Of a stretch of 64,000 bases of DNA, positions 1 through 64,000 are shown piece by piece. How positions within the stretch are numbered: position 1 is the stretch's first letter; every line of letters begins with the position of its first letter. The notes below the pieces were generated by a model. That model was not told where the DNA came from, did not search any database, and saw nothing but the letters and a program-made list of their open reading frames with translations. The stretch is from Marinilabilia salmonicolor JCM 21150. GTDB lineage: Bacteria > Bacteroidota > Bacteroidia > Bacteroidales > Marinilabiliaceae. A program made the position numbers and the translations under genes. The stretch covers positions 1 through 64,000 of the forward strand of contig NZ_AJKI01000063.1 of NCBI RefSeq assembly GCF_000259075.1, in the 5' to 3' direction.

Positions 1-2
1 AA

Positions 3-410
3 AAACCCACTGGGTTAATTGAAAACCCAAAAAACCCAAGCGAACCCAAAAAAGCCGATAAAGATAAAGAGAAGGAGAAGGATAAAGATAAGGATAAGGG
101 AAAAGATATCTGCGATAATGATTTAAGTTTTGTTAATGATGGTTTTAAAGATTTGGTAATTGAATTTATCCGATATCGGAAAAAGGACATAAAAAAACCA
201 TTTAAAACGAACAGGGGCGTTGTAACTTTCTACAACAATCTTATGGAGCTTTCAAATTGCGAATATTTGAAAGCAAAAGAGCTAATCGAATATGCTAAGG
301 GAAAAGAATGGCAGACAGTTTATCCAATCAAAAAAGATATGCAGAAAGTAACAGACAAAAAACCAAGTAAATCGAGAAGCTATAAGAATGAGGAATTCTG
401 GGGGGCTTAA
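3..410 (+). CDS. Phage replication-type protein, C-terminal part (5' truncated by window edge)
   Basis: The reading frame is open from base 3 to a TAA at 408-410, so the real start lies left of the window. The visible 135 residues begin with a Pro/Asn/Lys-rich stretch and a strongly charged Lys/Asp/Glu linker (about residues 18-36), then a compact helical tail (motif FIRYRKKDIKKPF, then YNNLMELSNCEYLKAKELIEY) ending KNEEFWGA. A charged linker followed by a short helical C-terminus containing an F..FI.YR..I pattern is typical of DnaD-like or DUF6291/DUF4373-type phage replication initiators of Bacteroidetes. The function is inferred from this architecture alone, since the DNA-binding N-terminus is not visible. 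Confidence 0.5.
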   Translation, partial: KPTGLIENPKNPSEPKKADKDKEKEKDKDKDKGKDICDNDLSFVNDGFKDLVIEFIRYRKKDIKKPFKTNRGVVTFYNNLMELSNCEYLKAKELIEYAKGKEWQTVYPIKKDMQKVTDKKPSKSRSYKNEEFWGA

Positions 411-442
411 AACTTAAATTTTAAACACTTAAATACGATCAA

Positions 443-2119
443 ATGCCTAATTTTTCAATTAACAGCGTATTCAGAGCCATTGACAAGGTCACGGCCCCGG
501 TAAAAAGAATGAGCAAAGCTACCACGGCTTATGGTCGAAAGGTTGACGCAGCAATGAGACGGGCAAGTTTAGCAACCGCTGGATTTGTAAGACGGTCAAA
601 TAATGCTATGCGGTCGGTTTTTAACCTCCAAAATGCAGTTGGGGTAATGGTTGCTTCTATGGGTGTAAAGAAACTCATCCAGTTTGCTAATAGAACCGCA
701 TCCATAGGAGACGAAGCTGCAAAAACCAGCCGCCAAATTGGAGTTACGGCGGAATTTCTTCAACAGATGAGATTTGCAGCCGACCGACAGGGGGTTTCTT
801 CCGATGTTCTTACACAATCCCTAAAAAAGTTAAACCGGAACATTGGTGATCTGCAATTCAATCAAGGGATGTTACACTCCACACTCAAAAGAGTAGATCC
901 TGAGCTATTGAAACAGGCCAGAAGTGTAACCAGCAACCAGGAAGCTTTTGAACTTGCAACAAAAGCCATTTCCGCACAGGAAGACCAAATGAAGAAAGCA
1001 GCTATTGCACAAGCTTTTTTTGGCCGTGCCGGTATGGACATGTTAAAACTAATTGAAGCAGGTCCGGGAGGAATAGCAAGCCTCAGAAAAGAAGCTGAAA
1101 AACTTGGGTTAGTTCTAAATAACGAAGCAGCCAGGGCCGCCGAAAAGTATGTAGATGCACAAACCAATCTTAACGCATCAATTACAGGCATAAAAAACAC
1201 ACTTGGGATGCAACTAATGCCACGCCTACAAGCAGTAATTGAGAAAATGACCGACTGGATACAGACCAACAAATCATTAATCAATGAGAAAATATCTGCT
1301 TTCGTGAATAAGTTCTCCAATGTACTTAATAAGGTCCTGGACAACTTACCTCAAATCGTTTCTTGGATTAAAAGGATCATTGTTGTTATGGCCGCATGGA
1401 AGGCGGTAACCATAGCAGCCAACCTGGTTTTGGAAATAAATAACGCAATTATTGCAGCAAATCAAATTACAAGTTTTATTAAGAGCATTCAGTTTGCAAC
1501 TGCCGCACAAAAGACATGGGCAGCTGTTCAATGGGCTCTAAATGCAGCTATGAATGCCAATCCTATCGGTTTGATCATAGCTGGAATTGCAGCACTAACC
1601 ACGGGCATTGTGTTATTGATTAAGAACTGGGAAAAAGTATGGAGCTGGCTGAACAAGGTATTTGACAATAAATGGGCCCGACTGGCGATGTTTATTTTCA
1701 CGCCTTTTATTGCTGTCCCTTTGGCTATTGCCAGAAATTGGGAGGTTGTTAAAGATACAATGTCCAAAGTTTGGGAGTCTATAAAATCAGGTGTTAAAAC
1801 AGTTGGGCTTTTTATTTTCGATTTTCTTATTACACCTATTGAAGACATTTTAAAAGTAGCATCCAACCTTGGGGTGGATATGGCCACGAATGCTTTAAAA
1901 GGAATCAATGCGATACGTACCGGACTGGGAGGCGAAGAGCAGGAAGAGGAACCTGGAAGTCAAATTTACAATCGTGAATATGCATTCAACCAAGAGACCA
2001 GGCAGCAAATAAGAGACTCAAACATCAATATGAATATCACAAAACAAGATGGTATTGATATTAGTGCAAATACGGCCGGAAATGCGGCTATTAGAGTAAA
2101 TAAAACAAGTATGTTTTAA
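443..2119 (+). CDS. Phage tail tape measure protein
   Basis: This 558-residue protein would set tail length and be threaded through the tail tube. The N-terminus (FRAIDKVTAPVKRMSKAT) matches the start of Mu-like tape-measure proteins. A long Ala-rich helical region follows with the family phrase IGDEAAKTSRQIGVTAEFLQ (about residues 90-110). Hydrophobic helices at about 310-335, 365-395 and 415-430 (ANPIGLIIAGIAALTTGIVLLI) are the usual membrane-interacting segments. The C-terminus ends in an Asn/Ile-rich tail. It is short for a tape measure, which fits a short tail or internal deletion. It starts 33 bp after the replication-type gene, whereas in complete phages it sits among tail genes, so flanking genes appear to be missing. 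A hairpin terminator follows directly. Confidence 0.85.
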   Translation: MPNFSINSVFRAIDKVTAPVKRMSKATTAYGRKVDAAMRRASLATAGFVRRSNNAMRSVFNLQNAVGVMVASMGVKKLIQFANRTASIGDEAAKTSRQIGVTAEFLQQMRFAADRQGVSSDVLTQSLKKLNRNIGDLQFNQGMLHSTLKRVDPELLKQARSVTSNQEAFELATKAISAQEDQMKKAAIAQAFFGRAGMDMLKLIEAGPGGIASLRKEAEKLGLVLNNEAARAAEKYVDAQTNLNASITGIKNTLGMQLMPRLQAVIEKMTDWIQTNKSLINEKISAFVNKFSNVLNKVLDNLPQIVSWIKRIIVVMAAWKAVTIAANLVLEINNAIIAANQITSFIKSIQFATAAQKTWAAVQWALNAAMNANPIGLIIAGIAALTTGIVLLIKNWEKVWSWLNKVFDNKWARLAMFIFTPFIAVPLAIARNWEVVKDTMSKVWESIKSGVKTVGLFIFDFLITPIEDILKVASNLGVDMATNALKGINAIRTGLGGEEQEEEPGSQIYNREYAFNQETRQQIRDSNINMNITKQDGIDISANTAGNAAIRVNKTSMF

Positions 2120-2125
2120 TCATAT

Positions 2126-2152
2126 AGGGGCTAAACGTAGCCCCTTTATTTA
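2126..2152. terminator. Bidirectional hairpin terminator between tape measure and regulator genes
   Basis: Perfect 8-bp arms AGGGGCTA (2126-2133) and TAGCCCCT (2138-2145) enclose AACG, followed by TTTATTT. It lies between two convergent genes, 6 bp after the tape-measure stop and touching the regulator stop, so it can end transcription from both sides. Confidence 0.8.
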
Positions 2153-2427
2153 ACCTTTGAAAGTTTAGATTTTTCGATATGACCAGCAGGAAGGAATTTC
2201 CCATTTTGTTTAATGTAGATTACTTCCCGGTTAGTTGATTCTGAAGCATCAAATAGATCGATCAGATCCACTTCCAAAACATCTGCAATTTTCTGAAGAC
2301 TTTTCACAGTGGGGTTGCTATTTTTCCCAATAATCCGACTTAAACTAACACGGTGCATGTTCAACCTTTGTGCAAGTTCATCCAGGGTTATTCCTTTTTC
2401 TTTGGCTATTTCCTTTATTTTAAACAT
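2146..2427 (-). CDS. Cro/C1-type (XRE) helix-turn-helix regulator
   Basis: This 93-residue protein has an N-terminal HTH_3 domain (about residues 2-60): FKIKEIAKEKGITLDELAQR, then the recognition helix region NMHRVSLSRIIGKNSNPT and the closing VKSLQKIADVLEVDLIDLF. The last 30 residues are a short basic tail (IYIKQNGKFLPAG). It probably represses genes of the integrated element. It is transcribed away from the 64-aa gene at 2564, and the two promoters face away from each other across a 136-bp region with three GCTAC boxes, a lysogeny-switch layout. The operator assignment is inference. Confidence in the domain is high and in the role moderate. Confidence 0.85.
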   Translation of the reverse strand: MFKIKEIAKEKGITLDELAQRLNMHRVSLSRIIGKNSNPTVKSLQKIADVLEVDLIDLFDASESTNREVIYIKQNGKFLPAGHIEKSKLSKVK

Positions 2428-2442
2428 ACAGTTTGTTTTAAC

Positions 2443-2555
2443 GCTACAAAGTTACATTGTTTTTAAAAAGTATCATTAAAACATTACAAAAAATTTGGTA
2501 TTTTAATATTGCAGTGCTACTTTTGCCATGGATTTAAACTGTCTAATGCTACAAA
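2443..2555. promoter_or_regulatory. Divergent promoters and repeated GCTAC boxes (putative operator region)
   Basis: On minus, a -7 element TAACTTTG (complement of 2447-2454) serves the regulator. On plus, TTTG (2494-2497) is spaced 20 bp from TACTTTTG (2518-2525), a good Bacteroidetes promoter for the 64-aa gene. GCTACAAA occurs at 2443-2450 and 2548-2555, with a third GCTACTTT at 2516-2523. The boxes overlap or flank both -7 elements, as repressor operators would. Confidence 0.6.
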
Positions 2556-2563
2556 ACTAAGCT

Positions 2564-2758
2564 ATGGTACAAATTGACGAGAAAAACCGGAAAATCATTG
2601 TTGAAATTGATGGAACAGAAGAAACCTTAACCGACATGCAACTTTCCATTATGGATTTGATGAAAAATTACAATTTCCAACAGGTCGGACATGAAGCAGA
2701 AACCACATTTGGTTATGCTTTAGAGTTATTGGAAGAGCTAACCGTAAAAAAAGCCTGA
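2564..2758 (+). CDS. Small unknown protein of the integrated element
   Basis: A 64-residue acidic protein beginning MVQIDEKNRKIIVEIDGTEE and ending in a helical stretch (ALELLEELTVKKA). No domain is recognised. It has a well-formed own promoter (2494-2525) opposite the XRE regulator, the place of a Cro-like or early-control gene, but it has no visible helix-turn-helix. It is real rather than chance because of promoter, position and protein-like composition. Confidence 0.6.
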   Translation: MVQIDEKNRKIIVEIDGTEETLTDMQLSIMDLMKNYNFQQVGHEAETTFGYALELLEELTVKKA

Positions 2759-2776
2759 AGCAGATTGAATGAACAA

Positions 2777-2805
2777 GGAGTCAGGAGACCAGCGAAAGCA
2801 TTATC
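2777..2805. repeat. 29-bp imperfect direct repeat, copy 1
   Basis: This stretch matches 3992-4020 at 26 of 29 positions (both contain CAGGAGACCAGCGAAA). Copy 1 is in the untranslated gap after the 64-aa gene. In the frame where copy 2 is translated, it would read SQETSESII then stop, against SQETSETIN in copy 2, suggesting a leftover of duplicated coding DNA. Confidence 0.7.
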
Positions 2806-2880
2806 TGATTTTCATTCGAGACCGTAATTCCGGCATCGACTTTTTAAGAGCAAACAAAATAATTAAATGAAAGATAACTT

Positions 2881-3549
2881 ATGGAAACAAGAACACTTAT
2901 TGCCACGAATGCCGATAAGGCCGAACGGAAAATAAAAACCATGCTTGAAAGTGCCAGAGTGGTAAATGAAAAGCTTTCCATTCTCTATGAAGTGGAAGGC
3001 ATGGAACCGCTAAAGAGCAAAGAAGAGGCTATTGAGTTTCTAAGAGATCCTGCAACAGGATTAGAAAAAAAGATAGTCGAGAGCTTTGGAGGGGATTTTA
3101 ACAGCGGGAAAAGAAAGCTTAATGGCAAAGTATTAGCAGGACTGTATAACATCCCCTTTGATGACATTCTGTCTAATTTTAGACACATAAGCTATGCTAC
3201 TGTTACGAACTGTGATTTGGATAAAAAAGGATTCTTTACAGTAAACAAGGAGACAGAGACCGCCATATATGAGGAAATGAAAGACTACATCGAATCTGAA
3301 GCAGAAGAGAAAGCCTTTCAACTTCAAAAAGATATGGCCGATGCAGTAACGAACTACATCAAGGTATTTGATAAGCTGGAGTTCCCTTTGTATGAAAACC
3401 AGAGGGCAGCGTTTGAATATCTTGGAATAGAAACTGGATTGAAGGATGGGGAGATAATATTGCAGCCTGACATAAGATATATAAGAAGGCGCCTGAATGA
3501 TGAAAGCAAACAAAAGACTTTCCTTGAAAGGGTAAAGAAATTTAATTAG
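2881..3549 (+). CDS. Unknown phage-element protein, 222 aa
   Basis: No family recognised. The protein is soluble, charged and probably mostly helical: an N-terminal segment rich in Ala/Lys/Glu (TNADKAERKIKTMLESARVV), a central GGDFNSGKRKLNGKV stretch, a long helix around residues 128-165 (EEMKDYIESEAEEKAFQLQK) and a basic C-terminus (RYIRRRLNDESKQKTFLERV). It has no signal peptide, transmembrane segment or obvious catalytic motif. It is followed 22 bp later by a hairpin terminator, so it ends the transcript started near 2525. It may be an element-specific accessory or early protein. That is a guess from position only. Confidence 0.65.
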   Translation: METRTLIATNADKAERKIKTMLESARVVNEKLSILYEVEGMEPLKSKEEAIEFLRDPATGLEKKIVESFGGDFNSGKRKLNGKVLAGLYNIPFDDILSNFRHISYATVTNCDLDKKGFFTVNKETETAIYEEMKDYIESEAEEKAFQLQKDMADAVTNYIKVFDKLEFPLYENQRAAFEYLGIETGLKDGEIILQPDIRYIRRRLNDESKQKTFLERVKKFN

Positions 3550-3571
3550 CGTCGTAAGTCGTTGGCCTGAG

Positions 3572-3605
3572 ACACATGCCCTAAAACGTTAGGGGTGTGT
3601 TTCTT
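3572..3605 (+). terminator. Hairpin terminator after the 222-aa gene
   Basis: ACACATGCCCTAA (3572-3584) pairs with TTAGGGGTGTGT (3589-3600) with one bulged G and loop AACG, followed by TTCTTTT. Confidence 0.7.
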
Positions 3606-3762
3606 TTAAGGTACTGGGAGCTTTCGACAGTCCGAAACACAATGTTTTGCGGGCCCGATGTTTTTACTTTAAACATTCTGCAAATTTTCAGGTCACGCTT
3701 TCTACGGGTTGCCCGTCACACATTCAAAAAACAAAATTGCAAACATCTAAAAATCAAGACAA

Positions 3763-4362
3763 ATGAACGTCACGCTAAACCGTAAACAACTCGCTGAAAT
3801 TTTGCGCCACCGTGATACAACGAATATAAGACAGGCAATAAAAAGAGGTTCCATCATTGAAGACAAAGCCGGAATTAATCTAAAAGACCCGGCAAACCGG
3901 CAATGGCTGGAAAATCAAATTCAAGCCGGGAGGCAAAAAGGTTTTTTAATTGACATTAATTTAGATGACACCCCTAAAAAGCAAGGAACAGGGAGCCAGG
4001 AGACCAGCGAAACCATTAACCGGGAATTAAAAAAAGCCAGAACCGAACTTGTAAGGGAGCAAACCAGGACAGCACAATTAAACAGGGAAATCGCTTTTGG
4101 TAATTATCTGAAAACATCTCACATCATTGAGGCAGTTACAGTGTACCTGGACCAGACCATGAATGTAGGAAATACCAATTTATCAAACGTAGCATCCCGA
4201 TTTTGCCAACAGCACGGAATAGATAAGCCTGAAGAGATTATTAAACTCAAATCCGAACTTACAGAGACGTTAAACATGGCAATAGAGGCAGGCAGAAAAG
4301 AAGTAATGAAGACCATCGATAGGATGGTATCTGACCAAATCGAAAAGCTTGCAACGAAATGA
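3763..4362 (+). CDS. Terminase-small-subunit-like / Nu1-like DNA-binding protein
   Basis: A 199-residue protein. The N-terminal 50 residues (MNVTLNRKQLAEILRHRDTT then NIRQAIKRGSIIE) look like the winged-helix start of Nu1-type small terminase subunits, in which a short helix-turn-helix reads a packaging or operator site. The segment from 75 to 110 is a coiled coil rich in Arg/Glu (RELKKARTELVREQTRTAQL), typical of the oligomerisation part of small terminases. The C-terminal half is helical with no catalytic motif. No large terminase subunit lies next to it in this window, so packaging work is uncertain; it could be another phage DNA-binding protein. It carries copy 2 of the 29-bp direct repeat at its codons for SQETSETIN. 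Confidence 0.45.
   Translation: MNVTLNRKQLAEILRHRDTTNIRQAIKRGSIIEDKAGINLKDPANRQWLENQIQAGRQKGFLIDINLDDTPKKQGTGSQETSETINRELKKARTELVREQTRTAQLNREIAFGNYLKTSHIIEAVTVYLDQTMNVGNTNLSNVASRFCQQHGIDKPEEIIKLKSELTETLNMAIEAGRKEVMKTIDRMVSDQIEKLATK
3992..4020. repeat. 29-bp imperfect direct repeat, copy 2 (inside the 199-aa gene)
   Basis: It matches 2777-2805 with three mismatches and is translated here as part of the terminase-like protein. Confidence 0.7.
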
Positions 4363-4387
4363 AATTTTGCCGGCAAACCCTTTCATT

Positions 4388-4585
4388 ATGCAGATGACAC
4401 CCAAAGACATTAAAAAGCTTCAAAATATTGCCAGAGTGCTGGGGAGTGCAATGGCCGAGCTTGAAGAGTTGGCCGCTAAATATGAAACAAGCGGCCAGCC
4501 TTCAACTCGAAAAAGACGAAATTTAAAGGATGAGAGAGTGGCTAAGGCCAAATTTTTACTTGAAAAATCCAGACGGAAAAAATAA
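4388..4585 (+). CDS. Small basic unknown protein
   Basis: A 65-residue protein (MQMTPKDIKKLQNIARVLGS...) with a Lys/Arg-rich second half (STRKRRNLKDERVAKAKFLL) ending KSRRKK. The frame also has an earlier ATG at 4349, but that would overlap the preceding gene and add an unrelated 13 residues, so 4388 is preferred. The helical start and basic tail suggest nucleic-acid binding, but no family is recognised. It lies 25 bp after the terminase-like gene and is probably cotranscribed with it. Confidence 0.55.
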   Translation: MQMTPKDIKKLQNIARVLGSAMAELEELAAKYETSGQPSTRKRRNLKDERVAKAKFLLEKSRRKK

Positions 4586-4611
4586 GACTCAAATCAAACC
4601 TACGATATTAC

Positions 4612-4631
4612 ATACCCAGAATTATGGGTAT
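4612..4631 (+). terminator. Weak hairpin between two small genes
   Basis: ATACCCA (4612-4618) pairs with TGGGTAT (4625-4631) around a 6-base loop, followed by TTATAG. It is short and lacks a clean T-run, so it may be a weak terminator or mRNA end. Confidence 0.35.
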
Positions 4632-4674
4632 TTATAGTTAAATCAATCATTTTTAAACAAAAACAAAAAAAGCT

Positions 4675-4935
4675 ATGACAAAGGAAGAGTTAAAGGAAAA
4701 GAACCCTGCGGTTTACAACCAGGCGTTTAATGAAGGTTTTGCAACAGGCAAAGCAGAAGGAAAAGAAGCTGGCAAAGCAGAGGAACACAAAAAGACAGTG
4801 GCATGGATGGACGCCTGGATTAATCATTTTAATGGGGATAAGGAAGCAGCCGTTAAAGCGATTCAAGAGGGGTTAACCATGGATTCCGCAAAAGCACTCA
4901 AAGAAGACCTTGAGTATATTCGGTCCAATTCTTAA
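4675..4935 (+). CDS. Small unknown protein with GKAEGKEAGKAE repeat
   Basis: An 86-residue protein. Residues 17-37 contain a Gly/Lys/Ala/Glu-rich repeat (FNEGFATGKAEGKEAGKAEE) like the linker found near the C-terminus of some phage head-maturation proteases and scaffolds. The rest (AWMDAWINHFNGDKEAAVKA then IQEGLTMDSAKALKE) is a small helical domain. It is last in the element before the double terminators. No function is assigned. Confidence 0.6.
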   Translation: MTKEELKEKNPAVYNQAFNEGFATGKAEGKEAGKAEEHKKTVAWMDAWINHFNGDKEAAVKAIQEGLTMDSAKALKEDLEYIRSNS

Positions 4936-4963
4936 AAGGTTTCGGTTCAGAAGTAGGTCAATT

Positions 4964-4998
4964 TTAAAGGCCATTCCTTAAAAGGTTTGGCCTTTTTT
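4964..4998 (+). terminator. Rho-independent terminator ending the element's last gene
   Basis: AAAGGCCA (4966-4973) and TGGCCTTT (4988-4995) form an 8-bp stem with a 14-base loop, followed by a T-run. Confidence 0.8.
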
Positions 4999-5020
4999 AT
5001 TACGTAGAATTTACGAATTA

Positions 5021-5060
5021 AAAAGAGGAACAATCTCACATTTGAGACGGTTCCTCTTTT
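5021..5060. terminator. Bidirectional terminator-like hairpin
   Basis: AAAAGAGGAAC (5021-5031) pairs perfectly with GTTCCTCTTTT (5050-5060), with an inner stem TCTCA/TGAGA. A on one side and T on the other allow termination in either direction. It insulates the element from the tRNA gene. Confidence 0.8.
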
Positions 5061-5135
5061 CGTGTAAATTCAAAAGCTTGCTTAAGGCTTTAGAAGAATT
5101 CCAAAGATACTGATTAAACTATTTGGATACAAAAA

Positions 5136-5172
5136 GGGTGCAAAATATTTTAAGGGTGCAAATCAGGGTGCA
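5136..5172. repeat. Three GGGTGCA direct repeats near the attachment end
   Basis: GGGTGCA occurs at 5136-5142, 5154-5160 and 5166-5172, the first two inside AAGGGTGCAAA. Short repeats beside a tRNA at the end of an integrated element are where integrase arm-binding sites are found. That role is inference, as the integrase gene is not in the window. Confidence 0.4.
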
Positions 5173-5177
5173 GCCGT

Positions 5178-5226
5178 AAAAACAAAAAACCACAACCCTT
5201 TTAAATTTAAAGAATTGCGGTTTTTA
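5178..5226 (-). terminator. Terminator of the tRNA-Arg gene
   Basis: On minus, AAAAACCGCAA (5225-5215) pairs with TTGTGGTTTTT (5195-5185) with one mismatch, then TTTTTT-rich sequence. It starts 6 bases after the tRNA 3' end. Confidence 0.6.
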
Positions 5227-5230
5227 AATG

Positions 5231-5303
5231 TGATCCCGGGAGGACTCGAACCCCCACCATAGGAACCGGAATCCTACGTTCTATCCAGTTAAACTACGGG
5301 ACC
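5231..5303 (-). tRNA. tRNA-Arg, anticodon CCG
   Basis: The 73-nt cloverleaf on minus begins GGTCCCG and ends CGGGATC plus discriminator A. The acceptor stem pairs fully, with one G-U. The anticodon stem TAGGA/TCCTA encloses the loop TTCCGGT, giving anticodon CCG (reads CGG). The T-arm GGGGGTTCGAGTCCTCC is normal. CCA is not encoded. Its 3' end faces the phage-like genes, making it the likely integration site of that element. Confidence 0.95.
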
Positions 5304-5998
5304 ATTTTGCGCGGCAAAGATAGTTTTTTTTGTGGTTCGCTCAAAACCGTTTCGATTTAACCGGAGAAAATAATTTTCTTTCATCCGAGTAATATTTGTT
5401 TATTAAGGTCGGATGAAACTCATCCATAAACTTATACACATTCTCTTGTGACAAACATTGCCATACTCGTTGCATCCTCCATAATCTCTAACCGAAACTA
5501 TTTATAAACAACTATCCTGATGAACCATTGGTGTCCTCTTAAAATATTGAGATTGCTTCACTACGCTACCAATGACAGATTTTTGTAATAAACGAAAAAT
5601 CAAGATTAGAATCATTTACCTCCATTCGTTCAGCCTTACCACGGGTTAACGACCCTGCCTGTCCAGGTTTTTATCAGGAAGTTTATTCAAATTTGCTCCT
5701 GCGGGGACGGGCTGATTCTGCAAGATCCCCATTATGCCCCAAACTTTTTTGGGTAGCGACTCGCGATGAACGGGGTTTTGAAATTAATAGAGGGGGTGGT
5801 AAGGGTATTTATGAAACAAATCTCGACGAAGTCAATAATCCGGCCTAACCAGCCACAAAAAAAAACAAAATACCCCCCAAAAAGAAATAACTCTTCATCA
5901 TGTTCAGCGAACAGAGAATACTATTTTTATTGCTTAAAAGAAACAGCTTCCTGCTACTTTCAGCAAAAAGCACCTTTAAGCTGCTAAAACCATCTGAT
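5304..5998. other. Intergenic region without a gene
   Basis: I see no convincing gene in these 695 bases. The frames are short and cut by stops. The only recognisable item is a fragment of the interspersed repeat at 5811-5850. The composition is AT-rich near the tRNA and more mixed after 5630. It holds whatever promoter serves the esterase gene at 5999, but I find no clear TAnnTTTG with a spaced TTTG. Confidence 0.6.
5811..5850 (+). repeat. Fragment of the interspersed intergenic repeat (copy F)
   Basis: CTCGACGAAGTCAATAATCC then GGCCTAACC matches the terminal module of copy A at 60814-60846 (TCGACGAAGTCAATAAACC then AGGTTA) and of copy E. Only this end is recognisable. Confidence 0.6.
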
Positions 5999-6976
5999 AT
6001 GAAAAAATTATTCTTACTGACATTACTGATCATCATTGCCTCTAATGTCAGCCCCCAACCTAGTGTTATCCCCGTAGACACCACGTTTACGGTTCATTCA
6101 GCCCTGAACAAAATCAAAAACATCTATCCGATTGCACGCATTGTCAACGAACCGCTCCCGGATGGAGTAACCGAATACCGCGATATTGCCTATACCACAC
6201 TAGAGGACACAGAGTATGGCGACCGCAATTTACATCTTGACCTCTTTCGTCCCGAGGGAGGGAAAAAACTACCGGCATTAATAATGATTCACGGAGGAGG
6301 ATGGAGTTCGGGCAATAAATCGATGGAAATACCCCTGGCACGTCAAATTGCTTCAAGAGGATATGTAACCATTACCATAGAATATCAATTATCACCGGAA
6401 GCTCTTTATCCTGCCGCAGTTCACAACATTAAGGCAGCCTTAAGATGGACCAGGGCACATGCCAAAGAATACGACATAGACCCTGAAAAAATAGCCATTT
6501 CCGGAAGCTCCGCAGGAGGACAACTCGCTGCCCTGGTCGGACTAACCCCGGGAGTTCCAAAATTTGAAGGAGACCAGGGATATAAAGAATACCCAACCGA
6601 TGTTCAGGCAATACTGGTAGTGGATGGCTCCATGAACTTTCTGGCACCTCTTTCGCTCAACAAACCACGAAAAAGAAACTCTGCTGATGTGGTATGGCTT
6701 GATGGTTTTTATTATGAAAAACCTAAAGTTTGGAAAGAGGCTTCCCCTCTTTATTACGCCGGTAAAAATTCACCACCAATGCTTTTCCTTAACAGCGGTT
6801 ACCCACGGTTCCACGCCGGACAGGACGAACTAATCGGCATTCTGAGCCGTCACTTCATTTACAATGAAGTACACACCTTTCACGTTAAAGTGCATCCGTT
6901 CTGGTTGTTTCACCCCTGGTTTAATCCCACAGTCGAATACATGAGTAATTTTCTGGATAAAACATTAAAAAAATAA
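5999..6976 (+). CDS. Secreted alpha/beta-hydrolase esterase (BD-FAE / acetyl-esterase type)
   Basis: The 325-residue protein starts at the ATG before a signal peptide (MKKLFLLTLLIIIASNVSPQ); earlier in-frame starts would bury it. The core has the oxyanion motif HGGGW (about residue 103), the nucleophile elbow GSSAGG (about 170) and a late acidic/His pair (GQDELIG near 280, VHPFWLFHPW near 305). This is the BD-FAE/HSL-like fold used by carbohydrate esterases. It is followed after 7 bp by a pectinesterase, so both are probably one transcript and act outside the cytoplasm on substituted pectin, this one removing acetyl or related ester groups. The substrate is inferred from the neighbour. Confidence 0.8.
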   Translation: MKKLFLLTLLIIIASNVSPQPSVIPVDTTFTVHSALNKIKNIYPIARIVNEPLPDGVTEYRDIAYTTLEDTEYGDRNLHLDLFRPEGGKKLPALIMIHGGGWSSGNKSMEIPLARQIASRGYVTITIEYQLSPEALYPAAVHNIKAALRWTRAHAKEYDIDPEKIAISGSSAGGQLAALVGLTPGVPKFEGDQGYKEYPTDVQAILVVDGSMNFLAPLSLNKPRKRNSADVVWLDGFYYEKPKVWKEASPLYYAGKNSPPMLFLNSGYPRFHAGQDELIGILSRHFIYNEVHTFHVKVHPFWLFHPWFNPTVEYMSNFLDKTLKK

Positions 6977-6983
6977 CACTTAC

Positions 6984-7973
6984 ATGACTTCCATTAAACA
7001 TATTTTTCTTCTGACCTGTTTTTTACTGATTTTAGCATCCACAGCATGCGCTTATGAGACCCGAATCACGGTAGCTATCGATGGCAGTGGCGATTATACG
7101 TCAATTAACGAGGCCATTTACAACACCAAAGCATTTCCGGACAAACCGATAACCATTTTTGTAAAGAACGGGGTGTATCATGAAAAAATCAAAATCCCCG
7201 CATTCAACACAAAATTATCCATAATTGGTGAAAGCAGAGAAGGGACAATCATTTCGTGGGATGATCATTTTCGGAAAATTGACCAAGGACGCAACAGCAC
7301 CTTTTACGCCTACACTTTTAAAGTGGAAGCCAATGATTTTTCAGCGGAAAATCTGACCATCAGAAACACTGCAGGCCCGGTCGGACAGGCCGTTGCATTG
7401 CACGTAACAGGCGATCGGGCAACCTTTCGCAACTGCAGTATTCTGGGACATCAGGACACCCTTTACAGCGCCGGAGAAAACAGCCACCATTACTTATACA
7501 ACTGCCTCATTGAGGGAACCACCGATTTCATCTTTGGTGAAGCTACCACACTGTTTGAACGCTGCACTATTCACAGTCTGGCAGACTCGTACATTACAGC
7601 CGCCAGTACTCCAAAGGGCAAACATTTTGGATTTGTCTTTTTAGATTGCTCCCTGACAGCATCTCCGGATGTTTCAAAAGTTTATCTTGGGCGCCCATGG
7701 CGTGATTATGCCAATGTTGTATTTCTTCGCTGCAACCTGGGAAGCCATATCCTACCTGAAGGATGGGCGAACTGGGGTGGAACCTCAAGAACCGAAACAG
7801 CTTTCTATGGCGAATATGAAAATAACGGAGCGGGCGCAAACCCCAAAAGCCGTGTGCCATGGAGTAATCAACTAACAGAACACGAAGCAGAAAAATACAC
7901 AAGAGAACAAATCCTGTCTTCTTTATTCGCACCGAAGGTCCCGGTTTCTCAATGGACTTCACAAAACCACTAA
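6984..7973 (+). CDS. Secreted pectinesterase (CE8 pectin methylesterase)
   Basis: It hydrolyses methyl esters of polygalacturonate, exposing it to lyases and hydrolases. The 329-residue protein has a signal peptide (IFLLTCFLLILASTACA) and then a right-handed beta-helix. CE8 landmarks in order: VAIDGSGDYTSINEAI (about 30-45), GQAVALHVTGDRATF (about 133), QDTLYSAG (catalytic Gln/Asp region, about 156), DFIFGEA (Asp nucleophile, about 181) and LGRPWRDY (substrate-binding Arg and Trp, about 236). All key positions are kept. It lies 7 bp after an esterase gene. No SusC/SusD pair or polygalacturonase is near, so this is a two-gene unit rather than a full polysaccharide locus. Confidence 0.93.
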   Translation: MTSIKHIFLLTCFLLILASTACAYETRITVAIDGSGDYTSINEAIYNTKAFPDKPITIFVKNGVYHEKIKIPAFNTKLSIIGESREGTIISWDDHFRKIDQGRNSTFYAYTFKVEANDFSAENLTIRNTAGPVGQAVALHVTGDRATFRNCSILGHQDTLYSAGENSHHYLYNCLIEGTTDFIFGEATTLFERCTIHSLADSYITAASTPKGKHFGFVFLDCSLTASPDVSKVYLGRPWRDYANVVFLRCNLGSHILPEGWANWGGTSRTETAFYGEYENNGAGANPKSRVPWSNQLTEHEAEKYTREQILSSLFAPKVPVSQWTSQNH

Positions 7974-7996
7974 TAACCAACATCACTCTCTTATAA

Positions 7997-8021
7997 TTGT
8001 CTGAAACTTTTTGTATTTTCG
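7997..8021 (+). promoter_or_regulatory. Probable leuS promoter
   Basis: TTG (7997-7999) and TATTTTCG (8014-8021, one base off TAnnTTTG) are separated by 14 bases; the start codon is 43 bp downstream. Confidence 0.45.
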
Positions 8022-8064
8022 CAGCTTTGACAAATAAAAGCAAGAAACTACATCAATTTGCACC

Positions 8065-10854
8065 ATGGAGTACAATTATAAAGAGATTGAGAAGAAGTGG
8101 CAAAAACACTGGAAGGAGAATAAAACCTATAAAGTAGAGGTTGACAACAGCCGCCCCAAATACTACGTCCTGGATATGTTTCCATATCCATCGGGAGCCG
8201 GTTTGCACGTAGGACATCCGCTGGGATACATCGCCTCTGACATTTTCAGCCGTTATAAACGATCCAATGGGTTCAATGTACTCCACCCCATGGGATACGA
8301 CGCATACGGACTTCCTGCCGAACAGTACGCCATACAAACAGGCCAACACCCGGCCATCACCACCGAAAACAATATTAAGCGTTATCGTGAGCAACTCGAT
8401 AAAATAGGTTTTTCTTACGACTGGAGCAGGGAAGTCAAAACCTGCGAGCCAAACTATTACAAATGGACCCAATGGGCTTTCATTCAAATGTTTAACCATT
8501 ACTACAATTACAATGCCGATAAGGCAATGCCCGTAAGTGAACTGGTCAAACATTTTGAGACCAAAGGTTCCGAAGGCATTCATGCCGCCTGTTCTGAAAA
8601 CCTTTCGTTCACCGCCGAAGAATGGAAAGCGATGTCTGTTAAGGAGCAACAGGAAGCCTTACTCAATTACCGCATTGCATATCTGGCCGACACAATGGTA
8701 AACTGGTGCCCGGCATTGGGAACCGTGTTGGCCAATGATGAAGTTAAAGAAGGAGTTTCTCTGCGTGGAGGCCATCCTGTGGAGCAAAAAGTGATGCGTC
8801 AATGGTCATTGCGGGTTTCTGCTTATGCAGAGCGTCTACTGAAAGGTCTGGACACCATCGACTGGACCGAGTCGCTCAAAGAGATCCAGAAGAACTGGAT
8901 TGGACGCTCGGAAGGTGCCGAGATGATTTTTCAGGTGAAGGACTCTGATGTTTCCATGAAAATTTTCACCACCCGTGCCGATACTGTTTTCGGAGTTACC
9001 TTTATGGTTTTGGCTCCCGAAAGCGAACTGGTAAATCAGGTGGTTACCCCCGACCAAAAAGAACAAGTATCCCAATACATTGCTGATGCAAAAAAACGCA
9101 CCGAGCGCGAACGAATGTCAGAAGTCAAAAAAATGACAGGAGCATTCACCGGAGCCTACGCCATCAACCCACTCACCAATGAGGAAGTCCCCATCTGGGT
9201 CAGCGACTATGTACTGGCCGGTTATGGCACCGGGGCCATTATGGCGGTACCTGCGCACGACAGCCGCGACTTTGCTTTTGCACGCACCTTCGACCTGCCG
9301 GTCACGCAGGTTGTTGTACCCCATGGTGAAGAACCTGCAGACACCAGCAAGTGGGACGATTCCATAGATTCCAAAGAAGGATATCTGATCAACTCAGGCT
9401 TCATTAACGGGCTCGATGTGCCGGAAGCCATTGAGAAAACCAAAGAATACATTCGGGAGAAAAGCATTGGTGAAGTTAAAGTAAACTACCGTTTGCGGGA
9501 TGCCATCTTTAGTCGCCAGCGTTATTGGGGAGAACCATTCCCTGTTTATTACAAGGATGATATGCCTTACACGCTGGATGAGTCAAAGCTCCCCCTCGAA
9601 TTGCCCGAAGTGGACAAATACCTGCCCACAGAACAGGGAGAACCTCCTCTGGGACGTGCGAAAAACTGGAAAACAGAAGAAGGTTATCCACTCGAACTTA
9701 ACACCATGCCCGGGTTTGCCGGCTCCTCTGCCTATTACCTGCGCTATATGGATCCGCAAAACGATCAAAAACTTGTCAGCCCGGAAGCCAACAATTACTG
9801 GCAGGATGTGGATCTTTACATCGGGGGAACCGAGCACGCCACAGGTCACCTGATATACAGTCGATTCTGGAACAAATTCCTTTTTGACCTGGGCGAAGTT
9901 TGCAAAGACGAACCGTTCCGCAAACTTGTAAACCAGGGAATGATTCAGGGACGATCCAACTTTGTTTACAGAATTAAAGGTACCAATAAATTTGTCTCCT
10001 ATAACCTGATAAAAGAGTATGATGTTACTCCAATACATGTAGATGTAAACATCGTACACAATGACATTCTGGACATCGAAGCTTTTAAAAACTGGAATCC
10101 GGAATACAAAAATGCCGAATTCATTCTCGAAGAAGGCAACAAATACGTTTGCGGATGGGCCGTTGAGAAAATGTCAAAATCGATGTTCAACGTGGTCAAC
10201 CCGGACGATATCATTGAGCAATACGGCGCCGACACGTTGCGTCTCTATGAGATGTTTCTGGGCCCACTGGAGCAGTCAAAACCCTGGGACACCAACGGCA
10301 TTGACGGGGTGCACAAATTCCTGAGAAGAACCTGGCGTTTGTTTGCCGACCGCGACGGGCAACTGGTTGTCACCGATGAGGAGGCAACCAAAGAAGAACT
10401 AAAAGTATTGCACCGCACCATAGCCAAGATCTCTGACGACATCGAACGATTCTCTTTCAACACCTGCGTAAGTGCATTCATGATATGCGTAAACGATTTG
10501 AGCGATCTGAAATGTCACAAACAATCGATCCTTGAGCCCCTGACAATTTTATTGTCACCTTTTGCACCCCACATGGCCGAAGAGTTATGGCATCTTACAG
10601 GACATAAAACCTCTGTCGTTGATGCACAATGGCCCCGGGCCGACGAGAAGCATCTCAAGGACGACAGTGTGGTATATCCTGTTTCTTTCAACGGAAAAAT
10701 GAGATTCAAACTGGAGATGCCTGCCGATGCATCAAAAGAAGAGATTGAAGAAGCAGCTCTCGCACATGAAACAGCAGCCAAATGGACTGAAGGGAAAACC
10801 GTTCGCAAAATCATTGTGGTGCCCGGAAAAATAATTAATATTGTTGTAGGATAA
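8065..10854 (+). CDS. leuS: Leucyl-tRNA synthetase
   Basis: It charges tRNA-Leu in the cytoplasm. The 929-residue class I synthetase has the HIGH-type motif HVGH at residues 48-51 and KMSKS at 702-706. Between them are the zinc-region equivalent ([14 protein letters not shown]), the CP1 editing domain with [19 protein letters not shown] and the catalytic block [16 protein letters not shown]. It carries extra segments ([20 protein letters not shown] near 155; a region near 635-680 rich in Asn/Asp) that are characteristic of Bacteroidetes LeuRS. The C-terminus ends in the usual [15 protein letters not shown]. It is monocistronic, with its own promoter, and an interspersed repeat lies downstream. 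Confidence 0.99.
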
Positions 10855-10920
10855 GAAATAATCGGGTCTCAAACCACTGTGAGAACCGGACTGTAATCAA
10901 CAATAACCGAAGGTTAGCAG

Positions 10921-11095
10921 CCTGATTTATTCATGAATCTTCGTTAATAGAAGTTCAAGTATCAAGAAGTACGGGAAACCGCAGACAAATTTTAAGAAGG
11001 GAAAAGTGAACTTTTTTCAACTCAGATTTGGCGGGGAGGCTTGAATTTCGTCGATAGCTGAGCATTGTAACAGATTATTTATGAATAAACAAGAC
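10921..11095 (-). repeat. Interspersed intergenic repeat, copy D
   Basis: It begins CCTGATTTATTCATGAAT and ends TTATGAATAAACAAGAC, an imperfect terminal inverted repeat. Read on minus, the inner block AATAATCTGTTACAATGCTC matches copies C (40400-40578) and A (60546-60846). It is too diverged and stop-rich to code. Confidence 0.75.
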
Positions 11096-11127
11096 CGGAA
11101 CTTTTTCAATAAAAAAACAGCGTAGAA

Positions 11128-11162
11128 GGAGGTGGTTTTCGACATGATTGAAAGCCACCTCC
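11128..11162. terminator. 13-bp hairpin beside repeat copy D
   Basis: GGAGGTGGTTTTC (11128-11140) pairs along its full length with GAAAGCCACCTCC (11150-11162), with one G-T pair. There is no T-run, so transcript end-protection is as likely as termination. The 14-mer GGTGGTTTTCGACA recurs in the hairpin at 31373-31403. Confidence 0.55.
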
Positions 11163-11266
11163 TCACACATCGCTAAATTCAAATTTTGAAATCAAAGTAA
11201 TTTAACTGCCCAAAACTAAACCGGGTAAGAGAATTCTTTTCCTGTAACATTTTTTACAATAGGAAT

Positions 11267-12172
11267 ATGAAGCGAGACTATCTCTGGAGAGAAATAAAAT
11301 CTTATCTGATAATCACTGCCGGCCTGGCATTGGGAGCCATCGGGTGGACAGGTTTTATTATCCCCAGTGAAATAGTAGGAGGAGGCCTGACAGGAATCTC
11401 AAGTATTCTGTTCTTCCTGTTCGATATTGACGTGGGAATGAGCAGCCTTTTAATTAACATAGGTCTTCTGCTGCTGGCCATGAAAACCATCGGAGCATCC
11501 TTTGGCATAAAATCCGTTTACAGCGTTGTGGTTTTTGCTGGGTTTCTGTCATTTTTCAGCAATGTATTTACCGAACCTTTGGTTTCCGAACGAATGATGG
11601 CAGCAGTGTCCGGAGGCATCATGAGCGGCATCGGAGGTGGGCTGATCTTCTCAAATGGAGGAAGTGCCGGAGGAACCGACATCATAGCCAGGATCATCAA
11701 CAAATACCACAACATCAGCATGGGAAGGCTTCTTTTGGCAATGGATGCCATTATAATTGTTTCAGCATATCCCATTTTTGGTTCCATCGAAACCATGGTT
11801 TACGGATTTATGACCATGGCAGTAATCGCTTATACAATTGACCTGGTGATTTCAGGTAACACCCAGACAGTTCAGTTTTTTATCTTCTCCAGAAAACACA
11901 AAGAATTAGCCGAACAAATTATTTACACCGGGAAAAAAGGCTTGACCATAATTCCGGCCGTTGGAGGATACACCGGAGAAGAGATTAAAGTGCTGATGGT
12001 ATATGCCCGCAAAAAAGAATCTTCCATATTATTTCGCATCATAAAAAGTGTGGATCCGGAGGCCTTCATCACGATGGGCAATGTAATGGGAATATTTGGA
12101 GAAGGCTACGACCGGCTGAAAATCAGAGAAAAAAGAAAGAAACCAATCAGCGAGATTGAAGCAGAATTATAA
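11267..12172 (+). CDS. YitT family membrane protein (DUF161 + DUF2179)
   Basis: A 301-residue inner-membrane protein. Residues 10-200 carry five or six transmembrane helices of the YitT_membrane family (SYLIITAGLALGAIGWTGFI, PSEIVGGGLTGISSILFFLF, and GGIMSGIGGGLIFSNGGSAG with the family's GG-rich loop GGTDIIARIINKY). Residues 215-290 form the soluble DUF2179 domain (KGLTIIPAVGGYTGEEIKVL, then MVYARKKESS). The transport function of the family is not established. It stands alone between intergenic repeats and the M23 peptidase, in the same direction as the latter with a 151-bp gap. Confidence 0.9.
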   Translation: MKRDYLWREIKSYLIITAGLALGAIGWTGFIIPSEIVGGGLTGISSILFFLFDIDVGMSSLLINIGLLLLAMKTIGASFGIKSVYSVVVFAGFLSFFSNVFTEPLVSERMMAAVSGGIMSGIGGGLIFSNGGSAGGTDIIARIINKYHNISMGRLLLAMDAIIIVSAYPIFGSIETMVYGFMTMAVIAYTIDLVISGNTQTVQFFIFSRKHKELAEQIIYTGKKGLTIIPAVGGYTGEEIKVLMVYARKKESSILFRIIKSVDPEAFITMGNVMGIFGEGYDRLKIREKRKKPISEIEAEL

Positions 12173-12323
12173 TCATTTTGCTAATACATTGCGCAATATA
12201 AGCCCAATTCCCCAGACAGGTCCGGAAGTGTCCTAAACAACACCCGGAAAGGCATAATTTTTGATACCCCGGTTGCCGGATTTTTTTGGAATTCTTCAAT
12301 CATAATTGAATAAAAAACTTCGC

Positions 12324-13643
12324 ATGCAGAAAAAATATATAATCGGCATTGTCATCCTCATATTGTTGATATTCTCAACCTTTTGGTGTTATCGCCACTT
12401 CAGTGGTTTACAAACGCCTGACCCGTCAAATCTTCCTGACAGCCTTGATCTGGTTGTGGTGCCACCTCCGCCTCCTCCCGAAACACTTTACGGTATTCAA
12501 AAAGATTCATTCATAATTGAATCGGGCCGGATAAAATATGCACAAAACCTGGCATCCCTGCTCACGTCCCACGATGTGGATTATTCAATCATCCATAATC
12601 TGGCCATTGCCTCCAAAGAGGTTTTCGATGTAAGACGAATAAAAACAGGAAATAAATATACTGTTTTTTCATCCGAAAAAGATTCAACACTTGTACCCGA
12701 ATGGTTTGTCTATGAGATTGACCCGATTGAATATCTTGTAATGTCACTAAAAGGCGACACCATCGTTTACCGTGACAAGAAAGAGGTCATTACCCAAAGA
12801 AAAACCGCCATCGGGGTTATTGAATCATCTCTATGGAATACCATCAACGACAATGAACTAAACCCCAATCTGGCGCTTGATCTGTCAGACATCTTTGCAT
12901 GGACGGTTGATTTCTTCGGTATAGAAAAAGGGGATCACTTCACAGTTGTTTACGACGAAGAATATGTGGACAGTGTATCCATAGGAATCGGAGAAATTCA
13001 TGCAGCCTATTTTAACCATCGAAAAGAAGCCTACTATGCATTCCGCTATGAGCAGGACAGCATTATGAGCTTCTTCGATGAAAACGGAGCCAGTTTAAGA
13101 AAGGCATTCCTCAAAGCTCCGCTGAAATTCTCACGAATCAGCAGCCGATTCAGTAACAGCCGGCTACACCCAGTCCTGAAAATTCGTCGGCCTCACAGAG
13201 GAATTGACTACGCAGCACCTACAGGAACTCCTGTTTACGCATTGGGAGACGGACGAATCACCCACAGGGCATGGGACACCAAAGGTGGCGGGAATTACAT
13301 AAAAATAAAGCATAACAGCGTTTACACCACCGTTTACATGCATCTGTCCGGTTTTGCCAAAGGAATTAAAAGAGGAATGCTGGTAACCCAGGGACAACTA
13401 ATAGGCTATGTCGGAAAAACAGGACTGGCAACCGGCCCACACCTGGATTTCCGGGTATATAAAAACGGCAGGCCCATGGATCCGCTAAAAATGGAAGCTC
13501 CTCCTGTAGAGCCCATCTATGAAGGACGGATGGAACAATATCTGCAATACATCCGGCCATGGAAAAACGAACTGGACAGTCTGACCACAGGTTATATGGA
13601 GCATAAAAAAGAAACTACTGATTCTCCAGCAACTCATTTATAA
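12324..13643 (+). CDS. M23 family peptidoglycan endopeptidase (LytM domain)
   Basis: A membrane-anchored cell-wall hydrolase of 439 residues. I use the ATG at 12324 (MQKKYIIGIVILILLIFSTF), which starts a clean membrane anchor; a TTG six codons earlier is less likely. A Pro-rich linker (VVPPPPPPE) and an OapA/Csd3-like region precede the LytM domain (about 275-395): HPVLKIRRPHRGIDYAAPTG supplies the His-x3-Asp zinc ligands, and GPHLDFRVYKNG occupies the HxH position. The usual second His there is Asp, a form common in Bacteroidetes homologues as I recall. The 3' end overlaps the convergent purN by 29 bp. Confidence 0.9.
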   Translation: MQKKYIIGIVILILLIFSTFWCYRHFSGLQTPDPSNLPDSLDLVVVPPPPPPETLYGIQKDSFIIESGRIKYAQNLASLLTSHDVDYSIIHNLAIASKEVFDVRRIKTGNKYTVFSSEKDSTLVPEWFVYEIDPIEYLVMSLKGDTIVYRDKKEVITQRKTAIGVIESSLWNTINDNELNPNLALDLSDIFAWTVDFFGIEKGDHFTVVYDEEYVDSVSIGIGEIHAAYFNHRKEAYYAFRYEQDSIMSFFDENGASLRKAFLKAPLKFSRISSRFSNSRLHPVLKIRRPHRGIDYAAPTGTPVYALGDGRITHRAWDTKGGGNYIKIKHNSVYTTVYMHLSGFAKGIKRGMLVTQGQLIGYVGKTGLATGPHLDFRVYKNGRPMDPLKMEAPPVEPIYEGRMEQYLQYIRPWKNELDSLTTGYMEHKKETTDSPATHL

Positions 13644-14184
13644 CCCGCGGATAATGCTCATACTCCAGTTCATGTATTTTTGAAGCCAGGGTAGCCGGGG
13701 TATCATGCTGTTCAACAGGACATTTTCCCTGAAAAATAACATTGCCCTCGTCGTATTTTTCGTTCACATAATGGATGGTTATGCCGGACTCCTTTTCTCC
13801 ATTATCAATAACAGCCTGATGCACCCGATCTCCATACATCCCCTTGCCACCATAGGCTGGAAGCAACGCGGGATGAATATTTACTATCCGATTGGGAAAC
13901 GCTTTAACCATCTTTTCGGGAATCAACCACAGAAAACCGGCTAAAACAATCAAATCCGGAGAAATTTCAGAAAGACGGTTTAACACCTCATTTGAATCAA
14001 AAAACATCTTGCGATCGAAAACAAAAGTTCTTATATTAAGCTTTTTAGCCCGTTCAAGCACCCCCGAATTCGACCGGTTGGAGAAAACGTACGAAACTTC
14101 AACTCCGGGGACATTCCGAAAAAAAAGTGCAATATTTTCCGCATTGGTACCCGACCCCGAAGCGAAAAGAACAATATTCTTCAT
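13615..14184 (-). CDS. purN: Phosphoribosylglycinamide formyltransferase
   Basis: It transfers formyl from 10-formyl-THF to GAR in de novo purine synthesis. The 189-residue protein starts at ATG 14184 (MKNIVLFASGSGTNAENI, with the phosphate-binding SGSGTN loop). A TTG two codons earlier is possible but unnecessary. Catalytic Asn-His and Asp lie in IVNIHPALLPAYGGKGMYG and KYDEGNVIFQGKCPV, and all three are present. The length is normal for PurN. It is convergent with the M23 gene and divergent from acpP, with back-to-back -7 elements in the 170-bp gap. Confidence 0.97.
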   Translation of the reverse strand: MKNIVLFASGSGTNAENIALFFRNVPGVEVSYVFSNRSNSGVLERAKKLNIRTFVFDRKMFFDSNEVLNRLSEISPDLIVLAGFLWLIPEKMVKAFPNRIVNIHPALLPAYGGKGMYGDRVHQAVIDNGEKESGITIHYVNEKYDEGNVIFQGKCPVEQHDTPATLASKIHELEYEHYPRVINELLENQ

Positions 14185-14213
14185 TATCAAATTTTTATCT
14201 TGTAAAAAATTAG

Positions 14214-14235
14214 TATTTTTGCCCCGTCAAAATTA
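14214..14235. promoter_or_regulatory. Back-to-back -7 elements for acpP (+) and purN (-)
   Basis: Plus: TATTTTTG at 14214-14221. Minus: TAATTTTG, the complement of 14228-14235. Both match TAnnTTTG and lie 6 bp apart. They would start transcripts in opposite directions; the -33 boxes are weak. The acpP leader would be about 130 nt. Confidence 0.5.
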
Positions 14236-14357
14236 GAAAAAAGAGGCCTGAAAACTAATTTCCTTTGAGGAATATTTGATTTATTTTGGGCAAATCTTTT
14301 TCTTTGCACAGTTGTTTTAAAACCAAATTTTCAATTATTAACTTAAAATTTAAAGCT

Positions 14358-14594
14358 ATGTCAGACATTGCATCAAGAGTTAAGGCAATTATTGTAGACA
14401 AGTTGGGAGTTGACGAAACAGAAGTAACAAACGAAGCCAGTTTCACCAACGACCTCGGTGCTGACTCTCTTGACACTGTAGAGCTGATCATGGAATTCGA
14501 AAAAGAATTCAACATCGCAATTCCTGATGATCAGGCAGAAAACATCGGTACAGTGGGTGACGCCATTGCTTACATTGAAGAAAATGCAAAGTAA
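14358..14594 (+). CDS. acpP: Acyl carrier protein
   Basis: A 78-residue acidic protein carrying fatty-acyl chains on 4'-phosphopantetheine. The attachment serine is Ser37 in [10 protein letters not shown]. The helical layout and C-terminus ([16 protein letters not shown]) are standard. The start is the ATG giving [13 protein letters not shown]. An in-frame extension upstream would add unrelated Phe-rich residues. It is followed after 37 bp by fabF, the universal acpP-fabF-rnc order, so one transcript supplies fatty-acid synthesis and RNase III. Confidence 0.98.
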
Positions 14595-14631
14595 TTAGTC
14601 AAAAAAGTAGAGTTATACTTTAAAAGCAGTT

Positions 14632-15882
14632 ATGGAGTTAAAAAGAGTAGTAGTTACAGGGATGGGCGCCATTACCCCGATTGGGAAAACCGTCGATGAG
14701 TATTGGAACAACCTGGTTCAAGGAGTAAGTGGTGCTGCACCCATTACTCGATTTGACGCCACCCCATTTAAAACACAATTTGCTTGCGAGGTTAAAGACT
14801 ACAAAGCAACCGATTACTTCGATCGTAAAGAGGCAAGAAAAATGGATATGTTTGCTCAGTTTGCAGTCATTGCAGCTGAGCAGGCATTCCAGGATTCCGG
14901 TATCGATCTCCAGACCATAGACCAGGATATGGCAGGCGTCATCTGGGGTGCAGGTATTGGTGGCATCATCACTTTCCTCGATGAAACCCGTGGTTTTGTT
15001 AAGAACAACGAAGTTCCCCGTTTCAATCCTTTCTTTATCCCGAAAATGATCTCTGACATTGCAGCAGGTCATATTTCGATAAAGTATGGATTTCGCGGGC
15101 CCAACTACGGAACAGTATCGGCTTGCGCCTCGGCATCACATGCCATTGGCAGCGCTTTTGACCTTATCCGCCTGGGAAAGGCAGAAATGTTTATCACAGG
15201 TGGTTCAGAAGCTGCGATCAATGAAGCAGGTGTAGGCGGTTTTAATGCCATGCAGGCAATTTCAACCCGCAATGATGACCCGGCAACAGCTTCTCGTCCA
15301 TTCGACAAAGGCCGTGACGGATTTGTTATGGGTGAAGGCGCCGGAGCCCTGGTAATAGAAGAATATGAACATGCCGTGAAACGCGGTGCAAAAATCTATT
15401 GCGAACTGGTTGGTAGCGGTATGACTGCCGATGCTCACCACATTACAGCTCCCCATCCGGAAGGTAAAGGGGCTCAAAGAGTAATGGAAAATGCACTCAA
15501 GGATGGCAATATCAATCGTGAGGAGGTTGATTACATCAATGTTCACGGCACATCCACCCCATTGGGAGACATCGCTGAGCCACTGGCCATTCAAAGGCTT
15601 TTTGGAGATCACGCGTACAAACTGAATATCAGTTCCACCAAATCGATGACCGGACACCTTCTGGGTGCTACCGGGGCCATTGAAGCCATTGCATCGATTC
15701 TGGCTATGAAGAACAGCATCGTTCCTCCGACTATCAACCAGTTTGAACTGGATCCGGAAATTGATCCAAAACTCAATCTTACGCCCAACAAGGCACAGGA
15801 GAGAAAAATCAAAGTGGCAATGTCGAACACATTCGGATTCGGAGGTCACAATGCATGTGTGGTATTCAAAGCATTAGATTAA
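14632..15882 (+). CDS. fabF: 3-oxoacyl-[acyl-carrier-protein] synthase II
   Basis: It condenses malonyl-ACP with acyl-ACP in fatty-acid elongation. The 416-residue thiolase-fold enzyme has the complete Cys-His-His triad: Cys165 in VSACASASHA, His305 in NVHGTSTPLGD and His342 in MTGHLLGATG. The N-terminal VVVTGMGAITPIG and C-terminal NTFGFGGHNACVVF are family hallmarks. Length is typical. The rnc start codon lies 3 bp after its stop. Confidence 0.99.
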   Translation: MELKRVVVTGMGAITPIGKTVDEYWNNLVQGVSGAAPITRFDATPFKTQFACEVKDYKATDYFDRKEARKMDMFAQFAVIAAEQAFQDSGIDLQTIDQDMAGVIWGAGIGGIITFLDETRGFVKNNEVPRFNPFFIPKMISDIAAGHISIKYGFRGPNYGTVSACASASHAIGSAFDLIRLGKAEMFITGGSEAAINEAGVGGFNAMQAISTRNDDPATASRPFDKGRDGFVMGEGAGALVIEEYEHAVKRGAKIYCELVGSGMTADAHHITAPHPEGKGAQRVMENALKDGNINREEVDYINVHGTSTPLGDIAEPLAIQRLFGDHAYKLNISSTKSMTGHLLGATGAIEAIASILAMKNSIVPPTINQFELDPEIDPKLNLTPNKAQERKIKVAMSNTFGFGGHNACVVFKALD

Positions 15883-15885
15883 GTT

Positions 15886-16659
15886 GTGTTTATACCACTT
15901 TTCAAATCCATAAAACTTTTTTCCCGCCAGGGAAGGAGGTTTTATGGATTTATAAATTCTGTCACCGGTATCCGTCCCGGAAAAACCGAACTTTACCGGC
16001 AGGCCCTGGTACACAAATCAGTTCTCAGACGGAAATCCTCCAACGAGCCTTACAACAACGAACGTCTTGAATATTTGGGAGATGCTATCCTTGGAGCCAT
16101 TGTAGCCCAGGAACTTTATGCGCTTTTCCCTTCGGAAGATGAAGGTTTCCTTACCAAAACCAGGTCCCGCATAGTCAGCCGGGTAAATCTCAACCAGATT
16201 GCTCTAAACATGGGCTTGAACAACTGGATAAAGTTTCACCCACCTGGTGATATATCGCAAACACATATTCTGGGTGATGCCCTTGAAGCAATGATTGGAG
16301 CCATATTTCTGGACAAAGGATATGGAAGTGCCAGAAAATTTGTTCGCAACCGCATCCTCAACCGCTATCTGGATTTGCAACAAATTGTAGAAAACGATAC
16401 CAACTACAAATCCATTCTCATCGAATGGGGACAAAAACATAAATGTCCGATTCAATTCGTCACTGAAGAGTATCCGGATCCTAAAGAAAGCGGACCTGTA
16501 TTTATCGCCAAAGCCATTATCAGGAACCAGGTTTCAGGACAGGGAACAGGAAACTCGAAAAAAGAAGCGGAACAAAAAGCAGCCAACGAAGCACTCGAAA
16601 ATGTGGAGACACTGGAATTGCCAGACGAAGATTATGCTGCCTCCGACAACCTTTATTAA
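15886..16659 (+). CDS. rnc: Ribonuclease III
   Basis: A double-strand-specific RNase for rRNA and mRNA processing. The 257-residue protein has the catalytic signature NERLEYLGDAILGAIV (about 53-68), the second acidic cluster HILGDALEAMIGAIFLDKGY (about 126-145) and a C-terminal dsRNA-binding domain (GQGTGNSKKEAEQKAANEAL). The start is GTG at 15886, 3 bp after fabF, so translation is probably coupled. The N-terminus is longer than in E. coli by a basic 25-residue extension, as in other Bacteroidetes. Confidence 0.97.
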   Translation: MFIPLFKSIKLFSRQGRRFYGFINSVTGIRPGKTELYRQALVHKSVLRRKSSNEPYNNERLEYLGDAILGAIVAQELYALFPSEDEGFLTKTRSRIVSRVNLNQIALNMGLNNWIKFHPPGDISQTHILGDALEAMIGAIFLDKGYGSARKFVRNRILNRYLDLQQIVENDTNYKSILIEWGQKHKCPIQFVTEEYPDPKESGPVFIAKAIIRNQVSGQGTGNSKKEAEQKAANEALENVETLELPDEDYAASDNLY

Positions 16660-16721
16660 CTGAAAATCAACGCATAGAGTTAATTAATGTTAATCAAAAG
16701 GAAAATCCCAAACAACCCGTT

Positions 16722-16729
16722 ATTTTTGT
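16722..16729 (+). promoter_or_regulatory. TAnnTTTG element immediately before rprX
   Basis: TATTTTTG matches the -7 consensus but ends only 3 bp before the ATG at 16733. If used, the message would be nearly leaderless. Confidence 0.35.
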
Positions 16730-16732
16730 AGC

Positions 16733-18334
16733 ATGAGCAGGAAATTCATTTGGGTATTAACCGTTATTATAGCATTCACACTTTCAGGGCTGATATACAT
16801 TCAAACCCTTTGGATTAAGAATGCCACAAAAATCAAAGAGGAGCATTTTGACCAGACCGTGAGGCAAACCATGGATCAGGTTATCTCCAGACTGGAGATT
16901 AACGAAACCTCACGATTGGGCGCTCAGTTGAAATTAAACCCCATCAATAAACTCCCTGAAAATCTCCGGAAAGAAAACAAATATTTTTCAGGCAATAGAA
17001 ACAATCTTCAGTCCGAAGAAATTCCTCAGCTGGACATCACTTTCGACTTCTTCATCCAGGGATCAAAGATGGATACAGAACTTTCCACCTATAAGAAAGA
17101 CTCCCTGGTTTTTTCCTATAGGGAGACTACCCCGATGATTTACAATAAGTCAGAAGCTACTGACCCATTAGCTACAGCCTTCAACAACATCCAGATTCAA
17201 GTTCGCAACATGATGGAGGAACAACGCCGCCGATTGCTCAAGGACTTGTTTGATGATGTTCCCATAGGCCAGCGAGTGGATCGGGAACTGGTAGATGCAT
17301 TTCTTCTGAAAGAATTTGAAGAACGTGGCATTAAACTACCTTACGAGTTCTCAATTGTGGATTCCAGAGGAAACAGGGTAATGTCCACCGCCGGTTTTGA
17401 TGAAAAAGAGGCCAATGTAATTTACCAAAAATACCTGTTCCCCAACGACCTTCACCCAAAGGCCAACCACATTCAACTCTATTTTCCACAGCGGCCCAAT
17501 TACATCATGGACTCCATGGGGATGGTTCTGCCAAGTGCTGTCTTTACCCTTATCATGGTTTTGGCATCTATTCTTACAATTGTTATTATTGTAAAACAGA
17601 AGCGACTGGATGAAATTAAAAATGATTTCATCAACAACATGACCCATGAATTCAAGACACCCATATCCACAATCTCTTTGGCATCACAAATGTTAAAAGA
17701 CATTTCAGTTGCCAAAAGCCCTGATAGTCTGAAACATATATCAGGCGTCATTCAGGACGAAAGTAAAAGACTTGGATTTCAGGTTGAAAAAGTCCTGCAA
17801 ATGGCTATCTTTGAAAAGGGAAGCGGTAGTTTAAAGATTAAAAAAGTCAATATTAATGAACTAATTACCTCCGTAACCAATAACTTTAAGCTGAAAGTTG
17901 AGAATAAAGACGGCCAGATTCTGGAAAAGCTGGATGCTAAAAACCCGACGGCATATGTGGATGAAGTTCATTTCACCAACGTTATCCATAACTTATTGGA
18001 TAATGCCCTTAAATACCGCCGGGGAAAGCCCATTTTTCATGTAAAAACATGGAATAGGCCCAAAGGAGGAATCGTAATTTCGATTCAGGATAACGGACTG
18101 GGTATTTCAAAAGAGAATTTAAAACGTATCTTTGAAAAGTTTTACCGGGTACCCACCGGAAATATACACAACGTGAAAGGATTTGGTTTGGGTCTTGCTT
18201 ATGTTAAAAAAATCGTGGAAGATCACGGCGGAACCATTAACGTTGAAAGTGAACTGAATTCAGGCACTAAATTTGAAATATTTTTACCTTTTAAAAGTAC
18301 CAAGGAATGGAAAAAGAATATAAAATTCTCCTGA
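16733..18334 (+). CDS. rprX: Sensor histidine kinase RprX
   Basis: A membrane sensor that phosphorylates RprY. In its 533 residues, TM1 is at 4-26 (FIWVLTVIIAFTLSGLIYI), an extracytoplasmic region runs to about 265, and TM2 follows at 268-290 (AVFTLIMVLASILTIVIIV). The HisKA phospho-acceptor His305 lies in NNMTHEFKTPISTISLAS, and the HATPase has N box (NVIHNLLDNALKY), G1 (IQDNGLGIS), F box (FEKFYR) and G2 (GFGLGLAYVKKIV). The sequence and the adjacent RprY identify the Bacteroides RprX type. The gene overlaps rprY by 28 bp. The stimulus is unknown. Confidence 0.9.
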   Translation: MSRKFIWVLTVIIAFTLSGLIYIQTLWIKNATKIKEEHFDQTVRQTMDQVISRLEINETSRLGAQLKLNPINKLPENLRKENKYFSGNRNNLQSEEIPQLDITFDFFIQGSKMDTELSTYKKDSLVFSYRETTPMIYNKSEATDPLATAFNNIQIQVRNMMEEQRRRLLKDLFDDVPIGQRVDRELVDAFLLKEFEERGIKLPYEFSIVDSRGNRVMSTAGFDEKEANVIYQKYLFPNDLHPKANHIQLYFPQRPNYIMDSMGMVLPSAVFTLIMVLASILTIVIIVKQKRLDEIKNDFINNMTHEFKTPISTISLASQMLKDISVAKSPDSLKHISGVIQDESKRLGFQVEKVLQMAIFEKGSGSLKIKKVNINELITSVTNNFKLKVENKDGQILEKLDAKNPTAYVDEVHFTNVIHNLLDNALKYRRGKPIFHVKTWNRPKGGIVISIQDNGLGISKENLKRIFEKFYRVPTGNIHNVKGFGLGLAYVKKIVEDHGGTINVESELNSGTKFEIFLPFKSTKEWKKNIKFS

Positions 18335-18990
18335 CCGAAGACGATGAGAACTTAGGCATGTTGCTTCGCGAATATCTTGAAGCAAAAGGCTATGAAACGG
18401 ACCTTATGCCCGATGGGGAACAGGGTTACGATGCATTCATGAACAAAAAATACGATGTTTGTATTTTTGATGTTATGATGCCTAAGAAAGACGGCTTCAC
18501 ACTGGCCAAGGAAATAAGAATGGTTAACACTGATGTGCCCATTATTTTCCTTACTGCTAAATCGATGAAAGAAGACATCTTTCAGGGCTTTAAAATTGGC
18601 GCCGACGATTACATCGCCAAGCCGTTCAGCATGGAAGAGTTGTTGTTCCGCATCGAAGCTATTTTACGCCGTACCAAAGGCGGACTGGCCAACCAGGAAG
18701 TGTTTCAGCTCGGAAAATTCAAGTTCGACACACAGAAACAGCAATTGATTGATGGCGAAAAAGTTGTAAAACTGACAACCAAAGAATCAGAATTGCTGAA
18801 GTTGCTTTGCAATAACGCCAACAAAGTATTGGAGCGTAACTTTGCATTAAAAACCATCTGGGTGGACGATAATTACTTCAATGCCCGCAGCATGGACGTT
18901 TATATTACCAAACTGAGAAAACACCTCAAAGAAGAGCCTGCCGTTGAAATCATCAACGTTCACGGCAAAGGATATAAGCTGGTTCTTTAA
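18307..18990 (+). CDS. rprY: OmpR-family response regulator RprY
   Basis: This 227-residue transcription factor has a receiver domain (1-120) with the acidic pair EDDE (10-13), phospho-acceptor Asp55 in IFDVMMPKKDG, conserved Thr/Lys in IIFLTAK and DDYIAKPF, and a C-terminal OmpR winged helix (TTKESELLKLLCNNANKVLE, then RSMDVYITKLRKHL). It closely resembles Bacteroides fragilis RprY, reported to influence redox and transport genes. It overlaps the rprX 3' end by 28 bp, so translation is coupled. A perfect hairpin terminator follows at 19184-19215. Confidence 0.93.
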   Translation: MEKEYKILLTEDDENLGMLLREYLEAKGYETDLMPDGEQGYDAFMNKKYDVCIFDVMMPKKDGFTLAKEIRMVNTDVPIIFLTAKSMKEDIFQGFKIGADDYIAKPFSMEELLFRIEAILRRTKGGLANQEVFQLGKFKFDTQKQQLIDGEKVVKLTTKESELLKLLCNNANKVLERNFALKTIWVDDNYFNARSMDVYITKLRKHLKEEPAVEIINVHGKGYKLVL

Positions 18991-19183
18991 ACTCCTTCTC
19001 TGGTCGGGATATTTCAAAAAACAACCGGTTCGGTACACCTAGTGTATTACGGACCGGGGATTTTTGTTGGCAGCCACTGAATCAAGCATAGCAAAAATTG
19101 CTTCATAAGAACATGAGAAAGTTCTTGCATGCGAACTTCATCCAACCTTAACAGGTTAATATTATACGGATGAAAACCAATAA

Positions 19184-19215
19184 AAAAACCGGAACAAAAT
19201 TTTGCTCCGGTTTTT
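19184..19215. terminator. Bidirectional terminator between rprY and lepA
   Basis: AAAAACCGGA and TCCGGTTTTT flank an inner CAAAA/TTTTG palindrome, giving a near-continuous 16-bp stem with one A/C mismatch. It lies between convergent genes. Confidence 0.85.
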
Positions 19216-19240
19216 CTATCTTTTCTATCTTTTGTATCGT

Positions 19241-21028
19241 TTAATCGAGTTTCAAAATCGACAGGAAGGCCTTCTGAGGTACTTCCACATTTCCAACCTG
19301 TTTCATCCGCTTCTTTCCTTTCTTCTGTTTTTCCAACAATTTACGCTTACGGGATATATCTCCCCCGTAACATTTGGCAGTTACATCTTTTCTAAGTGCT
19401 TTTACTGTTTCACGAGCAATAATTTTAGCACCAATGGCTGCCTGAATGGCCACATCGTATTGCTGACGGGGGATCAATTCTTTCAGTTTCTCACACATCC
19501 TGCGACCAAAAGGATAAGCATTGTCAAAATGTGTCAGCGTGGAAAGTGCATCCACAGGCTCTCCGTTCAACAAGATATCCAGACGAACCAGCTTTGAAGT
19601 ACGATAGCCGGTAGTGTAATAATCAAATGATGCATACCCTTTGGAAATACTCTTCAGCTTATCGTAAAAATCAAAAACAATTTCGGCAAGCGGCATCTCA
19701 TAACTCAGTTCCACCCTGTCAGATGTAAGATAGTGTTGATTAATCAACTCACCACGTTTCCCCAGACACAAGCTCATAACCGGACCGATATAATCGGCCT
19801 GGGTAATTATCTGTGCTTTGATGAAAGGTTCTTCTACCCGGTCAATAATAGTTGGTTCCGGAAGCCCTGAAGGATTATGTACTTCAAGAACCTCCCCCTG
19901 CTTTGTATGCACCTTGTAAGGCACGTTAGGCACCGTGGTTATAACATCCATATCGAACTCCCGATCAAGCCTCTCCTGAACAATCTCCATATGAAGCATT
20001 CCCAAAAAGCCGCAACGAAAGCCAAATCCCAAAGCAACAGATGACTCCGGCTGAAAAGTCAGAGATGCATCATTGAGTTGCAATTTCTCAATAGAAGTAC
20101 GCAAATCTTCGTAATCATCAGTATCGATAGGGTAAACTCCGGCAAACACCATAGGCTTCACCTCCTCAAAACCGGAAATGGCTTTATCGCACGGACGGGC
20201 TACATGCGTAATGGTATCACCAACCTTTACCTCCTTACTGGTTTTAATACCGGAAATAATATACCCCACATCTCCTGTTTTGAGAACCTTCTGCGGAACC
20301 ATTCCCAGCTTCAAGGTCCCTATTTCATCTGCCTCGTACTCTTTCCCGGTGTTTACAAACTTAACCTTATCTCCCTTTCTGATTTCTCCGTTGACCACCT
20401 TAAAGTAGGCAATAATTCCCCGAAAACTATTAAACACAGAATCAAAAATAAGCGCCTGCAGAGGGGCCTTGGGATCTCCCACCGGAGGGGCAATACGCTC
20501 AACAATTGCTTCAAGAATCTCCTCCGCACCCATTCCTGTTTTTCCGCTTGCACGGATAATCTCACTGCGATCGCAACCAATCAAATCAATGATCTGATCT
20601 TCCACTTCTTCGGGCATCGCACTATCCATATCCATTTTGTTCAGCACCGGAATGATGGTTAAATCATGATCCACTGCCTGATAGAGGTTACTAATAGTTT
20701 GTGCCTGAATCCCCTGGGTCGCATCCACAATAAGCAAGGCTCCTTCACATGCTGCAATAGATCGGGATACCTCGTAAGAAAAATCCACGTGTCCGGGGGT
20801 ATCAATCAGATTTAAAGTAAATACCTTGTCATCTTTGGGATATTGCATCTGAATGGCATGGCTTTTAATGGTAATGCCACGCTCACGCTCAAGATCCATA
20901 CTGTCCAGAGTTTGCTCAAGCAGTTCCCTGTCCGTTACAGTTTTGGTCCGCTCAAGTAATCTGTCTGCCAACGTACTCTTTCCATGATCAATGTGGGCAA
21001 TAATGCAAAAGTTCCTTATGTGATCCAT
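19241..21028 (-). CDS. lepA: Elongation factor 4 (LepA)
   Basis: A ribosome-associated translational GTPase of 595 residues. The start is set at ATG 21028 ([18 protein letters not shown]), the universal N-terminus. A longer frame to 21133 would run into the promoter. GTPase motifs are AHIDHGKST (G1), DTPGHVDF (G3) and VLNKMDM (G4). Domains II, III and V follow, with the LepA-specific C-terminus containing KANVKG-type basic residues ([20 protein letters not shown]). Length is normal. It has a good promoter at 21131-21138 and is transcribed alone. Confidence 0.98.
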
Positions 21029-21130
21029 ATATAAGAAAATGTTTTTCAATAAGCTTATCGAAAGCGCTTTGCCTTCGGTACAACGATAGCAGTCACTTCC
21101 ACTAAAAACTACTATCCCAATTTCAGGCTG

Positions 21131-21163
21131 CAAAGATATTCAAATTAAATCGCATAACCACAA
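21131..21163 (-). promoter_or_regulatory. lepA promoter
   Basis: On minus, TTTG is followed after 22 bp by a perfect -7 TATCTTTG (complement of 21131-21138). It lies 102 bp upstream of the lepA ATG, leaving a leader of about 95 nt. Confidence 0.6.
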
Positions 21164-21392
21164 ATAAAAGCACTTTAGGATGATAAGCTTAGAGAAAGAC
21201 TTAAAGAGAGATTGAAATCAGGTTTAGACCAGGATTAAGGCTGAGCCTAAAAAAAGCAGAACCAAACAACTATATCCCTGAAAAACATATTACTCACCAA
21301 AGATTTGATGTGTTTGGAAAATAAAACCCGGTACTGACTTGAATTTGACCCCAAAATAGGTTAAAATAGCATCTTGAAAAAGATAAACCACC

Positions 21393-22358
21393 ATGTATAA
21401 AATTATAGTAACCGGTTGTGCTGGATTTATTGGCTCACATTTAACTGAAACATTACTTTCCAGGGGACATATCGTTACCGGAATTGACAACTTTGATCCC
21501 TTCTATGATCCGGCAATAAAACGAAAAAATCTTTCAGACTTCATCAATCATCCCTCATTTTCATTCTTTGAAAATGACCTAACCGGGGAGGAATCCACAA
21601 GTCAAATTTTCTCAAAAGGGGCAGACATTGTTATCCATCTTGCAGGAAAAGCCGGCGTACGACCCAGCATTCAGGATCCGCAAAGTTACATCGAAAACAA
21701 TATTACCAGCACCAGAATTGTATTAAGTGCCATGGAGAAATATCAAATAAAGAAACTGGCCTTTGCCAGTTCTTCTTCCGTTTATGGCAACAATCTAAAA
21801 ACTCCCTGGCACGAAAACCTTATTGTGGACAATCCTATTTCACCTTATGCATTTTCCAAAAAGGCCTGCGAGTTACTGAATCACACATGGCATCATCTTT
21901 ACGAAACGGATATCATAAATATGCGGTTTTTCACCGTTTACGGGCCTCGTCAGCGCCCGGATCTGGCCATTCATAAATTTACAAAAATGATGTTTGAGGA
22001 CACCCCGCTAACCCTTTTCGGAGACGGATCCACCTCACGGGATTATACCTTTATCAGCGATACCGTTGCAGGAATTTGTGGCGCTGTTGACTATCTGATG
22101 TCACACAACAATGTTTTTGAAACCGTTAATCTGGGAAATAACCATCCGATTTCACTAAATGACCTTGTCACAAAAATCGCTGAAGCCACAGCAACTAAAC
22201 CAAAGATAAAGCGATTACCCATGCAACCGGGCGATGTGGATGTGACTTTTGCCGACATCAGCAAAGCCCAAAATCTTTTGGGTTACCAACCTCAGGTAAG
22301 ACTTGAAGACGGGCTGAAGGCTTTTGTGAAATGGTATAAGAAAGAGAATGATGAATAG
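21393..22358 (+). CDS. NAD-dependent nucleotide-sugar epimerase (UDP-glucuronate 4-epimerase type)
   Basis: A 321-residue SDR enzyme, cytoplasmic, for cell-surface sugars. The N-terminal Rossmann loop GCAGFIGSH (about 8-16), IDNFDPFYDP (typical of CapI/GAE-type UDP-glucuronate epimerases), the active-site Ser region ASSSSVYG (about 128) and the Tyr-x3-Lys pair YAFSK (about 152) are all present, followed by FFTVYGPRQRPDLAI. The substrate assignment to UDP-glucuronate/UDP-galacturonate is by these motifs. It stands alone, divergent from lepA and followed by repeat copy B. Confidence 0.88.
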   Translation: MYKIIVTGCAGFIGSHLTETLLSRGHIVTGIDNFDPFYDPAIKRKNLSDFINHPSFSFFENDLTGEESTSQIFSKGADIVIHLAGKAGVRPSIQDPQSYIENNITSTRIVLSAMEKYQIKKLAFASSSSVYGNNLKTPWHENLIVDNPISPYAFSKKACELLNHTWHHLYETDIINMRFFTVYGPRQRPDLAIHKFTKMMFEDTPLTLFGDGSTSRDYTFISDTVAGICGAVDYLMSHNNVFETVNLGNNHPISLNDLVTKIAEATATKPKIKRLPMQPGDVDVTFADISKAQNLLGYQPQVRLEDGLKAFVKWYKKENDE

Positions 22359-22741
22359 AGAATAGAGAGTAGAAAAAGAGGAAAAGGAAAGAAGTCTCCC
22401 TGGTTTATTGACCTCGTCGATCTTCGATTCATGAGTTTTTCGTTATGCAATGTGCAATCACCAATAAATACAGGCACCCGCAAAGAAAATTGATGTCGGA
22501 AATAGTGACCCATTTTCAAATCAATTTTATTGAGGACGCCTTTTCTTAGCAGGTATTTGAACATTGTAATAGATAATTTATAAATAATCCAGTCCTCCAA
22601 AAAGCAAGGCTTTTTCCTTTTAAAGGAATACATAATGTTGTTATGTTTTAAAAAGGCCGAAGGTCTTTAAGCAACAGCCTGTTTCCACCTTACCTGTCTT
22701 ATGTATTAGCTCGGTTAGAAAAAGAAACCTTTAAGAAGCAA
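22359..22741. other. Intergenic region holding repeat copy B
   Basis: No gene is supported. The open frame on minus inside the repeat is not under coding constraint when compared with copy A. The rest is a short AT-rich spacer before the groEL terminator. Confidence 0.7.
22399..22633 (-). repeat. Interspersed intergenic repeat, copy B
   Basis: Read on minus, it is the closest relative of copy A (60546-60846): shared GGAGGACTGGATTAT, AAATTATCTATTACAATG, AAAATTGATTTGAAAAT, and the end module GATCGACGAGGTCAATAAACC. It lacks a roughly 70-bp segment present in A. Over the first 45 aligned codons, 13 differences would change an amino acid and 3 would not, so no protein is being maintained. Confidence 0.85.
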
Positions 22742-22769
22742 AAAAAGGGTGCCGCAAAGCACCCTTTTT
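22742..22769 (-). terminator. groESL terminator
   Basis: AAAAAGGGTGC (22742-22752) and GCACCCTTTTT (22759-22769) form a perfect 11-bp stem with a 6-base loop, 27 bp after the groEL stop on minus. Confidence 0.9.
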
Positions 22770-22795
22770 ATTTGACAGACAATGGTCTGTTATGA

Positions 22796-24493
<1,698 letters not shown>

Positions 24494-24505
24494 TCAAATC
24501 GATAA

Positions 24506-24784
24506 TTAAGCAATGTAAAGAATGTCGGATTGTGAGATGAGCAAATAATCCTCACCATCGATATTCAGTTCTGTTCCGGCATACTTACCATACAAAACCA
24601 CATCACCGGGCTTAACTTCCATAGTCTCGTCTTTTTTATCGGCCCCGGTCAGCACTACTTCGCCTTTCAATGGCTTTTCTTTTGCTGAATCGGGAATGAT
24701 AATTCCGCTTGAAGTTTTTTCTTCGGCTGCCTGTGGTTTCACCAAAACCTTACCGGCAAGAATTCTACCTTTCAATGTTGACAT
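24506..24784 (-). CDS. groES: Co-chaperonin GroES
   Basis: The 92-residue lid of GroEL. It has the mobile-loop region (KTSSGIIIPDSAKEKPLKGE), conserved GDVVLYGKYAGTEL and the C-terminal DYLLISQSDILYIA. Start is ATG 24784 (MSTLKGRILAGKVLVKP). It is first in the groES-groEL operon on minus, 72 bp before groEL. The 240-bp upstream gap to the secG terminator holds its promoter, but I see no exact TAnnTTTG element there. Confidence 0.98.
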   Translation of the reverse strand: MSTLKGRILAGKVLVKPQAAEEKTSSGIIIPDSAKEKPLKGEVVLTGADKKDETMEVKPGDVVLYGKYAGTELNIDGEDYLLISQSDILYIA

Positions 24785-25023
24785 TTCTATTTTATTTAGA
24801 CGTTAAACAAATTAATTATTCCGAAGCCTATTTATTCACAAATTATGCCAAATGGCGTAAAGGCGTATTCACATATAAAAACCAGACATTTTTGCACGCT
24901 ATTCAAAAACCAGAAGTAATTCCTGTCATCCCAATTAACCATAAACAAGAACAAGACCGGACAAAGCACGCCATGGCAATCAACCGTTTAACAGTATTCC
25001 AGGCAAAAACTTTCAAAAAAATG

Positions 25024-25056
25024 CAAAAAAAAGAGTGTCAGCACCTGCTGACACTC
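25024..25056 (-). terminator. Terminator of the sigma-54 regulator-lptE-secG operon
   Basis: GAGTGTCAGCA (25033-25043) and TGCTGACACTC (25046-25056) form a perfect 11-bp stem; on minus it is followed by eight Ts. It lies 26 bp after the secG stop. Confidence 0.92.
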
Positions 25057-25081
25057 TGTCATTTTTTCTTTGAACAACTTC

Positions 25082-25420
25082 TTACAAGCTATCGCCGGCA
25101 GCATCTTCACCACCTACACCAAAATCCGGCAATTCCTGAGAAGGAACATTCATATTTTGAATTTCTTCATCAATTGCAGCTCCCGATTGCATCTCTCCGC
25201 GTGGCAATACCATAACTGAAACAAAAGCGAGAACCAGCAGACCACTGGCCAAGGACCATGTAGCCTTTTCAAGGAAGTCGGCCGTTTTACGCACTCCCAT
25301 TACCTGATTAGAGGCCGAAAAATTGGAGGCCAGACCACCACCTTTGGAATTCTGAACAAGTACAATCAATACCAACATTATACTCACCAGAATTACCAAA
25401 ACTGAAACAAACTGATACAT
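25082..25420 (-). CDS. secG: Preprotein translocase subunit SecG
   Basis: An accessory subunit of the SecYEG channel. The 112-residue protein has two transmembrane helices (SVLVILVSIMLVLIVLVQ, and WSLASGLLVLAFVSVMVLP) separated by the conserved NSKGGGLASNFSASNQVMGV loop. The acidic C-terminal tail (about 75-112) is longer than in E. coli but usual in Bacteroidetes. It is the last gene of a four-gene minus-strand operon, 11 bp after the TPR-like gene. Confidence 0.95.
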   Translation of the reverse strand: MYQFVSVLVILVSIMLVLIVLVQNSKGGGLASNFSASNQVMGVRKTADFLEKATWSLASGLLVLAFVSVMVLPRGEMQSGAAIDEEIQNMNVPSQELPDFGVGGEDAAGDSL

Positions 25421-25431
25421 ATCTTTCTTAA

Positions 25432-26448
25432 TTACTGATTATTAATAAGATCTTCCATCTCTTTTATACGACGTGCAAAGTAAACACTTTTTTCGGGATA
25501 TTTCAAGCGCAAACGTTCGAATATCTCCACTGCTTTCTGATATCTTTTTTGTTTGATATGAATATTGGCTAATGTTTCGGTCATCAGATCATCACTCTCT
25601 ACACCACTCCGGGCTGAAAAGTCCTCATTGGAACTTTCTCCTGACTCCTTAGGGACGATGCGTTTTTGACTTCCCCCGCTATTCAGAAAGTTATCTATCA
25701 AATCCATTTTGTCCGGCTTCTTTTTCTCTGCCTGTTTATCCTCTTCATCGACCTGAGACGAGACAGAAGACTGATACTTCATTAATTCCAACCATTCGGA
25801 AAACGAATGCGGAGCAGAAAAATCAGGTTTATCCGGTGCAATCTCCGTTTCCAGAGAGTAAGCAGAAGAGACAACCTCTTTCTCATAATCAAGAAAATCA
25901 CTCTTCGAGGCCGGCAGCGGTTCTGCCTGTGGTTCTTCCTGCGGTTCGGTTACGTTTTCATTATCCTCATGTCTTGACAGGGAGAAATCAACAAGATTTC
26001 CCGAAAGAGTAGTGAAGGAATCATCCACATCAAAATAATTCGCTTCGGCACCCACCACCTGATCCAGGTTTTTCCCTGAATCATCAGTCTCTTCATAATT
26101 GTCGGATAACGCCTGATCCTTCTCCGGATTATCTTCACTAACAACAGGAAAAACTGCAGGAGCATCCTTTTTCTCATTTTCTTCATCCCCGGACTCAGGC
26201 GCTGAGAGTGAAGAAAAAGCATCATTGATAAGGAAGAATAATTTTGAACGATCTGGAATAAATGCCGCCGAAAGCTTTAATTCATTATTGTACCGAATAT
26301 GATCGAGCTGGTAAAGATTTTTAACCCATAGCATACGTCCGGCCTGAAAAAACGGATATGCGTCCAGGGCTTCCCGTAATGTCTCAAGGGATTTTTCGTC
26401 CAGTTTTTCAGGATGAGAAAGAAATTCAATTAAACGCATGCGGCTCAT
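25432..26448 (-). CDS. Unknown conserved protein with C-terminal TPR-like helices
   Basis: A 338-residue soluble protein with no enzyme motif. Residues 1-85 form a helical block (SRMRLIEFLSHPEKLDEKSL, with YPFFQAGRMLWVKNLY). Residues 85-260 are acidic, low-complexity and probably disordered. Residues 280-338 (MTETLANIHIKQKRYQKAVE, then IFERLRLKYPEKSVYFARRI) form one or two TPR-like repeats, usually protein-protein contacts. It is 12 bp after lptE and 11 bp before secG, a Bacteroidetes-type arrangement. A role in envelope assembly is inferred only from those neighbours. Confidence 0.75.
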   Translation of the reverse strand: MSRMRLIEFLSHPEKLDEKSLETLREALDAYPFFQAGRMLWVKNLYQLDHIRYNNELKLSAAFIPDRSKLFFLINDAFSSLSAPESGDEENEKKDAPAVFPVVSEDNPEKDQALSDNYEETDDSGKNLDQVVGAEANYFDVDDSFTTLSGNLVDFSLSRHEDNENVTEPQEEPQAEPLPASKSDFLDYEKEVVSSAYSLETEIAPDKPDFSAPHSFSEWLELMKYQSSVSSQVDEEDKQAEKKKPDKMDLIDNFLNSGGSQKRIVPKESGESSNEDFSARSGVESDDLMTETLANIHIKQKRYQKAVEIFERLRLKYPEKSVYFARRIKEMEDLINNQ

Positions 26449-26460
26449 AGAGCAAAATTT

Positions 26461-26985
26461 TTACCAGTCGGCGAAAGCTTTATTAAAAATATTTTCAGTC
26501 AATTCTTCCACTATTTCTGCTACCAGTTCTCCCTCAATGGCAGTAATATTTTGCTCACTGGGGAAGTCACGATAGGCCGAAAACGAAGACTCCCAACTTT
26601 TCTCCGGGTCTTTAAAATTTTCATACCTGACATTAATCCTGACAGTCAGTCGGGTTTCAGTAGAAACGGCATCCGCTTGAATGGCCAATGGTTCTGTATC
26701 GTATCCGGTTATTTCTCCGGAAAAATCCACATCTCCCGTTCCATCCGCCAACGTAAGTCTTGATCCGTTGATGATGCGATCTTTCAATCCTTCAGTAAAA
26801 GTCTGACTGAGAACCGGATTTACATAAGCAGCACGATTTTCGAACAATTGCACCGAAGCAGTATTCACATTTTCCGGGATGGAAGCCCCGTCAAATGTTA
26901 CCTGAATAGCACAGCCCTGCAAAACCGGCAAAAGCAGCAAAGAAAAAGCTGCCAACATCATATTTATTTTTCTCCAAATCATCAT
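26461..26985 (-). CDS. lptE: LptE-like outer-membrane LPS-assembly lipoprotein
   Basis: A 174-residue lipoprotein: signal peptide with lipobox LQGC (about residue 25), then a compact alpha/beta domain with the family phrases VTFDGASIPENVNTASVQLF and RLTVRINVRYEN. In the Lpt pathway LptE plugs the LptD barrel that places LPS in the outer membrane. The assignment is by family and by the secG/kdsB neighbourhood; sequence conservation in this family is low. Its ATG overlaps the upstream regulator's TGA (ATGA at 26982-26985), so translation is coupled. Confidence 0.8.
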   Translation of the reverse strand: MMIWRKINMMLAAFSLLLLPVLQGCAIQVTFDGASIPENVNTASVQLFENRAAYVNPVLSQTFTEGLKDRIINGSRLTLADGTGDVDFSGEITGYDTEPLAIQADAVSTETRLTVRINVRYENFKDPEKSWESSFSAYRDFPSEQNITAIEGELVAEIVEELTENIFNKAFADW

Positions 26986-28256
26986 CCGTCAATATTATGT
27001 TCCTTAATTTTTCTGTAAAGCGTTCGTTCTGAAATTCCCAGTTCTTTAGCGGCGTTTTTTCTCCTTCCCCCATGCTTTTCCAGGGCTTTTTCAATCAGCT
27101 CCACCTCTTTTTCCTCCAAAGAAAGTGATTCTTCCACAAACTCTTCGGTGTCTTCAATATGATGTTCCTCATTAACCGGTGGTGCAGAAGCAGTCTTATT
27201 GTAAGGCACCATGGCTCCCTGATTTACCAACGGAGCTGCCCGTTGCAAATCTTCTCCCGATTCCTGATAAAGATTCTGAATAATTTCGGCATTCTCCCCT
27301 TTCAGACTCACATCATTCCCGTGTTGCATAATCTCAAGTACCAGCTTTTTCAGATCATTCATATCGCGCTTCATATCAAAAAGCACTTTATACAGGATCT
27401 CTCTTTCATTGGAAAAGTCAGCACCCTGCGAGTTTTCTTTTTTCCCCACAACAGCAGGCAAATTGCCTCCAGAATGGTAAGGAAGATACTTTTCCATATT
27501 CAGAGCTGTCAATACCCGCTCCTTCTCAATAATGGAAATCTGCTCGGTAATATTTTTCAATTGTCTGATGTTTCCGGGCCAGCGATAGCGCTCAAGCATC
27601 TCCCGCGCACCTTCATCCAGTTTCACAGCAGGCATCCGGTAACGGTCAGCAAAATCGGAAGCAAACTTGCGAAACAACAAATAAATATCCTCAACTCTGT
27701 CACGCAAAGGGGGAATTATTATGGGCACCGAGTTGAGCCTGTAGAACAAGTCTTCCCTGAATTCACCTTCCTGAATGGCTTTTTCCAGGTTTACATTGGT
27801 CGCAGCCACCACACGCACATTGGTTTTCAGAATCCGGGAAGAACCAACCCTCATAAACTCACCTGTTTCAAGGACACGCAACAACCGCACCTGTGTAGCC
27901 AGGGGCAACTCCCCTATTTCATCCAGGAAGATAGTTCCATCATTGGCCTCCTCAAAATATCCCTTCCGATCGGAATAAGCCCCCGTAAAAGCACCCTTTT
28001 CATGGCCAAAGAGCTCTGAGTCAATGGTTCCCTCCGGAATAGCACCACAGTTTACGGCCACATAAGCTCCATGCTTACGAATGCTGTGCTGATGAATGAT
28101 TTGAGGAAAAGACTCCTTTCCCGTACCACTCTCCCCGGTAATTAGCACCGACAAATCAGTTGGTGCCACCTGAACGGCAACATCAATGGCTCTGTTAAGG
28201 GCTTCTGAATTACCTATAATTCCAAACCTTTGCTTGATTTGCTGTATATTGACCAT
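26982..28256 (-). CDS. Sigma-54-dependent transcriptional activator without a sensor domain
   Basis: A 424-residue bacterial enhancer-binding protein. The AAA+ domain starts almost at the N-terminus: Walker A GESGTGKES (about 41-49), the sigma-54 contact loop GAFTGAYSDRKG (about 93), Walker B IFLDEIGELP and the arginine-finger region FREDLFYRLNSVPI. A linker (about 270-375) precedes a Fis-type HTH (LIEKALEKHGGRRKNAAKEL, then GISERTLYRKIKEHN). There is no receiver, PAS or GAF domain, so activity must be set otherwise. It leads the operon with lptE and secG, hinting at envelope control, but the targets are unknown. Confidence 0.93.
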   Translation of the reverse strand: MVNIQQIKQRFGIIGNSEALNRAIDVAVQVAPTDLSVLITGESGTGKESFPQIIHQHSIRKHGAYVAVNCGAIPEGTIDSELFGHEKGAFTGAYSDRKGYFEEANDGTIFLDEIGELPLATQVRLLRVLETGEFMRVGSSRILKTNVRVVAATNVNLEKAIQEGEFREDLFYRLNSVPIIIPPLRDRVEDIYLLFRKFASDFADRYRMPAVKLDEGAREMLERYRWPGNIRQLKNITEQISIIEKERVLTALNMEKYLPYHSGGNLPAVVGKKENSQGADFSNEREILYKVLFDMKRDMNDLKKLVLEIMQHGNDVSLKGENAEIIQNLYQESGEDLQRAAPLVNQGAMVPYNKTASAPPVNEEHHIEDTEEFVEESLSLEEKEVELIEKALEKHGGRRKNAAKELGISERTLYRKIKEHNIDG

Positions 28257-28287
28257 ATTTAACTGCTATTTTTTCAGTACCAACTGA

Positions 28288-28317
28288 CAAAGTTACAATT
28301 CTTCAACTGTTTTTCAA
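28288..28317 (-). promoter_or_regulatory. Promoter of the sigma-54 activator-lptE-secG operon
   Basis: On minus, TTG (complement of 28315-28317) is spaced 19 bp from a perfect -7 TAACTTTG (complement of 28288-28295), 31 bp before the start codon. Confidence 0.65.
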
Positions 28318-28429
28318 TTTGGAAACTCCCGAAAATAGAAATTCTCCAAACAAAATAGTAATTTTACCTGAATTCCGGCCTGTCAAATATTTTCTTATTG
28401 TCCGGTAAAACACATAAAACTGACACGAA

Positions 28430-29188
28430 ATGAATAAAGACGATATTTTAGGAATTATTCCCGCCAGATATGCATCCACAAGATTCCCGGGAAAGCCCCT
28501 GGCCGACATCGGAGGAACATCTATGATTCAACGGGTTTATCACCAAACCTCACAGGTCCTGAGTCAGGTCGTGGTTGCAACCGACGACCAGCGAATCTTT
28601 GATGCAGTAAAAGCCTTTGGAGGGAAAGTAGTAATGACCTCGGAAAACCACCAAAGTGGAACAGACCGGTGCACCGAGGCACTCAACAACCTCGAGCAGG
28701 AGACCGGGAGAAGCTTTAAAGTGGTTGTAAATATCCAGGGGGATGAACCATTTATTCAGCCGGAACAAATTGAAAAACTTACCTCCTGTTTTCACAATGC
28801 CGATACTGAAATTGCAACCCTTGTTAAACCACTAAAAAACAACGAGGAACTTTTTGATCCCAACAAACCCAAGGTTGTTTTAAATAAAAATGCCCAGGCA
28901 CTTTATTTCAGCCGCTCCCCAATTCCTTACTTCCGAAATGTCCCGGAAAAAGAGTGGCACAACAGACACAAATACCTCATTCACATTGGATTGTATGCCT
29001 ACCGAACCGATGTACTAAGGGACATTACGATGCTGGAACAAGGAGCCCTCGAAAAAGCAGAATCTCTGGAACAATTAAGATGGCTCGAAAACGGATATGT
29101 AATATCCACACGTAAAACAGAATTCGAGAGCTGGTCGGTTGACACCCCGGAAGATATTGAAAAACTTAAAAAGAACGGTATTTTTTAG
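28430..29188 (+). CDS. kdsB: 3-deoxy-manno-octulosonate cytidylyltransferase (CMP-KDO synthetase)
   Basis: It activates KDO as CMP-KDO for lipid A core synthesis. The 252-residue protein has the nucleotide-binding N-terminus GIIPARYASTRFPGKPLADI (about 7-26), VVATDDQRI, the conserved GTDRCTEA block (about 81) and NIQGDEPFIQPEQI (metal-binding Asp, about 102). The C-terminal HIGLYAYRTDVL and SLEQLRWLENGY are typical. Length matches the family. It is divergent from the lptE/secG operon, keeping LPS genes together. Confidence 0.97.
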   Translation: MNKDDILGIIPARYASTRFPGKPLADIGGTSMIQRVYHQTSQVLSQVVVATDDQRIFDAVKAFGGKVVMTSENHQSGTDRCTEALNNLEQETGRSFKVVVNIQGDEPFIQPEQIEKLTSCFHNADTEIATLVKPLKNNEELFDPNKPKVVLNKNAQALYFSRSPIPYFRNVPEKEWHNRHKYLIHIGLYAYRTDVLRDITMLEQGALEKAESLEQLRWLENGYVISTRKTEFESWSVDTPEDIEKLKKNGIF

Positions 29189-29247
29189 GTCATTCGATTC
29201 TACCCTTTGTCTGCAATTATAGTATATTGCAGAATAAAGCCGGAATT

Positions 29248-31266
29248 ATGAAAAAAATACCCTTAATCGAAAAAGACGGATGGCTGGCTCCTCATCGTGG
29301 GGCCATTGAAGCCACTCTGACCGAATACAACGACATTCTGGATGAATTAACCGACTCTCACGACGGAATTATTCCCTTTTCTGGAAATCACCTCTTTTTT
29401 GGTTTGCACTCCTACAGTGAAGGATGGGTTTTTCGCGAATGGGCACCCAATGCAACGGCCATATACCTCATCGGCGACTTTTGCAACTGGAAACCCAGCA
29501 ATACCTATCGTCTTCAACGCAGAGATCATGGGGTCTGGGAAATTTTCCTTCCGCACACCACCTTCAAACACGGTGATTATTTCAAACTCTTCGTGGAATG
29601 GGAATTCGGAGCCGGATTTCGTCTGCCTGCCTATGCCAGAAGAGTTGTACAGGATCCCGAAACACTCCTTTTCAGCGCACAGGTCTGGCAGCCCAAAGAT
29701 CCCTTTTACTGGACCGACAAGGATTTTCATCCGGAAATCAAGCATCCGCTCATCTATGAAGCTCATGTGGGAATGGCGCAGGAGGATGAGAAAGTTGGAA
29801 CCTACGACGAGTTTACGAAAAACGTCCTTCCCCGCATAAAGGAAGCCGGCTATAACGTCATTCAGCTGATGGCCGTTCAGGAACACCCCTATTATGGCAG
29901 CTTCGGATACCACGTTTCCAATTTCTTTGCCCCAAGCAGTCGTTTTGGCACTCCTGAAGAACTTCGAAACCTTGTCAACAAAGCCCATGAAATGGGAATG
30001 GCTATCATCATGGACATAGTGCATTCTCATGCGGTAAAAAATGAAGAAGAAGGGCTAAGCAGATTTGACGGGACGCTTGATCAGTATTTCTATCCGGGCG
30101 GACGTGGTTTTCATCCGGCCTGGGATTCACGGTGTTTCGATTATGGAAAAAGGGAAGTGATGTCCTTTTTACTGTCGAACTGCCGCTATTGGATTGAAGA
30201 GTTTCATTTTGACGGATTTCGGTTCGATGGAGTCACAAGTATGCTCTATACCCATCATGGTTTGGAAAAAGCATTCACCAACTACAACGACTATTTTGAC
30301 GGGAGTCAGGACAGAAATGCACTGGTTTACCTGATGCTGGCCAATCATTTGATTCATCAGTTGAAGCCCCATGCAATTTCCATTGCGGAGGAAATGAGTG
30401 GATTTCCCGGTGTGGGTGCACCTCCTGAAGAAGGAGGTCTTGGATTTGACTTTCGTTTGTCAATGGGGGTTCCGGACTTCTGGATAAAACTTATCAAAGA
30501 CCAACCGGATGAGAACTGGAATATGCACGCTCTTTTTCATGAACTATCGCAGCATCGCCCCGAAGAACGCACCATCTCATACGCCGAATCACACGATCAG
30601 GCCCTGGTCGGTGACAAGACCATTATTTTCCGCCTGGCCGATAAGGAAATGTACGACCATATGAGTAAGGAAACCCCTAACCTCATCATTGACCGGGCTA
30701 TTTCGCTGCATAAGATCATCCGATTAATCACACTAACCACAGCAAACGGGGGCTACCTCAATTTCATGGGCAATGAATTCGGGCATCCGGAGTGGATTGA
30801 CTTTCCCAGAGAAGGAAATAACTGGTCATACAAATACGCCAGGCGCCAATGGGGGCTTGCCGACAATAAAGAACTGAAATACGAATGGCTGGCCACCTTT
30901 GACAAAGAAATGGTCAACCTGATCGTTGGAGAAGAAGTGCTGAATCCATTGCCTGCATACCTCAACCTGGCCAATGAGAACGATAAAATACTGGTATTCA
31001 ACCGAGGAGATTTCCTGATGGTCTTCAACTTTCATCCCTCTGCATCATTCCCTGATTACGGAATTCCGGTGGCACCGGGCAAATATAAAATTCTTCTGAA
31101 TTCTGACAATCCTGAATTCGGCGGGTTTGACCGGATAGACCCAAATATTGTTTACTTTACGGAACCCGTTGGCGGAAACCCAAACAACGGGCATCAGTTA
31201 AAGCTATACATTCCCAACAGAACAGGCCTTATTTTGAAAAAAGTTCCGACTCCCAGTATCTATTAG
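29248..31266 (+). CDS. glgB: 1,4-alpha-glucan branching enzyme (GH13)
   Basis: It makes alpha-1,6 branches in glycogen. The start is the ATG at 29248 (MKKIPLIEKDGWLAPHRGAI) rather than a TTG seven codons earlier. The 672-residue enzyme has a CBM48-like N-terminal domain (VFREWAPNATAIYLIGDFCN), then the GH13 barrel: YEAHVGMA, DIVHSHAVKN, nucleophile Asp in FHFDGFRFDGVTSM, acid/base Glu in SIAEEMSGFPGVG and the transition-state Asp in YAESHDQALVGD. It is of the eukaryote-like GH13_8 type. It faces the glycogen operon; its TAG stop is formed by the first bases of repeat copy E. Confidence 0.95.
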   Translation: MKKIPLIEKDGWLAPHRGAIEATLTEYNDILDELTDSHDGIIPFSGNHLFFGLHSYSEGWVFREWAPNATAIYLIGDFCNWKPSNTYRLQRRDHGVWEIFLPHTTFKHGDYFKLFVEWEFGAGFRLPAYARRVVQDPETLLFSAQVWQPKDPFYWTDKDFHPEIKHPLIYEAHVGMAQEDEKVGTYDEFTKNVLPRIKEAGYNVIQLMAVQEHPYYGSFGYHVSNFFAPSSRFGTPEELRNLVNKAHEMGMAIIMDIVHSHAVKNEEEGLSRFDGTLDQYFYPGGRGFHPAWDSRCFDYGKREVMSFLLSNCRYWIEEFHFDGFRFDGVTSMLYTHHGLEKAFTNYNDYFDGSQDRNALVYLMLANHLIHQLKPHAISIAEEMSGFPGVGAPPEEGGLGFDFRLSMGVPDFWIKLIKDQPDENWNMHALFHELSQHRPEERTISYAESHDQALVGDKTIIFRLADKEMYDHMSKETPNLIIDRAISLHKIIRLITLTTANGGYLNFMGNEFGHPEWIDFPREGNNWSYKYARRQWGLADNKELKYEWLATFDKEMVNLIVGEEVLNPLPAYLNLANENDKILVFNRGDFLMVFNFHPSASFPDYGIPVAPGKYKILLNSDNPEFGGFDRIDPNIVYFTEPVGGNPNNGHQLKLYIPNRTGLILKKVPTPSIY

Positions 31267-31363
31267 CCTGTTTTATTGACTTCGTCGAACTTCGCTTCAC
31301 AAAAAATTTATTCTGATGCCCAACTATCTGATAAATACAACAATTCATAAAAAAAGCAGGCTA
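31264..31363 (-). repeat. Interspersed intergenic repeat, copy E (short, inverted-repeat bounded)
   Basis: TAGCCTGTTTT (31264-31274) and AAAGCAGGCTA (31353-31363) form a 10/11 terminal inverted repeat, and the inner end carries the GACTTCGTCGA module shared with copies A, B and F. It starts in the glgB stop codon. It looks like an internal-deletion derivative of the larger copies. Confidence 0.75.
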
Positions 31364-31372
31364 AAGACAAAA

Positions 31373-31403
31373 GGGTGGTTTTCGACAGAACCGAGAACCA
31401 CCC
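31373..31403 (-). terminator. Terminator of the glycogen operon
   Basis: On minus, GGGTGGTTCTC pairs with GAAAACCACCC (10 of 11) around a 9-base loop, then TTTTGTCTTT. It sits 9 bp after the stop of the fusion gene. It shares GGTGGTTTTCGACA with the hairpin at 11128-11162. Confidence 0.8.
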
Positions 31404-31411
31404 CCTGTTAA

Positions 31412-34400
31412 TCAGAACCAGCGAACCAGTCCAAAATCCTGTTGATGAGGAAGGAACTCATTTCGCGGGAACATCCGAATTCCAAACTTAAACGATCCGG
31501 GAAGATTCAATTTATAGTTCATCTCATAATGAACAACCGCCCCTTCTTTACTGACCACGTTAAATGATTCTTTATGCAAAATAGGCGGAAACTCCTCATC
31601 TGCTGATTCAACAATCAACATTTCAAGTCCTACATCAACACCTTCAAGTTGTTTAAGATTGAGCTTAACATCTACTGTATAGATATCTCCAATCCCCAGT
31701 TCCTGACGAGCGATGTCCGGCATATTCACCTCCACCAGTTCAATTTCGTTCCATCCGGCAGCCACATGACGCTTCCATCCGGCAATGTCTTGAACCAAAG
31801 CATAATCGTTCAGGCATAACCTCTCCAGTCGTTCAAACATCGGATTGTAAAACCTGTTAAGATAATCATCAATCATACGACGGGTAGTAAACTGGGGAGC
31901 AATATGGGCAATGGAGTTCTTGATATACCGAACCCAACCGGCAGGGATATCGTTTTTATCCACATCATAAAACAGAGGCACAATTTCATTTTCCAGAATA
32001 CTGTAAATGGTGGCAGCATCCAGATCGTCCTGAAAATCCTGATTTTCGAAAGAACGCTTTTCGGTAAGACTCCATCCGGCTTCTTCTTCAAAACCTTCGT
32101 ACCACCAACCATCCAACACACTAAAGTTCAACACCCCGTTGAGTTCCGCTTTCTGACCGCTGGTTCCGGAGGCTTCCAATGGTCTGGTAGGAGTATTGAG
32201 CCATACATCTACTCCACTGACCAGCCTTTTGGCCAGTTCCATATCGTAGTTTTCCAAAAAGATGATCTTCCCGATAAACTCAGGTTGTTTGGATATCTCC
32301 ACAATCTGTTTGATAAGCGCCTGTCCACCGCCATCGGCAGGGTGTGCTTTTCCGGCAAATATAAACTGAACGGGACGTTCAAAATCATTCACAATTTCAG
32401 ACAATCTTTCCAGATCACGGAAAAGCAAGTGAGCCCTTTTATAAGTGGCAAAACGTCTGGCAAAACCAATCGTCAGCGCGTCTTCATCCAGGATATCGAG
32501 CACTTCAACAATATGACCGGGTGAATCGTGCCGCTTAGACATGCTACCTTCGAGCCGCTGCCTGATAAAATCCATCAGTTTCTTTCTCAGGGTGTGGCGG
32601 ATACTCCATATCTCACTGTCCGGAACATCATAAATTCTCTTCCAGTAGTCTATGTTAGAAACATCAGAAAGAAAATCATCTCCAAAAACTTTTTTATAGT
32701 ATTCCTGCCACTCTGAAACAGTCCAGGTGCCATAATGCACTCCATTGGTAACATGTCCCACATGCAACTCATCAGGGAAATAACCACTCCAGAGGGTTCG
32801 AAACATCTTCCGGGAGACATCTCCGTGCAAAGCACTCACCCCATTCATTTCCTGAGATGTTTTGGCAGCCAACACACTCATCGAGAACTTTTCATCACCC
32901 CCATGATGTTCACGCCCCATATCCATAAAGTCATCCCATGAAACATTCAGTTTCCCCGGAATATGCCGCAGATAAATACGAAACATATCCTCTTCAAACT
33001 TATCATGACCGGCAGGAACAGGCGTATGTGTAGTAAACAGGGACGAAGCTCTGACAATCTCCATTGCTTCGGCGAAGCTGTATTTCTGCTCCACCAGATC
33101 CACCAAACGCTCCACATTAATAAGTGCAGCATGTCCCTCATTGATGTGAAAAATATCCACATGGGCATTCAGGGCCTGAAGCAAACGAATTCCGCCCATA
33201 CCCAGCAGTATTTCCTGTTTAAGCCTGTTCTCCCAATCGCCACCATACAACTGATGGGTAATCTGACGATCGCCAGGAGTATTGGTATCCACATCGGCAT
33301 CCAAAAGGTACAACGGCACCCTGCCTATCTGAGCCTTCCATACTTTAGCATGAAGACTTCGACCGGGGAGTTCAATGGAGACAAACAGAGAATGTCCGTC
33401 CTCTCCTCTGACCTCTTCAAGAGGCAACTGAGAAAAATCCTGTGCTTCGTAACCGGCGGTTTGCTCACCGTTTATCGATAAAGTCTGTGTGAAATAACCA
33501 AAACGATACAACAGACCTACAGCAACCATTTTCACTCCGCGATCACTGGCTTCCTTCAGATAATCTCCGGCCAGGATCCCCAGTCCGCCGGAGTATATTT
33601 TCAGCACACTGTTCAGCCCATACTCCATACTAAAATAAGCAAGACGCGGATTTTGGGTAAAATCCTTATCCATATATTCCCTGAAACGGGCATATATGGC
33701 ATCGAGTTTTTCCACAAATTCCTTATCAGACGCCAACTCTGTCAAACGGTTAAACGAAACCTTATCCAATAATTGCACCGGGTTTTTCCCCACTTCCTCC
33801 CATATTTGCGGATCGATGGCCTCAAACAACTCCATCAAAGAATAATTCCATGACCACCACAGATTGTGTGTTAACTCATGCAACACCTTAATTCTTTCGG
33901 GAAGACGGGACTTCACCACAAGCTTTTTCCATCCCGGAACAGGACTGGTTTCAGGCACATAGCGAACTCTGACATCCCGTTTAACAGCTCTAAACTTATC
34001 GCGACGATTATTGACCTCTTTCAAAGCAAAATCAAAAGCCTCATAGTAATTCTTAATCAACAAATCCCACTCCAGCAATTTGGACAATTCACGCGCTTTT
34101 CCCCTGTAATTATCGACATCTTCAGTTTTTTCTGAGGAAAAGTCCTGCACCACTCCGGCAATGCGATCAACTACCTCCTGATAGTTGCTGTCGGTCCGGG
34201 GAGCTACCTCAACGCCATCTGCAATTCCTTTGGAATGCCCTGATGCCCAAACACCAAAACCTGCAAGAGTTGTTGTAATGGTTGGCACCCCAAAGGCCAC
34301 ACTCTCCTGTGGTGTATATCCCCACGGTTCGTAATAAGAGGGAAAAACAGTGAGATCCATTCCCACCAGTAAATCATAATAGGAAACATTAAAAATTCCA

Positions 34401-35644
34401 TCATCACCATTCAGGTAACTGGGCACAAAAATCAACTTCACCCGTTCCTGGCCTGTATTACTCAGATGAATATCCTGAATCTTATTAATAATCGGATCAT
34501 AACCAATATCATTAAGCCCATGTGTAAGAAACGGATTGGGCAAAGGGGTGTGCCCATCTCCTTTCGACAACCTTGTCATCAAATCTTTACGAGGACCATA
34601 AGTATTGGCCGGAATCAATACAAAAGCAAGAATCTCACGGTCATTTGATTTATCTTCATTGAGTTTTTTCAGGACGTCCAGAAAAACATCTGCTCCCTTA
34701 TTCCGATATTCATAACGGCCGCTATTGGCAATAAACAAGGCATTTTCCCGTACTTTTATCCCAAGCAATGCCTCGGCCACCTGAGTGAGCCGTTCCCTGG
34801 CTTTTTTACGTTTTGCCTCATACTCACCACCCACAGGAACAATGCCATTATTAAAGCCATTGGGTGTGACAACATCCACATCGCGTGACAGGAAGCGAGC
34901 GCATTCCCGGGCGGTTATTTCCGAAACAGTAGTAAAACAATCCACATTGCAGGCGGTGGTTTTTTCCATCGAATGTTTCGCAACCACATTTAGTTCTCCT
35001 GCTTTTGAATCGGCATCTATTTCATCAAGTTGCTCATAGATATTGGCACCATGACCAGCAAGAGACCGGCCAATTACAGTTGCATGAGTGGTAAAAATGG
35101 TTCCAACCTGAAGCAGATTGTCCCTTAAATAAAGAGCTCCGCTACCGGTCATCCACTCATTAAAATGAGCAACCACTTTCTCACTGTCAGGGATACGAAA
35201 TTTATAGAAACTTTCAATAACCATTCCGGCCGCGTACCCAAAAAGCACCGGCTCCACATAATCCCATTGTCCGGAAAGGCTGTCAAGCTTAAAGCTCTCC
35301 CACATTCCGGCCAATATCTCATTCTTACGGATCACCAAAGGGCTGAAGTCAACCAACAGCACAACAGGTTGCCCCGGAATATTCCAACGCCCTGTTTTCA
35401 CCCGCAAACCTTCACGACCCAGCACATCCTGCCATCCGGGGAACAATGCCGGATCGGGTAGAAATTCAGGGTTTTTGTGTTGTCCGCGCCAGACATCGGG
35501 TCCAATAAAAATTACATTATCCCGAAATTGTTCCACCAAAGTATTCGCCTTCGATGAAAGCACCGTGTGAATGCCACCGGTTTTATTACAAACTTCCCAA
35601 CTTGTTTCAAAAACAAAGTCCGGCTTCAGAAAACTATCCATCAT
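31412..35644 (-). CDS. Bifunctional glycogen synthase (GT3) - glycogen phosphorylase (GT35) fusion
   Basis: A 1410-residue cytoplasmic protein joining two enzymes. Residues 1-550 are a eukaryote-type GT3 glycogen synthase: substrate loop FETSWEVCNKTGGIHTV (about 11-27), HFNEWMTGSG, and the C-terminal SYYEPWGYTPQESVAFGVPT. After a linker (550-585), residues 590-1410 are an alpha-glucan phosphorylase of the DUF3417/GT35 type: HELTHNLWWSWNYSLMELFE, YFSMEYGLNSVLKIYSGGLG and the PLP-lysine motif [20 protein letters not shown] with Lys1165. Both active-site signatures are intact. It ends the debranching-GT4-GH57 operon. In relatives, the halves are often separate genes, though fused forms are annotated in some Bacteroidetes. 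Confidence 0.92.
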   Translation of the reverse strand: MMDSFLKPDFVFETSWEVCNKTGGIHTVLSSKANTLVEQFRDNVIFIGPDVWRGQHKNPEFLPDPALFPGWQDVLGREGLRVKTGRWNIPGQPVVLLVDFSPLVIRKNEILAGMWESFKLDSLSGQWDYVEPVLFGYAAGMVIESFYKFRIPDSEKVVAHFNEWMTGSGALYLRDNLLQVGTIFTTHATVIGRSLAGHGANIYEQLDEIDADSKAGELNVVAKHSMEKTTACNVDCFTTVSEITARECARFLSRDVDVVTPNGFNNGIVPVGGEYEAKRKKARERLTQVAEALLGIKVRENALFIANSGRYEYRNKGADVFLDVLKKLNEDKSNDREILAFVLIPANTYGPRKDLMTRLSKGDGHTPLPNPFLTHGLNDIGYDPIINKIQDIHLSNTGQERVKLIFVPSYLNGDDGIFNVSYYDLLVGMDLTVFPSYYEPWGYTPQESVAFGVPTITTTLAGFGVWASGHSKGIADGVEVAPRTDSNYQEVVDRIAGVVQDFSSEKTEDVDNYRGKARELSKLLEWDLLIKNYYEAFDFALKEVNNRRDKFRAVKRDVRVRYVPETSPVPGWKKLVVKSRLPERIKVLHELTHNLWWSWNYSLMELFEAIDPQIWEEVGKNPVQLLDKVSFNRLTELASDKEFVEKLDAIYARFREYMDKDFTQNPRLAYFSMEYGLNSVLKIYSGGLGILAGDYLKEASDRGVKMVAVGLLYRFGYFTQTLSINGEQTAGYEAQDFSQLPLEEVRGEDGHSLFVSIELPGRSLHAKVWKAQIGRVPLYLLDADVDTNTPGDRQITHQLYGGDWENRLKQEILLGMGGIRLLQALNAHVDIFHINEGHAALINVERLVDLVEQKYSFAEAMEIVRASSLFTTHTPVPAGHDKFEEDMFRIYLRHIPGKLNVSWDDFMDMGREHHGGDEKFSMSVLAAKTSQEMNGVSALHGDVSRKMFRTLWSGYFPDELHVGHVTNGVHYGTWTVSEWQEYYKKVFGDDFLSDVSNIDYWKRIYDVPDSEIWSIRHTLRKKLMDFIRQRLEGSMSKRHDSPGHIVEVLDILDEDALTIGFARRFATYKRAHLLFRDLERLSEIVNDFERPVQFIFAGKAHPADGGGQALIKQIVEISKQPEFIGKIIFLENYDMELAKRLVSGVDVWLNTPTRPLEASGTSGQKAELNGVLNFSVLDGWWYEGFEEEAGWSLTEKRSFENQDFQDDLDAATIYSILENEIVPLFYDVDKNDIPAGWVRYIKNSIAHIAPQFTTRRMIDDYLNRFYNPMFERLERLCLNDYALVQDIAGWKRHVAAGWNEIELVEVNMPDIARQELGIGDIYTVDVKLNLKQLEGVDVGLEMLIVESADEEFPPILHKESFNVVSKEGAVVHYEMNYKLNLPGSFKFGIRMFPRNEFLPHQQDFGLVRWF

Positions 35645-35664
35645 TCAAAATTTAATTTCAAAAC

Positions 35665-37062
35665 TCATTTCTTACTTTTCATTTTTGCAGATCCCTTCTG
35701 AGATTTCTCTTTCGTTTTAGAAACAACCCCCTCCTTCTTTACAGTTCTCTTTGCGGCAGTGGTTCGTTTTCTACTTCTTAATTTTTGAACCTCCTCTTCC
35801 AGTTTCTTTATTTTCAGGTCACGCTCTTCAAGTATTCCCGACAAGTTGGCGATTTCTTTCTCTTCCGAACTAAAAGGAACGGCCGCATTGAGGCGAATGG
35901 CAAAATCGCTGAGTACATTCATATAATTGATAAAAGCCTCGTATGGAGTCTCGTAAGGATTAAAATAAGCATGCACATCCCCGTCGGAAAAAAACTTTGT
36001 ACACATGTAATAAAAATGGTCGCTACACTGCAAATAATTCCAGTCCTTCAACAGTTTGGAGTCGGCACATCGGTTCATTTTAGGAAGCTGAGCATACAAT
36101 TTATCAAAAGCTTCCTGCTGCATCTCATTTCCAAGCCAGGCAGTCAGATCCCTCTCCTCGTCAGCCCATGAAACGGGATTAGGAACATTCACCGGCGCAA
36201 CCACCTGCAATCGTGATGCGACCTCGGAAGGCGTCCCAAACTTCAATGATTTATGTTTAAGGATTTCTTTAGGCAGATATTCCAGAAATTCAAATATTCC
36301 TGATTCCTTCTTTTGATGTTCTCCAAAGGTTTCGTAGTCCATAAAAAGATTCACCACCTCTTCTTTCTTATCAAGATCGTTCAGCCATCGGGCAAATTTT
36401 GTACTTGTAAGCGGCCATTCGTGCCAGCCTTTGTCACCAAACCGAAAAGCAATATCGTCACTCAGCTTATAATTTTTGAGGAGAACTTTAAGCCGTGGAT
36501 TAATGGCGTTGCAGTAAAGGAAGTTGGGACTTTTCCATCCCAGAATATGTTTGGCCCCCTCTGTAAGCATTGCTTTGAACCCCATACGCGCCACCATATC
36601 CCCGATATGATCAGAGTAAATAAGTTCGGTATTCCGGAATACCAGCGGTTTTTGACCAAAAAATTCTTCGACCATATCGCTGTGCATAGCAACCTGTTGC
36701 CTGAAGGCATCCTCATCCTTAAGAGCCACCAGGGAATGAGCATAGGTTTCAGCCAGAAACTCCACCTGACCGGTTGCTGCAAGTGCCCTGAAACTATCAA
36801 GCACTTCGGGTGCATAAAGTTTAAATTGCTCCATGGCCACACCTGTTATGCTTAAGGCCACTTTAAATGTCCCTTTATGCTGGGTTATGAGTTTAAGCAA
36901 AAGCTTATTGGCCGGCAAATAACAATTTGCGGCAATCTTATTTAAAATAGACTCATTGGTATAATCATCAAAATAATAATGGTCATTCCCAATATCGAAA
37001 AACCGATATCTCCGGAATCTGAAAGGCTGATGAACCTGAAAGTATAAACAAACTGTCTTCAT
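35665..37062 (-). CDS. GH57 alpha-amylase/alpha-glucan hydrolase
   Basis: A cytoplasmic (no signal peptide) glycosidase of 465 residues. The start is ATG 37062 giving MKTVCLYFQVHQPFRFRR, the GH57 region-1 motif HQPFR. An upstream extension would be unrelated. Further GH57 signatures are FLAETYAHSLVAL (about 130), VFRNTELIYSDHIG and the acid/base region FMDYETFGEHQKKESGIFEF (about 260). The last 70 residues are a coiled coil and Lys-rich tail (KLEEEVQKLRSRKRTTAAKR). It sits between the GT4 gene and the synthase-phosphorylase fusion, so it probably trims or rearranges glycogen. Confidence 0.92.
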   Translation of the reverse strand: MKTVCLYFQVHQPFRFRRYRFFDIGNDHYYFDDYTNESILNKIAANCYLPANKLLLKLITQHKGTFKVALSITGVAMEQFKLYAPEVLDSFRALAATGQVEFLAETYAHSLVALKDEDAFRQQVAMHSDMVEEFFGQKPLVFRNTELIYSDHIGDMVARMGFKAMLTEGAKHILGWKSPNFLYCNAINPRLKVLLKNYKLSDDIAFRFGDKGWHEWPLTSTKFARWLNDLDKKEEVVNLFMDYETFGEHQKKESGIFEFLEYLPKEILKHKSLKFGTPSEVASRLQVVAPVNVPNPVSWADEERDLTAWLGNEMQQEAFDKLYAQLPKMNRCADSKLLKDWNYLQCSDHFYYMCTKFFSDGDVHAYFNPYETPYEAFINYMNVLSDFAIRLNAAVPFSSEEKEIANLSGILEERDLKIKKLEEEVQKLRSRKRTTAAKRTVKKEGVVSKTKEKSQKGSAKMKSKK

Positions 37063-37155
37063 ATTTCTATAATTTTCTTTTGGTATCAGAAAGAATTTTG
37101 AAGTTGCAACTACAACAGAAAAAATTTTGGGAAAGTCAAACAATGACAACTCCGG

Positions 37156-38454
37156 TTAATGAAACCCCTTCAACACAGTGTCGTAAACCACTTTAACATC
37201 AAGTGCTGATTTCTCCCATTTGAGAGAATCCACCTCTTTCTTCCCGTATTTCACAAACATCTCGGAAAGGGCAGGATAATGCAATACACCGTAAATGGCA
37301 TCCGCCATTGCATCCACATCCCAGAAATTGGTTTTTATGGCATAGGTCAGGATCTCGGCCACCCCAGATTGATGTGATATAAGCACCGGAACATTGCTTT
37401 GCATCGCTTCGAGCGGAGAAATACCAAAAGGTTCGGAAACCGAAGGCATCACATAAAGATCACTCATGGCAAGCATGCTAAACACCTCTTCTCCACGCAG
37501 GAACCCTGTAAAATGAAACTTATCCATAATCTTAAGTTGTGCTGCACGACGCACCATGTTGTGCATCATATCTCCACTCCCGGCCATCACGAATCTCACA
37601 TTGCGGTTTTTTTGAAGCACTCTGTGGGCTGCTTCCACAAAATACTCCGGGCCCTTTTGCATGGTAATGCGCCCCAGAAAAGTCACCACCTTTTCATTGG
37701 TTCCTTTCTGAAAAGCAGGTTTATCTTTCTTCTCCAGAGGTTCAACAGCATTGTAAACCGTCACCACTTTTTCGGCATCAATGCCATATTTCTCTATAAT
37801 CGTGCGGCGTGTAAGGTTACTTACGGCAATTATTTTATCGGCAGCTTCCATTCCCCGTTTCTCAATATCAAACACCACCGGATTTACACTTCCACCACTT
37901 CGGTCAAAATCAGTTGCATGCACATGAATCACCAGCGGCTTACCGGTTGCCTCTTTAGCTGCAATACCGGCAGGGTAAGTAAGCCAGTCATGTGCATGAA
38001 TCAGGTCAAAAGAATAATCCTGGGCAATAACATTAGCAACCAGGGCATAGTCATGTATTTCCTGCAAAAGATTCGCACCATAAGTTCCGGTAAAAGGAAT
38101 CTGACCGGCATCATCAGTCTGAACAAATTCAAAAGCCCCTTTTTCCTTCTTTGATTTCTGAATCCGGAAATATTCATCAGGGTCGGTATAAGGCATCATG
38201 CGTGAGCCAACTTCAATGTAATCCAGTTTGCGGCTAAAGTGTTTCAGATTCAGCTTACGATGTCTCACAGGAACCTGGTTGGCTCCAATTAAGCTGATTC
38301 CCTGTTGCTCCTCATCGCCAAAAGCTTTAGGAACCACAAACAAAACCTGCAAATCGGAAATATAGGAAAGACCTCGGGTAAGCCCGAAGCAGGCAGTACC
38401 CAAACCTCCGGAAATATGTGGGGGAAATTCCCATCCAAACATTAATACCCTCAT
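37156..38454 (-). CDS. GT4 family glycosyltransferase (glycogen-cluster type)
   Basis: A 432-residue GT-B enzyme. The N-terminus MRVLMFGWEFPPHISGGLGT carries the glycine-rich acceptor loop, and HAHDWLTYPAGIAAK and VTFLGRITMQKGPEYFVEAA (nucleotide-binding domain) follow. The catalytic Glu-x7-Glu is in VMPSVSEPFGISPLEAMQ. Proteins of this kind in glycogen or maltodextrin clusters are thought to act as alpha-glucan synthases or primers. The sugar donor cannot be read from the sequence. Its start overlaps the upstream debranching gene's stop (ATGA at 38451-38454), so the two are coupled. Confidence 0.87.
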   Translation of the reverse strand: MRVLMFGWEFPPHISGGLGTACFGLTRGLSYISDLQVLFVVPKAFGDEEQQGISLIGANQVPVRHRKLNLKHFSRKLDYIEVGSRMMPYTDPDEYFRIQKSKKEKGAFEFVQTDDAGQIPFTGTYGANLLQEIHDYALVANVIAQDYSFDLIHAHDWLTYPAGIAAKEATGKPLVIHVHATDFDRSGGSVNPVVFDIEKRGMEAADKIIAVSNLTRRTIIEKYGIDAEKVVTVYNAVEPLEKKDKPAFQKGTNEKVVTFLGRITMQKGPEYFVEAAHRVLQKNRNVRFVMAGSGDMMHNMVRRAAQLKIMDKFHFTGFLRGEEVFSMLAMSDLYVMPSVSEPFGISPLEAMQSNVPVLISHQSGVAEILTYAIKTNFWDVDAMADAIYGVLHYPALSEMFVKYGKKEVDSLKWEKSALDVKVVYDTVLKGFH

Positions 38455-40388
38455 AGGTTACTATATTTTTCAATTAGATTAATAATACTTAGGACTCCCC
38501 CAACATTCCAGGCCATAGAAACAGCTCCTTTGCCAACATGGGGCGGGTTTCCGTTAAAACACTCCGAAATGGTTCCCACACAATGATTTCCCATCTCTTC
38601 CTCAAAACCTTCCAGCATTCTTTTCACAAATGAAAGGCCGCCCTGTTTATGAATATCGAGATATGCTTCAGCAAAAAATGCTGCAAGCCATGGATAGACT
38701 GTTCCCTGATGTTGAGCCAGATCACGTTGTGGGGCATCCCCCTCATACACTCCTTTATACCGGGGATCCTGGGGTGACAAGGTTCGAAGACCACGTGGTG
38801 TTAAAAGCTCTTTCTTGACCACATCCACAATGGCCTTACGCTGTTCCACACTGAGTGGAGAATAAGGCATTGCAGCAGCAATCAGCTGATTGGGACGAAT
38901 AGCAGTATCCCGATGATCCCCATCCACATAATCGTACAAAAATTCATCCTCAGGATTCCAGAAAACATCAACGAAAGCGACCTTAACGTTCTCCGCCAGC
39001 TGTGCATAAGGGGCTCCCTCTTCAGGTTCGTTCGCCTCTTCAGCCAGAAAAGCATAAAAAGAAAGAGCATTGTACCATAAAGCATTCAGCTCAACGGTTA
39101 AGCCCGGTCTCCAGGTAACAGGTTTTCCATCCATCACTGCTTCCATCCACGTCAGAGGCACCCCTTCTTTTCGTGCATATAAAAGACCATTGCCCTCCAT
39201 TCGCATAGATTCACCATCCAGCGCCTGATAATGATCAAGCACAGCCTTCATTATATCTTTATATTTTGCCCAAACCTGTGGCGGACTACAATTGGTTCTG
39301 CATTGACGAACCGTCCAGAAGAACCATAATGGCACATCGATATCGCGACTGAGAAGGCTCTTATTTCTGGACAGATACTTTTCAGAAATCTCTCCCGAAA
39401 TATATTGCAGAATACTCTTATAAACCTCTTTATCTTCCTGGTAGTAAGACAAGCCGGGCAATGCCAGCAAGGTATCCCGATGTCTTTCCTTGTACCAGTG
39501 ATAACCTGCCATCAGACGAACATCCTTACCGCGTGAGAATAAAAACTGCTGACCCGAATTCAACAGATTATTAATCATACTATCCCTGGGAATACGTTTC
39601 TTTTTCTCCCGGGTGAACTTTCCTTTCAGACCATTTGGCTTCGACTCAACCGTACCTGCAGACATCACGATGCTTTCCCCTTTCCTGATCTCTGCCTCAA
39701 AATAACCGGGAACAAACAAATCTTCCGTAAACGGATAACCACGTTGTTGCTCTTTGATGTATTCCACCCCCAGGTACCAATCGGGGACAGGAATAAATTC
39801 AATTTGCTTGCTCGATTGCAAATACAAGGATGGCAATCCCTCATACATTTTTACTGAGATTCCATGATCAACCTCCTGATAGCGGGTATTCGCATCCATA
39901 TTCCGGAAGGTAAGTTCGTTGACACTCCTAAACGCCAAAAAAGGTTTAAAGCGAACTCTGGTCGGGGAATGGGCATCTTCAAGAGTGACCTTATACAGAA
40001 GTTGTTCCTCATTTTCCACCAATAACATCTCTGTGGACAAAATCACTCCACCCACCCGATAATATCGTTTGGGAATATCATCAATCTCAAAAAGGGTTAG
40101 ATACTTATGCCCCTTGGGTTCATAATGACTGCCCTGATATTTATGAATTCCCAGATTAAACACCTGTCCGTGCTGTTCCACAGACACATCAAGAGAGGAG
40201 AGCAATACAAAGTGATTACCCCCCAACTGCTCAAGCGGGCAAACAAGTAAGCCATGATACTTACGGGTGTTGCAACCGATAATGGTAGTACTGCAATAAG
40301 ATCCGGCCCGGTTTGTTCTGAGTATTTCCCGATATAAAGAATACTCCAGATTTACCAGACGATCTTTCTCCAGTTGAAAATATGTCAT
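38451..40388 (-). CDS. Glycogen debranching enzyme (GDE_N + GDE_C, amylo-alpha-1,6-glucosidase)
   Basis: It removes alpha-1,6 branches so that phosphorylase can proceed. The 645-residue protein has a GDE_N domain (about 18-240; NRAGSYCSTTIIGCNTRKYH) and a GDE_C (alpha/alpha)6 barrel (about 280-640): YHWYKERHRDTLLALPGLSY with the acid/base region, VTWRPGLTVELNALWYNALS, RPNQLIAAAMPYSPLS and DLAQHQGTVYPWLAAFFAEA. It is the archaeal/bacterial GDE type without a separate transferase GH13 domain. It is first in the operon with GT4, GH57 and the synthase-phosphorylase fusion. Confidence 0.93.
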   Translation of the reverse strand: MTYFQLEKDRLVNLEYSLYREILRTNRAGSYCSTTIIGCNTRKYHGLLVCPLEQLGGNHFVLLSSLDVSVEQHGQVFNLGIHKYQGSHYEPKGHKYLTLFEIDDIPKRYYRVGGVILSTEMLLVENEEQLLYKVTLEDAHSPTRVRFKPFLAFRSVNELTFRNMDANTRYQEVDHGISVKMYEGLPSLYLQSSKQIEFIPVPDWYLGVEYIKEQQRGYPFTEDLFVPGYFEAEIRKGESIVMSAGTVESKPNGLKGKFTREKKKRIPRDSMINNLLNSGQQFLFSRGKDVRLMAGYHWYKERHRDTLLALPGLSYYQEDKEVYKSILQYISGEISEKYLSRNKSLLSRDIDVPLWFFWTVRQCRTNCSPPQVWAKYKDIMKAVLDHYQALDGESMRMEGNGLLYARKEGVPLTWMEAVMDGKPVTWRPGLTVELNALWYNALSFYAFLAEEANEPEEGAPYAQLAENVKVAFVDVFWNPEDEFLYDYVDGDHRDTAIRPNQLIAAAMPYSPLSVEQRKAIVDVVKKELLTPRGLRTLSPQDPRYKGVYEGDAPQRDLAQHQGTVYPWLAAFFAEAYLDIHKQGGLSFVKRMLEGFEEEMGNHCVGTISECFNGNPPHVGKGAVSMAWNVGGVLSIINLIEKYSNL

Positions 40389-40399
40389 AAATTTAATTT

Positions 40400-40578
40400 T
40401 AGCCTGATTTGTTCATAAATTGTCGTGGTGAGATGATCCGATATCAGGAATTACAGACAACCACAGATAAAATTGAACCATGAAATAATTAATGATTCTC
40501 AAATCAACTTTATTGAGGAGGTCTATATCTCAACGATAGATGAGCATCGTAATAGATTATTCATAAATAAATCAGGTC
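40400..40578 (-). repeat. Interspersed intergenic repeat, copy C
   Basis: Bounded by TAGCCTGATTTGTTCATAAA (40400 onward) and its imperfect inverse ending at 40578 (16 of 21 positions match). Inside, on minus, AATAATCTATTACGATGCTC and CCTCCTCAATAAAGTTGATT align with copies D, A and B. Confidence 0.8.
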
Positions 40579-41219
40579 AGGTTAGCTTGTAAAAAAGCGG
40601 GTAAAAACCTTCATCAAGTTAGGTAGAAAGCCATCAAAAATCAATCGATTATTTTATGCTCTGAACCCCACCGCTTGAAAAATCATTAAAAAAACAAAAA
40701 ATGAAACCCCGGATTAAAATTTCCGATGAACACACTTTCCCCAGGAATCAGAATACAAAATCTATTTTCCGATCATTTCGACTAAAAACCTGGTTTCCCA
40801 AACCGATATTCTGTAATTCCAGGAAGCGTTAATGCAAACTCAACGCTAAAATGCACCCCCTTCGCTGAGAAGAAATAAAATTTTATATTGTCAAAACAAC
40901 ATCAACGGCAGGAAGAATTGCATTTTGGATGTATTAAAGATAAGATCTTTTATATACTTTTGGAAACGTTTTTTAAACTTTTTTAACCCGGATACTGTAA
41001 GAATATCCACACTGATTAAATCCGGAGTGAATCAGACTGAAAACCAAAGCAATCACATCAATCTGCTAACAAGATATTGAGATAGAAAAATCTTCCGGCT
41101 CAAAAGCATTACCACATTCATCCGTATAAAATATGGCTCAATTCCATAGGTGTGTGTCTTTCTCGAAACTGCCTCGAACGCGGTGGTATGAGAAGAGAAA
41201 ACAAAGCGCCGGGCTAATT
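40579..41219. other. Gene-free region upstream of the glycogen operon
   Basis: No convincing gene in 641 bases. A perfect plus-strand -7 element TACTTTTG occurs at 40955-40962, with TTTG at 40924-40927 (27 bp spacing, longer than usual), pointing away from the glycogen operon with no plus-strand gene for 2.5 kb. I see no clean promoter for the debranching gene on minus. A small RNA or decayed gene is possible but unsupported. Confidence 0.5.
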
Positions 41220-42227
41220 TCAGCCTAATTGTTCTGCTTTAAGCAACTCATTTCTGAAGTATTCGGCATCTGAAGAAAGGTCGGTTCCGGGGAACTGATT
41301 TGTAACATCACTCACCAACTGCAAGGATTGTTTTAAAAAAGATACAGTTTCGGGACCGGAAGACTCAGACAGCCTGTGATTCCGCGCTTTTGCAATTTTG
41401 GAAGTTAAATAGATGTATTTTTTCGCAGAGGGACTAAAAAGGGCATCGGCAAGACGCTTCCAGATATAATCAATAGCTTGCTCAGAGGGATTAAACATTC
41501 GTGAATCATAAAACCTGTAATCGCGCAACTCATCCATAACAATCTCATAAGCCGGGAAATAGTCAACTCCGTCGAACAATTCCACCAGTTTATCAACTGC
41601 AAGAAAAAGCACTGACTTGCTGACCTGATTTCCATTGGCTCCATCCTTCCAGTGACGCACAGGGCTGACTGTAAAAAGAATCTTCAGACCCGGATTAAAC
41701 ATTCTAAGAGCGACAATCAGCTCTTTATATTTTCCCACAATCTCTTCTGGCTCAAGCCTGTAACGCGAAAACAAATCGGAAGGAAATTTATGACAGTTGG
41801 CTACCACATCTGACGTATCAGTGCGCTCGTAAACATAAGATGTCCCAAAAGTTAAAAACAAAACATTTGCTTTTTTCAGCACTGAATGTGTCAACTGAAT
41901 AGCGCTATTTATCTTTTCACAAACAGACTGAGCCTCTTTCCCGCTAAATATTCCATGAAAATCGAAATGCTGCCATTTATTACTATGAAAAACCAGCTCA
42001 TCAGAAGTGCACATAGCCCCTTCAATGGCACGTTCCACAAGGAAGGCCACGGACAAGGGGTTGTAAACCACCCCGAATGGATTCACCAGCGCATTCATTC
42101 GTGACATGGTAAAACGCCCCCCAATATTATCGGAAAAACAAGAACCCAAAAACAACATTTCTGAATCCGTATCAATGGAAAAATCAAACTTTCCAACTTT
42201 AACTACGGTCCGGAAATCATTCTGCAT
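41220..42227 (-). CDS. GSCFA domain protein
   Basis: A 335-residue cytoplasmic protein of the GSCFA family (SGNH-hydrolase-like), named for the motif GSCFS seen here (SEMLFLGSCFSDNIGGRF, about 22-39). A later block (TFGTSYVYER, and TVSPVRHWKDG with a His in the SGNH position) is conserved. The substrate is unknown. Starts at 42254 or 42227 are possible; I prefer 42227 (MQNDFRTVVKV), which overlaps the upstream hydrolase gene by 11 bp rather than 38. The two genes are cotranscribed. Confidence 0.85.
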   Translation of the reverse strand: MQNDFRTVVKVGKFDFSIDTDSEMLFLGSCFSDNIGGRFTMSRMNALVNPFGVVYNPLSVAFLVERAIEGAMCTSDELVFHSNKWQHFDFHGIFSGKEAQSVCEKINSAIQLTHSVLKKANVLFLTFGTSYVYERTDTSDVVANCHKFPSDLFSRYRLEPEEIVGKYKELIVALRMFNPGLKILFTVSPVRHWKDGANGNQVSKSVLFLAVDKLVELFDGVDYFPAYEIVMDELRDYRFYDSRMFNPSEQAIDYIWKRLADALFSPSAKKYIYLTSKIAKARNHRLSESSGPETVSFLKQSLQLVSDVTNQFPGTDLSSDAEYFRNELLKAEQLG

Positions 42228-43107
42228 AGCTATTCGTTTTGAGAGTGTCTCCAATCCAGGAGGTTAGAAAGAAATATAAATCATCAGCCACGGGCTCACA
42301 GTGCAATTCATGTCTGGCATTTTTTGCGCCATAAAATCCCGCATTATCTCCAACTCTTTCAGAAAACTGCCTGGTTGTAGAGAAATCAGTTATCACATCG
42401 GATGTACCATGAGCAAAAAACAGAGGAATTGAGAATCGAGATGGGTGTTCCAGGATTTCTTTTGCAGAGCGATTCAGTTCATTGAATAAACGTACTGAAA
42501 TCCTGTGATGCATAAGTTTATCCGTATCACTTGATTTCTGCTGTTCAGGAATGGAGCTTAATTCGTCAGATTTTATCCCCGTTGAAAAAGTCATTTTTGG
42601 GAAAAAATGATCAAAAAAAGAAGCAGCTTTTTGAATAAACGGAGATGGGGGCTTGACTAATCTAAGCCAGGGGGAAGTAATAACGGCACCTGCAAAATCC
42701 TGTCTTTTCTTAAGCAGAAAGTTTAACACCAGGTTACCTCCCATGCTGTGTCCGTACAGAAACACCGGCAGCTCATCCCAATTGTGCTTCACCAATCTTA
42801 TAAGACTTCCGATATCATCCAGATAATTACCTATATAATCAATATGTCCGCGTCTGCCCTCTGACTTGCCATGGCCACGCAAATCAACGGAATAAATCAA
42901 AAATCCCTGCTGGCAAAGCAATTTAGCCCACTGATCATACCTTCCGGAATGTTCTCCTATTCCATGAACAATACAGATAACAGCCACAGCATCCCCTGCG
43001 GGCTTCCATAAACGACCGATAAGGAAAGTCCCGTCACTGGCTACCAGATTAAATTCACTGCTCTGCATCGTATGTTTTGACTCTTCTATTAAAACGGGTG
43101 CAAACAT
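42217..43107 (-). CDS. Alpha/beta-hydrolase, monoacylglycerol-lipase-like
   Basis: A 296-residue serine hydrolase. The lid-containing lysophospholipase/MGL type is shown by IVHGIGEHSGRYDQWAKLL (about 45), SVDLRGHGKSEGRRGHI, the nucleophile GHSMGGNLVL (about 118), Asp in HGTSDVITD (about 238) and His in NARHELHCE (about 265). No signal peptide. An alternative start at MQSSEFNLVA (43068) would remove a 13-residue extension. It is operonic with the GSCFA gene. A role in lipid or ester turnover is inferred. Confidence 0.85.
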   Translation of the reverse strand: MFAPVLIEESKHTMQSSEFNLVASDGTFLIGRLWKPAGDAVAVICIVHGIGEHSGRYDQWAKLLCQQGFLIYSVDLRGHGKSEGRRGHIDYIGNYLDDIGSLIRLVKHNWDELPVFLYGHSMGGNLVLNFLLKKRQDFAGAVITSPWLRLVKPPSPFIQKAASFFDHFFPKMTFSTGIKSDELSSIPEQQKSSDTDKLMHHRISVRLFNELNRSAKEILEHPSRFSIPLFFAHGTSDVITDFSTTRQFSERVGDNAGFYGAKNARHELHCEPVADDLYFFLTSWIGDTLKTNSYAE

Positions 43108-43485
43108 AACATTAATGAATACATTTCAAGCACTGCCGGGGCAAAACACAAATGCTAAATTTAGTTAATTTCTAAAAACCAAACAAAAAATAAAACAGCA
43201 ATTTCCGCGCCATAATTCTGAAAAGTTTGATTTGCGCTATTGGAACCAGCTAACCTGGATTATTCATCAGTATAAAATTAATCTAAGTCATTGGTCTGAT
43301 GGAACTCGCGATTCTTTTATACATGCCCTTTTGTGGCTGATTTGAAAAATCAATGCTCCATGCTCGTTTCATTCTTTCCACCATGGAGAGGAAAGAAATT
43401 TAATGCCCAAAAATCCTCAAAATGCCAACAAGTTCATTATTTTAGCAACAATGTGTTTCCTAAAATCCACATAAAATGTAGAAAG
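43108..43485. other. Intergenic region before yjbQ
   Basis: No gene. A short segment CTAACCTGGATTATTCATC near 43249-43267 resembles the ends of the interspersed repeat, but no body of the repeat is visible. A TATTTTAG sequence (43438-43445, 7 of 8 to TAnnTTTG) about 45 bp before yjbQ could be its promoter. Confidence 0.45.
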
Positions 43486-43893
43486 ATGCAAAAAACACTG
43501 CTTTTTAAAACAGAAAAACACGAAGAACTGTTAGATATAACCAACGAAGTAAGTCGTGTAGTTACAGAATCAGGGATAGAAACCGGCATCGTGAACGTTT
43601 ATGTGCAGGGCGCCACAGCAGGCATTATGATTCAGGAAAACTGGGATAATTCGGTCCAAACAGACGTACTCAACTGGCTTAAAAAGACCTTCCCCAATGG
43701 TATTTGGCAGCACGATGCACAGGACAACAATGGCGACTCACACCTGAAAGCTGGTTTTCCTGGACCATCCGAATCCATTCCTGTTATTAAAGGAAAACCA
43801 GGTCTTTCAACCTGGCAAAACATTTTTCTGTGCGAATTTGACGGTCCCCGGAGCAAACGAAGCGTTGTGGTGACCATTTATGATGCTGAATAA
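43486..43893 (+). CDS. yjbQ: YjbQ / UPF0047 family protein
   Basis: A 135-residue cytoplasmic protein. The start is ATG 43486 (MQKTLLFKTEKHEELLDITN); the frame runs 51 codons further upstream but that part is not family-like. The family core GIVNVYVQGATAGIMIQENW, IWQHDAQDNN, GDSHLKAGFPGPSES and LSTWQNIFLCEFDGPRSKR is complete. It belongs to the subgroup with a (G/A)STA-type motif where E. coli YjbQ has HTSA. Members have been linked to a weak thiamine-phosphate synthase activity, but the true role is unknown. Confidence 0.9.
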   Translation: MQKTLLFKTEKHEELLDITNEVSRVVTESGIETGIVNVYVQGATAGIMIQENWDNSVQTDVLNWLKKTFPNGIWQHDAQDNNGDSHLKAGFPGPSESIPVIKGKPGLSTWQNIFLCEFDGPRSKRSVVVTIYDAE

Positions 43894-44079
43894 AAACAGT
43901 AATTCAAATATTTTGCTTTCAACTTTTCTTTCTGCGAGGCAAAACATTGAGACATAGCAATAAATAATTTAACGATACAGAAAGAGGATGTAAAATATGA
44001 AATAGCATTTTGGGGATTGCAATAACTGTGAAAAAAGTTTTAATAATCCGGTATATTTAGATTCTTTACATTTGAAAGT

Positions 44080-45030
44080 TTACGCTTTACCTGGATCTGC
44101 AAATCGTATATTCCGCATCAGCCCCTTATAACCGGCACGACGAACAGCGCTTCCTTTTGACAACTCGTCGAATGACGACTCAGAAAGTGCCCGCCAATCC
44201 ACTTTTGTCATCTCCCGAAAAGCTGGCCTGAGATTAAAATCCTCTTCCTTATGAGGTCGGGCTTTCCAGTTCCACGGACAAACGTCCTGACAAATATCGC
44301 AGCCGAATATCCAGCCCTCAAATTGTCCTGAAAACTCCTCTGCAATATCGCCTTTATTTTCAATGGTCAGATAGGAAATACATTTATTGGCATCCAGCTC
44401 ATAAGGGCCTGTTAGAGCTCCTGTGGGACAGGCATCCAAACAACGGGTGCAGCCACCACAGGCCTCTTTAATGGGAGCTCCGTAAGGCAATTCAATATTG
44501 AGAAACAACTCTCCGATAAATACAAATGAACCCAGACGAGGATGTATGAGATTGGTGTTTTTTCCGCGCCATCCAAGTCCCGCACGAGCAGCAAGCGAAC
44601 GTTCGGAAACCGGGGCTGAATCGACAAAAAAGCGTCCATCGGCTTCCAGAGCGACCTCCGTCTGAACAAAAGACATCAGTTTCTTAAGCCTGTTTTTCAC
44701 CACTTTATGATAATCCCGTCCGTAGGCATATTTGGAGATCTTAAATCCGTCACCCTGAGATGTATTCCTGTCTGGTTTGTAATTTTGAAGTACTACCACC
44801 ACTGATTTGGTTCCCTCCACCAGCAATCGGGGATCATTCCGCTTATCCCGGTTCCGGGCCATATAGTCCATGCCTGCATGAGCACCTTTCCCGAGCCACC
44901 TCTCATACATTTCAGCTTCTTTTCCCAAAAACTGAGCCTCCACAAAAGCAACATCATCAAATCCAAGCTCCAACGCTTTTTCACGAATCATTTGACCTCG
45001 TTGCTCAGCAATCAGATCCATCTCAAACAA
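44080..45030 (-). CDS. queG: Epoxyqueuosine reductase
   Basis: It performs the last step of queuosine tRNA modification, with cobalamin and two [4Fe-4S] clusters. The 316-residue protein has the N-terminal QueG domain (GFDDVAFVEAQFLGKEAEMY), the catalytic Asp region (DSAPVSERSLAARAGLGWRG) and two ferredoxin-like clusters: CGGCTRCLDACPTG and CDICQDVCPW. It is short, lacking the C-terminal HEAT-like repeats of some homologues. It lies 2 bp after the DUF59 gene at the end of the suf operon, so supply of clusters and a cluster-requiring enzyme are cotranscribed. Confidence 0.95.
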   Translation of the reverse strand: MFEMDLIAEQRGQMIREKALELGFDDVAFVEAQFLGKEAEMYERWLGKGAHAGMDYMARNRDKRNDPRLLVEGTKSVVVVLQNYKPDRNTSQGDGFKISKYAYGRDYHKVVKNRLKKLMSFVQTEVALEADGRFFVDSAPVSERSLAARAGLGWRGKNTNLIHPRLGSFVFIGELFLNIELPYGAPIKEACGGCTRCLDACPTGALTGPYELDANKCISYLTIENKGDIAEEFSGQFEGWIFGCDICQDVCPWNWKARPHKEEDFNLRPAFREMTKVDWRALSESSFDELSKGSAVRRAGYKGLMRNIRFADPGKA

Positions 45031-45032
45031 AT

Positions 45033-45350
45033 TTAAAGCAGTCCCAACTCCAGAAGGGCTTCTTCAGAAAGCATATCTTTCGTCCAGGGGGGATCAAAAG
45101 TCAGATTCAATTCCACATCCTCAACCCCTTCTACCGACAACACTTTTTCATAGACCTCTTCGGGCAATGATTCGGCCACCGGACAATTAGGGGATGTCAA
45201 TGTCATCACTACTTTCACTTTCCCTTCTTCACGGACCTCCACTTCATAAATCAGTCCCAGATCATATATATTGACCGGAATTTCGGGGTCATAAATGGTT
45301 TTAAGAACCTTTACAATATCGGTTTCGGTATTTAGAAATTCTGTACTCAT
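45033..45350 (-). CDS. sufT: DUF59/MIP18-type Fe-S assembly protein (SufT-like)
   Basis: A 105-residue protein of the FeS_assembly_P (DUF59) family. Markers are TIYDPEIPVNIYDLGLIYEV (about 17-36) and the conserved Cys in SPNCPVAESLPEEV (about 54-67). In SUF operons this protein helps Fe-S maturation of specific targets. It lies between sufE (49 bp away) and queG (2 bp away), which supports the role. Confidence 0.92.
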   Translation of the reverse strand: MSTEFLNTETDIVKVLKTIYDPEIPVNIYDLGLIYEVEVREEGKVKVVMTLTSPNCPVAESLPEEVYEKVLSVEGVEDVELNLTFDPPWTKDMLSEEALLELGLL

Positions 45351-45399
45351 ATCTTTCTTCTTTTACACCTAACAATCATATCCGGACCGAAGTTCACAA

Positions 45400-45822
45400 T
45401 TACCCCTGCTTCGCTTTAAATGCCAGGGCATAAGCCTTAATTTGTCTCACCATAGCCACCAACCCATTGCTACGGGTAGGTGACAAATGTTCTTTCAGTC
45501 CTACTTCATCAATAAAAAAGAGGTCAGTTTCAAGTATTTCGTCGGGAGTATGACCGGAAAGCACACGAAGCAAAAGAGCCACAATTCCTTTTACAATAAT
45601 GGCATCACTATCTCCCTGTATTTCTATTTTTCCGTTGTTCATCTCCGCATGCAGCCAGACCTTCGACTGGCACCCTTCAATAAGGTTTTGTTGCTGACGA
45701 TTTGCCTCATCAAAAGAATCGAGTTCATTCCCCAGCTCAATGAGCAAGGAATATTTATCCATCCAGTCGTCAAAGGCTGAAAACTCTTCAATAACCTCCT
45801 GTTGTTTTTCTTTTATGGTCAT
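45400..45822 (-). CDS. sufE: Cysteine desulfuration protein SufE
   Basis: It accepts persulfide sulfur from SufS and passes it to SufBCD. The 140-residue protein has the active Cys in NLIEGCQSKVWLHAEM (about residue 51) and the later SDAIIVKGIVALLLRVLSGH. Length is standard. It is 48 bp after sufS, and a TATCTTTG element in the gap may give it extra transcription. Confidence 0.96.
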   Translation of the reverse strand: MTIKEKQQEVIEEFSAFDDWMDKYSLLIELGNELDSFDEANRQQQNLIEGCQSKVWLHAEMNNGKIEIQGDSDAIIVKGIVALLLRVLSGHTPDEILETDLFFIDEVGLKEHLSPTRSNGLVAMVRQIKAYALAFKAKQG

Positions 45823-45838
45823 GCTGATATTTTTTTTG

Positions 45839-45846
45839 CAAAGATA
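45839..45846 (-). promoter_or_regulatory. Internal -7 element before sufE
   Basis: On minus, a perfect TATCTTTG, 17 bp before the sufE ATG and 25 bp after the sufS stop. The -33 box (TTTC) is poor. It may be an internal promoter for sufE-sufT-queG. Confidence 0.45.
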
Positions 45847-45870
45847 GCAACTTCACAGGAAAAGGCCTGA

Positions 45871-47091
45871 TTATCCAAGCATCATTGCCACCCGTTTCAA
45901 TGCGTCCACAAGACTGTCTGTTTCCTCTCTGGTGTTGTAAAAAGCAAAGGAAGCTCTGACGGTTCCAGGGATTCCGAATCGATCCATCAGCGGCTGGGCA
46001 CAATGATGCCCGGTACGCAATGCAAAACCCAGCTTATCCAGGAGAGTCCCCACATCAAAAGGATGAGAATCTCCTAAAAGAAAAGAAATTACACTGGTAT
46101 GATTTTGAGCCTGCCCCACAAACCGGATACCGGGAACTTCCCTCATTTGCTTCACGGCATATTCAAACAATTCGTGTTCATATTCCCAGACAGCCTTCGT
46201 TCCCAGATTTTTCAGATAATCAATAGCAGCACCAAGACCGATAACACCGGCATAGTTCGGTGTTCCTGCTTCAAACTTGTAAGGCAAGTCGTTAAACGTG
46301 GTTCCTGAAAAAGAGACCTTATCAATCATCTCTCCCCCTCCCTGATATGGATTCATTTGTTCGAGCCACTTTCTTTTTCCATAAAGAACTCCCACACCGG
46401 TTGGTGCATACATCTTATGCCCACTGAACACATAAAAGTCACAATCCAGCTTTTGAACATCAACAGGCACATGATGAATTGCCTGGGCTCCGTCAACCAT
46501 TACAGGTACACCGGCAGCATGAGCGAGAACAATCATCTCCTTAACGGGATTGATGGTACCCAGCACATTACTGATATGCGTTACTGCAACCAACCGGGTT
46601 TTCTCATTCAACAGTTCGGTGAAAGCCTGCATATCCAGCTCACCCTCATCTGTTACCGGCACCACCTTTATAACAACACCCTGCCGCTGTGCAAGAAGCT
46701 GCCAGGGAACAATATTGCTGTGGTGTTCCATTTCGGTAAGGATTATCTCATCGCCCTGCCCGAGAAAAGTCTCTCCAAAAGAAGAAGAAAGCAGATTTAC
46801 TGACTCGGTGGTTCCCCGTGTAAAAATAACCTCATCGGAAGAACCTGCATTCAAAAAGTCAGCAGTTTTTTTGCGGACATCCTCAAAAGCTTCTGTACAC
46901 ACATTGCTCAGATGATGTACCCCTCTGTGAATATTACTGTTTATCGTCTTGTAAACTCCGGCTTCAGCATCAATCACCGACAACGGCTTTTGAGTGGTTG
47001 CGGCATTATCGAGATAGACCAAAGGTTTACCATTCACATCCTGATGGAGAATGGGAAAATCGTCTCTAATTTTTCGGATATCAAAAGCCAT
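45871..47091 (-). CDS. sufS: Cysteine desulfurase SufS
   Basis: A PLP-dependent class V aminotransferase-fold enzyme that takes sulfur from cysteine. The 406-residue protein has the PLP lysine in FYVFSGHKMYAPTGVGVLYG and the persulfide Cys in LRTGHHCAQPLMDRFG (near residue 363). PLP contacts include TEMEHHSNIVPWQ and VDGAQAIHHVPVD. Length and both active residues are normal for the SufS type. It lies 74 bp after sufD, with a 9-bp hairpin in the gap. Confidence 0.98.
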   Translation of the reverse strand: MAFDIRKIRDDFPILHQDVNGKPLVYLDNAATTQKPLSVIDAEAGVYKTINSNIHRGVHHLSNVCTEAFEDVRKKTADFLNAGSSDEVIFTRGTTESVNLLSSSFGETFLGQGDEIILTEMEHHSNIVPWQLLAQRQGVVIKVVPVTDEGELDMQAFTELLNEKTRLVAVTHISNVLGTINPVKEMIVLAHAAGVPVMVDGAQAIHHVPVDVQKLDCDFYVFSGHKMYAPTGVGVLYGKRKWLEQMNPYQGGGEMIDKVSFSGTTFNDLPYKFEAGTPNYAGVIGLGAAIDYLKNLGTKAVWEYEHELFEYAVKQMREVPGIRFVGQAQNHTSVISFLLGDSHPFDVGTLLDKLGFALRTGHHCAQPLMDRFGIPGTVRASFAFYNTREETDSLVDALKRVAMMLG

Positions 47092-47108
47092 AGTATGAAA
47101 ACAAACAA

Positions 47109-47140
47109 TCCGGTACCTGCCAGCAAAGACGGGTACCGGA
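47109..47140 (-). promoter_or_regulatory. Hairpin in the sufD-sufS gap
   Basis: TCCGGTACC (47109-47117) and GGTACCGGA (47132-47140) form a perfect 9-bp stem with a 14-base loop and no T-run. Inside an operon this may be a processing or mRNA-stability element. Confidence 0.45.
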
Positions 47141-47165
47141 AAATATTATTACCAAATAAACATGC

Positions 47166-48557
47166 TTAAAGGCAGGTTACGTCGGTACCCTTTTGACCGC
47201 AAACCACGCACGAGTGACATTTATCCAGCTCTCCGCGGAAGCGCTTCTCTACCAATGTACGGATCTGCTCGCGCAAAGGCTCTACCTTTATTTTCTCAAT
47301 CACCTCATAGGCGAAAGCATACATCAGCAAAATGGTTGCCTCTTCCTTATTGATTCCGCGGGTACGCAGATAAAACATGGCATCCTCATCAATCTGTCCC
47401 ACTGTTGCACCATGGCTACACTTTACATCGTCAGCATAAATCTCAAGCTGCGGCTTGGTATTCATTTTTGCGTCATTGGTAAGAAGCAGGTTATTGTTGG
47501 ACTGATAAGCGTTGGTTTTCTGAGCATCGGGACGAACCATGATTTTCCCGGTAAATGCACCAGTTGAGTGATCATCCAACACCCCCTTAAACAACTCATC
47601 ACTAAAACAATCCGGAACTGCATGATCGATGTAGGAGAAGTTATCCACATGCTGATTTTTATCCAGCAGATACAAACCATAGGCATGACCTTCGGCATGA
47701 GATCCGGCCAGCTTCAGTTCGATGTTGTTGCGGGCAACACCGGCATGCAATGTAAGGTTATTGGTTGCTAAATGTGAGTTTTCATGTTGTTCAAAATAGA
47801 ACCCGGCTACCTGAGTGGTTGCGTTGTGCTGGTTTTGCAGATTATACAAATCCAACCGTGCATCTTTACCCACATAACCTTCTGTTACACTATTCATCAC
47901 AAACTTACCGGTTGTCAGTGTATGGTCGCATACCATGATGCGCGCCTCACTGTTGTCCTCCATCACCACAAGGTTGCGCTGAGTAGTCATCAAAGCATCT
48001 TCCGACATCAGAATATTCACGATCTGAATGGGTCTCTCAACAGCAACCCCTTTGGGGACATGCACAAAAAAACCGTCCTGAGCAAACATGGTATTAAAGG
48101 CCACTGCACCATCCGACAAATGGGGAGCTCTGGTACCGTAATACTTTTCAATCAAATCAGGATTTTCCTTTGCCATCTGCGCCATACTGCCAATTACCAA
48201 CCCTTTGGGCAGTACCCCCGGATTATTTCGGGTATAATACCAGCCGTTTACCAAATAGATGGTAATTGAATCAAGGGTATCCACATCGCAGGAAAAAATA
48301 TCCTCCAGATTCTCTGTGAGTGTCTCAGGCTTCAACGAAAAGGTAAAATCTCCGCTGAATAATGGTTGAAGATTGGTGTATTTATAATTCTCAACTTTAT
48401 TGGAAGGGATTCCCAACTCCTGAAAAGCATCAAAAGCCTCATCGCGCAAACTGTTAAGCACCGAAGAGGAATGCGATTCAATGGCAGCCCTGTTTTCGTC
48501 AAACAGTTCAGCCAGAGAGATGTCCTTTCCAATGATATTTTTGATTACATTATCCAT
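47166..48557 (-). CDS. sufD: Fe-S cluster assembly protein SufD
   Basis: A scaffold subunit of SufBC2D, 463 residues. The beta-helix core is typical of the SufB/SufD family: VHVPKGVAVERPIQIVNILM, LVVMEDNSEARIMVCDHTL, and the end block DDVKCSHGATVGQIDEDAMF then YLRTRGINKEEATILLMYAF. The C-terminus includes a CHSCVVCGQKGTDVTCL tail with four Cys, longer than in E. coli, which may bind metal. It lies 39 bp after sufC. Confidence 0.96.
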   Translation of the reverse strand: MDNVIKNIIGKDISLAELFDENRAAIESHSSSVLNSLRDEAFDAFQELGIPSNKVENYKYTNLQPLFSGDFTFSLKPETLTENLEDIFSCDVDTLDSITIYLVNGWYYTRNNPGVLPKGLVIGSMAQMAKENPDLIEKYYGTRAPHLSDGAVAFNTMFAQDGFFVHVPKGVAVERPIQIVNILMSEDALMTTQRNLVVMEDNSEARIMVCDHTLTTGKFVMNSVTEGYVGKDARLDLYNLQNQHNATTQVAGFYFEQHENSHLATNNLTLHAGVARNNIELKLAGSHAEGHAYGLYLLDKNQHVDNFSYIDHAVPDCFSDELFKGVLDDHSTGAFTGKIMVRPDAQKTNAYQSNNNLLLTNDAKMNTKPQLEIYADDVKCSHGATVGQIDEDAMFYLRTRGINKEEATILLMYAFAYEVIEKIKVEPLREQIRTLVEKRFRGELDKCHSCVVCGQKGTDVTCL

Positions 48558-48596
48558 TCAATTCAAAATTAAAAGTTCGACTCCGGGAAAGGCAAT

Positions 48597-49352
48597 TTAT
48601 TTATCGCCAAACTCCTTCTTTATCCAGTCGTACCCATTGGCCTCCAACTCATGAGCAAGTTCTTTTCCGCCGGTTTTCACAATACGACCGTGATAGAGCA
48701 CATGTACATAATCGGGGACAATATATTCCAGAAGTCGCTGATAGTGTGTGATGAGCACAGTGGCATTATCGGGACGTTTCAACTTGTTCACCCCGTTGGC
48801 AACCACTCTCAAGGCATCAATATCCAGCCCTGAATCGGTCTCATCCAGAATGGAAAGCTTAGGCTCAAGCATAGCCATCTGAAAAATCTCATTTTTCTTT
48901 TTCTCTCCCCCGCTGAATCCTTCGTTTACTGAACGATTTGTTAAATCAGAGTCTATATCCACCAGATTTTTCTTCTCACGCATCAACTTCAGAAACTCAC
49001 TGGCAGACAACGGTTTTTCTTCTCTGTATTTACGCAGCTCATTAATAGAAGTACGTAAAAAATTTACCATACTCACACCCGGAATCTCTACAGGGTACTG
49101 AAAACTCAGAAACAAGCCTTCCCTGGCTCTGTCTTCCGGAGCCATTTCCAGGATGTCTTTCCCGTTAAACTGCACTTCTCCCTCACTCACTTCAAACATT
49201 TCATTTCCGGCAAGCACGGAAGCCAGAGTACTTTTCCCTGAACCATTGGGGCCCATAATTGCATGGACTTCTCCTGGTTTTACCTTCAGATCAATCCCCC
49301 TGAGGATTTCCTTATCTTCTATTTTAGCATGTAAGTTTTTTATCGAAAGCAT
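48597..49352 (-). CDS. sufC: Fe-S assembly ATPase SufC
   Basis: The ABC-type ATPase of the SufBCD scaffold, 251 residues. It has Walker A GPNGSGKST (about 35), the ABC signature region FSGGEKKKNEIFQMAMLEPK and Walker B LSILDETDSGLDID, which includes the SufC-specific Asp-Glu-Thr. No membrane partner exists, as usual for SufC. It lies 92 bp after sufB. Confidence 0.98.
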   Translation of the reverse strand: MLSIKNLHAKIEDKEILRGIDLKVKPGEVHAIMGPNGSGKSTLASVLAGNEMFEVSEGEVQFNGKDILEMAPEDRAREGLFLSFQYPVEIPGVSMVNFLRTSINELRKYREEKPLSASEFLKLMREKKNLVDIDSDLTNRSVNEGFSGGEKKKNEIFQMAMLEPKLSILDETDSGLDIDALRVVANGVNKLKRPDNATVLITHYQRLLEYIVPDYVHVLYHGRIVKTGGKELAHELEANGYDWIKKEFGDK

Positions 49353-49444
49353 ATTTTCAGAACTTATATGATGATTATATGATGGAATTCTGCGCCAACA
49401 GGACTTACAAAACTCCCAAAAATTTATTTCTTTTTAAGTGCACA

Positions 49445-50893
49445 CTACCCAACGCTACCTTCAAGGCTTATTTCAAGCAACTTCTGGGCTTCCACCGCAA
49501 ACTCCATGGGCAACTGATTGATTACTTCCTTCACATATCCGTTTACAATCAGTCCAACAGCACTTTCAGTATCTATGCCACGCTGGTTGCAATAAAAAAT
49601 CTGATCCTCGCCAATTTTGGAGGTGGTAGCCTCGTGCTCAACTTTTGCCGAGTTGTTATTGATTTCCAGATAGGGGAAAGTATGCGCTCCGCATTTATCT
49701 CCCATCAGCAATGAATCGCACTGTGAGAAGTTTCTTGCATTTTCTGCTCTCTTGGAAACTTTTACAAGTCCGCGATAACTATTTTGGCTTTTCCCGGCAG
49801 AGATACCTTTTGAAACCACCAGACTTTTGGTGTTTTTCCCGAGGTGAATCATTTTTGTTCCGGTATCGGCCTGCTGATGATTATTGGTCAGCGCCACCGA
49901 GTAAAACTCTCCGGAAGAATGGTCACCCATCAGTACACAACTTGGATATTTCCAGGTAATGGCTGATCCTGTTTCCACCTGTGTCCATGATATTTTAGAA
50001 TAATCTCCTTTACAAAGACCACGTTTGGTAACAAAGTTATAGATTCCCCCCTTGCCGTCTTTGTCGCCAGGATACCAGTTCTGAACGGTTGAATACTTCA
50101 CCTCTGCCCGCTCCATAGCCACAATCTCGACAATGGCTGCGTGCAACTGATTCTCATCCCGCTGGGGAGCAGTACAACCTTCCAGATAACTCACATAACT
50201 GTCATCTTCGGCCACAATCAGAGTACGCTCAAACTGCCCCGTATTCATAGCATTGATGCGGAAGTAAGTAGATAATTCCACAGGACTGCGAACACCTTTG
50301 GGGATATAAACAAATGAACCGTCGGAAAAAACAGCAGAGTTCAATGCAGCAAAGTAATTGTCATTGGGTGGCACCACACTACCCAGATGCTTCTTCACCA
50401 GGTCGGGATACTCTTTAATAGCATCACTGATACTGCAAAAGATAATCCCTTTTTCAGCCAGCGTTTCCCTGAAAGTTGTCTTTACAGAAACACTATCCAT
50501 CACTGCATCTACAGCCACGCCTGCAAGCTGTTTCTGTTCCTCCAGAGGAATTCCCAATTTATCAAAAGTCGCCTTCAGTTCCGGATCCACGTCATCCATA
50601 CTATCCAGCTTGGGCTTACTCTTTGGTGCAGCATAATAAATAATATCCTGAAAATCAATTTCGGGAATATTCAGATGAGCCCAGTCCGGTGTTTCCATCT
50701 TTAGCCAGTTGCGATAAGCCTCAAGACGATACTCCAGCATAAATTCAGGTTCTCCTTTACGTTTGGAAATCTCCTTGATAACCTCTTCACTCAACCCTTT
50801 GGGCAGCATATCCATCTCAATGTCGGTATAGAAACCGTATTTATACTCCCCTTTGGTTACTTCTTCTAATATTTTATCTTGTTCTGTTGCCAT
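49445..50893 (-). CDS. sufB: Fe-S cluster assembly protein SufB
   Basis: The main scaffold subunit, 482 residues. It carries [40 protein letters not shown] (conserved Cys), [40 protein letters not shown] and the C-terminal block [20 protein letters not shown] then [15 protein letters not shown]. Length and motifs are standard. It opens the suf operon (B-C-D-S-E-T-queG on minus), from a TACCTTTG promoter overlapped on its -33 side by a perfect 19-bp palindrome. Confidence 0.99.
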
Positions 50894-50982
50894 ATCAAAA
50901 ATTAATCAGTCATTCTGGTGGTTAAAACAACGATAATGAGTATAGGGTTCAATTCATTAAGGATTAATAACAATTGCGGATG

Positions 50983-50990
50983 CAAAGGTA
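50983..50990 (-). promoter_or_regulatory. sufB promoter -7 element
   Basis: On minus, a perfect TACCTTTG, 89 bp before the sufB start. The -33 zone falls inside the 19-bp palindrome at 50997-51015. Confidence 0.7.
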
Positions 50991-50996
50991 TTAAAC

Positions 50997-51015
50997 ATTT
51001 AGATTAAATCTAAAT
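50997..51015. promoter_or_regulatory. Perfect 19-bp palindrome, putative operator of the suf operon
   Basis: ATTTAGATT-A-AATCTAAAT: 9-bp arms with a 1-bp centre. It starts 6 bp from the sufB -7 element and covers the -33 region, where a bound repressor would block transcription. I did not find a second copy in this window. The regulator type (iron or Fe-S sensing DtxR-, Fur- or Rrf2-like) is not identifiable from the site. Confidence 0.65.
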
Positions 51016-51087
51016 TTACACAGGCATTTTACTTTTCGACTGACTTCTTGATATTTATTTAGAAAAAGAAGAACCCGACTATTATTG

Positions 51088-51095
51088 TATCTTTG
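51088..51095 (+). promoter_or_regulatory. Promoter -7 element of the thiL homologue
   Basis: TATCTTTG, perfect to consensus, 18 bp before the ATG at 51114. It rules out an earlier TTG start at 51093. No good TTTG is spaced upstream. Confidence 0.6.
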
Positions 51096-51113
51096 CAAAA
51101 CAAAAGCAAAATC

Positions 51114-52166
51114 ATGAGTAAAACGGTTACACCACTATCAGAAGTAGGCCTTTTTGGTCTCATCGAACATATTGAAAAAACGTTTCCCAACAGACGAAGC
51201 AATACGTTATGCGGAATAATGAATGACGCCTCGATCACCGGTGCGGAAGGTGATGAATTGGCGGCCTCACATAATCTGATGCTGGAGGGCATTCATTTCG
51301 ATCTGACCTATTACCCCCTTCGTCATCTGGGATACAAAGCTGTAGTATCAGGGATCTCCGACGTCATAGCTTCCGGAGCTGTGCCCACACACATAAATCT
51401 GGCACTGGGTCTCAGCAGCAAGATGTCTCTGGAAGCCGTTGAATTACTTATGGAAGGTGTGGCAATGGCATGCCAGAAATATGATCTGGATCTGACAGGG
51501 TTCCGCCCTTCCTCATCGCTCACTGGGTTGACCATTTCAACTTCTGCATTTGGATTTGCTCAAAAAGAGAAAACCTTCAATCGCATTGGCGCCAAAGACA
51601 ATGACTTGATTTGTGTTACCGGAGACCTGGGTGCGGCCTTTATGGGCTTGCAACTATTGGAAAGAGAAAAACAGGTAATGAATAAGACCGGTCAGAACGA
51701 TCCGGATTTTGCAGGTTACGATTATTTGCTGGAAAGACAATTAAAACCGGAAGCTCGTATAGAATTACTGTCACAGTTACAGGAGGCGGCACTGGCTCCA
51801 ACATCAATGAGCCTTGTGCGGGAAGGACTTGCTGCTGCTCTGCTCAGACTCTGTAAAGCATCCGGAACGGGCTGCAATATTTATGAGAATAAGGTCCCCA
51901 TTGATCATGCCACCTCCACTCTTGCAGAGGAAATGGAGATAAACCCACTTGTCGCAGCACTTAACGGAGGGGAAGATTATGAAATTTTATTTACGTTGTC
52001 GCTGGAAGATTACCAGAAAATAGAAAAAGAAGGAAAAGGGCTGAAAGATGTATTTGTGATTGGCCATACAACTCCCGAATCGAAAGGGTATACCCTGGAA
52101 ACCAATGCCGGAGAAGAAATTGAATTGAAAGCCCGCGGATGGGGAAATGAAGATAACAAAAATTAA
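51114..52166 (+). CDS. thiL: ThiL-like protein with degenerate catalytic motifs
   Basis: A 350-residue protein that follows ThiL (thiamine-monophosphate kinase, PurM-like fold) end to end: LEGIHFDLTYYPLRHLGYKA, GISDVIASGAVPT, DLICVTGDLGAAFMGLQLLE, LLERQLKPEARIELL and AALNGGEDYEILFTL. ThiL enzymes normally have GDDAA near residue 37, DxLxEG near 53, GGDTT near 129 and (D/M)xSDG near 237, whose aspartates bind Mg-ATP. Here they read NDASI, HNLMLEG, TGFRP (128-132) and LVREG (234-238). One of each set is thus lost while the rest is well kept. Thiamine kinase activity is therefore doubtful. It may be a pseudo-enzyme or have a new role. The start is ATG 51114. Confidence 0.8.
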   Translation: MSKTVTPLSEVGLFGLIEHIEKTFPNRRSNTLCGIMNDASITGAEGDELAASHNLMLEGIHFDLTYYPLRHLGYKAVVSGISDVIASGAVPTHINLALGLSSKMSLEAVELLMEGVAMACQKYDLDLTGFRPSSSLTGLTISTSAFGFAQKEKTFNRIGAKDNDLICVTGDLGAAFMGLQLLEREKQVMNKTGQNDPDFAGYDYLLERQLKPEARIELLSQLQEAALAPTSMSLVREGLAAALLRLCKASGTGCNIYENKVPIDHATSTLAEEMEINPLVAALNGGEDYEILFTLSLEDYQKIEKEGKGLKDVFVIGHTTPESKGYTLETNAGEEIELKARGWGNEDNKN

Positions 52167-52197
52167 AAACCATACAGCATTCCTGATAAGACTATAT

Positions 52198-52205
52198 TAT
52201 ATTTG
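52198..52205 (+). promoter_or_regulatory. Possible promoter before ruvA
   Basis: TATATTTG, perfect -7 match, in the 110-bp gap between the thiL homologue and ruvA, 71 bp before the ruvA ATG. The -33 box is unclear. Confidence 0.45.
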
Positions 52206-52276
52206 CCAATATGGGAGAAACATTTAGGCAGTATCCGTCATCCGTTAAAACAATGAATAACGACTAAAACAAATAT

Positions 52277-52858
52277 ATGTACGAGTTTATTTCCGGTAAA
52301 ATTGCACAAATCACCCCTGCCTATGCCATCGTTGAAAACAATGGAATAGGTTACTTTTTAAACATTTCGCTTTTCACATATGAGGCCCTGAAGGATCAAA
52401 ACGAGGTTCAGTTATACATCCACGAACACATTCGTGAAGATGCCTTTTTATTTTATGGATTTTTTGAGACCAGGGAAAGAGACCTGTTCCGGATGCTCAT
52501 CTCGGTTTCGGGCATTGGCTCTAACACGGCCAGAATGATGCTCTCATCTATGTCGCCCGATGAGTTGCACATAGCCATATCCACAGGAAATGTAAATCAA
52601 ATTAAAAGCATCAAAGGAATAGGACTGAAAACGGCACAGCGCCTGATTGTAGAATTGAAAGACAAAATAGGCAAGGCCGCTGAAGGAGAAAATTTCCTGA
52701 TGCCTGCAGACAATACAAAAGCAGAAGAAGCGTTATCTGCTTTAGTGATGTTGGGTTTTTCAAAAGGGCCATCGCAAAAAACAATTGATAAGATACTTAA
52801 GGAAGACCCCGGTCGCAAAGTTGAAGAGATCATCAAACTTGCTTTAAAAATGATGTAA
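52277..52858 (+). CDS. ruvA: Holliday junction branch migration protein RuvA
   Basis: It binds four-way junctions and loads RuvB. The 193-residue protein has the OB-fold domain (MYEFISGKIAQITPAYAIVE), two helix-hairpin-helix motifs (VSGIGSNTARMMLSS, about 74; IKGIGLKTAQRLIVELKDK, about 109) and a C-terminal RuvB-contact domain (AEEALSALVMLGFSKGPSQK). Length is normal. The sprA start is 28 bp downstream, so it is probably cotranscribed with it. Confidence 0.97.
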   Translation: MYEFISGKIAQITPAYAIVENNGIGYFLNISLFTYEALKDQNEVQLYIHEHIREDAFLFYGFFETRERDLFRMLISVSGIGSNTARMMLSSMSPDELHIAISTGNVNQIKSIKGIGLKTAQRLIVELKDKIGKAAEGENFLMPADNTKAEEALSALVMLGFSKGPSQKTIDKILKEDPGRKVEEIIKLALKMM

Positions 52859-52886
52859 CCCGGCGAACATTCCGCAATTTTTCTGA

Positions 52887-55800
52887 ATGCACACAAAATA
52901 CAACAAACATAGCCTCATCTCCTTTGCCCTCCTTTCTCTCCTGGTTTTTACAGGAGCCACTCCCGGCATGGCCTCATCCCTCGATTCCCAACCCGGCGCA
53001 ACCATCCAGCGCCCCGATACCACCGAAACCTTCCGAATAGACCGCATTATTCATCCGGAAGAATTTTCAACCCCCGAAGATCAGGAAACATCTCCAATCA
53101 TTCCACAACCGGAAAACAGCTCCTACCGCGCAGAGTATGACCCTGCAACCGGGTTGATAAATTTGTTTAAAATGGTAGGCAGTGTTCCCGTAAAACTCCC
53201 ATACACCATGACCGTTGAGGAGTATCGCAAACAGGAGATGCGCAAATCAATGATGAGATACTGGGACGAAAACATGGCGGCAACAGAGGAAGACGGGGCC
53301 GGAGGAATTCAATTCGGAGCAGGACAGGCCGTTGAAAGTATTTTCGGAAGCAGTACCATCAATATTCGCCCCCAGGGAATTGCAGAACTTCAAATCGGCG
53401 TAAACCATACCCGCATCGACAACCCCACCCTTCAGGAGAGAATGCGGAAAACCACCACGTTCGACTTTCAGGAAAAAATTCAAATGAACATCACCGGAAA
53501 CATTGGTGATAAACTCCGCATGGGCATTAATTACAATACTGAAGCCACTTTTGATTTTGAAAACCAGATCAACCTGGAATACACCGGTCATGAAGATGAA
53601 ATTCTGCAAAAAGTGGAAGCTGGAAATGTAACCCTTCCTCTTCCGGGAACCTTGATTACAGGAAGCCAGAGTCTGTTCGGTGTCAAAACAGAGATGCAGT
53701 TTGGCCGCCTCACGGTAACTTCCATTTTTTCTCAACAAAAAGGAGAAACCTCCACCATGGATATCCAGGGGGGAGCCCAACAGCAGGATTTTGAGATAAG
53801 TGCTGATGAATACGATAAAAACCGTCACTTTTTTCTGGCCCATCATTTCAGAGAGCGATACAATGAGGCCATGAAGAATCTTCCCATTATCAATTCTCCT
53901 TTCAATATCACAAAAATTGAAGTCTGGATAACCAACCGCAGTAACGATTTTAATGAATCCAGAAACATCATTGCCTTTGCCGACCTGGCCGAAAGTGCCA
54001 ACAATATGGCCAACCCGGGCCTATGGACTGCCCAGCCGGGTGCCATCCCCTCCAATGAGGCCAACAACCTCTATGCCAACATGAACAGCACCTATTCAGG
54101 AGCAAGGGACATCAATCAGGTTTCATCTACTTTTGCATCGCTCGAAAATCAGGGTTTCAGAGGATCCAGGGAATATGAGAAAATAGAAAATGCCAGGTTG
54201 CTCAACAGTTCACAATATACGCTGCACAGCAAACTGGGTTATATATCATTAAACAGTCCTCTTGATGATGATGAAGTATTGGCAGTAGCCTTCGAATACA
54301 CTTACAACGGACAAGTATATCAGGTAGGAGAATTCAGTACCGGGGGTATTGAAGCGCCAAACAGTTTATATCTCAAACTTCTCAAAGGGACACTGCTCTC
54401 TCCCAGACTCAAAACCTGGGATTTAATGATGAAGAACATCTACGCCATTGGTGCCTATCAGGTTAGCCCTGAAGACTTTATCATGGATGTGGTTTATCTG
54501 GATGATTCCAAAGGTTCATTTATCAACTATTTCCCAGAAGGTCCTGAACCTGAAGATGGTGGGATCAACGGCGAACTTCTCATCGGCATCATGGGCCTCG
54601 ACAGGCTGGACAGCAATCAGGAACCATATCCCGACGGAACTTTTGACTATGTCCCGGGATACACCATTCTTCCGGAACAGGGACGGGTGGTTTTTCCTGT
54701 TGTGGAGCCCTTTGGCCGTCATCTGGAAGAAAAACTGACAGGCAACCAGGCGCTTATCGACAAATATGTATTTCATGCCCTGTACGATTCCACTCTGACC
54801 AATGCATCACAATTTGCCGAAAAAAACAAATTCAAACTTTCCGGAACCTACAAATCATCCGTAAGCAGTGAAATTTCTTTAAATGCATTCAACATTCCTG
54901 AGGGATCAGTTGTAGTTACCGCAGGAGGCATCAAACTTACCGAAAACCAAGACTACTCGGTAGATTATACCACCGGACGCATCCGCATCCTGAATGAAGG
55001 TCTTTTGGAGTCTGGGACCCCTATCCAAGTCTCTCTGGAGAGCCAGGAGATGTTTAACCTTCAGACCAAAACATTGCTGGGAACACACCTTAACTATCAG
55101 TTCAACAACGACTTCAACGTCGGAGCAACGCTGATGCATTTGCGCGAGCGACCGCTTACCCAGAAAGTCAACTTTGGTGATGAACCCATTGCCAACACCA
55201 TTTGGGGAATCAACACCTCTTATTATACCGAATCCAACGGATTAACCGCTCTCATTGATAAATTACCACTGGTGGAAACCACCACACCCTCTTCCATTTC
55301 ATTCGAAGGAGAATTTGCTCAGTTAATCCCCGGACATCCCAATGTCATTGACAAAGAAGGGACATCGTACATCGACGATTTTGAAGGCAGTGAAATCCCT
55401 ATTGATATCAAAAACTGGACAGCATGGAAACTTGCCAGTACCCCGCAGGGACAACCCGATATATTTCCGGAAGCTGCCAATATCAACGATTTGAGCTATG
55501 GATTTAACAGGGCAAAGATAGCGTGGTACGTCATTGACCCTCTCTTTTTGCGCAATAACAACCTTACGCCCGGCCACCTTCGCCAGAATTCTGACCAGCA
55601 ATCCAGTCATTTCGTACGCGAAGTATATGAAAAAGAGATTTTCCCTTACCGCGAAAGTGCCTATGGCGAGCCAACCAATATCCCGGTTCTCAACCTGGCC
55701 TATTATCCGGACGAACGGGGACCGTATAACTTCGATACCAATCTGACACAGGACGGGAAACTTGAAACCCCAAATCAACGTTGGGGAGGTATCATGCGGG

Positions 55801-58800
55801 AGATTCAGCAAAGTGATTTCGAATCTGCCAATGTAGAGTACATAGAATTCTGGGTCATGGATCCCTTTGTTTACGAAGACGGCCCGGAACAGGGAGGCGA
55901 TTTTTACATCAACCTGGGTAATATTTCTGAAGACATCCTTCGCGATTCGCGTAAATTCTTTGAGCAGGGGTTACCCGGGCCCGAGGATCCGTTTGAGGTG
56001 GACAGCACTGCCTGGGGATATGTTCCCACCAAGCAAAGTCTGGTCAATGCGTTCAGCAATGACCCGGCAACCCGATATGCCCAGGACGTCGGATTAAACG
56101 GCATGAATTCCGAAACGGAACGTTCCTTCTACCGGGACACACCGCATCCATTCCTTAACCTGATAGACAATTTGTTTGGTTCCGGTTTGCTAAGTGATGA
56201 GGCTTACCAAAAAATCATCAACGACCCGGCAGGAGACGACTATCACTACCACAGAGGCAGCGATTATGACCAGGCAGAAACAGGCATTCTCGACAGATAC
56301 AAAAATTTCAACAACCCGGAAGGAAACTCCATCCCTTCCGAATACTCCAACGAAAGCTACAGCACAGCGTCAACGACGCTCCCCGATGGAGAAGACATCA
56401 ACAGAGACAATACGCTAAGCGAAACAGAAAGCTACTTTCAGTACAAAATAAGCCTTCGCCCCCAAGATATGAATGTGGGAGAAAACTTCATAACCGACCA
56501 GATTGAATCCACTGTAACCCTGAAAAACGGAGAGACCAGCTCTGTAAAATGGTATCAGTTTAAAGTGCCGGTAAATGAACCTGACACAACAATAGGAGAA
56601 TTAAGTGACCTAAGTTCTGTCCGCTTCATGCGAATGTTTATGAAAAACTTTTCAGACACCGTAGTCCTCCGTTTTGCAACCATGGATCTGGTTCGCTCCG
56701 AGTGGAGAAAGTACAACGATGATTTGTTTGAGATTGATGATATGGTATCTCCGGTTCAAACCACACAATTCGAAGTGGCTACCGTAAACATCGAAGAAAA
56801 CGGCACCCGCAAGCCCGTGAATTATGTGCTTCCTCCCGGTATCGACAGAGTTATTGATCCGGGTAATCCACAAATCAGGCAACTCAACGAACAATCGCTG
56901 GTACTCAAAACCACGGACCTGGCCGGGAGTGATGCCCGGGCTGTTTACAAGACCCTGAACATGGACATGCGCCAGTACCGCCGCATAAAAATGGAAGTTC
57001 ATGCCGAAGAAGTCTCCGGTTATCCGTTGGAAGACGATGACATTGTAGCGTTTATCAGGTTGGGGACTGACTTCAGAAATAACTATTACGAATATGAAAT
57101 ACCTCTGAAGCTTACTCCGGAGGGGACCTATAGTAACAATTCAACCAGCGATAGATACATTGTCTGGCCGGAAGAAAACAGTTTTGACTTCCCCATAGAG
57201 TTGCTCCAACAAATAAAACTCAGACGCAATGATGAATTACGAAGCGGGAATCAGGATGTGGCCATTAACAAGAAGTTTTACACTGCCGACCCCGATAATC
57301 CGGATAATTACATTGGGATAAAAGGTAATCCGAGTCTGGCCAATGTCCGCTCTGTCATGATTGGTATTCGGAACAACACCATTGATTTAAAGTCCACGGA
57401 GGTATGGTTTAACGAACTCAGGCTGTCCGATTTCGACGAAGAAGGAGGTTGGGCTGCCAATGCGCGGGTAAATGTAAAACTGGCCGATCTGGGAAGCGTA
57501 TCCATGGCAGGAAAGGTGAACACCATTGGCTTTGGAAGCATAGAACAGAGCGTTAACGAAAGGAGCCGGGAAGATTACTATCAATACGATATCGCAACCA
57601 ACCTGGAGCTGGGCAAACTGCTGGGGCCAGAGTCAAGACTATCGGCTCCTATGTACATCAGCGCCAGCGAACAGGTTGCAACGCCTGAATACAATCCGCT
57701 GGACCCTGATATTACCATGGAGCAGGCACTGGACAATGCTTCATCACAGGCAGCAAGAGACAGCATCAAGGATTTATCTCAGGACCGGACCAGCCGAAAA
57801 AGCATCAATTTTACCAATGTCAGATTAAAACCCAAAGACAATCAACCAAAGATCTACGACCTTTCTAATCTGAGTGCCACCTATTCCTACAACGAATCGG
57901 AACACAAGGACGTCAAGACAGAGTATAAAATTGATAAAACCTACCGGGGAATTTTAGCTTACAATTTCTCCAGTCAACCCAAAATTGTAGAACCCTTTAA
58001 AAATATTAAAGGGGGGGTCTTCAAACTGATTCGTGATTTCAATTTCTACCTGCTCCCCAGTCAGATTAATTACCGATGGGAGTTGATGCGTGATTATTCA
58101 GAATCCCAACTGAGAAACGTTAACAACCCTACATTTAAGATACCTGTTTCGGTGCGAAAAGATTTTAACTGGAATCGCTACTTTGAAATGACCTACAATC
58201 TGACAAGGTCGCTGAAGCTTGATTTCCGCACCACAACCAATGCCCGTATTGATGAGCCCACAGGTGTTGTCAATAAAGACCGCTACCGCGATGAGTATGA
58301 ACTATGGAAAGATTCGGTGATGCGCAATATCATGTCATATGGCCGAACAACCAACTACCAGCACAACATCAATGCCAGTTACCGGTTGCCCATCAATAAG
58401 CTTCCTATGCTCGACTGGACTTCGGCAAATATCAATTACGGAGCTCAGTTTAACTGGCAACAAGGCCCCATCACTGAAGAACAGTACGAATGGGGTAATA
58501 CCATCAGAAACTCTAACACCATCCAGGGGAATGCACAATTCAACTTCACCGGGTTGTACAACAAAGTTGACTATTTGAGAAATCTTTCGCGTCCACAACA
58601 AAAATCAGGAGGAACCGAACAACTGAGATATACCAGTCACAGTCTGAATATTCAAAAAGACACTCCCCTGGAAATTGAGCACAAGCTTAACACCACTGAT
58701 GTTCAGGTACGCATATTTGACAGCAACGGACGCCCCGTTCAGGGAACTACCAGGGTCATTGACAACAACAAGGTTGCTTTTGTTGCCACGCGGGACATCT

Positions 58801-60320
58801 CCAATGCAAGAACATTGATTACAGGTCAACGAGAAACTACCACATCTCCCATAAAGATTGTTACAGACAATGTACTCAAACTGGCCACGGGAATTAAAAA
58901 CCTCTCGGTTTCCTACTCCTCCAATAATGGAACCACTCTTCCCGGATACCTGCCTAAATCAGGATTCCTGGGCAATCAAAATGTCCGCGGTATCAATGCA
59001 CCCGGTATTCCATTCCTTTTGGGCGTTCAGGACAGAGATTTCGCAATGACAGCGGTGGAAAATAACTGGCTGACCACCGACAGTACACTGAACACTCCAT
59101 ATATCATGACGCACACTGAAGATCTTAATATTCGTGCAACCATTGAACCGATCAAAGATCTCCGAATAGACATCACTGCCAATCGCCGGTATTCCAACAA
59201 TATGAATGAGTATTATCTCTTTAATGGAGAGCAGTTCAGAGGGGCGTTCAACACCATGGAGTCGGGAAGTTTTTCCATGAGTTTTATTACCCTGGCCACT
59301 GCCTTCGATAAAGTAGAAAAAAATGGTGATTACAGTTCACCTGCTTACGATCAGTTTTTAAAAAACCGGACTGAAATCGCCGAACGACTGGGTAGCGAAA
59401 GAGCAGGAACCACATATCCGGAAACAGAGTACTATCAGGAAAGAAACATTTCGGGACTGGCTTACAACCCGAATGGATACCCTGACAGAGGACATTCTGT
59501 AGAATCTGGCGTGGACGGATACAACCTCACATCAAGGGAAGTATTAATACCGGCCTTTCTTTCGGCCTATTCGGGCAAAAGTGCCGATAACATTTTCCTG
59601 GAAACATTCCCTTCATTAGCGTACATCAAACCCAACTGGCGAATTAATTACAGTGGCCTTTCCAAGATTAAATTCTTTAAAAAGTTTGTAAAATCTTTCG
59701 ACATCAGTCATGCATACACCTCCACCTATTCCATCGGAAATTATCAAACCAATCTGGAATGGCAGGAAAATGGCGACGGACTGAGTTTTGTAAGAGATGC
59801 ACAGGATAATTTTATTGCGAAATATCTGATTAGCGGCGTTACCATTACAGAACAATTTGCACCTTTCCTTCAGTTCAACATTACCTGGCCGGGCAACTTC
59901 AGCACCCGCGCCGAATACAAAAAGGGACGGATTCTTAACCTTAGCCTCAACAACAACCAGCTCATCGAAAATTACAACAACGAGTGGGTGATTGGAATTG
60001 GCTACCGATTTGACAAGATGGATATGATTCTGGGAAAATCGGACAATCAAACAAAAATATCCTCCGACCTGAACCTGAGAGCAGACATCTCTATGCGTGA
60101 AAGCTTTTCAATCATCAGAAAAATCCAGGAACGATCGAATCAAATGACAGCAGGACAAAAGATTACCACCCTGAAGCTGACGGCTGACTATGTCCTGAGC
60201 GACAGGTTTAACGTTCAGGTCTTCTACGACCGTCAGGTCAACAATCCCTACATTTCATCTTCCTATCCTACATTTAACACCAATGTGGGAGTAAGTTTCC
60301 GTTTCTCACTGGCTCAATAA
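52887..60320 (+). CDS. sprA: Type IX secretion outer-membrane channel SprA (Sov)
   Basis: The translocon pore of the T9SS, which moves gliding adhesins and C-terminally tagged enzymes across the outer membrane. The 2477-residue protein starts with a signal peptide (SFALLSLLVFTGATPGMA) and continues as a very large beta-barrel, with many amphipathic strands and a C-terminus ending in an aromatic (SFRFSLAQ). The family phrases SQQKGETSTMDIQGGAQQQD and GTSYIDDFEGSEIPIDIKNW (the SprA signature DDFEG) occur near 290 and 825. The size matches SprA/Sov. The T9SS core genes gldKLMN and porT are not in this window. The gene follows ruvA by 28 bp. Confidence 0.96.
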   Translation: MHTKYNKHSLISFALLSLLVFTGATPGMASSLDSQPGATIQRPDTTETFRIDRIIHPEEFSTPEDQETSPIIPQPENSSYRAEYDPATGLINLFKMVGSVPVKLPYTMTVEEYRKQEMRKSMMRYWDENMAATEEDGAGGIQFGAGQAVESIFGSSTINIRPQGIAELQIGVNHTRIDNPTLQERMRKTTTFDFQEKIQMNITGNIGDKLRMGINYNTEATFDFENQINLEYTGHEDEILQKVEAGNVTLPLPGTLITGSQSLFGVKTEMQFGRLTVTSIFSQQKGETSTMDIQGGAQQQDFEISADEYDKNRHFFLAHHFRERYNEAMKNLPIINSPFNITKIEVWITNRSNDFNESRNIIAFADLAESANNMANPGLWTAQPGAIPSNEANNLYANMNSTYSGARDINQVSSTFASLENQGFRGSREYEKIENARLLNSSQYTLHSKLGYISLNSPLDDDEVLAVAFEYTYNGQVYQVGEFSTGGIEAPNSLYLKLLKGTLLSPRLKTWDLMMKNIYAIGAYQVSPEDFIMDVVYLDDSKGSFINYFPEGPEPEDGGINGELLIGIMGLDRLDSNQEPYPDGTFDYVPGYTILPEQGRVVFPVVEPFGRHLEEKLTGNQALIDKYVFHALYDSTLTNASQFAEKNKFKLSGTYKSSVSSEISLNAFNIPEGSVVVTAGGIKLTENQDYSVDYTTGRIRILNEGLLESGTPIQVSLESQEMFNLQTKTLLGTHLNYQFNNDFNVGATLMHLRERPLTQKVNFGDEPIANTIWGINTSYYTESNGLTALIDKLPLVETTTPSSISFEGEFAQLIPGHPNVIDKEGTSYIDDFEGSEIPIDIKNWTAWKLASTPQGQPDIFPEAANINDLSYGFNRAKIAWYVIDPLFLRNNNLTPGHLRQNSDQQSSHFVREVYEKEIFPYRESAYGEPTNIPVLNLAYYPDERGPYNFDTNLTQDGKLETPNQRWGGIMREIQQSDFESANVEYIEFWVMDPFVYEDGPEQGGDFYINLGNISEDILRDSRKFFEQGLPGPEDPFEVDSTAWGYVPTKQSLVNAFSNDPATRYAQDVGLNGMNSETERSFYRDTPHPFLNLIDNLFGSGLLSDEAYQKIINDPAGDDYHYHRGSDYDQAETGILDRYKNFNNPEGNSIPSEYSNESYSTASTTLPDGEDINRDNTLSETESYFQYKISLRPQDMNVGENFITDQIESTVTLKNGETSSVKWYQFKVPVNEPDTTIGELSDLSSVRFMRMFMKNFSDTVVLRFATMDLVRSEWRKYNDDLFEIDDMVSPVQTTQFEVATVNIEENGTRKPVNYVLPPGIDRVIDPGNPQIRQLNEQSLVLKTTDLAGSDARAVYKTLNMDMRQYRRIKMEVHAEEVSGYPLEDDDIVAFIRLGTDFRNNYYEYEIPLKLTPEGTYSNNSTSDRYIVWPEENSFDFPIELLQQIKLRRNDELRSGNQDVAINKKFYTADPDNPDNYIGIKGNPSLANVRSVMIGIRNNTIDLKSTEVWFNELRLSDFDEEGGWAANARVNVKLADLGSVSMAGKVNTIGFGSIEQSVNERSREDYYQYDIATNLELGKLLGPESRLSAPMYISASEQVATPEYNPLDPDITMEQALDNASSQAARDSIKDLSQDRTSRKSINFTNVRLKPKDNQPKIYDLSNLSATYSYNESEHKDVKTEYKIDKTYRGILAYNFSSQPKIVEPFKNIKGGVFKLIRDFNFYLLPSQINYRWELMRDYSESQLRNVNNPTFKIPVSVRKDFNWNRYFEMTYNLTRSLKLDFRTTTNARIDEPTGVVNKDRYRDEYELWKDSVMRNIMSYGRTTNYQHNINASYRLPINKLPMLDWTSANINYGAQFNWQQGPITEEQYEWGNTIRNSNTIQGNAQFNFTGLYNKVDYLRNLSRPQQKSGGTEQLRYTSHSLNIQKDTPLEIEHKLNTTDVQVRIFDSNGRPVQGTTRVIDNNKVAFVATRDISNARTLITGQRETTTSPIKIVTDNVLKLATGIKNLSVSYSSNNGTTLPGYLPKSGFLGNQNVRGINAPGIPFLLGVQDRDFAMTAVENNWLTTDSTLNTPYIMTHTEDLNIRATIEPIKDLRIDITANRRYSNNMNEYYLFNGEQFRGAFNTMESGSFSMSFITLATAFDKVEKNGDYSSPAYDQFLKNRTEIAERLGSERAGTTYPETEYYQERNISGLAYNPNGYPDRGHSVESGVDGYNLTSREVLIPAFLSAYSGKSADNIFLETFPSLAYIKPNWRINYSGLSKIKFFKKFVKSFDISHAYTSTYSIGNYQTNLEWQENGDGLSFVRDAQDNFIAKYLISGVTITEQFAPFLQFNITWPGNFSTRAEYKKGRILNLSLNNNQLIENYNNEWVIGIGYRFDKMDMILGKSDNQTKISSDLNLRADISMRESFSIIRKIQERSNQMTAGQKITTLKLTADYVLSDRFNVQVFYDRQVNNPYISSSYPTFNTNVGVSFRFSLAQ

Positions 60321-60350
60321 GGAAAAAACACATTAACCGACCTTATACAT

Positions 60351-60474
60351 AGTGCTTGCCCGAAAAGTCCAATTTCTGCGTTACGTCCTTTCTGAAAACA
60401 GTTATTTACTAAAGTAAACGCCTTGATTTTCAGAAAGGCCAAGCCTTGAACTTGAACTTTTCAAATCAAGCACT
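60351..60474. repeat. 124-bp multi-arm palindrome downstream of sprA
   Basis: Nested inverted arms: AGTGCTTG/CAAGCACT (60351-60358 with 60467-60474), GAAAAGT/ACTTTTC (60362-60368 with 60456-60462), CCTTTCTGAAAA/TTTTCAGAAAGG (60387-60398 with 60427-60438) and an inner TTTACT/AGTAAA (60405-60410 with 60413-60418). All are perfect arms in register. This is too elaborate for a normal terminator. Confidence 0.75.
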
Positions 60475-60545
60475 CAGAAAAACCATAGTTTTATTGCTGG
60501 CACTACATAATATCAACAACACATTTAAATTCAGATAGTTGATTT

Positions 60546-60846
60546 ATGTATTTCTCTAAAAGAAAAAAGCCTCGCTTTTGGGAGGACTGGATTATACATA
60601 AATTATCTATTACAATGGTCAATTACCTGCTGAATAGAAGCGTCCTCGATAAAATTGATTTGAAAATAGTTCACTATTTCATCCGAATAAAATTTACTTA
60701 TTATGGTCGCATGGAACTCGTCCCGAACAATCGGGTCTCGTTTCTTTCATCAATTTTCTTTGCAGGTGCCGATATTTATTGGCAATTGAACATTTCATAA
60801 CGAAAACTCTTGAAGCGAAGATCGACGAAGTCAATAAACCAGGTTA
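60546..60846 (+). repeat. Interspersed intergenic repeat, copy A (longest)
   Basis: It aligns with copy B over nearly its full length, with one extra segment of about 70 bases after CACTATTTC, which contains the small hairpin CCCGAACAATCGGG (60722-60735). It ends GATCGACGAAGTCAATAAACC then AGGTTA. The open frame within it is not conserved at amino-acid level. Confidence 0.85.
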
Positions 60847-60891
60847 AGGAACACAGGAAATCACCTACTTGAAATATATGCAACCTTTCTG

Positions 60892-60923
60892 TTAGATAAT
60901 TCTTAAAATTTTATCTAATTTTG
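60892..60923 (+). promoter_or_regulatory. gcvH promoter
   Basis: TTAG (60892-60895, one off TTTG) is spaced 20 bp from a perfect -7 TAATTTTG (60916-60923), 28 bp before the gcvH ATG. Confidence 0.6.
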
Positions 60924-60951
60924 AAAGGAAATCCATAAACAACAAAAAGAT

Positions 60952-61329
60952 ATGAACATACCGGAAAACCTAAAATTCACCAAAGATCACGAGTGGGTTA
61001 AAATTGAAGGTAACGTAGCCACTGTAGGTGTTACCGACTTCGCACAGAGCGAATTGGGAGACATTGTATTTGTAGAAATCGAGACTGAAGATGAAGACCT
61101 CGAAAAAGAGGAAGTTTTTGGTACCATTGAAGCTGTAAAAACTGTTTCTGATCTTTACATGCCTGTTGCCGGAAAAATCATTGAGGTTAACGAGGAGTTG
61201 GAAAGTCAGCCCGAATTGGTAAACAAAGAGCCATATGAAGGTGGCTGGATGGTAAAGATTGAAATGGCTGATCCCGATCAGGCTGATGACCTGCTTTCTG
61301 CCAGCGATTACAAAAAATTAATTGAGTAG
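60952..61329 (+). CDS. gcvH: Glycine cleavage system H protein
   Basis: The lipoyl shuttle of the glycine cleavage system, 125 residues. The lipoyl-lysine is in FGTIEAVKTVSDLYMPVAGK (Lys63). The N-terminal KFTKDHEWVKIEGNVATVGV and C-terminal WMVKIEMADPDQADDLLSAS are typical. It is monocistronic, with its own promoter and a strong bidirectional terminator. gcvT and gcvP are elsewhere. Its place beside sprA is a familiar Bacteroidetes arrangement. Confidence 0.97.
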   Translation: MNIPENLKFTKDHEWVKIEGNVATVGVTDFAQSELGDIVFVEIETEDEDLEKEEVFGTIEAVKTVSDLYMPVAGKIIEVNEELESQPELVNKEPYEGGWMVKIEMADPDQADDLLSASDYKKLIE

Positions 61330-61350
61330 CGAAAACTATTCTGAACAATT

Positions 61351-61386
61351 AAAAAGGCGACCTGATTTATTTCAGGTCGCCTTTTT
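61351..61386. terminator. Bidirectional terminator between gcvH and infB
   Basis: AAAAAGGCGACCTGA (61351-61365) and TCAGGTCGCCTTTTT (61372-61386): a perfect 15-bp stem with a 6-base loop, A-run and T-run on either side, between convergent genes. Confidence 0.95.
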
Positions 61387-61406
61387 TATATTATTGAGAG
61401 TTGATT

Positions 61407-64000
61407 TTAAAGTGTTCTGGACACCTCAACTTCCTCAAATGCTTCGATAATATCTCCGATTTTAATGTCGTTAAAGTTCTTGATATTTAATCCGCATTCG
61501 TACCCGGAGGCCACTTCCTTAACATCATCTTTAAATCGTTTCAGAGACCCGAGTTCACCGGTGTAAATCACAATTCCGTCACGGATAACCCTGACTTTGG
61601 AGCTGCGTTTCACTTTACCTTCTTTAACCATACAACCGGCAATTGTACCTACCTTGGTAATTTTGAATACATCGCGTATCTCAACAGTCGCTGTAATTTG
61701 CTCCTTGATCTCAGGCGAGAGCATCCCCTCCATAGCGGCAGTAATCTCCTCAATGGCATCGTAAATAATAGAGTACAGACGAATATCAATCTCCTCTTTC
61801 TCTGCAATACGACGGGCAGCCAATGAAGGACGCACCTGGAAACCAATTACGATTGCGTTTGAGGCTGCAGCAAGCATGATGTCTGATTCAGAAATCTGCC
61901 CCACCGCTTTGTGGATCACATTCACCTGAATTTCTTCAGTTGAAAGTTTAATGAGCGAATCGGCAAGTGCCTCGATAGAACCGTCCACGTCACCCTTAAC
62001 CACAAGGTTTAATTCCTGGAAGTTTCCAATGGCAATACGACGTCCAATTTCATCAAGTGTAATATGTTTCTGAGTTCTGAGTCCCTGCTCACGTTGCAAC
62101 TGAGAACGCTTGGTCGCAATATCTTTAGCTTCCTTCTCATTCTCCATCACATGGAATTTCTCACCCGCCTGTGGTGCTCCGTTCAACCCGAGAACCAATA
62201 CAGGCTCGGCAGGACCGGCCTCATCAATATTCTGGTTACGTTCGTTAAACATGGCCTTTACGTGACCGAAATACTGCCCCGAAAGCAGGAGGTCACCTGT
62301 TTTGAGAGTTCCTGACTGAACCAGCAATGTGGCCACATATCCGCGACCACGGTCCAGGGTAGATTCAATCACAGAACCAACAGCAGGTTTATCCGGGTTG
62401 GCTTTCAACTCGAGCAAGTCGGCTTCGAGCAACACTTTCTCCAGAAGCTGATCAATATTAATACCGTTCTTGGCACTAATATCCTGTGACTGATATTTTC
62501 CGCCCCACTCTTCAACCAGATAATTCATCTTGGCCAGTTCCTCTTTCACTCTGTCGGGGTTGGCATTGGGCTTATCAATTTTGTTAATGGCAAACACAAT
62601 GGGAACGCCGGCAGCAGAAGCGTGATTAATCGCCTCGATGGTCTGTGGCATCACATTATCATCGGCAGCCACTATAATAATGGCAATATCTGTTACCTGA
62701 GCTCCCCTGGCACGCATGGCGGTAAATGCTTCGTGTCCCGGAGTATCCAGGAAGGTAATCTCCCTGCCATCAGCCAGTTCCACGTTATAGGCACCAATGT
62801 GCTGGGTGATTCCACCAGCTTCACCGGCAATCACATTTTCTTTACGAATATGGTCAAGCAAAGAAGTCTTACCGTGGTCTACGTGTCCCATCACCGTAAT
62901 GATTGGTGGACGAGGCTTCAGATCTTCAGGATTATCTTCTTTCTCTTCAATAGCTTCAGCAGCATCCACGCTAATGAATTCAACGGTATAACCATACTCT
63001 TCTGCTACAAGGGTAATGGTTTCAGCATCAAGACGCTGGTTGATAGAAACAAAGAGACCAAGACTCATACAAGTGGAGATAATCTGCGTCACCTGTACAT
63101 CCATCATACTGGACAGATCGTTGGCAGTAAGGAACTCCGTCACCTTGAGCACTTTGCTCTCCTCTGTCATCCGGTCCATCTCGTCCTGCTCCTTTTGAGC
63201 AGCAGCATCACGTTTATCACGACGATGTCGGGACGTTTTGGATTTTCCTTTAGAGGTAAGACGAGCCAGTGTTTCCTTAATCTGCTTTTGAACATCCTCT
63301 TCACTCACTTCCGGGCGGGCCGGACGCTTCTTAGCCTTGGTCTTTTTACGTTTTTCCTTTTTATCCTGAGGAGCCACTTTCCCGGCACCATTGGCATTTT
63401 GAGGCTGTTGCTTATCCGCAATATTTACGCGTTCCTTTTCTTTACGGATGCGTTTTCTCTTTTTCTTCTTCTTGCGCTGCTCGTCACGACTCTCGTTGTT
63501 TCGGGCATTGGCAGGAAGATCAATTTTACCAACAACAGTAGGACCCGACAATTTTTTCACCTTGGTAGGCATAAAACTGTCTGCATCTTTTTTTCCGTTG
63601 TCTTCCTTTTCGGCAGCCGGAGCTGTTTCCGGAGCAACTTTTTCTTCAGTTGGTTTTTCTTCTGCTGGTTTTTCTTCCGCAGGCTTTTGTTCCGCAGGCT
63701 TTTGTTCGGCAGATTTTTTCTCCACCGGAGCAGCCTGTTCTTTTTCCGGCTTCACTTCCTTTTTGTTTTCTTTAGAAGCTCCCTTTTCTTTCTTTTCAGA
63801 AACATCTTTGGCTTTCACCTCTTTCTGATCGGTGTTCTCCGGTTTTTTCTCAAGGTCAATTTTTCCAACCACTTTTAAATCTTTGTCTGGTTTCTCAACC
63901 TCCACCGGAATATCTACTTTTTGATCGGGAGTTTCTTTTTCCGATTCATCCTTTTTGGAATGACCAATTTCGGGCTCCTTATCTTCAGTCTTCTTTTCTT
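61407..64000 (-). CDS. infB: Translation initiation factor IF-2 (5' end outside the window)
   Basis: It delivers initiator tRNA to the ribosome. The frame is open to the window edge, so the N-terminus is missing; 863 residues are seen. The visible N-terminal part is a Lys/Glu/Pro/Ala-rich, probably disordered region with repeats of the type [20 protein letters not shown], then a Lys/Arg-rich segment. The GTPase domain carries [13 protein letters not shown] (G1), [20 protein letters not shown] (G3) and [13 protein letters not shown] (G4), followed by domains II-IV ending [12 protein letters not shown]. It is convergent with gcvH. Confidence 0.98.

Follow-up and report, generated by a model that had tools for sequence, protein, structure and literature searches.

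The window analyzed here, a stretch of 64,000 nucleotides from Marinilabilia salmonicolor JCM 21150, contains a pseudo-thiL gene (hereinafter T1, like its counterparts in other genomes; positions 51114–52166, plus strand, ATG start, TAA stop) that encodes a protein of 350 amino acids, an assignment based on the open reading frame, the match to the TIGR01379 profile and an AlphaFold (AF2) model. As an earlier note on this DNA had stated, the frame is intact and of that length. T1 is divergent from a gene that we take to be sufB (49445–50893, minus strand), recognized by its open reading frame and adjacency, and is followed on the plus strand by two genes recognized by their reading frames and synteny, presumably ruvA (52277–52858) and a gene that we consider to be sprA-like, encoding a giant outer-membrane protein (52887–60320); both are downstream neighbors of T1 in the family that includes the genome of the window (hereinafter f1).

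A profile search shows that T1 matches TIGR01379 (thiL) with a score of 220 bits, above the cut-off of 184.15; both Pfam AIRS and AIRS_C match it as well, and the solved structures nearest by sequence are ThiL structures. The AF2 model of T1 (mean pLDDT 86.8, pTM 0.84, with an input alignment of 14) adopts the two-domain AIRS fold of ThiL: the top structural matches of this predicted model are PaThiL and AbThiL, with Z of 32.7 and rmsd of 2.4–2.7 over about 300 residues (for PaThiL, 8yku, Z 32.7 and rmsd 2.4 with 298 residues aligned), and HypE, SelD and PurM rank below these. A SEPHS1-QRICH1 structure also appears, by its title, among the structural matches listed.

The roles of the residues in the ThiL active site were taken from the available text of the report on PaThiL (PMC13254938), and the residues of T1 were mapped onto PaThiL by motif. 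The motifs that the earlier note had quoted (GIMNDASI, HNLMLEGIHF, LTGFRPSSS, SLVREGL and NGGEDYE) are all present. In the alignment, M-N-D at codons 36–38 (51219–51227) stands for G-D-D of PaThiL (Gly28-Asp29-Asp30), so that the last aspartate alone is kept and the equivalent of Asp29 is asparagine; asparagine at codon 54 (51273–51275) replaces the metal-binding Asp47; the metal-binding Asp75 is kept at codon 83 (51360–51362), with Asn80 of the NLSD motif changed to glycine; F-R-P at codons 130–132 (51501–51509) replaces G-D-T, the ribose, metal and adenine contacts; L-V-R-E-G at codons 234–238 (51813–51827) replaces D-x-S-D-G; and GGEDYE is kept at codons 285–290 (51966–51983), all on the plus strand. 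Among the five metal-coordinating aspartates of PaThiL (Asp30, Asp47, Asp75, Asp122 and Asp211), two are retained in T1 (residues 38 and 83) and three are lost (Asp47 to Asn54, Asp122 to Arg131, Asp211 to Leu234). The ATP contacts Gly28, Gly121 and Thr123 are absent as well, being replaced by Met36, Phe130 and Pro132, respectively; in the available text of PMC13254938, Thr123 contacts the adenine and the backbone of Gly121 the ribose. Furthermore, Ser213-Asp214 corresponds to Arg236-Glu237, and Asp219 and His222 to Ala242 and Arg245, so that two basic residues, R131 and R236, occupy the places of a metal-binding aspartate and a serine, respectively. The TMP-contacting His54 of PaThiL is kept in T1 as His61. 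The claim that most of the catalytic aspartate motifs have been replaced is confirmed, with the refinement that the equivalents of Asp30 and Asp75 are kept. The motif columns of T1 align with those of canonical ThiL, and no aspartate was found at a shifted position. Judged from the alignment, it is mainly the ATP and metal half of the site that is dismantled.

Among the 71 genomes of the f1 family that were searched, 65 yielded a T1 match and 6 did not; excluding a C-terminal fragment (G014), 64 T1 genes could be read through the motifs, of which 45 are canonical and 19 degenerate. The order T1-ruvA-sprA is found in 18 of the 19 degenerate loci and, with few exceptions, also in canonical f1 loci with long enough flanks; because this synteny is common to both groups, degenerate T1 is the vertical copy, and T1 represents the thiL that f1 inherited vertically from its ancestor. 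With the motif columns removed, the 19 degenerate sequences form one clade with an SH-aLRT support of 97 in a tree of 65 rows from which odd rows had been left out; the support is just 61 in a 96-row tree that includes the long-branch row G044. The clade divides into clade a, with 8 rows from Marinilabilia, Anaerophaga and one further genus, and clade b, with 11 rows; the mean identity between the two is 46%. The equivalents of Asp47, Asp122, Asp211, Thr123 and Gly121 are kept in none of the 19 (at codon 54, aspartate is found in 0/19), the equivalent of Asp30 is kept in all 19 and that of Asp75 in 16. A sequencing fault, which was considered as a cause, is ruled out by the absence of the equivalents of Asp47, Asp122 and Asp211 from all 19 related genes.

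The search for a second, intact thiL that the earlier note had proposed identifies such a gene (T2) in the genome of the window (G000, contig C7, 131717–132721); it encodes 335 amino acids with complete aspartate motifs, scores 305 bits with TIGR01379 and is about 31% identical to T1. The same genome contains two ThiE matches and four TPP-riboswitch matches, and no match to thiamine pyrophosphokinase (TPK), so that T2 is the only recognized TPP maker besides T1. An Rfam scan of the window at the gathering score yielded one tRNA and nothing else, that is, no TPP riboswitch before T1. In three genomes that combine T2 with a canonical T1 (G020, G070 and G080), T2 is located near thiE and has a TPP riboswitch upstream on the same strand, a position that supports its being a functional gene of the pathway. 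We infer from its intact motifs that T2 makes TPP in place of T1. All 19 genomes of f1 with a degenerate T1 carry T2 with intact aspartate motifs (in G016, G021 and G031, T2 has AGEDY for GGEDY), and none of the 19 has a TPK match; ThiE is matched in 18 of them, once slightly below the cut-off, and the exception is a genome that is 76% complete. Among the 45 f1 genomes with a canonical T1, 10 have T2 or TPK. In G020, G070 and G080 (loci L068, L110 and L111), the second thi group consists of a TPP riboswitch, a high-scoring thiE and T2; thiE genes in the same score range are found also in many genomes with a degenerate T1, an arrangement that resembles a salvage operon later split.

The degenerate T1 genes of f1 show signs of maintenance. 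All 19 frames are open over at least 344 codons; the single stop flagged, in G033, lies outside the TIGR01379 match, which is itself stop-free. Of eight pairs compared, two are saturated; in the other six, for which dS is finite, dN/dS ranges from 0.028 to 0.186, values of dS above 1 being rough. Already within Marinilabilia, dS is near or above 1. Between G000 and G004, T1 is 91% identical, T2 81% and RuvA 95%. The replacement residues are conserved across both sub-clades: Pro132 is found in 19/19, Phe130 and Arg/Lys131 in 18/19 each, Glu237 in 16/19 and Arg/Lys236 in 14/19, so that a new motif, F-[R/K]-P, is common to the clade. Canonical T1 has 104 near-invariant columns, 64 of which retain their residue in 17 or more of the 19 degenerate sequences; 12 of the 14 named active-site columns fall below this level, compared with 28 of the other 90 (p = 1.5e-4). 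Two properties expected of a pseudoenzyme are thus found, namely loss of catalytic residues throughout the clade (19/19) under purifying selection and an enzymatic need covered by another gene (T2 in 19/19, as judged from its intact aspartate motifs). Special retention of T1-specific residues, considered as a footprint of a second function, shows up as a tendency: T1-specific conserved columns are kept in 19 of 28 cases and universal ThiL columns in 25 of 51, which is not a significant difference (p = 0.16), so that such a footprint cannot be claimed.

Degenerate T1 genes are also present in other families of the order. A first draw of 24 genomes outside f1 comprises 19 with canonical T1, two with degenerate T1 (G037 and G044, each with one ThiL match and with TPK), two with short sequences (G049 and G053) and one for which the sequence was not retrieved (G047). 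T2 was then sought across the order in 295 genomes, and T1 was read in 30 chosen ones, 7 because they matched T2 and 23 because their best match was weak, including G049 and G053. These comprise 8 degenerate T1, 4 canonical T1 accompanied by T2, 4 canonical or partly read T1 without T2, 7 fragments, 2 other AIRS proteins and 5 genomes without T1; the choice favors degenerate T1, and the counts do not represent a frequency across the order. The eight belong to families f2 (G189 and G286), f9 (G195 and G292), f91 (G261), f87 (G344) and f55 (G124 and G322); T1 of G322 is degenerate in part only, with Asp47, Asp122 and Asp211 kept. Seven of the eight genomes have TPK, and G124 has T2. Altogether, ten degenerate T1 genes are found beyond f1, in five families (f2, f9, f55, f87 and f91), nine with TPK and no T2 match and one with T2.

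Another source of TPP is accordingly recognized in 29 of 29 genomes with degenerate T1 (28 of 28 without G322) and in 15 of 64 with canonical T1, the latter being unselected draws (10/45 from f1 and 5/19 from outside, where G042, one of the five, has a T2 fragment); the Fisher value for this association, 2e-13, ignores kinship and is not a significance figure. A quick-search tree of 75 T1 rows, 46 of them canonical, gives five changes of state, four of which are forced by well-supported branches. These data suggest about five independent losses of the kinase site, each beside another TPP source and often with the gene retained. In T1 numbering, none of the 29 degenerate sequences keeps the Glu13, Asn80 or Thr132 of canonical ThiL, and Asp54 and Asp234 are missing from 28; the replacement residues vary between lineages, F-R/K-P being found in the f1 clade only. 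Maintenance as measured by dN/dS covers the f1 family, and in the other lineages it is indicated by open frames. The T1 genes of f9 at loci L140, L163 and L166, from three genera that all have TPK, lack the first aspartate motif and have open frames of about 340–354 codons. T1 was not found in G181 and G361, genomes with T2 or TPK, so that the role of T1 would be dispensable in some genomes; G160 and G347 also gave no match, in a search in which the T2 query alone was used.

The earlier note had also placed T1 divergent from suf, beside a likely operator and with a promoter of its own. The head-to-head arrangement with sufB is stronger than a local accident: it is found in all 8 loci of clade a, in the degenerate T1 of f9 (G195 and G292) and in the canonical T1 of seven further families (G042, G043, G050, G056, G058, G158 and G162), that is, in nine families. 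The survey of suf neighbors covered 60 re-fetched loci and 4 older ones, five of which have less than 1 kb of upstream flank (G030, G048, G041, G119 and G042). No suf gene is present in the flanks of the 11 clade-b loci or of the 16 re-fetched canonical f1 loci (mostly about 10 kb upstream, in some cases much less); upstream of the canonical T1 of two f1 genomes, G008 and G084, SufD/SufS-like or SufS-like matches are detected at 1e-5. Loci with sufBCD and thiL head-to-head are L207, L208, L224, L225 and L229–L233.

Between sufB and T1 lies a palindrome of 19 bp, ATTTAGATTAAATCTAAAT (50997–51015), a probable operator that corresponds to the likely Fe-S operator of the earlier note; the genome has no other exact copy of it. 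It occurs at the same place in all 8 clade-a loci, with a longer spacer in three of them. In the sufB-T1 gap of six of the seven canonical families, a site with 2–4 mismatches from ATTTAGATTAAATCTAAAT is found, which is equalled in 0–2 of 200 shuffles; the palindrome or similar sites are located at 50997–51015 of the window and in loci L225 and L229–L233. No such site was found in the gap of G158 or in the f9 gaps of 66–75 bp. Because suf is missing near the degenerate T1 of all 11 clade-b loci, the suf link cannot be the whole explanation. The view of the suf neighborhood as an accident of clade a is overturned by sufB beside canonical T1 elsewhere, by the wider flanks and by the palindromes in the gaps. 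The suf-thiL pair is thus an old divergon that carries a probable operator; most of f1 lost the arrangement, and clade a retained it. The palindrome ATTTAGATTAAATCTAAAT is likely to be the operator of a suf regulator; for the role of T1, the divergon is a lead and no proof. As for the promoter, the consensus of the Bacteroidetes -7 box is TAnnTTTG, and a possible box of this kind, TATCTTTG (51088–51095, plus strand), is read before T1; by eye, such a box is present in 7 of the 8 clade-a genomes, including that of the window. A sigma-70 scan gave 3 hits compared with a shuffle mean of 3.7, with no excess.

Taken together, these observations are best compatible with T1 being the ancestral, vertical thiL, which would probably have lost the TMP-kinase activity and been kept for a non-kinase role. 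The loss of the kinase activity taken by itself appears very likely, and the suggestion of the earlier note that the activity is gone while the gene is maintained agrees, as far as sequences can tell, with the intact T2, the clade-wide loss of ATP and metal residues and the low dN/dS. With its ATP and metal site gone, T1 would have no TMP-kinase activity; T2 or TPK would synthesize TPP in its stead; and the protein, kept by selection as seen in f1, would serve a non-kinase role, the existence of which we infer; it would either bind, with no need of Mg-ATP, a thiamine phosphate or an anion like it, or serve as a partner in a structural or regulatory capacity. Our guess for the f1 clade is thiamine phosphate or another anion bound free of Mg, because the residues on the TMP side are kept and two basic residues are new; binding of thiamine phosphate need not be general to degenerate T1, given that in f9 even His61 is lost (replaced by aspartate). 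Given that several lineages show the decay independently, the role may predate it, as has been concluded for SPS1 (PMC4561486) and fungal Dis3L2 (PMC8097288), and may already have been present in the active ThiL of Bacteroidales. With somewhat less than even confidence, this can be extended to a dual-function ThiL of Bacteroidales, a TMP kinase with a second, perhaps suf-linked, role exposed by the takeover by T2 or TPK, the Marinilabilia clade having developed a new, conserved Mg-independent anion site (F-R/K-P and R/K-E-G).

Several other explanations have to be weighed against the retention of T1 for a non-kinase role. That T1 still phosphorylates TMP, by means of an unusual site poor in metal, appears extremely improbable: the score above the TIGR01379 cut-off and the equivalents of Asp30 and Asp75, kept in 19/19 and 16/19, would fit such an enzyme, but Asp47, Asp122, Asp211 and Thr123 are lost in 19/19, T2 is present in the same genome and much the same losses recur alongside TPK. 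The opposite extreme, in which T1, made redundant once T2 or TPK had arrived, has no function and is heading for loss, would account for the restriction of degenerate T1 to genomes with another TPP source (29/29) and for the absence of a T1 match from some genomes with T2 or TPK. Such slow decay is hard to reconcile with dN/dS of 0.028–0.186, dS among Marinilabilia being close to 1 or higher, with frames open over at least 344 codons in 19/19 (the G033 stop being outside the TIGR01379 match) and with the conservation of P132 (19/19), F130 and R/K131 (18/19 each) and E237 (16/19) across both sub-clades; plain pseudogene decay is disfavored, and we regard it as highly improbable.

If the substrate pocket were kept and the new basic residues catalyzed a different reaction, for instance that of a phosphatase or transferase, the conserved, non-random replacement residues would be explained, and the superfamily, with HypE, SelD and PurM, does encompass diverse chemistry; a new enzyme is nevertheless unlikely, given that the ATP contacts are lost, that neither a new conserved nucleophile nor a complete metal site was noticed in T1 and that F-R/K-P is confined to the f1 clade, the other degenerate lineages having replaced these residues differently. 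T1 might also heterodimerize with the intact ThiL as its regulatory or stabilizing subunit, with the active site at the dimer interface: ThiL active sites are made of two protomers, according to the available text of PMC6416309 and PMC13254938, and T2 accompanies all 19 degenerate T1 of f1. However, the two proteins share only about 31% identity, and nine degenerate T1 elsewhere occur in genomes with TPK and no T2 match, which disfavors the T1-T2 heterodimer as a general answer; we regard this reading as quite unlikely. A role tied to suf, of which the head-to-head genes and the shared palindrome would be the trace, would fit the arrangement in clade a (8/8), f9 (G195 and G292) and seven canonical families and the similar palindromes in the gaps of six of the latter. 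Such an Fe-S partnership seems very unlikely, because suf is missing from the flanks of 11/11 clade-b and 16/16 re-fetched canonical f1 T1, the 66–75 bp gaps of f9 lack the palindrome and an old divergon requires no shared function, thiamine synthesis itself involving Fe-S enzymes.

Compared with characterized ThiL (TIGR01379; AaThiL, 3C9R-U; AbThiL, 5CM7; PaThiL, 8YKS/8YKU), T1 shares the fold, the sequence family, GGEDYE, the histidine of the TMP site and two metal-binding aspartates, and differs in three of the five metal-binding aspartates, the adenine threonine, the ribose glycine and the Ser-Asp of SDG, as well as in the presence of a second, intact ThiL in its genome. Literature searches in open-access papers found no description of a degenerate or pseudo-ThiL, and T1 is a probable pseudoenzyme, of a kind that is apparently new for ThiL. 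A similar pattern is known elsewhere in the AIRS superfamily: metazoan SPS1 (SEPHS1), a member of the SelD/SPS group, makes no selenophosphate, and its catalytic site was changed repeatedly in independent lineages under strong conservation; according to the available text of PMC4561486, its authors deduced that the ancestral enzyme had a second function, which they tested by rescue in flies. The likeness extends to the pattern, attributed in that study to a second function that the active enzyme already had; unlike the animal genes, which arose by duplication as far as that text describes, T1 is a vertical copy decaying beside a ThiL encoded elsewhere or TPK, and its second function is putative. 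The fungal Dis3L2/Ssd1 pseudonucleases, with at least four independent active-site losses and a retained second function in the available text of PMC8097288, differ from T1 in fold and function and share with it the evolutionary pattern alone.

What emerges from the genomes is a clade of pseudo-ThiL proteins marked by a new, conserved motif, and a pattern that recurs within the order. T1 scores above the NCBIfam thiL cut-off but very probably makes no TPP, so that reconstructions of vitamin B1 metabolism that count thiL genes can misread genomes with genes of this type. That the same gene lost its active site in several lineages, always in genomes with a further TPP source, amounts to a natural experiment. 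The pattern suggests that the ThiL of Bacteroidales does more than phosphorylate TMP, and the degenerate T1 are genes with which a second role of ThiL can be tested free of kinase activity. For SPS, the available text of PMC4561486 describes how a similar pattern led its authors to a function other than the enzymatic activity.

Two further T1 genes deserve mention. In G119, the genome of which contains T2, T1 (L153) has GGGDYE for GGEDYE and is otherwise canonical. In G020, which has both T2 and TPK, T1 (L033) forms a long branch, with NLSD changed to TIAD and the remaining motifs intact, and may represent an early stage of decay.
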